IMG/VR virus record: IMGVR_UViG_3300020179_000124 | Coordinates: 1-29,192 of that record | Direction: 5' to 3' (one strand) | DNA: 29,192 nucleotides | Origin: a virus | Part shown: one piece after another, positions 1 through 29,192 of the stretch | How the letters are laid out: every line of letters starts with the position of its first letter | How positions within the stretch are numbered: position 1 is the stretch's first letter | Position numbers and translations under genes: made by a program | The notes under the pieces: generated by a model | The model's input: the letters and a program-made list of their open reading frames with translations, nothing else | Told to the model about the DNA's origin: nothing | Databases searched by the model: none

Positions 1-860
1 CAGACGGTGGTACAGGTGCATCTGATGCGAGCACTGCACGGAATAACTTAGATGTCCCCTCAAAAACCGGGTCGGGTGCATCGGGCACTTGGAACATCAA
101 CATTACAGGTAACGCTGCTACAGCTACCACCGCCACCACCGCTACCACCGCTACCACCGCTATCACTGCAACTAACGCCACAAACGCTACTAATGCTACT
201 AATGCTACTAATGCTACAAACGCCACAAACGCCACAAACGCTACTAACGCCACTAATGCAACAAATGCCACAAACGCTACTAATGCAGTTATTGCAACTA
301 ACGTAACTAATGCTACTGGTGCTATTCAAGTTTTTACATCAAGTGGCACGTTTACCGTACCGGCTGGTGTAACTAAAGTAAAAGTGACTGTAATTGGTGG
401 TGGAGGTGGAGGTACTAACCAAGGCGGTTCTGGAAACTATGGTGGTGGTGCAGGTGGCGCATCTATTAAATACGTAACAGGTCTTTCTCCAGGTGGCACA
501 GTATCTGTGACTGTAGGTAGCGGTGGTTCTGGTGGTGGAACGGCCAGTGCTGGTGGAACATCATCATTTGGAGCGTCTTGCTCTGCTACTGGAGGTGCTG
601 CCGCAGTTATCTACGTACCTGGTATTGGGGGTATTGGGTCAAGTGGAGACCTTAATTTTGCTGGTGGTGCAGGTGGTGGCGGTGGTATGAGCATTAGCGG
701 AGTTGGTACTTTTATAGCACCGGGAGGAAATTCTTTCATGGGTGCTGGTGGACAACAATATTTAAACAGCGGTGGAAATGACTCAGGCCGTGCTTATGGT
801 GGTGGCGGTAGTGGTAATAATGGTAGTGGCGCTTCAGGTGTTGTATTTGTTGAATATTAA
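1..860 (+). CDS. Phage tail fibre, C-terminal part (5' end outside window)
   Basis: The reading frame is open from the window edge (codons begin at position 3) to the TAA at 858-860, so this is the 3' part of a longer gene. The visible protein starts with a short segment ending in a NITGNAATA-like motif, typical of phage tail fibres. It then has about 22 tripeptide repeats of the type A-T-T or A-T-N. A segment reading FTSSGTFTVPAGVTKVKV follows, and then a strongly glycine-rich domain of about 150 residues ending VVFVEY. In known fibres, such glycine-rich C-terminal domains form the receptor-contacting tip; that role is inferred here. An internal ATG at 384 lies inside the glycine-rich domain and is not a true start. 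The gene is followed by a small basic protein and the lysis genes. Confidence 0.85.
   Translation, partial: DGGTGASDASTARNNLDVPSKTGSGASGTWNINITGNAATATTATTATTATTAITATNATNATNATNATNATNATNATNATNATNATNATNATNAVIATNVTNATGAIQVFTSSGTFTVPAGVTKVKVTVIGGGGGGTNQGGSGNYGGGAGGASIKYVTGLSPGGTVSVTVGSGGSGGGTASAGGTSSFGASCSATGGAAAVIYVPGIGGIGSSGDLNFAGGAGGGGGMSISGVGTFIAPGGNSFMGAGGQQYLNSGGNDSGRAYGGGGSGNNGSGASGVVFVEY
123..320 (+). repeat. Coding 9-nt minisatellite in the tail fibre gene
   Basis: About 22 consecutive in-frame units of 9 nt, mostly of the form GCN-ACN-AAY or GCN-ACC-ACC, encode Ala-Thr-Asn or Ala-Thr-Thr. The phase holds across the whole stretch, with a few substituted units near 285-311. Exact identical neighbours occur (for example three GCTACTAAT units at 186-212), which suggests recent unit duplication. 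The array probably encodes a trimeric fibre shaft and could change length by slippage. Confidence 0.9.
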
Positions 861-871
861 GGAAAAATAAA

Positions 872-1048
872 ATGGTTGAGAAATGGATTCAGTCAGCAAT
901 CAAAAAACCAGGCGCTTTAAGAAAATCCCTTGGTGTAAAAAGCGGAGAGACAATCCCTGCAAAAAAGTTAGCGGCTGCAGCCAAGAAACCAGGTAAATTA
1001 GGACAACGTGCCCGACTTGCAAAAACTCTGAAAAAACTAGGTAAGTAA
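872..1048 (+). CDS. Small basic phage protein (58 aa)
   Basis: This short ORF starts with ATG 11 nt after the fibre stop and encodes 58 residues, very rich in Lys, with motifs such as IKKPGALRKSLGV, IPAKKLAAAAKKPGKLG and RARLAKTLKKL. This composition matches a small conserved basic protein that I recognise from many tailed phages, usually near structural genes. Its function is unknown; nucleic-acid or virion binding is plausible from its charge. The sequence upstream (AAGGAAAA) is a weak ribosome binding site. It ends 56 nt before the holin start. Confidence 0.75.
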   Translation: MVEKWIQSAIKKPGALRKSLGVKSGETIPAKKLAAAAKKPGKLGQRARLAKTLKKLGK

Positions 1049-1104
1049 AGGTGAATCTTGGCGCTTTTGATTTATGGAATCCTTAAATTTACAAAGGTGT
1101 GGTG

Positions 1105-1563
1105 ATGATTGGGTTAGACACAATACTTAAAATTGGCGAGAAAGTATTAGACCGTGTAATGCCTGATCCTGCGGCTAAAGCAGAAGCGCAAGCCAAACTT
1201 ATGGAATTGGCGCAAAAGGGTGAACTGGCTAATCTTCAGGCAGAGGTAGACTTTGCAAAGATTGACGCTGGTGACCGTGACTCTGCTCGGCATCGTGAAG
1301 CAGAGATGTCCAAAGCCGATGTCTGGGATTTAACTAAAAACATCAACACCATACTTGCCCTTGGTGTTATTTGTCTGTCGTTCGTTCTCTTTGGTGTGCT
1401 GATGATGATTGAGGTTAAAAGCATTGCCAAAGACATTCTCATCTACATATTAGGTGTTCTGTCAGCCGCCATCACGCAAATCCTGTCCTTTTACTTTGGT
1501 TCAAGCCAAGGCTCAAAAAACAAGCAGACTGAGATTGACAAAATGATGGGCAATGGAAAATGA
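1105..1563 (+). CDS. Holin, 3TM/GTA-type family
   Basis: 152-residue membrane protein. Residues 1-75 form a charged helical N-terminus with a DRDSARHRE segment. Hydrophobic segments lie at about 81-102 and 111-131, followed by FYFGSSQGSKNKQ. This arrangement, especially the FYFGSSxGSxxK ending, matches the phage and gene-transfer-agent holin family (Holin of 3TMs type). Holins form membrane lesions that let the endolysin reach peptidoglycan. ATG 1105 was chosen over GTG 1099 because AAAGG at 1093-1097 is well spaced from 1105 and too close to 1099. The stop overlaps the ATG of the endolysin gene (ATGA), consistent with a coupled lysis cassette. Confidence 0.8.
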   Translation: MIGLDTILKIGEKVLDRVMPDPAAKAEAQAKLMELAQKGELANLQAEVDFAKIDAGDRDSARHREAEMSKADVWDLTKNINTILALGVICLSFVLFGVLMMIEVKSIAKDILIYILGVLSAAITQILSFYFGSSQGSKNKQTEIDKMMGNGK

Positions 1564-1997
1564 ACCTGACCGCCAACTTCACCCTTGAAGAACTAACCCG
1601 CTCGGATGCAGCCGCACGGAACGGCTGGGACAATACGCCGAACGAGGCTGAGATTGAGAACCTAAAGCGCCTTGCAATGCTCCTGCAACAAGTCAAGACC
1701 GCCGTTGGTGGCAAGGCCGTGATGATCAACTCCGGGTTCCGTAGTAAACAGGTCAACGACTCGGTGGGTTCCAAAGACACAAGTCAACATCGGCTTGGCT
1801 GTGCGGCTGACCTCCGAGTTCCGGGCATGACTCCAAGACAGGTGGTAGAAGCCTGTATTACTGCCAATATACCTTTTGATCAGATCATTCTGGAATTCGA
1901 TTCGTGGACGCATATCAGTGTGCCGAACACCCCGGATGCTAAACCCCGTGGGCAGAAACTAATTATTGATAAGGCTGGCACTAGGCCCTTCGCATAA
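1560..1997 (+). CDS. Endolysin, peptidase M15 family
   Basis: 145-residue zinc peptidase of the M15 (D-Ala-D-Ala carboxypeptidase-like) type, which cleaves peptide stems or cross-links in peptidoglycan. The characteristic motifs are visible: SGFRS at 58-62, SQHRLGCAAD with probable zinc ligands His77 and Asp84, and WTHIS with His118. There is no signal peptide, so export would depend on the holin just upstream, whose gene overlaps this one by 4 nt. The length is normal for a single-domain phage M15 lysin with no separate wall-binding domain. Confidence 0.88.
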   Translation: MNLTANFTLEELTRSDAAARNGWDNTPNEAEIENLKRLAMLLQQVKTAVGGKAVMINSGFRSKQVNDSVGSKDTSQHRLGCAADLRVPGMTPRQVVEACITANIPFDQIILEFDSWTHISVPNTPDAKPRGQKLIIDKAGTRPFA

Positions 1998-1999
1998 TC

Positions 2000-3919
2000 A
2001 TGCCATTCATCAAACTTCAATTCAGACCCGGTGTTAACCGAGATCAGACCAACTACACTGGCGAAGGTGGCTGGTGGGATATTGATAAGGTCCGGTTCTT
2101 CTCTGGCTACCCGCAAAAACTTGGCGGCTGGGTTAAATACACGGTTAGTACCCTAATCGGTACCTGCCGTCAGATGACTAACTGGATCACGACCTTCTCT
2201 GACAACTTAATGGCGTTAGGAACTAATGAAAAGGTCTATATTGAGGCTGGTGGTAACTTAAATGATATTACGCCCTTACAAGAGACTACCGCTGCCGGGG
2301 ATGTAACTTTTGCTGCAACTAATGGGTCTTCAACTATTACAGTAACCGATGCGGCTTTCCCTTCTGCTGCGGGTAACTACGTCACATTCTCTGGTGCTGT
2401 TTCTTTAGGTGGCAACATTACAGCGGCTGTGCTTAACCAGAACTATGAGATAGATTCAGTTCTAACCGGAAACACTTATACAATTATTGCTAAAAGTTCA
2501 ACCACAGGACTGCCCGTAACGGCTAACGCTTCTGACTCAGGTAATGGTGGTGCGGCTGTAATAGGTGAGTATGAGATATCTATTGGTAACCCAGGTGGTA
2601 CTTACGGTTATGGTTGGGGTGCTGGTGGGTGGGGTCTAGGTGGATGGGGTTCGGGCACTACAGAACCTATTAAGCTGTCACAACGTGATTGGTGGTTTGA
2701 CAATTTTGATAACGACCTTGTGATGAACATTCGTAACGGGGCCGTTTACTACTGGGAGCGTGGATCTCTAGTTGATCCAGATACTGCACTTGCTGTCCGT
2801 GCTGAACTTTTATCAGAGTTTGCTAATACTGCGGGGTATGATCCAGATGCCGTACCAGTCAAAGTCATGCAGGTTCTTGTCTCTCAACAGGATAAACATC
2901 TTATCGCTTTTGGGAGTGTGCCTTTTGGTTCTACTAATGTGGATGATTTTGATCCCCTTCTTATTAGGTGGGCTAATCAAGACGATCCTTTCCAATGGGA
3001 ACCACTTACGACAAATTCGGCAGGTTTCCTCCGAGTATCTCGTGGATCAAGGATTATTCGGGCGCTCTCGACACGCCAAGAGATTCTAATCTGGACTGAT
3101 ACGCACCTGTACACACTGCAGTATCTTGGAACCACAGATGTATTTAGCCTTCAGGAATACGCCGACAACATCTCAATCATGGCAACTCGGGCTATGGCAT
3201 CTGCCAGTAATGTTACGTACTGGATGGGCTTTGATAAGTTTTATGCCTATACTGGCCGGGTTGAGACACTGCCTTGCACAGTCCGTCAGCACGTGTTTGG
3301 TAACTTTAATTACGACCAAGCCGATCAGGTTGTCTGCGGCACAAACGAAAAATTTAACGAAATCTGGTGGTATTACCCCAGTGCTACAAGTAACACCAAT
3401 GACCGCTACGTCATCTATAACCATTTAGAAAAGATTTGGTACTACGGAAACTTAGCTCGTACCGCATGGCTTGACTCTCCACTACGGCTTTATCCACAGG
3501 CGATTAGTACAGACTTTGATACTCAGCTTGGTACGTTTTATAACCAAGAGGCTGGTGTGGATGACGATGGTGTCGCTATGGAAAATTACATCGAGTCAAA
3601 CGACTTTGACCTTGAGGATGGTTATAAATTTATTCTGACCAAACGGATTATTCCGGACGTAAATTTCTCTGGGTCGGAAGTGTCAAACCCAGAAATAGAC
3701 ATGATTATTAAGTCTCGTAATTTCCCCGGATCAGACTTTAATAACGACAACGATGATACGGCTAATGTAATTGCGACATCGGTTGACTCTTACACCCAGC
3801 AGGTCTTTATTCGTGTCCGTGCCCGTCAGATTGCACTGCGTATTGAAGCAGATACTTTAGGCACACAATGGCAATTAGGTTCTCCTCGCCTTGATGGCAG
3901 AACAGACGGAGAGCGTTGA
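2000..3919 (+). CDS. Virion structural protein (possible P22 gp10-like stabilisation protein)
   Basis: 639-residue protein starting just after the endolysin stop. Its N-terminus has the pattern FRPGVN-x-GGWWDIDKVRFFSGYPQKLGGW, which I recognise from a large family of phage structural proteins annotated as virion or DNA-stabilisation (head-closure) proteins. Many Trp/Gly-rich strands (for example GWGAGGWGLGGWG around 205-217, and repeated DNDRYVIYN-like segments) suggest a beta-rich, propeller-like fold. No enzymatic motif is seen. The stop overlaps the next start as TGATG. The structural role is well supported by family and context; the specific gp10 assignment is tentative. Confidence 0.6.
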   Translation: MPFIKLQFRPGVNRDQTNYTGEGGWWDIDKVRFFSGYPQKLGGWVKYTVSTLIGTCRQMTNWITTFSDNLMALGTNEKVYIEAGGNLNDITPLQETTAAGDVTFAATNGSSTITVTDAAFPSAAGNYVTFSGAVSLGGNITAAVLNQNYEIDSVLTGNTYTIIAKSSTTGLPVTANASDSGNGGAAVIGEYEISIGNPGGTYGYGWGAGGWGLGGWGSGTTEPIKLSQRDWWFDNFDNDLVMNIRNGAVYYWERGSLVDPDTALAVRAELLSEFANTAGYDPDAVPVKVMQVLVSQQDKHLIAFGSVPFGSTNVDDFDPLLIRWANQDDPFQWEPLTTNSAGFLRVSRGSRIIRALSTRQEILIWTDTHLYTLQYLGTTDVFSLQEYADNISIMATRAMASASNVTYWMGFDKFYAYTGRVETLPCTVRQHVFGNFNYDQADQVVCGTNEKFNEIWWYYPSATSNTNDRYVIYNHLEKIWYYGNLARTAWLDSPLRLYPQAISTDFDTQLGTFYNQEAGVDDDGVAMENYIESNDFDLEDGYKFILTKRIIPDVNFSGSEVSNPEIDMIIKSRNFPGSDFNNDNDDTANVIATSVDSYTQQVFIRVRARQIALRIEADTLGTQWQLGSPRLDGRTDGER

Positions 3920-4200
3920 TGGCTATCGTGCTTAACTTTAGGAACTCGCCACTACCTAACCCTGGGGCAGAGTATGACCCGCAGTACATCCGGCAGATGA
4001 TTCGGGTACTGGAGATTTATTTTGATCAGTTAAATGGCTGGAACGTGCAAGTCTATGATGCTCTCACAGCCGCTGGGGCCACTGCACAACGGCCTACTGT
4101 AAGTCTTTACACCGGCCAGTATTACTTCGACACCGACCTTGGAATCCCCATCTGGTACAACGGCACAGACTGGGTGGACGCCACTGGGACTGTGGTCTAA
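3919..4200 (+). CDS. Small fibre/baseplate-like protein (93 aa)
   Basis: 93 residues. The start is ATG 3919, overlapping the preceding TGA; the TTG one codon upstream is less likely. The C-terminal half has the motif LYTGQYYFDTDLGIPIWYNG followed by a TDWVDATG-type ending, which occurs in many phage tail and fibre-associated proteins as a short beta repeat. The N-terminal half is helical (PQYIRQMIRVLEIYFDQLNGW). Its role is probably structural. It is separated from the next gene by 37 nt. Confidence 0.55.
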   Translation: MAIVLNFRNSPLPNPGAEYDPQYIRQMIRVLEIYFDQLNGWNVQVYDALTAAGATAQRPTVSLYTGQYYFDTDLGIPIWYNGTDWVDATGTVV

Positions 4201-4237
4201 CCTATCGTAAACATTGCAAATCTAGGATAATCCTGCT

Positions 4238-5485
4238 ATGCAACCTCAATACGCCTACCAAACCGCCCCTGATAACTTCATGCCTATGATGGCCGGTGGA
4301 GGTCTGGCCGCTGCAGCGCAAAATCTTCAGGGTCAAGGCCGGGGTGGCGACTCGATGCTGGTTCACATGACTCCGGGTGAGGTCAAAGGTCTACAGGCTC
4401 TGGCTATGGCCCAAGGTGGATCCCTGACAATTAACCCGACTACGGGTTTACCCGAAGCATTCAAGTTAAAGCGATTCCTGCCAATGATTATTGGTGCGGC
4501 ACTCGCCCCCATGACCGCCGGTACATCTCTGGCTTTCTTAGGGAATCCTATGACCGCTGGCCTATTGGTTGGTGGTCTAGAGACCGCCAGAACTGGAAAC
4601 CTCCAGAAAGGACTTATGGCCGGTCTGGGAGCTTATGGCGGGGCAGGGCTATCCGCTGGACTTATGAGTGCTGGTCAGGCCGCCGCCGCTGCCACTCCCA
4701 CTGCTAGTGCAATTCCTGGTGCTGTGTCTACTGCTCCTACTGTCGTTTCTGCTGCGCCTTCAATAATGCCAGCCGCCGCATCTAGTGCTGTTCCTGGGAC
4801 TGCAACTGAAGCCATCAGATCTGCTATAGCAGTTCAGCCACCTCCTGTGTCTGGTTTTGAAGCCATGAAATTAGGCGTTCAGGGAATTACTGAGCCGGGT
4901 GGATTTAAAGCAATCACATCAGCAATGCCCAAATTTAGCGGCGCAGCACTGCTTGGAAGCGCGGCAGCAGCGTCTACGCCTGAACCTGCTAAATTGAGTA
5001 AGCAAGATACTTTCTACCGTCCTTACGAGTTTGCTATGAACCCACAGGAAGATGCGTACAACCCACCCCCACGCCCTGGTGACAGTTCTGAGCGCCGTTA
5101 TTTCAATCCTACCTTTACCCCGCTGCCTATCTTCCAGGCCGCAGGTGGCGGTCAGGTAAATCCGATGGATGAGATGACCGAAGACGGTGGGTATGCCAAA
5201 GGTGGCGAGGCTGGTCTGGCGGCCGCCCTACCTCCACGGTTACTGTCTGGTGGCGGGGACGGGATGAGCGATTCGATCAAGGCAAATATTGACGGCAAGC
5301 AAGAGGCCCGTCTGGCTGATGGTGAGTTTGTGGTTCCGGCCGATGTAGTCTCCCACCTTGGGAACGGCTCCTCTAAAGCTGGGGCTAAGAAGTTGTACAC
5401 CATGATGGACCGTATCCGTAAGGCTCGGACAGGCAAGACCCGTCAGGCCCCAGAGGTTAATTCCCTCAAATACATGCCTGCATGA
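4238..5485 (+). CDS. Virion-associated Gly/Ala-rich protein
   Basis: 415 residues. The N-terminus includes DSMLVHMTPGEVKGLQALA, followed by a hydrophobic Gly/Ala stretch (about 80-150) that could insert into or cross a membrane, then a long Ala/Pro/Ser-rich low-complexity region. The C-terminus has a conserved basic/helical block containing LADGEFVVPADVVSHLGNG and AGAKKLYTMMDRIRKARTG. I recognise these two ends from phage virion proteins next to internal or ejection-type genes, but the precise role is unknown. A weak AGGA ribosome binding site precedes ATG 4238. The stop overlaps the next start by 4 nt (ATGA). Confidence 0.6.
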   Translation: MQPQYAYQTAPDNFMPMMAGGGLAAAAQNLQGQGRGGDSMLVHMTPGEVKGLQALAMAQGGSLTINPTTGLPEAFKLKRFLPMIIGAALAPMTAGTSLAFLGNPMTAGLLVGGLETARTGNLQKGLMAGLGAYGGAGLSAGLMSAGQAAAAATPTASAIPGAVSTAPTVVSAAPSIMPAAASSAVPGTATEAIRSAIAVQPPPVSGFEAMKLGVQGITEPGGFKAITSAMPKFSGAALLGSAAAASTPEPAKLSKQDTFYRPYEFAMNPQEDAYNPPPRPGDSSERRYFNPTFTPLPIFQAAGGGQVNPMDEMTEDGGYAKGGEAGLAAALPPRLLSGGGDGMSDSIKANIDGKQEARLADGEFVVPADVVSHLGNGSSKAGAKKLYTMMDRIRKARTGKTRQAPEVNSLKYMPA

Positions 5486-5937
5486 AGAATAGCCAAGAGG
5501 GGAAACTTGAATGGTTCGGCGGCAATCAAGATGCGCTCAATATGTACCGAATGCTGGTGGACTTAGCCCATACATGGGACGATTTAGTTGATAAAGACAG
5601 AGACCTACCTACAGACCATATAAACAACTCATTCCTAATCGCCCTAGTCTATATGCCAGCCAACGCCTTTTACCGATCAATTCAAGAACAGATCATGCCC
5701 ATGTGGCTGACTGTTGTATCGGCATACGAGGTGGCTAATAAATTCGAGCAAGACAAGGACGAGCATGGCGTTGAGATCGCCCATAACCTCCGCTACGCTG
5801 TCGGCCACATTGTTGCTTATATGGTGCAAGTTTGTGTTGGATACGAGAAGTCCAAAGAAATCATGCCTGAAGTTTGGAAATCAATAGTTTTTGAGCGGTT
5901 CGATGACTACCGCAAGGAGCACCTGAATGTTGCTTAA
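5482..5937 (+). CDS. Conserved phage protein, helical, function unknown
   Basis: 151 residues, predicted mostly alpha-helical, with the segments LVDLAHTWDDLVDKDRDL and MPANAFYRSIQEQIMPMWL. There is no signal peptide, and no metal-binding cluster or enzyme motif is recognised. It is sandwiched between two virion-type genes with 4-nt and 11-nt overlaps, so it is co-expressed with the late genes and may be a virion component or assembly factor. Its codon use resembles that of its neighbours. Confidence 0.6.
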   Translation: MKNSQEGKLEWFGGNQDALNMYRMLVDLAHTWDDLVDKDRDLPTDHINNSFLIALVYMPANAFYRSIQEQIMPMWLTVVSAYEVANKFEQDKDEHGVEIAHNLRYAVGHIVAYMVQVCVGYEKSKEIMPEVWKSIVFERFDDYRKEHLNVA

Positions 5938-7174
5938 ATATCTCCTGCCTCAGTACAGCGGTGCTGACTGGAAGGGCCATGTAACCTACAACATGGGTGG
6001 GGGAGATTCATCTCCGGCCCCACAGCCTACTCAGACCAGTCAGGTCACTATCCCTGAATATGCTCGGCCAACAGTAGAACGGATGGTTGGCAAGGCTGAG
6101 GCTTTAACTTCTGCACCGTATACACCTTACGGCGGACAACGTATTGCTACGGCAACCCCTGAGCAACAGGCTGCTCGCACCGGTGTTGCTGGATTACAAA
6201 CTCCTGGTCAATTTGGTACGGCTACTGGATTAGCAGGTCAGGCTGGACTGGCTGGTTTAGCAGCAGGGCAATATGCGCCAACTACATTCACGGCTCCTTT
6301 AGTTCGTGCCGCAGAACTTCAACAATTCCAAGCGGGCGCTCCAGGTGGTGTTCAGTCTGGTCTTGGCTCCTTTGTAGCCCCTGGCGTTACAGCCCAGTAC
6401 ATGTCCCCATACATGCAAGATGTGGTGGATGTACAAAAACGTGAGGCTATCCGTGCAGCTCAACAAGGACAACTTGGCGCAAACCTAGCGGCCGCCCGTC
6501 AAGGAACCTACGGTGGTGCTAGACAACTTCTAGCCCAGACTGAGCGTGAGCGTAACCTGCAAGACCAGATGGCTAAGATTCAAGCCACTGGTTCACAGGC
6601 TGCTTATGACGCCGCACAAAGAGCGTTCGAGGCAGAACAGACCCGTGGTCTTCAGGCAGGACTTCAGACCCAACAACTTGGCACCCAGACTGGATTGCAG
6701 AATCTTCAGGCTCTCCTTGGCGTTCAGCAACTTGGAGCGCAACAGGGAATGCAGTCGCAACAACTTAATCAGCAAGCCCTTATGGAGGCTCAAAGACTGG
6801 CGGAGCAGTCCCGTCAGTTTGGTGGCACCCTTGGCCTACAAGGCGCTCAGGCTGCGACACAGGCGGCAGGGACTCTTGGTCAACTTGGGACTTCTGGTCA
6901 GGCCGCAGACCTACAGAGACTTCAGGCACAAGAGCAGTTTGGCTCTCTTGGTCAACAGGCTCAACAGCGGGCTCTTGACATGGCTTATCAAGACTTTATT
7001 ACCCAACAACAATATCCGTACAAGCAACTTGGATTCCTGTCTGACATTCTCCGTGGATCTGCAAGCCTTGCGGCTACGGGCGGTAAGGCTGTCTACGAGG
7101 CTCCTCCGTCAATGCTTTCTCAAATTGGTGGTGTTGGATTAGGCGCTCTTGGCCTTTCTAGATTAATGGGATAA
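5927..7174 (+). CDS. Gln/Ala/Gly-rich internal virion protein
   Basis: 415 residues. An early SPAPQPTQTSQVTIPEYARP segment leads to a long helical region extremely rich in Gln, Ala, Leu and Gly (TQQLGTQTGLQNLQALLGVQ-like repeats, about 200-340), and a C-terminal Gly-rich hydrophobic tail (GGVGLGALGLSRLMG). This composition is typical of podoviral internal core or ejection proteins. The ATG at 5927 is supported by AAGGAG at 5914-5919 with a 7-nt gap; an internal ATG at 5992 lacks such a site. The gene overlaps the previous one by 11 nt. The ejection-channel role is inferred from composition and from the downstream SLT and polyvalent proteins. Confidence 0.6.
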   Translation: MLLKYLLPQYSGADWKGHVTYNMGGGDSSPAPQPTQTSQVTIPEYARPTVERMVGKAEALTSAPYTPYGGQRIATATPEQQAARTGVAGLQTPGQFGTATGLAGQAGLAGLAAGQYAPTTFTAPLVRAAELQQFQAGAPGGVQSGLGSFVAPGVTAQYMSPYMQDVVDVQKREAIRAAQQGQLGANLAAARQGTYGGARQLLAQTERERNLQDQMAKIQATGSQAAYDAAQRAFEAEQTRGLQAGLQTQQLGTQTGLQNLQALLGVQQLGAQQGMQSQQLNQQALMEAQRLAEQSRQFGGTLGLQGAQAATQAAGTLGQLGTSGQAADLQRLQAQEQFGSLGQQAQQRALDMAYQDFITQQQYPYKQLGFLSDILRGSASLAATGGKAVYEAPPSMLSQIGGVGLGALGLSRLMG

Positions 7175-7177
7175 GAC

Positions 7178-9019
7178 ATGAGAGATATTGACCTGATGTC
7201 ACCTGAAAAAGTCGCCGCCCAATATGGTGGCGATAAGCGCAAGATCGCTCAGGCCGCTCAGATGGGAGTCATTAATCCCACAGTCGCCGTCATGGCCGGT
7301 ATGTTCATTGACCGGATGCGCGGTGCGGCCGCCAAAGAACAACAGCCTACCGCCACGGTCGCTGAAGAGGTTCTTGCCCGTCCCCGTGCTGGCTTAAGAG
7401 CCGCACAAGAGATGCCGATGGAAAGGGGGCTTGACTCCCTGCCAGTTCCCGAGGATGCCGTACCGAGTTTTGATAGCGGCGGAATCGTGGCTTTTGCAGA
7501 CGGTGGAGATATTCCGTCTTACAGCACTGGTGAAATGGTTGACCTATCTTCAATCCGTATGGGCAAGAAGAAGCATCCGTTTGAAGACGAAGTTATTAAA
7601 AACGCTCTGAGCCGTGGAGAAGATCCAGCCAGAGACTTAGAAATTCTGTATAGGGAAACAGGTGGCCTAGGAATGCCAGAGACAGCCACCTCCCGCGCCG
7701 GAGCTCGTGGACTGATGCAGATCATGCCCTCTACGGCTATGAATCCCGGATACGGACTGCCAAACATTTTTGATTTGGCTAAACAAAGAGGAATTCAATT
7801 TGGCGATCAGTCAAAAGAATCGGCGTCCAAACTTCTAGAGAACCCACAACTGAATATTGACTTTGGGTCTCGGTATCGCGCTGCCATGCAGAATCGTTTC
7901 AATGACCCGATCCTTGCGGCGGCGGCATATAACGCTGGTCCAGGTGCGGTTCAAAGGGCTGGCAATCAAGTTCCAGATGTCGCTGAAACTAGAAAGTATG
8001 TAGCTGGTATATCTCCCGAGCGGCGTAATTTCATAGAGCGCCAAGAGGCAGCAGCCAAGAAAGTTCAAGCGGCTCGGCGTGAACAGTTAGGGAATTTCTC
8101 CTTGGCACCGACCGGACAGCCGATAATCCCTGCGGCATCTGTCATGGAAGGTAGAGACAAGGAGCCAACCGACTATGCAGCTCTTTTGGCATCCCGCAGT
8201 CTGCGTCCTGCAACACAGGGACTAGGGTCTACATTTGATCCTTTCCTTGGGACAGGCGTAGAGGAGCGTGGAATAGAGGCTTTGACAAAGGGTAAAACAT
8301 CGGCAGATGTAGAGGAAAGACAGCGGCAATTTTCAGACTTCCTGTATGGACGTAGACCAATTACTCCGGCATCACTGGGAATGGCCGCTGCTGCTGACCG
8401 TGAAAGACGCGAAGATGAGTCTGAGAAAAAATCTTCTAAGGTTAATAAAGCCGGTGAGAAAAAAGATATTTACGGCGACAAGTTAGATCGTTTACTGACA
8501 GAACGCGAAGGCCGTCTTGCTGCTCAAAAAGAAGAAGACAAGAATCTTGCAATCCTTGCTGCTGGTCTAGGAATGATGGCTGGTAAGTCACCCTATGCCT
8601 CTCAAAATGTTGGAGCAGGGGCACTTAAAGGTATTGAGCAGTACGCCGGTGCTAGGAAACTTACCCGTCAGGAAGAGGAAGACATCTTGGCTGGCCGTCT
8701 TGGTCAGTACCGATTTGGAGAAGAGTCCAGAATGCGTGGAGAAGATAGGCGTCTGAACCAAGGGATGACGCTTGCCTCGATGGAGGAAAAGCGGATTCGG
8801 GACGAGTTTGGCAAGATTCTAGGAAATGTTCTTGACCCACGTAATAAGCAACTTCAAGAGTTGCTCAAGCGTGATCCGGACTATGTAGACAGATTAGCAA
8901 TAAGTGGCAGAAACCGTATACTCAAGGGGTATGGATTAGACTTTGGTGAACAAGAACCTGTTGGTTCATCTGTTGCAAAAGACTATTCCAAGTGGGGAAA
9001 ACTCAACGTAGGTAAGTAG
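7178..9019 (+). CDS. Virion lytic transglycosylase (SLT domain) protein
   Basis: 613 residues. After an N-terminal region with a PSFDSGGIVAFADGG motif (about 95-110) comes a soluble lytic transglycosylase domain at about 130-270. It has the catalytic Glu in YRETGG (about 160), the GLMQIMPSTA motif (about 178-187) and AYNAGPG (about 250). The fold cleaves the MurNAc-GlcNAc glycosidic bond. In short-tailed phages such domains sit in internal virion proteins and open the cell wall for DNA entry. The C-terminal 300 residues are charged and helical and end YSKWGKLNVGK. The gene lies 3 nt after the preceding one and 2 nt before the giant gene, in the late operon. Confidence 0.85.
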   Translation: MRDIDLMSPEKVAAQYGGDKRKIAQAAQMGVINPTVAVMAGMFIDRMRGAAAKEQQPTATVAEEVLARPRAGLRAAQEMPMERGLDSLPVPEDAVPSFDSGGIVAFADGGDIPSYSTGEMVDLSSIRMGKKKHPFEDEVIKNALSRGEDPARDLEILYRETGGLGMPETATSRAGARGLMQIMPSTAMNPGYGLPNIFDLAKQRGIQFGDQSKESASKLLENPQLNIDFGSRYRAAMQNRFNDPILAAAAYNAGPGAVQRAGNQVPDVAETRKYVAGISPERRNFIERQEAAAKKVQAARREQLGNFSLAPTGQPIIPAASVMEGRDKEPTDYAALLASRSLRPATQGLGSTFDPFLGTGVEERGIEALTKGKTSADVEERQRQFSDFLYGRRPITPASLGMAAAADRERREDESEKKSSKVNKAGEKKDIYGDKLDRLLTEREGRLAAQKEEDKNLAILAAGLGMMAGKSPYASQNVGAGALKGIEQYAGARKLTRQEEEDILAGRLGQYRFGEESRMRGEDRRLNQGMTLASMEEKRIRDEFGKILGNVLDPRNKQLQELLKRDPDYVDRLAISGRNRILKGYGLDFGEQEPVGSSVAKDYSKWGKLNVGK

Positions 9020-9021
9020 CC

Positions 9022-12000
9022 ATGCCTCAATACAGTATCCAAGGGCCGGACGGTAAGACCTATAGCATCGAAGGCCCAGTAGGGGCTACTAGAGAAGAGG
9101 TTATTGACGCTATCGAATACCGTATGCGTCAGTCCCCACAACCAGAAGAGGAATCTGGTTTTGGCCGTCAGCTATTAGATATTCCCGTCCAGGCTGGTAA
9201 AGGTGTAGTTACCGGAGTCAAATCTCTTACCAATATCTTCGGTGCAGATAATCTAATATCTGAGGCACTAAGTGGAGTAGAGGGCTACATGGATAGCCTT
9301 CTGTCTGCACAAGCCAAAAATGATCAGAAAGAGATTGCCCGAATCATGGCTGAAGCCGAGGATAAGGGCGTTGCTGAAAGGGTGTTGGCCGGTGCTAAAG
9401 CGTTTGCCACGGCTCCTGTTGACATCATGTCTCAGGCCTTGGGTACAGCCGTCCCTGCGATAGCTGGTGGTCTATACGCCAACCTTTTAAAACTTGGTAA
9501 GGCTGGTGTCATAGGAGTTCAGTCTGGCATCGGTGCCTTGATGGGTACTGGTCTTGTTAAAGGAACCATCTACGAATCTGTAAAGGACGCTCTGATTGGG
9601 GCTGGTGAAAGTTCTGATGTAGCGGAGAAAAAAGCCTCCGAGGCTCAATCATTTGGCGGTGAGAACTGGGGATCAATCCTTGGCGGTACAGCGTTAGGTG
9701 CGCTTGCTGGCTCAACCGGTATTGAGAGGATGATCGTTAACCGGTTTGCGGCCAAGAAAGCCGCAGAGGAAACTGCTAAAGGAATTGGTCGTAGGGCAAT
9801 TGAGGGCGGTGTAACTGAATTTACACCTGAGTTCTTCCAAGCCGCACAGGAACAGGTAGCCGCTAACCTTGCGCTACAGAAGGAAGGGTTTGATGTTGAT
9901 ACCTTCCGTGGAGCCATCGAGCAGGGAACTCTTGAGGGCTTGGCTGGCTTTGGACTTGGTGCTGGTATCGGTGCTGTTACCGGACGTAGAGCTGCGGCTC
10001 CCGGAGTCACACCGCCATCAGAGCCAAAGGTCACATCCACAAACATTTATGAAATTACCGATTTTGACGGCAACCCATCTCAGGTCACGGTCACCCAAGA
10101 CGATGCAGGAAACATATTTGCTAGGGACGATAAGGGCGAGGAGATAGACCTGACCAATGTGGTTAGTACTGGGGTGTCGATTGAGGATGCGGTCAAGAAA
10201 ACATTTTCCCCTGAAGATGCGCCAGCGCCGGTTATAGCCAAGCCACCAGAAATTGCTCCACAGCCGGAGATTGCGTCCGCCCCAGAAATCACTCCACCAG
10301 AAGTGCCTGCGGCTCCTGAAATAACTGTGCCAAAAGCGCCTGCCGCACCAGAGGTTCCTGTTGCACCAACGCCTTCTGTATTAACTCCTGACGCTGAAGC
10401 CTTACTAGATTCGGTTGATGCCGGTGGAATCCCAGGGTTTGTAACCAATAATCTTCGAAGGATTGCCCAAGAAAACGGCATCACAGTTACAGCAAGCACC
10501 ACACCAGACGACATAATTGCAGGGTTACGAGCCAAGAAAACCGCCGCCCCAGAAACTGTTGCTCCAGAGGCTGTTGCTCCCGAAGCGCCTGTTGCCGAGC
10601 CAGTTCAAGAACCCCGTGTGGAGTTACCCACTGTTGAGGACATGGCTCCTCCTGTATCCACACTTGGCGATGTAGAAACCGGCAAGCCATTTACTTTTGA
10701 AGGATTCCGTGGAGAGGGTAAGCCCAAGAAAGACATCTATACCGGCGCCCGTATCGCAGTTGGTGGCGAGGGAAGATACATTGCAGACACAGAGGAAAGC
10801 GCCAAGAACTATGGCGATAAAATTTCTCGGGAAACAGTAACTCTAAATAACCCGCTAGTCATTCGTAACGATGACGAGTGGAGAGCGCTGACCCGTCAGG
10901 CGGGATGGAAGTATCCCAATCCATTTAGCCTTGAGGAGTCTGTTGTCAAAAGGATGACAGAAGCGCTTGCAACCTTGGTTAAGGGACAAGGATATGACGG
11001 TATCGTCATTGACATGGATCCACGGGGGGATATGGCTAAGACCCTGTACAACGTTTTCGGCCATCCACAAATTATTTCTTATAAACCTGCAGCCACAGAA
11101 AAATCAGAAATTGATGCAGGGTTTAGTGAAAATCCAGAGCCTTTGTATACATTACCAGAGTTTCCAACTCGTGATGAGCAAGTGCGTTATTACTTTACTC
11201 AAAACAAAAATGTAAAGAGAACAGACATAGTAATTTTTGATGACATGATTGGTTTTAAACAATCTGATCAAACTTATAACAATATGCCAGATGGTAGTGG
11301 TGGGGAAAATTTAGGAAATATTGATGACATAAGAGAAACAATGAAGAATGTATTTCGAGAGTCATTAGAAACAGTTCTAATGCCAAAGAAATACTTTGAA
11401 ATATATTCAAAACTTTCTAAACCACTTAAGGCTCAGACTCCCACAAAAGAAGTTGAGGTCGCTCCATCATCTGCCGCTAAGAAGACATCTGATTTTATTG
11501 ATGCTGAAGTTGAGGCTTTAGGTCCTCCCCCTGCCGGTGAGAATCCCAAGCAGTCTACAGCCCGTAGGATTAATGAAACCAAAGCAGCTTGGAAGAAATA
11601 CCAGGCATTCGCCAAAGAGTTACCCCCTGAGCAACGGTTTAACGAAGGCCAGTTCAAGATGGTCTTTGACCGTAGACGCCGTTCATATGAAGAAAAATCA
11701 GGAACAAGGCCTGCTCCTACAGCCGCCCCAGTCACTGAGCTTCCCATGGCTTCTAGCGAGGCAGAGTTGGGAGGACGAATTAACGCTACCCCCAAAGAGC
11801 GCAGGGTGGCTGAAGAATTAGCTGAAGAGTTACTTGGTGAGGTGGTCTGGCAGCAAGGTAATACCAGTATGTTGCGTGTCGCTGATCCCAAATACGGGAA
11901 CATGCGTTACATAGCATCTGTGGGCCGCCGTAGAACTAGCACGGATGTTCGTAGTTACACAGGCAAATTAATACCCTTTGAGACAAAAGTTTATCTCAGG

Positions 12001-15000
12001 GACTTAGCTGAACAACTTGAGGCTGACGCTAGGGCTAAACACAACGCCAACCCGTATGTGAAGTTTAGTCAAGGCATATCAGTCTCAGAGGACATTGATC
12101 CCAAGATTGAGGGAGTGCTTAGGGGATGGAGGAAAGAACTTGGCATGAACGCCAAGATTCATATCACCACCCTTGATGCAGTCAAGAGAAACCGAAACAA
12201 ATATACCGGCCCACACCGCTCGATCATTGGCGGGGCATTAAATCCTTACGCTGAGGGATATATGCAGAAGTGGGAGGATGGTAACTATCACATCGTCTTC
12301 ACTAAGTCCACCAGTCTTACAAGGATGTTGGAGACGATTGCCCATGAGTTGGGGCATATCCATCAAAGGGAAGTATTTGAACAGGCAGACCCCGCTACGA
12401 AAAAAGAAATCACAGCGGCATATAATCGCTTCCTAGTTAGAAACAAACCGAAGAACATTCGGGACTATGTACATTCTCTTCGTGCCAAGACAACCGCACA
12501 GATTTCAAGATTCCCAGAAGGCGCTTTAGAAAAGCCCTCTATGGGATTAACTCCATACTGGAGATCATTCAGTGAGTGGTATGCGGATCAGGTTTCCCGC
12601 TGGGCAGTTTCTAGTGAGAAGCCGGTCGGGGTTGTAGAACAGTTCTTTGCTCGTTTAGCCCAAGCCCTGCGTAAGTTCTATAAGACTGTCAAAGGACAGG
12701 GATATCTGCCGGATGAGACATTTGTACAGTATCTAAACAAGGTTAAGTCCCGTGCTCAGATTCTGCCCTCCACTATAGGAGAGGCATCAAAAATTGAAGA
12801 ACAAGGATTAAGTAACATACAACCTAGTGAGGGATATAAGGTTCAAGCCATCCTTCCGGAAGATTTGCCTCAAGCCAAGAAAATGGTGGGCGGTCTGTAT
12901 GTTGGGGATACGGTATCTAACAGATCCTCTATTGATTCTTCGCTTGATTCTTACAAAATCCTTGGCATCCGTGAAGTTCCGTACTCGGTTTTTGAGGATC
13001 AAGGAGCACCAATATATGCAAACCGCTCTCAGGAAAACTACACCAAGGAACTTGCTGACAAGATTAGCGAAAGTCAAAAACTCAATCCGTTAATTGTGGT
13101 TTATGACAAAGACGGATATTACATTCTTGAAGGTTCGCACCGGTTTGATGCTTTAAAAGAACTGGGTATCAAGTCTTTCCCCGCACTGGTGGTGAAAGAT
13201 ACTTCTGAAGATATGGGGGTTCCTGACATTGAGTTCTCAGAGATGCTCAAGAAGCTCCCACCCGGACGTTCTGAGGAACTGCGTCAGGCGGCAGTAGACC
13301 TTGCCGATGGGAAGATAACCTCTGCAGAGTTTGATGAGATGGTCAATAAGTACCGTCCTATCGTAGCTCGTCAGGTTGTGCCTAAGCCCAAAACTGAAGC
13401 CGAAATGAAAGAGGCTCTCAATGTTACTCAGCGGGAAAAAGTCAACCCACAGATTGCAGAGAATACCCCTGTCGGTACACGGCTTGACATCGAGGCTACC
13501 AAGAAAGGTGTGCCGGTTGTCACCATTCACACCAAACGCCCCGGCGGAGTAGAATCTAAATCCGTAGGTAAGGTGATTGGATTTAAGAGCGTTGCCAAAA
13601 TTCGAGATGTCACATTCTCCCCTGGCAATTCGAGCGAATCGCTTGAGATGGCGATGGGCAGGAGGAAACAACCCCTTCAGACTATGGAAGGGCGGTGGGT
13701 CAATGTATCCCCTGATGACGCATATGCCGAAGCCACTAGCATCTTTGCCTCTCCAGAGTGGACAGAGATAGGTATTGATCCAACACGGCATTCTTACTTT
13801 TACGACAAGCGCAATACCCAGCCGGTAACCAACGCTGATGAGGTGATTCAGATTGGTGATGCGGTCTTTGCTAAGAATGTTAAGTACGCCGCCAAGGAAG
13901 AGTTCCTGTACTCCGAAGGTAAGCCTATCGTTGGCAGAAGCGATGCGCTCAGGGATGCAGCCAATCAGCTACAGGAAGGCCTGATTACCGCTCAAGAGTT
14001 TGACAGTCTTGTAAACCAGTACAAGCCTATCCGTGTTCCTCAAGGTGTCAGGACTCCGAATAGCCGTGAAGAGGTGGCTAACATTCTTAAGGCTAACCAA
14101 AAGCCCATGGCTTTCCCTGATATCCCAGAGGGAACCCGTGTAGGCACTAGGTTAGATATTGACTCCACCCGTAAGGGCGTTCCGGTCGTAGCAATCCATC
14201 AGCCGAAACCAAACATTGGTTCTGCCAAGCAACCTATCATCGGCTATGACAGCGTGGCTAGACTGACAGATGTTCAGTTTGCCGTGGGTAATCAGGTACG
14301 GGCTTTAAAGATTGCCTCTGGCGCATTCAAAGAGCCGCTCCAGACCATGGAGGGTTCGTACTCTAAGATCACCCCAGATCAAGCAGTCGCCATCGCTCAG
14401 GCATCCTTGAATGATCCGTCATGGACCCAGGTCGGAGTAGACCCAGAGCGTCATGCTTATTTCTACGATAAAAAGAATACCGACCCTGTAGTATCGGCTG
14501 ACGAGATCATCCAGATTGGGGATCAGGTATTTGCCAAGAACGTTGTCTACGCCCCCAAAGAGGAGTTTCTGTTTAGCCAAAGACTTTCTCCCGAGGCAGC
14601 AGGGAAGATGGCCTTGGATGTGGTTAACACTCTTGGCCGTGGGCTTGAGCCTGAGAAGACAAATGTCCAAAGACTCAAAGAGGCGTTCGTTGACGATAAG
14701 GGTAATGTCAAACTCACTCCTGAGAACGCCAAGAAGGCGGCCACCAAATGGATGGATCAGATTGAGACTTGGGCATTTAGCAGTGATGCGGCCCTAAACA
14801 ACGCTATCCGTAGAACGCTTGAAGACACCACAAAGTCTCAACAGGAAAAGATTGGCGTATTACTTTCTATCAGTTCAAGTCAGGCTGTCCATGCAGACGC
14901 CGTGGCTAGTCTGTTCTTGCGCTATGGTGGGATCCGCTATAACCCTGAGACTTACAAATACGAAGCCGTAGACAATAAGGACAATCTTATAACTTTAGTC

Positions 15001-17322
15001 AAGGCAATTGATGAGCTTGCCACTAAGTACAAGATGTCCAAGGAGCAAGCGGAACGGGTAGCTCACACCGCCTTTGAGGCCAAACGCCTGCGCTCCTTGC
15101 AAGACTTTAATGACGCTTTAAGTACTCAGGTCGAAGAGATTAGGGCCCGTATCGCCCAAGCCCGTACAGAGGGCGACCTCTCCATGAAGAAGCTTCTTGA
15201 GGCTGAACTGCGCCGCAAGATGAAGGACTTCAAGTTCATCCACATGACTGAGGATGAGATCAACGCTGGCCTAAGTTTGATCGACCTCATGCCCAAGGAG
15301 ATGAATAAGATCATCGACACTTGGAATGGTATGCGCCTAAGTGCTGGCGTAGAGCTTATCAAGAGCGGACTGTGGACTGTTGAGGAGGCCGAGATCCTTC
15401 TCTCAAACATAGACTATGTACCGTTTTACCGTGAGGATCAGTTAGAGCAGGGTAAAGGTCCGAAAGAATTCCTCCGTGGTCTTCAGGTCCAGGCTAAGGA
15501 AAAGAAACTCAAGGGCTCCAAGCTCGCCGTCAATGACATCTTTGACAACATAGCTCGATGGACTCAGTACTCTGTCAAGCGGGCGGTAATGAACCGTCTG
15601 GCTGTTGCCAAGATTGATGCCGCCGTAGAAGCGGGGATTGCTCAAAAGGTTAAGGAAGCTCAGAAGGGTAAAAACTCTGTCCGGGTCTGGAGGGATGGCG
15701 TAGCTGAGTTTTACAACCTTAACGACCCGCTGTTCATGGAAGCCTTTGCAGGACTTGAGTCAATCTCCATACCAACATGGAAGCTGGCTTCAAAGTTTTC
15801 TGACTTCTTGCGTCAGTCTGTGGTTTTAAACCCCCTGTTCTCACTTTCTCAGGTTCCTCAAGACGCATTTGCTGCCATTTATACCTCTGGCTTAAAGCCA
15901 CGGTTTGCCTTGAGCATTCCGGCTCGGGCAGTCAAGGAGTTTGTCCTTACCCTGTTTAAGGCCAGCAAGACCAACAAGGACTTAGAACGCATCGGAATAG
16001 TCGGCATCCGTGACTTCACCTCAGCAATCGCCCGTACCGATGCAGAGGTAGCGGCTGGACTGAGGTCAAGGCCGGGGGTTTGGAACAAAGTTAAAGGGTT
16101 CTTGGAGCACATTTCCATGGCCTCGGATAACGCTGTTCGTCAGGCAGTCTATGAGGCATCTATCGCTCAAGGTGTAAGCCGTGCTGAGGCCCTAGAGAAA
16201 GCCTTCCAACTGATCAACTTCCGTAACCGTGGAAGCAGCAAGATGCTTTCCTTGGCTGGACAGGTTATCCCATTCTTTAACGCCTACCTCGCCGCCCAAC
16301 ACGTAGCGATCAAGACAATCTCTGGGGTAGGTATTTCCCCAACAGACCGCAAGGAGGCTTTGAAGACTCTGGCCTACACGACTGCGGCCATGACTACCCT
16401 AGCCTTGATCTACTCGATGATGATGGACGATGACGAGGAATATAAAGACACCCCGTCAATTATCCGTGACCGCCTCTTGATGATTCCGGGCACGAAGATG
16501 TCCATCCCAATCCGGCCAGATATCTTCGCCATCCCCAAGATCATCACTGAACATACCTACATGATGATGACCAATCAGGGGTCAGCCGATGGCCGTAAGT
16601 TCAGGGACTCCCTCAAGGCCGCCTTGGGTAACTCCCTGTTCAGTCCGACCGTGGTTCCCCAGGCCATCAAGCCAGTCGTGGAAGTCGGCATTAACTACAA
16701 TTTCTTCCAAGGCCGGCCACTGGTGGGGACATACCAGAAGGGTTTGGAGACCGAACGACAGTTCAATGACTCCACCTCCGAGCTAGCCAAAATCTTGGGG
16801 AATACGGGTGCTATATCACCGATAGCCGCCGATCACCTGATTCGGGGTATGCTTGGCTCTGTAGGGGGCCTGACGCTCTTCCTGACCAACGGCCTACTCC
16901 ACAGCGATCCATCCGTGCCAAGGCCAGAAATGACAGTCAGAGAGGCATTAGCGGCCCTGCCTAGCACCAGCGGGTTTGTCCGCAGGGAATATGAGACCGG
17001 CTTAAAGAACGACTTCTATGTCCTGCGGGATGAGGTCTCCAAGGCCGTCAATACCCTAAATGACATGAAGGCCCGTAGCCCACATGAGATTGAGGAGTTC
17101 TTGGCTGACGAGAAGAACATCAACCGCATCGGGCTTCAGAAGGCCACCAATAAGATCACCAAGGATCTGTCAACAATCCGGCGGGAAATCTCTAGGATTA
17201 CCCAGTCCCCAGATATGTCGGCCCGTGAGAAACAACAGGCCATCAAGGAGCTCCGTGAGATCGAGCGGGATATGCTTTCGGGGATTGATATCAAAGAGCT
17301 TAGAAGGATGGCGCAGCTCTAG
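9022..17322 (+). CDS. Giant polyvalent protein (ART-like, metallopeptidase, ParB-like, LPD38-like)
   Basis: One uninterrupted 2766-codon ORF. Residues 1-37 form a small domain (SIQGPDGKTYSIEGP). Residues 100-330 are Gly/Ala-rich with membrane-like stretches. Residues 400-455 and 510-530 are Pro/Ala linkers. Residues 555-690 resemble an ADP-ribosyltransferase of polyvalent proteins (FRGEG with Arg563; YIADTEESAKNYG; GYDGIVIDM near 657). Residues 990-1250 hold a zinc metallopeptidase (HELGH at 1108-1112, probable third ligand Glu1185 in SEWYADQ). Residues 1280-1400 are ParB/sulfiredoxin-like (GSHR at 1371-1374). Residues 1414-1853 are two homologous units. The C-terminal third matches LPD38-type sequence (QVIPFFNAYL near 2413), with a hydrophobic segment at 2445-2470. 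Known polyvalent proteins are injected with phage or plasmid DNA to protect it or modify the host; that role is inferred here from architecture and position. Confidence 0.85.
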   Translation: MPQYSIQGPDGKTYSIEGPVGATREEVIDAIEYRMRQSPQPEEESGFGRQLLDIPVQAGKGVVTGVKSLTNIFGADNLISEALSGVEGYMDSLLSAQAKNDQKEIARIMAEAEDKGVAERVLAGAKAFATAPVDIMSQALGTAVPAIAGGLYANLLKLGKAGVIGVQSGIGALMGTGLVKGTIYESVKDALIGAGESSDVAEKKASEAQSFGGENWGSILGGTALGALAGSTGIERMIVNRFAAKKAAEETAKGIGRRAIEGGVTEFTPEFFQAAQEQVAANLALQKEGFDVDTFRGAIEQGTLEGLAGFGLGAGIGAVTGRRAAAPGVTPPSEPKVTSTNIYEITDFDGNPSQVTVTQDDAGNIFARDDKGEEIDLTNVVSTGVSIEDAVKKTFSPEDAPAPVIAKPPEIAPQPEIASAPEITPPEVPAAPEITVPKAPAAPEVPVAPTPSVLTPDAEALLDSVDAGGIPGFVTNNLRRIAQENGITVTASTTPDDIIAGLRAKKTAAPETVAPEAVAPEAPVAEPVQEPRVELPTVEDMAPPVSTLGDVETGKPFTFEGFRGEGKPKKDIYTGARIAVGGEGRYIADTEESAKNYGDKISRETVTLNNPLVIRNDDEWRALTRQAGWKYPNPFSLEESVVKRMTEALATLVKGQGYDGIVIDMDPRGDMAKTLYNVFGHPQIISYKPAATEKSEIDAGFSENPEPLYTLPEFPTRDEQVRYYFTQNKNVKRTDIVIFDDMIGFKQSDQTYNNMPDGSGGENLGNIDDIRETMKNVFRESLETVLMPKKYFEIYSKLSKPLKAQTPTKEVEVAPSSAAKKTSDFIDAEVEALGPPPAGENPKQSTARRINETKAAWKKYQAFAKELPPEQRFNEGQFKMVFDRRRRSYEEKSGTRPAPTAAPVTELPMASSEAELGGRINATPKERRVAEELAEELLGEVVWQQGNTSMLRVADPKYGNMRYIASVGRRRTSTDVRSYTGKLIPFETKVYLRDLAEQLEADARAKHNANPYVKFSQGISVSEDIDPKIEGVLRGWRKELGMNAKIHITTLDAVKRNRNKYTGPHRSIIGGALNPYAEGYMQKWEDGNYHIVFTKSTSLTRMLETIAHELGHIHQREVFEQADPATKKEITAAYNRFLVRNKPKNIRDYVHSLRAKTTAQISRFPEGALEKPSMGLTPYWRSFSEWYADQVSRWAVSSEKPVGVVEQFFARLAQALRKFYKTVKGQGYLPDETFVQYLNKVKSRAQILPSTIGEASKIEEQGLSNIQPSEGYKVQAILPEDLPQAKKMVGGLYVGDTVSNRSSIDSSLDSYKILGIREVPYSVFEDQGAPIYANRSQENYTKELADKISESQKLNPLIVVYDKDGYYILEGSHRFDALKELGIKSFPALVVKDTSEDMGVPDIEFSEMLKKLPPGRSEELRQAAVDLADGKITSAEFDEMVNKYRPIVARQVVPKPKTEAEMKEALNVTQREKVNPQIAENTPVGTRLDIEATKKGVPVVTIHTKRPGGVESKSVGKVIGFKSVAKIRDVTFSPGNSSESLEMAMGRRKQPLQTMEGRWVNVSPDDAYAEATSIFASPEWTEIGIDPTRHSYFYDKRNTQPVTNADEVIQIGDAVFAKNVKYAAKEEFLYSEGKPIVGRSDALRDAANQLQEGLITAQEFDSLVNQYKPIRVPQGVRTPNSREEVANILKANQKPMAFPDIPEGTRVGTRLDIDSTRKGVPVVAIHQPKPNIGSAKQPIIGYDSVARLTDVQFAVGNQVRALKIASGAFKEPLQTMEGSYSKITPDQAVAIAQASLNDPSWTQVGVDPERHAYFYDKKNTDPVVSADEIIQIGDQVFAKNVVYAPKEEFLFSQRLSPEAAGKMALDVVNTLGRGLEPEKTNVQRLKEAFVDDKGNVKLTPENAKKAATKWMDQIETWAFSSDAALNNAIRRTLEDTTKSQQEKIGVLLSISSSQAVHADAVASLFLRYGGIRYNPETYKYEAVDNKDNLITLVKAIDELATKYKMSKEQAERVAHTAFEAKRLRSLQDFNDALSTQVEEIRARIAQARTEGDLSMKKLLEAELRRKMKDFKFIHMTEDEINAGLSLIDLMPKEMNKIIDTWNGMRLSAGVELIKSGLWTVEEAEILLSNIDYVPFYREDQLEQGKGPKEFLRGLQVQAKEKKLKGSKLAVNDIFDNIARWTQYSVKRAVMNRLAVAKIDAAVEAGIAQKVKEAQKGKNSVRVWRDGVAEFYNLNDPLFMEAFAGLESISIPTWKLASKFSDFLRQSVVLNPLFSLSQVPQDAFAAIYTSGLKPRFALSIPARAVKEFVLTLFKASKTNKDLERIGIVGIRDFTSAIARTDAEVAAGLRSRPGVWNKVKGFLEHISMASDNAVRQAVYEASIAQGVSRAEALEKAFQLINFRNRGSSKMLSLAGQVIPFFNAYLAAQHVAIKTISGVGISPTDRKEALKTLAYTTAAMTTLALIYSMMMDDDEEYKDTPSIIRDRLLMIPGTKMSIPIRPDIFAIPKIITEHTYMMMTNQGSADGRKFRDSLKAALGNSLFSPTVVPQAIKPVVEVGINYNFFQGRPLVGTYQKGLETERQFNDSTSELAKILGNTGAISPIAADHLIRGMLGSVGGLTLFLTNGLLHSDPSVPRPEMTVREALAALPSTSGFVRREYETGLKNDFYVLRDEVSKAVNTLNDMKARSPHEIEEFLADEKNINRIGLQKATNKITKDLSTIRREISRITQSPDMSAREKQQAIKELREIERDMLSGIDIKELRRMAQL
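13261..14580 (+). repeat. Diverged tandem duplication inside the giant protein gene
   Basis: Two adjacent homologous units of about 220 codons (roughly 13261-13920 and 13930-14580). Both run in the same order through RS-x-LR-x-A, GTRLDI, KGVPVV-x-IH, PLQTMEG, a DP-x-RH-x-YFYDK block, IQIGD and AKNV-x-YA. They end in KEEFLYS and KEEFLFS respectively. The units are clearly similar at protein level but diverged at DNA level, so the duplication is old. The unit has no enzyme motif that I recognise; it resembles a large polyvalent-protein-associated domain. Confidence 0.85.
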
Positions 17323-17663
17323 ATCTCTAGGATCAGGATGGTACAGGCCCCGCCCTTCTTGGCCTCCTGGCGGATGATGTGAAGCTCATCTATTTGGCTG
17401 TCGTCAACAAAGCACCCAGCGTTCTCACAGGCGTCTAGCAGGGGCTTTAGGATATTGTCCACATCCCTTTTCCTACGGTCGGGTGGGAAGAGGGCTACAT
17501 GGACCGCAAGCCGTCCGTACATGGTCTTTATCCCCGCCTCTAGGCAAGCCTCTGCCACCTGCTGACGAAACTCCTTCCCCCTCTTGCCAAGGAATCTGTG
17601 GTTACCGCGCTGGCCCCAGTAATGGTTAACGCTTGGGGGGAATGGGAGTAGGAGTTGGATCAT
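17319..17663 (-). CDS. rusA: RusA-type Holliday junction resolvase
   Basis: 114 residues on the minus strand, the only minus-strand gene in the window. It begins IQLLLPFPPSVNHYW, as RusA proteins do. It keeps the acidic active-site pattern RDVDNILKPLLDA (Asp67, Asp69, Lys73) and VDDSQIDEL (Asp87/Asp88), equivalent to the catalytic aspartates of E. coli RusA. The enzyme resolves four-way DNA junctions, so it processes recombination intermediates before packaging. It converges on the giant gene with a 4-nt overlap and diverges from the Cas4-like nuclease gene. No Shine-Dalgarno sequence is visible; a 12-bp inverted repeat begins 1 nt upstream of the ATG. Confidence 0.9.
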   Translation of the reverse strand: MIQLLLPFPPSVNHYWGQRGNHRFLGKRGKEFRQQVAEACLEAGIKTMYGRLAVHVALFPPDRRKRDVDNILKPLLDACENAGCFVDDSQIDELHIIRQEAKKGGACTILILEI

Positions 17664-17664
17664 T

Positions 17665-17695
17665 TTTGTACTTGTATCACTGTTACAAGTACAAA
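17665..17695. promoter_or_regulatory. 12-bp inverted repeat (operator or mRNA hairpin) at rusA start
   Basis: The arms TTTGTACTTGTA (17665-17676) and TACAAGTACAAA (17684-17695) are perfect inverted repeats with a 7-nt spacer. The element lies between divergent genes, one base from the rusA start codon, where a ribosome binding site would be. It could be an operator for a dimeric repressor or a hairpin in the rusA leader. The ribbon-helix-helix protein encoded at 20609-20893 is one candidate ligand. Confidence 0.7.
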
Positions 17696-17723
17696 TTTTA
17701 CAATAGATGAATTAAAATAGGAA
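17695..17723 (-). promoter_or_regulatory. Possible minus-strand promoter for rusA
   Basis: Read on the minus strand: TTCCTA (17723-17718), a 17-nt spacer, then TAAAAT (17700-17695). The -10 is good and the -35 poor. Transcription would start near 17688, inside the inverted repeat, so a protein bound there would block it. Tentative. Confidence 0.3.
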
Positions 17724-17730
17724 TGATCTA

Positions 17731-17759
17731 TTGACATCAAAATTTTTTGTAGGCATATT
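17731..17759 (+). promoter_or_regulatory. Sigma70-type promoter of the early operon
   Basis: Perfect -35 TTGACA at 17731-17736, 17-nt spacer, and -10-like CATATT at 17754-17759 (4 of 6). The start near 17766 would give a very short leader containing the strong ribosome binding site AGGAGGTG (17767-17774) of the nuclease gene at 17781. AT-rich sequence lies upstream. Confidence 0.55.
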
Positions 17760-17780
17760 CCGGTTTAGGAGGTGTGTCCA

Positions 17781-18653
17781 ATGAAGCTAACTAACAAATT
17801 TAATATCCCGCAGACCTTTGTAAATGTCGTCCGTAGGCCGACTTATTCCAAAGGGAAAGCCAACCTGTCGGTCACCCAGCTAATCAACAGTCCCAAGATC
17901 GTAGCCCTGTCCAAGAAGTTTGAAGACGAACTAGAGCAGGATGTATCGGAGATGGTTTGGAACATCTTCGGGTCGGCTGTCCATAAAGTCTTAGAGCATG
18001 GTAGAGATGAGAACCATATTGTCGAGGAACGTCTTCACGCAACATTGGACGGATATAAGGTCTCTGGGGCAATAGACCTACAAATTGTAGGGGAATCAGG
18101 CATACAAATCCGTGACTACAAAACGGTCTCTGCCTATGCCGTGATGAACGAGAAGATTGAGTGGGAGCAGCAACTCAATATCTACGCTTGGCTTGTTGAG
18201 AAGGTTAAGGGTTTGTCAGTATCAGACCTTGGCATCGTAGCCATCATCCGGGATTGGAGCCGCAGGGATGCCGGAGTCAAGGAAGGTTACCCAGAGGCCC
18301 CTATCAAAGACATACCCATCCGGCTGTGGACTTTCGAAGAACGAGAGGCTTTTGTATCTGCACGGATACATGCCCATGCGGAGGCTGAATTTGCGATTGA
18401 GTCAGACGGCGACATCCCGCCATGTACCCCGCAGGAGATGTGGGAGAAGCCAACCCTGTGGGCGGTTAGAAAGATTGGGAATGTTCGAGCTAAGACTCTT
18501 CACGGCACAGAAGAAGAAGCTCAGGAGTCCTTGGATAAGTTAGGTAAAGGATTTGAAATCGAAGTGCGTCCGGGCAGTCGCACTCGGTGTGAATCATTCT
18601 GCCCAGTTAACCACCGTTGCGCTCAATGGCGTGACTATCAGGAGAGCAAATGA
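17781..18653 (+). CDS. PD-(D/E)XK nuclease, Cas4/RecB-like
   Basis: 290 residues. The RecB/Cas4-type nuclease motifs are visible in order: His68 in GSAVHKVLEH, Asp99 in SGAIDLQ, Asp112-x-Lys114 in IRDYKT, and QLNIYAW at 131-137. Cysteines at 215, 270, 274 and 280 (CESFCPVNHRC) form the spaced set that binds a 4Fe-4S cluster in Cas4 and AddB relatives. The enzyme probably resects or trims DNA ends for the ERF annealing protein three genes downstream. ATG 17781 was chosen over GTG 17772 because AGGAGG (17767-17772) is ideally spaced. This is the first gene of the operon and overlaps the next by 4 nt. No CRISPR array or cas1/cas2 is present. Confidence 0.85.
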   Translation: MKLTNKFNIPQTFVNVVRRPTYSKGKANLSVTQLINSPKIVALSKKFEDELEQDVSEMVWNIFGSAVHKVLEHGRDENHIVEERLHATLDGYKVSGAIDLQIVGESGIQIRDYKTVSAYAVMNEKIEWEQQLNIYAWLVEKVKGLSVSDLGIVAIIRDWSRRDAGVKEGYPEAPIKDIPIRLWTFEEREAFVSARIHAHAEAEFAIESDGDIPPCTPQEMWEKPTLWAVRKIGNVRAKTLHGTEEEAQESLDKLGKGFEIEVRPGSRTRCESFCPVNHRCAQWRDYQESK

Positions 18654-18802
18654 AAACTAGAACGGAGATGATTTATGACTTCATGTTGGCATTGGCTGCA
18701 AACATGGACATGACTGCGAACCGAGACAGTTATGAAAACTCTGCGGTCGTGATTTTTCAACAGGCACAAGCCCTAGCTGACGCTTACTTGGAGATCGTAT
18801 GA
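18650..18802 (+). CDS. Small hypothetical protein (50 aa)
   Basis: Short ORF from ATG 18650, which overlaps the preceding TGA, to TGA 18800-18802, which overlaps the next ATG. The protein is acidic, helical and Met-rich (MIYDFMLALAANMDM) and ends ADAYLEIV. GGAGAG at 18641-18646 supplies a ribosome binding site. The tight ATGA coupling at both ends is the main support that it is real. No family is recognised. Confidence 0.65.
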   Translation: MKTRTEMIYDFMLALAANMDMTANRDSYENSAVVIFQQAQALADAYLEIV

Positions 18803-19032
18803 CAGCTAACGAAGTGCAGATTGGTGGGGATCATTATCACCAGAAAGCAATCCAGCCGTGGGATTACATAGTGGCTAATGAAATTGGCTATCTAGAAGGA
18901 AACATCATCAAGTATGTATCACGGTACAAGGAGAAAGGCGGCTTAGAAGACCTGTACAAGGCAAGCCATTACTTAGATAAATTAATAGAGGTGAAACGAA
19001 ATGAACGTGTATCAACGACTCCAAATCGCTAG
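18799..19032 (+). CDS. DUF3310 family protein
   Basis: 77 residues with the DUF3310 signature: GGDHYHQKAIQPWDYI, then GNIIKYVSRYKEKGG, then DLYKASHYLDKLI. The family is common in phages, sometimes annotated as a nucleotide kinase, but its biochemistry is not established as far as I know. The gene overlaps the upstream small ORF by 4 nt and the downstream ERF gene by 32 nt, so it belongs to the recombination/early operon. Confidence 0.85.
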   Translation: MTANEVQIGGDHYHQKAIQPWDYIVANEIGYLEGNIIKYVSRYKEKGGLEDLYKASHYLDKLIEVKRNERVSTTPNR

Positions 19033-19672
19033 GATGGTTTTGCAGGGGAAAGAACTCAAGAAGTCTGGCAAGAATAAGTTTGCTGGCTATGAGTACTTTG
19101 AACTCCAAGACTTTCTACCAACAATACAGACAATCTTTGGCGATACCGGATTGTCAGCGGTCTTCCGTTGCACTAACGATATGGCAACTCTGACGGTCTA
19201 TAACAATGAAAAGCCTGATGAGTCCATAGAATTTACTGCTCCCATGGCCGCAGCCGAACTCAAAGGGTGCCATCCCGTCCAAAATCTTGGTGCCTCGATT
19301 TCGTACCTACGGCGCTACCTATATGTAAATGCCCTTGAGATAGTCGAACATGACGCTCTTGATGCTACGACTGGAGCGATTGAGCCAGCCCGTAAGCCAG
19401 AGATCAAAGCCAAGCCCAAAACTGAAGAGGCCATGATGGATTTTGAAATCAGGCTAGAGATTGAGCCGGATGCGAACCAGAACGACTGGTTTGAGATGCT
19501 GTGGAAGGCGGCTACAACCCTGCTTGATTTTGCTAAGTCCGAAGCAGATGTTATGAAGATATTCAAAACCAATAAGGTCTTGTTTGACGAAGCTAAGAAT
19601 CGAGATTCCGAATGGTTCAAAACTTTGATGGAAGAGTTCACCAAAACCAAAACCAAACTTAAGGAGCAATGA
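19001..19672 (+). CDS. erf: ERF family single-strand annealing protein
   Basis: 223 residues. The N-terminal 130 carry ERF hallmarks: a KFAGYEYFELQDFLP block near 26-40, KGCHPVQNLGASISYLRRYL near 88-107, and an Asp-rich VEHDALDA segment. ERF proteins anneal complementary single strands and drive phage recombination and genome circularisation. After a Lys/Pro-rich linker (about 132-145) comes a C-terminal helical region. AGAGGTG just upstream of ATG 19001 is a plausible ribosome binding site inside the DUF3310 gene. An SSB-like protein follows directly, and RusA and the Cas4-like nuclease are nearby, giving a complete recombination set. Confidence 0.85.
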   Translation: MNVYQRLQIARMVLQGKELKKSGKNKFAGYEYFELQDFLPTIQTIFGDTGLSAVFRCTNDMATLTVYNNEKPDESIEFTAPMAAAELKGCHPVQNLGASISYLRRYLYVNALEIVEHDALDATTGAIEPARKPEIKAKPKTEEAMMDFEIRLEIEPDANQNDWFEMLWKAATTLLDFAKSEADVMKIFKTNKVLFDEAKNRDSEWFKTLMEEFTKTKTKLKEQ

Positions 19673-19965
19673 TGGAATACAAAACCCCTAAAAATTCAGG
19701 AACACTTTGGTTAAATGATTATAAAACAGAAGACAAACATCCTGATTTTCGAGGACATGTTTTAGTAGAACGTGGGTTTTTAAATTTGCTCATGGAAAAA
19801 CACAGCGACCAAGATGGTAGGGTTAAGTTGTCAGTTGCTTGTTGGAAAAAAGTTGGCAAAGGAAAAGAGTTAATAAGCATCATTATTTCTGAACCTTACA
19901 TAACAAAGCCAAAGCCAGTTGAACCAATACCAGCACCACCCGAAGACGAAGATGTCCCATTCTAA
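19672..19965 (+). CDS. SSB-like protein with acidic C-terminal tip
   Basis: 97 residues. It has short strands typical of a small OB-type fold (SGTLWLNDYK, HPDFRGHVLV, RVKLSVACWKKVG, ELISIIISEPY), a Pro/Lys-rich linker, and the ending PEDEDVPF. Bacterial and phage single-strand-binding proteins end in a comparable acidic tip (DDDIPF) that recruits partner proteins. Together with the ERF gene immediately upstream, this suggests an ssDNA-binding protein; this is inference, since full-length SSBs are longer. ATG 19672 is better spaced from AAGGAG (19661-19666) than ATG 19669. The gene is more AT-rich than its neighbours. Confidence 0.55.
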   Translation: MEYKTPKNSGTLWLNDYKTEDKHPDFRGHVLVERGFLNLLMEKHSDQDGRVKLSVACWKKVGKGKELISIIISEPYITKPKPVEPIPAPPEDEDVPF

Positions 19966-19975
19966 GGAGAAGAAA

Positions 19976-20224
19976 ATGAAGCCAACAAAACGCCGTGGCC
20001 GCCCGCTAGGATCAAAGAACAAACCTAGAGCCAAAGCCCCTGTCGTTCCGGCTCAGAAGTTGCTCTCATCTAAGAAAGAAAATATGTCCCCTTGGCTAAA
20101 CGAACTGTCGGACCTGAATCAGGAAGTCAATGCGCTGCGCCGTCAATTAGTCCAGGCCAACACCATTATCAAATATCTTGAGTTCCAACTCGGCCTAAAG
20201 TCCTATGAAGACTCTTCAATTTGA
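19976..20224 (+). CDS. AT-hook and coiled-coil small protein
   Basis: 82 residues. The N-terminus KPTKRRGRPLGSKNK is an AT-hook motif (core GRP flanked by basic residues) that binds the minor groove of AT-rich DNA. The C-terminal half, from about 45 to 75, has heptad-like leucines (LSDLNQEVNALRRQLVQANT) and probably forms a coiled coil. A DNA-binding dimer is likely. ATG 19976 follows AAGGAG at 19964-19969; an upstream in-frame ATG would overlap the SSB-like gene and is not favoured. The next gene overlaps by 20 nt. Confidence 0.7.
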   Translation: MKPTKRRGRPLGSKNKPRAKAPVVPAQKLLSSKKENMSPWLNELSDLNQEVNALRRQLVQANTIIKYLEFQLGLKSYEDSSI

Positions 20225-20630
20225 AGGCCTCAAGGTAGCCCTAAAGCAAAACAAAGAGGGCTATATCTTGACGCTAAGTTTGCACCCAGATGACATCCCC
20301 GAGGACCTCCTACGGGACTTTGTGGGGTCACGCTATCAAGTTGTCATGGTCCGGCTTAATGGTGAAGAGCAACCCATGGACAGAGAAGACGAGCACGGTG
20401 GGCAGAAAGCTGTCCGTCTTGCTGGCCTTCTTTGTCGAGACAGTGAGTTTTGGGATTGGCTACACCATGACGGGCAGATCTTTGAGGTCAATGAAAAGGA
20501 AGCCACGGATTGGTTACGGGAGGCCACGGGGGTTCAGTCCCGGTCGGAACTCAAGGTTAACTATGAAGCACGGAAACATTTGGAGCGAATCAATAAGGAA
20601 TTCTTAACATGGAAAAACAGAAAAAGTTAA
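20205..20630 (+). CDS. Conserved phage protein (141 aa), function unknown
   Basis: 141 residues, acidic, with the recognisable segment LHPDDIPEDLLRDFVGSRYQ followed by VMVRLNGEEQP, found in a family of phage early proteins of unknown function. The C-terminal part is helical and basic (NYEARKHLERINKEFL). No catalytic motif is evident. It lies between an AT-hook protein and a ribbon-helix-helix protein in the recombination operon, overlapping both (20 and 22 nt), so co-translation is likely. Confidence 0.7.
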   Translation: MKTLQFEGLKVALKQNKEGYILTLSLHPDDIPEDLLRDFVGSRYQVVMVRLNGEEQPMDREDEHGGQKAVRLAGLLCRDSEFWDWLHHDGQIFEVNEKEATDWLREATGVQSRSELKVNYEARKHLERINKEFLTWKNRKS

Positions 20631-20893
20631 TCCCGTATTCGGTTTACATACCGCAGGATCATCACAAGAAGCTTAAGCAGCTTGCCAAAGAACGCAAGGC
20701 CTCGGAGATGATCCGCAGTGCCATCGACCTTTTGGTAACCAATAATGATGTCTACAAGTCTGGCTATAACAAAGCCATCGAGGACGCATCAAAGGTTATC
20801 TATGAGTGCAAAGAGGCGCAGATGGTAGCTGTCAAGGGCAAGGATCTTGGTGCTCATTTGTCTGAACAAATCAAAATGTTGGTGACCAAATGA
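20609..20893 (+). CDS. Ribbon-helix-helix-like DNA-binding protein
   Basis: 94 residues. The N-terminal 45 residues, with a short strand (PYSVYIPQDHHKKLKQLA) and two helices (KASEMIRSAIDLLV), fit the ribbon-helix-helix (Arc/CopG) fold, whose dimers insert a beta sheet into the major groove of inverted repeats. The rest is helical. AAGGA near 20597 gives a ribosome binding site. No toxin gene is adjacent, so a phage repressor or early regulator is more likely than an antitoxin. The inverted repeat at 17665-17695 is a possible target; this is inference only. Confidence 0.6.
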   Translation: MEKQKKLIPYSVYIPQDHHKKLKQLAKERKASEMIRSAIDLLVTNNDVYKSGYNKAIEDASKVIYECKEAQMVAVKGKDLGAHLSEQIKMLVTK

Positions 20894-21072
20894 ACGAACA
20901 AGAAACCCTGCGGGATGTGTTTGCGGGGATGTGCGCCATGGCCTTAATCATGCGTGGCGTACCGGACGATTTAGTCCCCGCTAAGTCTTATGAGATGGCT
21001 GACCAACTGCTTGATGCACGAGACCCTGAGCCAGTCGGGTTGCCAGCAATTAAGAGAAGGAAAGCCAAGTGA
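20890..21072 (+). CDS. Small phage protein (60 aa)
   Basis: 60 residues beginning MNEQETLRDVFAGMCAMALI and containing YEMADQLLDARDPE, a pattern I recognise from short phage early proteins of unknown function. The C-terminus is basic (IKRRKAK). The start and stop overlap their neighbours by 4 nt each, supporting translational coupling. Confidence 0.65.
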   Translation: MNEQETLRDVFAGMCAMALIMRGVPDDLVPAKSYEMADQLLDARDPEPVGLPAIKRRKAK

Positions 21073-21554
21073 ATCTGTTAGACGAGATACAGGATGCCCG
21101 ACAAGAATTTCTACAGGACGCTTGGGACAGGTGTCTAGTAGAGACTTGGAAAGAAAGTCCAAACACACGTATGGGTACACTTTGCTATCAGTTTGCCGCG
21201 AAATACAAACTTAAAGACGGAGAGATATTTTCTTTAAAACGTGTACCTAAATTTAAACGTCAAATAAATGCGGCCATAACACGTTTTATAGCGGCATATC
21301 TACCCACATTGAGCGCCTGTTTATGGAACGGCAATAAAACGTTTGATGACTTAGTCCTCATCTGTTCTAAATCTCCGATGCTAATATACCCCGCAGATGC
21401 GAAAAAAGTAGTAGCAGAAAGTAATGATCGTATTACAACAAGAAGAAAATATTTCAAACACGAGATTGAACACATAATGAGTGATTTATTATTTGATGCA
21501 CAAAAGAGGAGCAATTGGGATGTGGCTAAAGGAAGACCGAAAAGAAAAAGATAA
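21069..21554 (+). CDS. Hypothetical protein (161 aa)
   Basis: 161 residues from GTG 21069, which overlaps the preceding TGA. The first 25 codons resemble neighbouring genes. From about 21180 on, the DNA turns markedly AT-rich, which hints at mosaic origin. The protein is basic at its C-terminus (KGRPKRKR) and helical, with a TFDDLVLICSKSPML segment. I do not recognise a family; nucleic-acid binding is plausible from charge only. Confidence 0.6.
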   Translation: MNLLDEIQDARQEFLQDAWDRCLVETWKESPNTRMGTLCYQFAAKYKLKDGEIFSLKRVPKFKRQINAAITRFIAAYLPTLSACLWNGNKTFDDLVLICSKSPMLIYPADAKKVVAESNDRITTRRKYFKHEIEHIMSDLLFDAQKRSNWDVAKGRPKRKR

Positions 21555-21563
21555 GGAGAAACA

Positions 21564-21767
21564 GTGAAAGACTTAATTGACTTCAAGAAACTCTGGGTCT
21601 GGTGCGTAGAACGATGGAAAACATCCTTTGGTTGCATCGTGCTGGCCGTGGTGGCCTTCCTGCTAGGCATGGTCCTTGAGAACAAACTGATAACCGAAGA
21701 CTGCCGTTTCATGGGTGCATTCCGTGATGGAACGCAGACTTATAACTGTCAGCCGAGGGTGAGATGA
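21564..21767 (+). CDS. Small single-pass membrane protein (67 aa)
   Basis: 67 residues from GTG 21564, with the strong ribosome binding site AAGGAGAA at 21553-21560. One hydrophobic segment at about 21-39 (FGCIVLAVVAFLLGMVL) is preceded by a basic/aromatic stretch, which suggests an N-in membrane protein. Two cysteines lie in the short C-terminal domain. Function unknown; small membrane proteins in early operons may affect superinfection or host membrane functions. Confidence 0.65.
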   Translation: MKDLIDFKKLWVWCVERWKTSFGCIVLAVVAFLLGMVLENKLITEDCRFMGAFRDGTQTYNCQPRVR

Positions 21768-22096
21768 GCGACTTGAGAAAAGCAGCAGAGCAGGCGTTGG
21801 AGGTTTTGGAAAACCCGTGGAAAGCAAAACCCGAGGGTGTTGCTGATGCAATCATTGCACTACGCCAAGCACTAGCGCAGTTAGAACATGAGCCATTGGT
21901 TTGGATGAACAAGTACGGGTACGTTGCGTCATTTCAAAACGAGGAATACAAAGATCCACTCTACACCGCACCACCAAAGCGTGAATGGGTTGGGCTGACG
22001 GATGAGGAACGATTTAAGATTGCAAGAGACACAAGACCTTATGTTGCTGACACCATGAGAGCGCACGAAGAAGAATTAAAACGGAGGAACACATGA
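21764..22096 (+). CDS. Conserved phage early protein (110 aa)
   Basis: 110 residues. The N-terminus (LRKAAEQALEVLE ... ALRQALAQLEHEPL) followed by LYTAPPKREWVGLTDEE matches a very common family of phage hypothetical proteins with a helical N-terminal half and this APPKR-W-x-GLTDEE junction. Function unknown. It overlaps both neighbours by 4 nt. Confidence 0.75.
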   Translation: MSDLRKAAEQALEVLENPWKAKPEGVADAIIALRQALAQLEHEPLVWMNKYGYVASFQNEEYKDPLYTAPPKREWVGLTDEERFKIARDTRPYVADTMRAHEEELKRRNT

Positions 22097-22284
22097 CCAA
22101 AGAAGAAGCATGGCAAATTTGGATGAAAGAGTCCAAGCACTATGTCGAACACGACTGGGAAATTATCAAGAAGTCATCATGGTGGGAAGCGTTTTCTCGT
22201 GGGTGGGATGCGGCGACAGTCAATGCTAACGGCTGGGACGATGCCTACAAGATGGGCCTTGAAGCAGGAAAGGAGATGAAATGA
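22093..22284 (+). CDS. Trp-rich small protein (63 aa)
   Basis: 63 acidic residues with many tryptophans (EEAWQIWMKE, SSWWEAFSRGWDAA, NGWDDAYKMGLEAG). The recurrence of a GW/W-D-A-x-K/G-x pattern suggests two short related helical segments. ATGA overlaps join it to both neighbours. No known family is assigned. Confidence 0.65.
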   Translation: MTKEEAWQIWMKESKHYVEHDWEIIKKSSWWEAFSRGWDAATVNANGWDDAYKMGLEAGKEMK

Positions 22285-22487
22285 AACTAATTATTGTGGG
22301 CGCACTGATTGGCTTGGCTTATTTTCTTTTTGATAACGCCCTTGACCGGCAGTACAACCGAGGCTTTGCGGAAGGGCGTGGCATGGTACTAAAGATTAAT
22401 CCGCCAAGCGAAGAACTTGAAATTGCATGTGCAGGGTTGTGGATTGGAGAGCAGAACAAGAAATATTGGAAAAAAATAAATGGTTAA
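22281..22487 (+). CDS. Small membrane-anchored protein (68 aa)
   Basis: 68 residues. The hydrophobic N-terminus (KLIIVGALIGLAYFLF, residues 2-17) is a membrane anchor, followed by a charged region with NRGFAEGRGM and a C-terminal basic tail. AAGGAG at 22269-22274 is a ribosome binding site. It could be an Rz-like or unrelated early membrane protein; there is too little to decide. Confidence 0.6.
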   Translation: MKLIIVGALIGLAYFLFDNALDRQYNRGFAEGRGMVLKINPPSEELEIACAGLWIGEQNKKYWKKING

Positions 22488-22716
22488 AAACGAAATAAGC
22501 ATCAGTCAAATTGAAGATTTGGCCGAACTGGCCGGCGGGTATCAGGACGACTTTGGCAAGTGGATGTTCCGCGAGACGGACTATCTGTGTAAGTTTGCAG
22601 ACCTGATCCTAGCCACTAAGGCGTCCGAGATCAGTAGCCTGGTCACCAGTATCCAGATGCTACGGACTGACCTTGAGGCAGCAGAGCTAGAAATCAGAGA
22701 ACTGAGGAGCAAGTGA
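22480..22716 (+). CDS. Small helical protein (78 aa)
   Basis: 78 residues with an N-terminal ISQIEDLAELAGGYQDDFGKW segment and a C-terminal probable coiled coil (LVTSIQMLRTDLEAAELEIRELRSK). The start overlaps the preceding stop by 8 nt. No family is recognised; a small dimeric accessory protein is likely from the helix pattern. Confidence 0.6.
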   Translation: MVKNEISISQIEDLAELAGGYQDDFGKWMFRETDYLCKFADLILATKASEISSLVTSIQMLRTDLEAAELEIRELRSK

Positions 22717-22910
22717 TGGAGCCTATCTGCTCAGAGTGCAAGAAGCCCTGCAAGGAAGCCCGGCGTAACTTTGGCATCGGGGCCTATGAGTTTTGGGGTG
22801 CTACCGGATCCCAGGATAACTGGCGGTGTGTATCCCACTGTTGTGATGGAGACTTATTAACGAAGGAGGAGATAGATGAATTGGACTGTGCTAGTAGTGG
22901 ATTGGAATAG
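22716..22910 (+). CDS. Zinc-ribbon-like small protein (64 aa)
   Basis: 64 residues with CSECKKPC near the N-terminus and CVSHCCDGD about 30 residues later, a pattern that could bind one zinc ion. The middle has a GAYEFWG segment. ATG 22716 (in TGATG, overlapping the previous stop) is better placed behind GAGGAGC than GTG 22713. Small zinc proteins of this type in phages often bind nucleic acid or a partner protein; the role here is unknown. Confidence 0.65.
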   Translation: MEPICSECKKPCKEARRNFGIGAYEFWGATGSQDNWRCVSHCCDGDLLTKEEIDELDCASSGLE

Positions 22911-22998
22911 ACTTGGGCCAGTGAAGTTTTATCTAATAATGATGGCTTATATCTTATTTTTGCTGTGGTGGTTTGCTAGGAGGGAATTAAATGAGTGA
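22876..22998 (+). CDS. Very small membrane protein (40 aa) overlapping two genes
   Basis: A 40-codon ORF in a different frame, starting inside the zinc-ribbon gene and ending 8 nt into the next gene. It has a near-perfect ribosome binding site, AAGGAGGA at 22863-22870, 5 nt from ATG 22876. The product has one hydrophobic aromatic helix (FYLIMMAYILFLLWWF, about 18-33) followed by ARREL. The strong initiation signal and the way it bridges an otherwise uncovered stretch support it. Function unknown. Confidence 0.6.
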   Translation: MNWTVLVVDWNRLGPVKFYLIMMAYILFLLWWFARRELNE

Positions 22999-24136
22999 GA
23001 TATTAGAAAAAATAAGCGAGGCTTTTTTAAAGATTCTTGCGCTTTTTAAACAGCCAACTTTAGAAAAACTTGATTTAGTTGAGATTGATAATGTTGACAC
23101 AACAATTCAAAATGATGAGCGCAAACGTTTTACAAAAAACTTAGGTGAATTATTAGATCACCTAGATATAGCGTTTGACGCTTATAACATATCGACAACA
23201 GTTTTATCTGGGTATTTGTCTCGTGATGAAATTGTTGGGCTGAAAAAACTTGGCGCTCATGTTCCAAACCCGTGGTTGATGAAATATTCTGATTCAAATC
23301 AAAAGATTTCTAACATAACAGACAAATTTCCATCAATGATGTTTATTGGCTTATCTCTAAGCTCACATGATAACGAGGAATTTGTTCACCCAGACTTTAT
23401 GTTTGCAATAAAAAGCAAGAAGTTTCCTTGGTATGTAGAAAAAAAAGAAGGGACTTTGTATAAGTTTGGTATGGGTTATAGATTTGATAAAAAAGAATTA
23501 CACAAGAAATTGATTTGGCAAGCATCGTGGCTTGTAATTCGAAATGATGGAACAATTGAATTTTGCAAAGAAAGCAAACAAAGAACAGTTCAGGTCGGTG
23601 GTAAAAATTCAGGTGGTTGCTACACTCAACGTCTTCGAGGTCATTCTGATCTTTACGAAGCAGTCCTAGATGCCAATCCTGACAAAGGAAATAAAGTTCT
23701 TATAAACTTTTTTATTTCCATGCACGACTGGTGGGTTGGTCGTAAAGATCGTTGGAGCGTGTGTGTTAAAAAAAATGGGGAAAGGGTAACTTTTGCAGTC
23801 GATAAGTTTCTAACCAAAAAATACTTTGCTGACAGGAAAAAAACTGTTAATCAAAACGGAAATCCCAAACGTATATTTCATTATGTAAAACAATTTGAAC
23901 GGGTTCGTGATGGTAAAACTCAGATTGTTAAAGAACATCTTCGTGGCTTAAATGAGTTTGATTGGAAAGGCTATCACTGTTTAATATTAGCTCCTGAATT
24001 TCATGGCCTAACTTCAGTAGAGTTTGATATAGGATCTGAAGAAGACTATGACTCTAAAGAGAAATACATTCTTGCGAGCAAAGTTGGACTAATCTTAGCC
24101 AGAGACGAAGATGAACGAGCTAGGAAGAGACAATGA
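22991..24136 (+). CDS. Unrecognised AT-rich gene (381 aa)
   Basis: 381 residues from ATG 22991 with the strong site AGGAGGG (22978-22984). The DNA is conspicuously richer in A and T than the flanking genes, with many AAA/AAT/TTT codons. The protein is basic and Phe/Trp/Lys-rich, with segments WQASWLVIRNDGTIEF, INFFISMHDWWVGRKDRW and HYVKQFERVRDGKTQIVKEH. The middle could be beta-rich. I see no nuclease, kinase or helicase motif and do not recognise the family. Its composition suggests recent acquisition (moron-like), although it sits in line with the operon. Confidence 0.6.
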   Translation: MSEILEKISEAFLKILALFKQPTLEKLDLVEIDNVDTTIQNDERKRFTKNLGELLDHLDIAFDAYNISTTVLSGYLSRDEIVGLKKLGAHVPNPWLMKYSDSNQKISNITDKFPSMMFIGLSLSSHDNEEFVHPDFMFAIKSKKFPWYVEKKEGTLYKFGMGYRFDKKELHKKLIWQASWLVIRNDGTIEFCKESKQRTVQVGGKNSGGCYTQRLRGHSDLYEAVLDANPDKGNKVLINFFISMHDWWVGRKDRWSVCVKKNGERVTFAVDKFLTKKYFADRKKTVNQNGNPKRIFHYVKQFERVRDGKTQIVKEHLRGLNEFDWKGYHCLILAPEFHGLTSVEFDIGSEEDYDSKEKYILASKVGLILARDEDERARKRQ

Positions 24137-24300
24137 ATGAGGCCTATAGAACCGCAGCTTGGCTTAAAGCTAATGCTAAACATATGGGTACACCGTGGGA
24201 GATCGAACAGATGCTCCGAGCGGCTGTGATTATGAAACTGTTGGCAGACGAATTAGCGAGGCGTGATGCGGTACTACCTGAGCGTTTGCAGCGGAATTGA
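24133..24300 (+). CDS. Small helical protein (55 aa)
   Basis: 55 residues from ATG 24133, overlapping the previous stop by 4 nt. The sequence has an NEAYRTAAWLKANAK helix, a GTPWEIEQMLRAAVIMKLL helix and a basic end. The gene overlaps the methyltransferase start by 35 nt, so the two are translationally linked. Function unknown. Confidence 0.55.
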   Translation: MNEAYRTAAWLKANAKHMGTPWEIEQMLRAAVIMKLLADELARRDAVLPERLQRN

Positions 24301-25636
24301 GGCGGCCACCTGTGCGTGGCATTCCCTCGGCTGGACCCCTGCCGCATTTTCAGAGATCGAGCCCTTCCCATCAGAGGTACTTAAGTATCACTACCCCCAT
24401 GTCCCTAACCTTGGAGACATGACCAAGTTCGAGGAGTGGAATCTTGGAACAATTGACCTTCTTGTCGGAGGAACCCCTTGCCAATCCTTCTCAGTTGCAG
24501 GACTTAGAAAAGGACTGGATGACCCTCGTGGCAACCTCATGCTTACCTATCTTGCGATTGCTAGGAAACATCGGCCCAGATGGTTGGTTTGGGAGAACGT
24601 CCCCGGCGTCCTATCATCCAACGGAGGAGAGGATTTTGCCACCCTACTTCGAGGGCTGGTTGAACTCGGGTATGGGTGGGCCTACCGAGTCCTTGACGCT
24701 CAATATATCCGAACACACGAGTTTCCACGGGCCGTCCCACAAAGACGAAGGCGTGTCTTCGTTGTCGGATATCTTGGAGACTGGCATCGTGCCGCAGCGG
24801 TTTTATTTGAGCGCAGCAGCTTGTCGGGGAATCCTGAACCGAGCCGAACGAAGAGGAAAGACACTGCCTCCGGTGCTCAAGACAGCGTTAGAACAGGCAA
24901 TAGACTCCAAGCGTTTGGACAATACATAAACGATGAGACTGCCTCAGCCATGAAGTCTCGGGACTTTAAGGATGCTACCGACCTGATTACCGAACCCATG
25001 GTTATCCACGGGACGCAGGATCCCATCACCTCAAATGTCGCCTTTCCCTTGGCTACCAACCAAGGACAGGAGAATGCCGTCATCCAGGGCGTCTATGAAA
25101 TGCACGGCCAAGACTCTCGGGTCAGGGATCTTGGGGATGTCTGTTCCACTGTTACCCAGAAGTACGGGACTGGGGGAGGGAATGTGCCAATCGCTTTATC
25201 AGCCCAGGCCGTGGATGTTTATAACCAAGTCGTAAATGGTGATGTTGCAGCCACATTAACCGAAGCGTGCGGTGGGACCAATACCAGCGGACTAAAAGTT
25301 ATGGAGCCGATCCTCGGTGGGTGGGACTATGAGAACAATGCCCATGGATCAGGAGATGCCACTGGCCCTCTGCTAAAGGGTTCCCCCTCTGGTGGTGGGA
25401 GACCTTTGCCAGCCGTAGCCCTAGCCTCTATGGCCGTTAGGAGGCTTACTCCAATGGAGTGTGAGCGCCTGCAGGGGTTTAAGGATGGGTATACCGCTAT
25501 CCCTTGGAAGGGGAAGGATACGCCAGATGGGTTGAGATATCGGGCCTTGGGTAACTCTATGGCCGTAAATGTCATGGCATGGCTTGGGGAAAGGATTATG
25601 GCAGTCGATGAACTACCGAAACAAGAAGCTTCTTGA
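24266..25636 (+). CDS. DNA cytosine C5-methyltransferase
   Basis: 456 residues with the ordered C5-MTase motifs: motif I CSGIEAATCAW at 8-18 (SAM binding), motif IV GGTPCQSFSVAGLR with catalytic Cys72, motif VI WENVPG at 109-114, and motif VIII VPQRRRRVFVVG at 158-168. A long variable target-recognition region spans about 185-385. Motif IX begins RRLTPMECERLQGF near 391, and motif X is LGNSMAVNVMAWL near 428. It transfers methyl from S-adenosylmethionine to cytosine at a sequence I cannot predict. It is likely counter-restriction, as no cognate endonuclease is visible. ATG 24266 is preferred to GTG 24263. Most of codons 60-222 also carry a second long ORF. Confidence 0.93.
   Translation: MRYYLSVCSGIEAATCAWHSLGWTPAAFSEIEPFPSEVLKYHYPHVPNLGDMTKFEEWNLGTIDLLVGGTPCQSFSVAGLRKGLDDPRGNLMLTYLAIARKHRPRWLVWENVPGVLSSNGGEDFATLLRGLVELGYGWAYRVLDAQYIRTHEFPRAVPQRRRRVFVVGYLGDWHRAAAVLFERSSLSGNPEPSRTKRKDTASGAQDSVRTGNRLQAFGQYINDETASAMKSRDFKDATDLITEPMVIHGTQDPITSNVAFPLATNQGQENAVIQGVYEMHGQDSRVRDLGDVCSTVTQKYGTGGGNVPIALSAQAVDVYNQVVNGDVAATLTEACGGTNTSGLKVMEPILGGWDYENNAHGSGDATGPLLKGSPSGGGRPLPAVALASMAVRRLTPMECERLQGFKDGYTAIPWKGKDTPDGLRYRALGNSMAVNVMAWLGERIMAVDELPKQEAS
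24444..24929 (+). CDS. Nested alternative-frame ORF inside the methyltransferase gene (161 aa)
   Basis: A 161-codon ORF in another plus-strand frame, wholly inside the methyltransferase gene. It starts at TTG 24444, and GAGGAG at 24431-24436 lies 7 nt before it, an ideal initiation site. The product begins MEQLTFLSEEPLANPS and has a C-terminal block SLSDILETGIVPQRFYLSAA followed by CRGILNRAERRGKTLP. I recall this block from phage hypothetical proteins encoded beside or within such methyltransferases. If that recollection holds, the region is dual-coding; otherwise this is a chance ORF. Unlike other shadow ORFs here it has both a proper start signal and a familiar sequence. Confidence 0.5.
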   Translation: MEQLTFLSEEPLANPSQLQDLEKDWMTLVATSCLPILRLLGNIGPDGWFGRTSPASYHPTEERILPPYFEGWLNSGMGGPTESLTLNISEHTSFHGPSHKDEGVSSLSDILETGIVPQRFYLSAAACRGILNRAERRGKTLPPVLKTALEQAIDSKRLDNT

Positions 25637-25898
25637 AGCCGTCAGGGAGTCTCCCTGTCAGTCCTGTGGGGCCAAGAATGGGACGGTGGTAGCCGCTCAT
25701 TCAAATCAGCTACGGGATGGCAAGGGCCGCTCGATTAAGGCCCATGACTACCGGATCGCTGCGCTTTGCTATCAGTGCCATTACGACCTAGACCAAGGCT
25801 CCGGCCTAACCAAGGAGGGAAGGGTCGGGATGTGGGAGGATGCTCATAGGAAAACTATCGGCTGGCTGTTTGAATCTGGAAACTTGGAGGTCAAATGA
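25608..25898 (+). CDS. YbcO/DUF1364-like HNH-type nuclease-domain protein
   Basis: 96 residues with a two-cysteine-pair zinc site: CQSCGA near 17-22 and CYQCH near 67-71. Between them are conserved-looking VAAHSNQ, GKGRSIKAHDYRIA and, after the second pair, a YDLDQG segment. This resembles the small lambdoid YbcO/DUF1364-type proteins, which have an HNH-like fold and nuclease activity in studied members. The start at 25608 lies within the last 29 nt of the methyltransferase gene. A longer reading from 25569 would overlap more and is less likely. It may process recombination intermediates. Confidence 0.65.
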   Translation: MNYRNKKLLEAVRESPCQSCGAKNGTVVAAHSNQLRDGKGRSIKAHDYRIAALCYQCHYDLDQGSGLTKEGRVGMWEDAHRKTIGWLFESGNLEVK

Positions 25899-26164
25899 GT
25901 TGCAAAAAAAGTTTTGAAAAGTGGATGGAAAATAAGTCCAAGCGAAGTTTGCTCAAATATAAAAAGAAGATCACAGACTCAGATAGGCGTCAGTTCTATG
26001 CAATCTGGCAACTGGCATGGGTCTATGGAAGGCGAGAACTTAAGGAATCAAGTGAAAAACTTAATCCCATGCCTGCCGAAGAAATGAAGCAACTGTGGAT
26101 CAAGTGTGGTCTTGGGAAAGACTTTGGCCGGGCCGTAGAAATGTGGCATGGCATAAGGTGGTAG
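25895..26164 (+). CDS. Small basic protein, end of the early operon (89 aa)
   Basis: 89 residues, Lys/Arg/Trp-rich and helical (KKSFEKWMENKSKRSLLKYKKK, then AIWQLAWVYGRREL). It starts by ATGA overlap with the preceding nuclease-like gene and ends one base before a TTGACA promoter element. No family is recognised. It is the last gene of the long early operon; the intrinsic terminator at 26257-26290 probably ends that transcript. Confidence 0.6.
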   Translation: MSCKKSFEKWMENKSKRSLLKYKKKITDSDRRQFYAIWQLAWVYGRRELKESSEKLNPMPAEEMKQLWIKCGLGKDFGRAVEMWHGIRW

Positions 26165-26193
26165 TTGACACTAACAATGGGGGAACATATAGT
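26165..26193 (+). promoter_or_regulatory. Near-consensus sigma70 promoter (P-sRNA)
   Basis: Perfect -35 TTGACA at 26165-26170, exactly 17 nt spacer, and -10 TATAGT at 26188-26193 (5 of 6). It begins directly after the stop codon of the preceding gene, and the predicted start is near 26200. This is the best promoter in the window, and it precedes a non-coding stretch with four consecutive hairpins. Confidence 0.85.
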
Positions 26194-26199
26194 CGGAGC

Positions 26200-26290
26200 C
26201 AGCCACCTCCTTGGCTAGTCCTTTTGGACATCTCCCGGCACTCTCCTCGTGCCCTGCCCCCTAGAACTGGACACTCTAGGGGGTTTTTTT
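26200..26290 (+). ncRNA. Compact four-hairpin small RNA candidate with C/U-rich exposed segments
   Basis: Between a near-consensus promoter and an intrinsic terminator lie four back-to-back hairpins. H1 is AGCCA/TGGCT (26201-26205/26212-26216) with loop CCTCCT. H2 is GTCC/GGAC with a TTTT loop (26218-26229). H3 is GGCAC/GTGCC (26237-26241/26249-26253) with loop TCTCCTC. H4 is the terminator. The H2-H3 linker holds TCTCCC. The span 26204-26212 (CACCTCCTT) equals the anti-Shine-Dalgarno tail of bacterial 16S rRNA. The C/U-rich loops resemble those of LhrC- or RsaE-type sRNAs that pair with ribosome binding sites. Overlapping ORFs here lack start signals. It could instead be an attenuated leader of the Mom-like gene. 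Confidence 0.65.
26257..26290 (+). terminator. Strong intrinsic terminator
   Basis: Perfect 9-bp stem CCCCCTAGA (26257-26265) / TCTAGGGGG (26275-26283) with a 9-nt loop, followed by seven T residues (26284-26290). It probably ends both the early operon transcript and the small RNA, and may limit read-through into the Mom-like gene. Confidence 0.93.
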
Positions 26291-26426
26291 CCTTATAGAC
26301 ATTCAGAAATCACTGTCGTAGCCTACAATCGGGGCGGGGAACTAAGGATTCCGCAATGTGGGATTCGGTTGTTCGTACACAACCCGCCCCACCCACCAAA
26401 TCTGCCTCCCACCTTTAGGAGAACAA
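26291..26426 (+). promoter_or_regulatory. Structured leader of the Mom-like gene
   Basis: This 136-nt non-coding stretch has a perfect 8-bp GC stem, GGGGCGGG (26331-26338) / CCCGCCCC (26383-26390). It encloses a hairpin GGTTGT/ACAACC (26367-26372/26379-26384, partly competing with the outer stem) and a direct repeat of GGATTC (26346-26351, 26361-26366). A TACAAT -10-like element lies at 26324-26329, without a convincing -35. Further down, CTCC (26406-26409) can pair with GGAG (26418-26421) of the ribosome binding site AGGAGA (26417-26422). The layout suggests post-transcriptional control of the downstream gene. Confidence 0.5.
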
Positions 26427-26888
26427 ATGGGATTGACTGTAGTGCCCATTAGTATTCGATCAGCCCAGGAATTCGTTGACTCCCACCATCGACACAATAA
26501 AAGACCTCAAGGGGCCAAGTTTGCAATTGGTGCTGAGGAGGATGGACGGCTGGTCGGAGTTGCCATATGTGGTAATCCGATATCCGCAACCCTTATGGAT
26601 GGGATTACCCTTGAGGTAACCCGTGTCTGTGTCTTAGACGATGCCCCAAAGAATACCTGTTCTTTCCTATATGGCCGGTGCTGGAGGATTTGGCAGCAAA
26701 TGGGCGGGAAAAGGATGGTGACCTACACCCTACAGACTGAGCCTGGATCTAGCCTAAGAGGGGCCGGATGGAAGATTGCGGGGGAGGTCAAGCCCCATGA
26801 CCGGTGGGCAGAGAAGAGGAACCGGGACGGGATCGAGCGGACCCCCCAAGAGATCTATGGTCAGGCCAAGTTCCGGTGGGAAGCCTAG
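26427..26888 (+). CDS. Mom-like DNA modification protein (XF1762 family)
   Basis: 153 residues from ATG 26427, with ribosome binding site AGGAGA at 26417-26422. The sequence has VDSHHRHNKRPQGAKFAIG near 17-35, LEVTRVCVLDD near 62-72, CSFLYGRCWRIW, and TYTLQTEPGSSLRGAGWK near 99-116. These are the hallmarks of the XF1762 family, related to the GNAT-like Mom protein of phage Mu, which modifies adenines in DNA and blocks restriction. The HHRHN motif is well kept. The longer ORF from 26358 would run through the C-rich leader and is rejected. An upstream terminator and structured leader suggest tight control, as is known for Mu mom. Confidence 0.75.
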   Translation: MGLTVVPISIRSAQEFVDSHHRHNKRPQGAKFAIGAEEDGRLVGVAICGNPISATLMDGITLEVTRVCVLDDAPKNTCSFLYGRCWRIWQQMGGKRMVTYTLQTEPGSSLRGAGWKIAGEVKPHDRWAEKRNRDGIERTPQEIYGQAKFRWEA

Positions 26889-26916
26889 GACCCCAGATAG
26901 GCCGATCTCAGGTCCT
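26887..26916 (+). other. Hairpin overlapping the Mom-like gene stop codon
   Basis: AGGACC (26887-26892) pairs with GGTCCT (26911-26916). Inside, across a 2x2 internal loop, AGAT (26895-26898) pairs with ATCT (26905-26908). There is no clean T-run after it, so it is not a standard intrinsic terminator; it may stabilise the mRNA 3' end or terminate weakly. Confidence 0.45.
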
Positions 26917-26928
26917 TGTAAAAATCAT

Positions 26929-26957
26929 TTGCTTTTATCGTGCTAGCCCCGTAAAAT
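26929..26957 (+). promoter_or_regulatory. Sigma70-type promoter before the structured RNA region
   Basis: TTGCTT (26929-26934), 17-nt spacer, and TAAAAT (26952-26957), with AT-rich sequence just upstream (26916-26930). The predicted start is near 26964. The -10 is strong (5 of 6) and the -35 partial (3 of 6). It would transcribe the structured non-coding stretch and possibly the PAPS-reductase-like gene. Confidence 0.5.
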
Positions 26958-26963
26958 TCTATT

Positions 26964-27341
26964 TGTCGGATTGACACCCGGCGTTAGGCGGACACAGCGG
27001 TATTTCAGAACCTCTTAGAGAGGGCTTGTTAGTCATCGTTGGTGCCCGCCCGATGCTGGTGGCCTGTCAAGCCCAAGTCCTCTCCAAGAGGTTTTTCTTT
27101 TGGGGCTTGGCATCCGACCGGCAAGACGCCCGTTAGATGTGGGTTTGAATCGACCGCCCGTCAGAAAAGACACCCAGCAACGACACCCGTGCTTGGGTTC
27201 TGGCCTGTTAGCGAGGGACCAGAGTAGCCAGGAGGTAAGTGGTGGGACAAGACTCCTGTGTGAATGAATCGCTACCTTCGGGTTGCCTAGGGCGCACACC
27301 TATCCTGCGCCTAGGGCGGTGGTGGGACTGTTATCCACCCC
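26964..27341 (+). ncRNA. Structured non-coding RNA candidate (about 380 nt)
   Basis: About 380 nt without a credible gene but dense in complementary segments. Helices include: CCTCT/AGAGG (27011-27015/27019-27023); a long arm 27038-27122 built of GTTGGT/ACCGGC, GATGC/GCATC (27052-27056/27110-27114), CAAGCCC/GGGCTTG (27068-27074/27103-27109) and CCTCT/AGAGG (27079-27083/27087-27091); TTCTGGC/GCCAGGA (27198-27204/27227-27233), competing with CAGGAG/CTCCTG (27229-27234/27253-27258); a TTCG-capped hairpin near 27271-27286; a 12-bp stem with mismatch (27285-27296/27306-27317); and GGTGG/CCACC (27321-27325/27335-27339). It matches no RNA family I can name; not tRNA, tmRNA, RNase P or a group I intron by visible motifs. 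Confidence 0.55.
27079..27101 (+). terminator. Weak intrinsic terminator-like element within the structured RNA
   Basis: A 5-bp hairpin CCTCT-CCA-AGAGG (27079-27091) followed by TTTTTCTTTT (27092-27101). GGGCTTG at 27022-27028 and at 27103-27109 can both pair with CAAGCCC at 27068-27074. The two folds are mutually exclusive, which would allow attenuation. The stem is short, so efficiency is doubtful. Confidence 0.35.
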
Positions 27342-27370
27342 TTGGGGAACTTGAAACATTGTGATATAGT
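27342..27370 (+). promoter_or_regulatory. Extended -10 promoter of the PAPS-reductase-like gene
   Basis: TATAGT at 27365-27370 (same hexamer as the promoter at 26188-26193) is preceded by TGA at 27362-27364, an extended -10. A poor -35 (TTGGGG, 27342-27347) lies 17 nt upstream. Transcription would start near 27377, about 20 nt before GTG 27396 and downstream of the alternative TTG start at 27342. Confidence 0.45.
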
Positions 27371-27395
27371 AGATGAAAATTCAGGAGACCATCTA

Positions 27396-28220
27396 GTGCA
27401 AGATCCATTCAGAATAACAGAGCCAACAGTCGTCTCGTTCTCAGGAGGCAGAACCAGCGGCTACATGCTCTGGCGTATCTTGCAATCCAACGGTGGGCTA
27501 CCGGACGAAGCCAAAGTGGTATTTGCCAATACGGGTAAAGAGGAGGAGGCCACGCTTAAGTTCGTCAAGGACTGCGAAGATAATTGGAAAGTCCCCATCT
27601 TATGGCTCGAATACACCAAGGAAGATCCACGGTTCAAAGAGGTAAGCTTTGAGACAGCAAGCCGGAACGGGGAACCTTTCGAAGCCTTGATTGAGAGAAA
27701 GAAGTTTCTTCCCAACCCCGTGACTCGATTCTGCACGGCTGAACTGAAGATCCGGACCATCCATAGATACTTCAAGTCCATCGGTTGGGAGCATGACGAG
27801 AATACGGATTGGATTGGTATCCGGGCAGATGAGCCTAGACGAGCTGCCAAGATGAGCCGAGACAGGGTTCCTCTGTATGTGGCTGGAGTGACAGCGCAGG
27901 ATGTCGGGGAGTTTTGGAAAGCCCAGACATTTGATTTGGGCCTGCCGAACTTTAACGGCAAGACTTACCACGGGAACTGTGATCTCTGTTTTCTTAAAGG
28001 ATATCCACAGACACTAAGCCTGATCCAAGAAAAGCCAGACCGTGCCATTTGGTGGGTTAGGATGGAATCTAAGATTCAATCTACAGGAGAGTTCTCTGGA
28101 GATGGGGCAAGGTTCAGAAAGGACCGCCCGAGCTATGCTGATATGCTTAAATTTGCCAAGGACCAGGGCGACATGTTCGGGTCAGAGGAAGAATCAATAT
28201 CTTGTTTTTGTGGAGATTGA
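27396..28220 (+). CDS. PAPS-reductase-like PP-loop protein (IbrA-like)
   Basis: 274 residues. A PP-loop SFSGGRTSG at 14-22, FANTGKEEEATLKFV at 43-57, ETASRNGEPFEALI at 86-99, RFCTAELKIR at 111-120 and GIRADEPRR at 141-149 place it in the adenine-nucleotide alpha-hydrolase/PAPS-reductase family. Cysteines at 113, 195, 198, 270 and 272 could hold an Fe-S cluster, as in DndC-type relatives. Canonical assimilatory sulfate reduction is unlikely in a phage; sulfur or nucleotide-activation chemistry linked to DNA or RNA modification is inferred. GTG 27396 was chosen because AGGAGA (27383-27388) is correctly spaced; a TTG at 27342 lacks such a site. It is followed directly by a winged-helix gene, then a ParB-like gene. 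Confidence 0.8.
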   Translation: MQDPFRITEPTVVSFSGGRTSGYMLWRILQSNGGLPDEAKVVFANTGKEEEATLKFVKDCEDNWKVPILWLEYTKEDPRFKEVSFETASRNGEPFEALIERKKFLPNPVTRFCTAELKIRTIHRYFKSIGWEHDENTDWIGIRADEPRRAAKMSRDRVPLYVAGVTAQDVGEFWKAQTFDLGLPNFNGKTYHGNCDLCFLKGYPQTLSLIQEKPDRAIWWVRMESKIQSTGEFSGDGARFRKDRPSYADMLKFAKDQGDMFGSEEESISCFCGD

Positions 28221-28439
28221 ATGAGGCACATAATGAGCCCAGCCGAGAAGAAGGTCTGGGAGTATTTGGTAACGCACAAGACTCCGGTTGCAGCGGGCAC
28301 ACTCGCCAAGCGATTCATAATGAGTCAGTCTAGAATATCAGCGATATTAAAAATCCTATACGAGCAAGGCCTGACCGATATCGTCACCATTGGTCGTCAT
28401 AAATTTCACAAAATCAAAAACATAGGAGGTAGTGCATGA
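28221..28439 (+). CDS. Small winged-helix DNA-binding protein (72 aa)
   Basis: 72 residues from ATG 28221, directly after the preceding TGA. The helix-turn-helix AAGTLAKRFIMSQSRISAIL followed by KILYEQGLTDIVTIGRHKFH fits a winged-helix domain (MarR- or replication-initiator-like), the wing being the last strands. It sits between the PAPS-reductase-like and ParB-like genes and overlaps the latter by 4 nt (ATGA), so it is probably the regulator or DNA-targeting part of this cassette. Confidence 0.7.
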   Translation: MRHIMSPAEKKVWEYLVTHKTPVAAGTLAKRFIMSQSRISAILKILYEQGLTDIVTIGRHKFHKIKNIGGSA

Positions 28440-29192
28440 AGGTAATAAAACTAAAACTAACGGATGTTTTTATTGATCCAAAGGCACAAGTTCGTAAGTC
28501 CATAAACCAGAACGAAGTTCAAAAATACGCCGAGCAAATGAAAGAAGGGGACAAGTTCCCCAACATGGTTGTGTTTTTTGACGGAAAGAGATATCTCTTA
28601 GCTGATGGATCCCATAGATACAGAGCTTATAAATCTAATGGAGTTTTAGAGGCTGACTTTGATGTCCACGAAGGCGGTGTAAGAGATGCTTATTTGTATG
28701 CGGTCGGCGCTAATAACAACCGTGGCCTCTCGATGACAGCCGAGGATAACCGTGAAAACGCAACCCGGATGATCAAGGATGAGGAGTGGGGCAAGTGGAG
28801 CGATGACAAGATAGCCAAGACGATTGGTATACCACGCAGCACAGTCAACTACATTAGACGCAAGCTTGAGAAGGCTGGCGAGGTAGAAAGAAAGAGCAAA
28901 GTCAAGTATTTTGACAAAGATGGTAAAGAATTCGAAATGGACAAGAAGAAGCCCAAGGATTCTAAGAGTGTTGAGGAAAATAAGCCACAAGAAGAGCCCA
29001 AAAAAGATTCAGCAACTGAGATACCTGCCGCACCAGAACAGGATGACATAGTTGCAGAACTGACCAATACAATAGATGAGATGTCCAAAGAGAACGAAGT
29101 TCTCAAGGAGAAGATTGCCATCGGTCAGTGGGATGCCAGCGAGATTGAGAAAATAGATGTTCAGGACATCTTGGTAGAACTCAGAGAGAAAA
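28436..29192 (+). CDS. ParB-like domain protein with HTH and coiled coil (IbrB-like; 3' end outside window)
   Basis: 252 codons are visible with no stop before the window edge. ATG 28436 follows the strong site AGGAGGT (28424-28430). Residues 1-95 form a ParB/sulfiredoxin-like domain with LLADGSHRYRAYKSNG at 54-69. Residues 100-145 hold a helix-turn-helix (WSDDKIAKTIGIPRSTVNYI). The rest is charged and Lys/Glu-rich with a probable coiled coil (TNTIDEMSKENEVLKEK). The domain order resembles ParB-family DNA-binding or nuclease proteins. Pairing with a PAPS-reductase-like gene matches the IbrA/IbrB arrangement of E. coli prophage elements. A plasmid-partition role is less likely, as no ParA is seen here. 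Confidence 0.75.
   Translation, partial: MKVIKLKLTDVFIDPKAQVRKSINQNEVQKYAEQMKEGDKFPNMVVFFDGKRYLLADGSHRYRAYKSNGVLEADFDVHEGGVRDAYLYAVGANNNRGLSMTAEDNRENATRMIKDEEWGKWSDDKIAKTIGIPRSTVNYIRRKLEKAGEVERKSKVKYFDKDGKEFEMDKKKPKDSKSVEENKPQEEPKKDSATEIPAAPEQDDIVAELTNTIDEMSKENEVLKEKIAIGQWDASEIEKIDVQDILVELREK

Follow-up and report, generated by a model that had tools for sequence, protein, structure and literature searches.

A candidate stand-alone small RNA gene with exposed anti-Shine-Dalgarno motifs in a lineage of uncultivated phages

The genome of an uncultivated virus, a record of 29,192 bases referred to here as the window, contains a short stretch between two genes that begins like a promoter and ends like a terminator. 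Is this stretch a gene for a small RNA (sRNA), and, if so, what could such an RNA do? The locus, at positions 26165-26290, lies between an 89-amino acid open reading frame (ORF) that stops at 26164 and a Mom-like gene that starts at 26427 and matches both Pfam Mom and phrog_1384. A sigma-70-type promoter (26165-26193, + strand) follows directly after the TAG of the ORF. Its -35 box, TTGACA (26165-26170), and its -10 box, TATAGT (26188-26193), are separated by 17 nt and match the consensus at 11 of 12 positions, which makes it the best of the four promoter-like sites in 24000-29192. At the other end, fold prediction identifies an intrinsic terminator (26256-26290, +) formed by a G+C-rich hairpin, GCCCCCUAGA(N9)UCUAGGGGGU at 26256-26284, and a U7 tail (T7 in the DNA, 26284-26290). 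The predicted transcript, whose 5′ end is placed according to the promoter, is about 91 nt long (26200-26290, +), and a sequence check found no ATG inside the window copy. An earlier note, made from the letters of the window, had reported this promoter followed by hairpins and a terminator, and every coordinate and sequence that it quoted was exact. Judged by sequence, the locus combines its own promoter, an intrinsic terminator and a short non-coding RNA, as expected of an anti-Shine-Dalgarno (anti-SD) sRNA. Host RNA polymerase probably transcribes it from this strong promoter.

The features of the predicted RNA, all on the + strand, are the hairpin H1, AGCCA(CCUCCU)UGGCU (26201-26216, fold prediction), the hairpin H2, GUCC(UUUU)GGAC (26218-26229, fold prediction and alignment with relatives), a single-stranded linker seed, AUCUCCC (26230-26236), the hairpin H3, GGCAC(UCUCCUC)GUGCC (26237-26253), and the terminator. 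H1 includes the single copy of the 8-mer CACCUCCU, the anti-SD part of the 16S rRNA 3′ tail. The four hairpins described earlier are present in the window, but H3, and with it the four-hairpin layout, is specific to the window lineage. The layout in the relatives is H1, then a larger H2 and a single-stranded ACCUCCUC stretch, of which the window linker is the counterpart, and finally the terminator, without H3.

The window RNA has a predicted folding energy of -40.0 kcal/mol (z -3.9; none of 200 shuffles was as stable), and the z-score was still -3.3 after removal of the terminator. The z-scores of the relatives were weaker than that of the window, ranging from -1.0 to -3.2. All three CUCC motifs of the window RNA are predicted to be unpaired (P≥0.9). 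Dinucleotide shuffling gave this outcome in 0.1% of cases for the whole RNA and in 2% when the terminator was left out. The CUCC of the H1 loop is predicted to be unpaired with P=1.00 in six of six distinct sequences. By contrast, general C/U-richness of the unpaired positions is ordinary, since 51% (whole RNA) and 21% (without terminator) of shuffles equal it, and that part of the earlier note's argument is therefore without weight. The earlier note also equated CACCTCCTT (26204-26212) with the 3′ tail of 16S rRNA and proposed pairing over 8 nt. The identity is kept as the 8-mer, with exactly one copy per member, but its position moves, from 26204-26211 within H1 in the window to a site after H2 in all relatives. 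Furthermore, only CCUCCU forms the loop; C26204, A26205 and U26212 belong to the stem, and an 8-nt pairing of CACCTCCTT would therefore require the stem to open.

The sRNA module was found in six further uncultivated-virus contigs, one identical to the window and five divergent, and the six distinct sRNA sequences form about three groups. The near-identical contig, IMGVR_UViG_3300021376_000200, shows no variation in the sRNA. Contigs L086 and L090 were reached via ParB and PAPS-reductase similarity, and L174, L177, L179 and L185 via motif scans. The module is syntenic in all carriers: it comes after an HNH gene, from which it is separated by other genes, and before the PAPS-reductase and ParB genes wherever the contig extends far enough. 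A covariance model of the sRNA detected exactly one copy per carrying record and no match outside the carrying lineage among the loci compared, which points to a lineage-wide single-copy RNA gene. Relatives reached via Mom (80 loci) or PAPS reductase (80 loci) had the sRNA only in the same lineage. Comparison of the region with phage records by blastn returned short chance matches only, and the parts compared of the genomes of isolated phages with related terminase or portal proteins (DSL-LC04, 023Pt_psg01 and HTVC027P) held no sRNA match. A scan of genome contigs for the sRNA gave two chance matches and no host; the terminase and portal proteins of the L174 phage have their nearest counterparts in phages of Pelagibacter, a gammaproteobacterium and cyanobacteria. 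Pattern matches in L168-L172, L175, L178, L180-L184, L186, L187, L189, L190, L192, L195-L197, L201 and L202 were rejected by eye as chance or coding.

A functional RNA should keep its stems and constrain its loops across related phages, a check that the earlier note had suggested and that came out favourably. The five divergent relatives keep the promoter, H1, the H2 core, the terminator and the CUCC motifs, in agreement with its central idea of a stand-alone small RNA with exposed anti-SD motifs. Promoter hexamers and spacing are common to L090, L086, L174, L177 and L179 (the -10 box being TATAGT or TATATT), and the RNA measured from the -10 box is 97-106 nt long across the six distinct sequences. 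Between the window and L090 the promoter spacer is near random (5/17 identical), whereas H1 with the following GUCC is identical at 25/27 positions and the UUUUGGACA(C/U)CUCC stretch at 13/14. The H1 loop core CUCCUU is invariant across the family, and conserved flanks (GGACA, AGUCC) extend past the CUCC cores. The H2 loop is UUUU in the window and about 18-24 nt long in the relatives, where it contains a CUCC motif (CUUC in L086). In a hand-made structural alignment, one H1 pair, the outer one (A-U/U-A), and three pairs of the terminator stem show compensatory changes, and no pair is broken. An automatic count found four pairs changed on both sides versus 0.6 in shuffles, on a model-fitted alignment in which the window row was misregistered; for this reason the hand-made alignment was relied on. 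The four H2 core pairs never vary and are neutral for or against H2. As H2 and most of H1 are invariant, the covariation rests on few pairs from about three lineages. The CUCC-type seeds are both exposed and conserved, as expected of a trans-acting anti-SD sRNA.

Does the RNA belong to one of its neighbours? The upstream genes are of three unrelated kinds, the 89-amino acid ORF in the window, a different ORF in L090 and an ORF of about 70 amino acids in L086, L174, L177 and L179. The mom gene is downstream in the window and absent in L086, L090 and L174, where the RNA persists; this speaks against a mom-specific leader, and that idea was rejected. The three unrelated upstream kinds and the absence of mom from the divergent relatives examined indicate a stand-alone RNA gene, and the presence of the same gene beside different neighbours in related phages makes a genuine role in regulating protein synthesis probable. 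A more general cis-acting leader or attenuator, in which the hairpins would regulate conditional read-through of the terminator into whatever lies downstream and there would be no trans target, fits the order of the elements, namely promoter, hairpins and terminator upstream of mom, a large RNA (described below) and PAPS reductase on the same strand. We consider it unlikely, as the immediate downstream content differs among the phages, no alternative anti-terminator fold is predicted, the large RNA and PAPS reductase have promoter-like sequences upstream (by reading of the sequence), and the seed motifs shift within the RNA yet are kept. A separate long hairpin, GGGGCGGG...CCCGCCCC, lies upstream of mom in the window (26331-26390, +); it is 91% identical over 74 nt in L090, which has no mom there, and is therefore not simply a mom leader.

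In six of six contigs checked, TTGACA begins directly at the TAG stop of the upstream gene, and this junction behind three unrelated genes is a very sharp mosaic boundary. The abutting stop codons of unrelated genes and the mosaic neighbours on both sides are also what would be seen if the locus were a promoter-terminator recombination cassette similar to the T4-type PeSLs, its conserved sequence serving as a shuffling joint and not as a functional RNA. PeSLs are dense (PMC4503421), but the high density of copies expected of them in regions of shuffling was not found here: there is one sRNA copy per record, and in two long contigs (33-43 kb) the sRNA locus is the only place with a near-consensus promoter and a terminator on the sRNA strand. 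In addition, the promoter spacer drifted to 5/17 while the seeds were kept, the reverse of what a pure joint predicts, and we regard the cassette as the least probable of the readings considered.

The reading that we favour, with a probability of roughly 0.6, is a stand-alone phage gene for an anti-SD, translation-blocking sRNA. The promoter, terminator, fold, exposed seeds and conservation independent of neighbouring genes were computed here; we infer transcription, pairing in trans and, as its result, repression. Host RNA polymerase would produce an RNA of about 91 nt from the locus's own promoter, ended at its own terminator. Two to three short anti-SD seeds, each built around CUCC and one of them being CACCUCCU, would be exposed on the RNA, both in a hairpin loop and in single-stranded stretches. 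These seeds would pair in trans with ribosome-binding sites of phage mRNAs, host mRNAs or both, and so prevent ribosome binding and initiation on selected mRNAs, a mode of action validated for NmsR (PMC5362039) and NfeR1 (PMC10746234).

Which mRNAs could be selected? The seeds were tested against gene start regions, with a null in which the CUCC cores were kept and their context was shuffled. The start regions of the Cas4-like exonuclease, ParB, Mom and PAPS-reductase genes of the window, which had been put forward as partners, pair no better than with any CUCC-bearing loop (p 0.8 overall; exonuclease 0.36; ParB 0.64), and pairing with mom cannot be a conserved role because mom is absent from the relatives examined. 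By reading of the sequence, the window exonuclease probably starts at ATG 17781 and not at GTG 17772. Overall mean pairing beat the null in none of five phages, and L086 and L090 gave no target signal against it. The exonuclease and ParB, which fail in the window, are partly rescued in L174. There, the three best genes exceed the null (p=0.02, uncorrected, with five phages and three statistics tried). These three include ParB and a helicase, and the exonuclease ranks fourth. The ribosome sites of the L174 exonuclease and ParB genes are both CGCTAGGAGA, a perfect 10-nt complement of the H2 loop UCUCCUAGCG. The ParB site of L177 matches the sRNA over 9 nt. No pairing is seen for ParB in L086, where H1 together with its flanks is perfectly complementary over 12 nt to the helicase site, CAAGGAGATTGG. 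A simple script called the gene starts of the contigs other than the window, and there are certainly errors among these calls. Given the null result in the window, the uncorrected excess in L174 and the mixed matches in L177 and L086, pairing of the seeds with mRNA start regions is plausible but not demonstrated, and the exonuclease and ParB mRNAs are candidate targets suggested by one relative, L174. Two 12-nt matches in the window, GAGATGTCCAAA at 1303 and 29078, lie in coding sequence and read as the same four codons (EMSK); they were rejected as coincidence.

That no particular window gene pairs better than expected would also follow if the RNA were a global translation dampener, a mimic of the 16S 3′ tail that titrates SD sequences or initiation complexes broadly, as in host shut-off, with no specific targets. 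The presence of exactly one CACCUCCU per member whatever its position agrees with this possibility, as does the precedent of anti-SD-like, CU-rich toxic small RNAs (RF02278), which are inhibitory to the growth of E. coli (PMC5688073, PMC4603805) and to which the sRNA has a sub-threshold match (E 0.14-0.26). On the other hand, the conserved flanks GGACA and AGUCC and the 10-nt matches in L174 suggest specificity, and the phage's own strong SD sites would also be affected; we hold such a dampener to be somewhat less probable than the attenuator discussed above. Repeated exposed loops are typical of sponges as well, and the C/U loops could trap an RNA-binding protein of the host or a host sRNA rich in G and A. 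There is precedent for phage sRNAs that serve as bait for host sRNAs (AgvB, PMC12197685), and in Caulobacter an anti-SD-type sRNA family is the pairing partner of CrfA, a sponge RNA rich in G and A (PMC12559287). We find a binding or sponge role of this kind quite improbable here.

How does the proposed anti-SD sRNA compare with known systems? The C-rich-loop sRNAs LhrC and RsaE of Firmicutes use repeated exposed C-rich seeds against SD sites; they are chromosomal, with UCCC-type seeds. The phage sRNA resembles them in seed repetition and in its proposed aim at SD sites, and it has no match to them in Rfam. Most likely, the functional class, anti-SD sRNAs, is known and the family is new. No Rfam family reached threshold, and the near misses (anti-hemB, RF02278 and suhB) share architecture only. 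NmsRA and NmsRB of Neisseria meningitidis have fully conserved U/C-rich anti-SD stretches between SL1 and SL2 and in the SL2 loop, which pair with target SD sites (PMC5362039), but they are two chromosomal siblings with validated TCA-cycle targets, with no demonstrated sequence relation to the phage sRNA. Rhizobial alpha-r14 (NfeR1) has its own promoter and three redundant unpaired anti-SD motifs and silences mRNAs at their starts (PMC10746234). It is chromosomal, however, and each of its motifs is an identical CCUCCUCCC, which is absent from all members of the phage family. The betaproteobacterial toxic small RNAs of RF02278 (PMC5688073, PMC4603805) are likewise short, form hairpins, leave CU-rich stretches unpaired and end in a terminator, but they are chromosomal and multicopy, and the phage sRNA scores 14.7-20.4 bits versus a gathering score of 50. 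For suhB/mmgR (RF00519) the scores are 13.2-14.6 bits versus 41. The phage sRNA is a member of neither family. The phage antisense RNAs c4 (P1/P7) and sar (P22) are also phage-encoded, short and structured, and c4 loop-pairs at a ribosome-binding site; they differ in their specific complementarity to the antirepressor mRNA ant (PMC12197685). A search for c4 (RF01695, listed in PMC4603805) found nothing in 25800-28440 at E≤10 or in 26190-26300 at E≤5. The phage sRNAs listed in a recent review stem mostly from prophages or temperate phages of a handful of laboratory hosts (PMC12197685), and few have been described from uncultivated, podovirus-like phages. An sRNA with several anti-SD seeds that persists while the genes around it are exchanged is a candidate for a role in post-transcriptional timing or in the control of host translation during infection, and seven contigs with clear seeds to mutate make it directly testable.

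A second, larger structured noncoding RNA of about 377 nt lies between mom and PAPS reductase (window 26965-27341, +). It was found in L086, L090, L174, L177 and L185 and partially in L179; among the loci compared, it is present in every sRNA-carrying record and in no other. Both sides have changed in 22 of its 105 consensus pairs, versus a mean of 10.1 and a maximum of 19 in 500 shuffles. No Rfam family reached threshold and no match was found in phage records; of the two RNAs, this one may be the greater novelty. One could imagine that the sRNA is a 16S 3′-tail mimic under selection, with exactly one CACCUCCU and a further CUCC seed or two, and that it reprograms translation initiation in the infected cell jointly with this undescribed RNA; we rate this as doubtful, about as much so as the global dampener.

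Other loci with comparable elements were noticed. In an unrelated phage group a strong promoter is followed, at the likely 5′ end of the transcript, by the hairpin TGACC-TCCT-TGGTCA, whose loop is of anti-SD type (L191 2617-2664, L194 177-224, L198 3436-3483, L199 349-396 and L200 1190-1237); this is possibly a parallel case to the sRNA. The window also contains a 2,766-amino acid open reading frame at 9022-17322, which lies among the structural genes of the phage. Another sRNA candidate is found in the unrelated contig L188 (1787-1940), where a promoter, CTCCTTGG and a strong terminator lie within about 150 nt.
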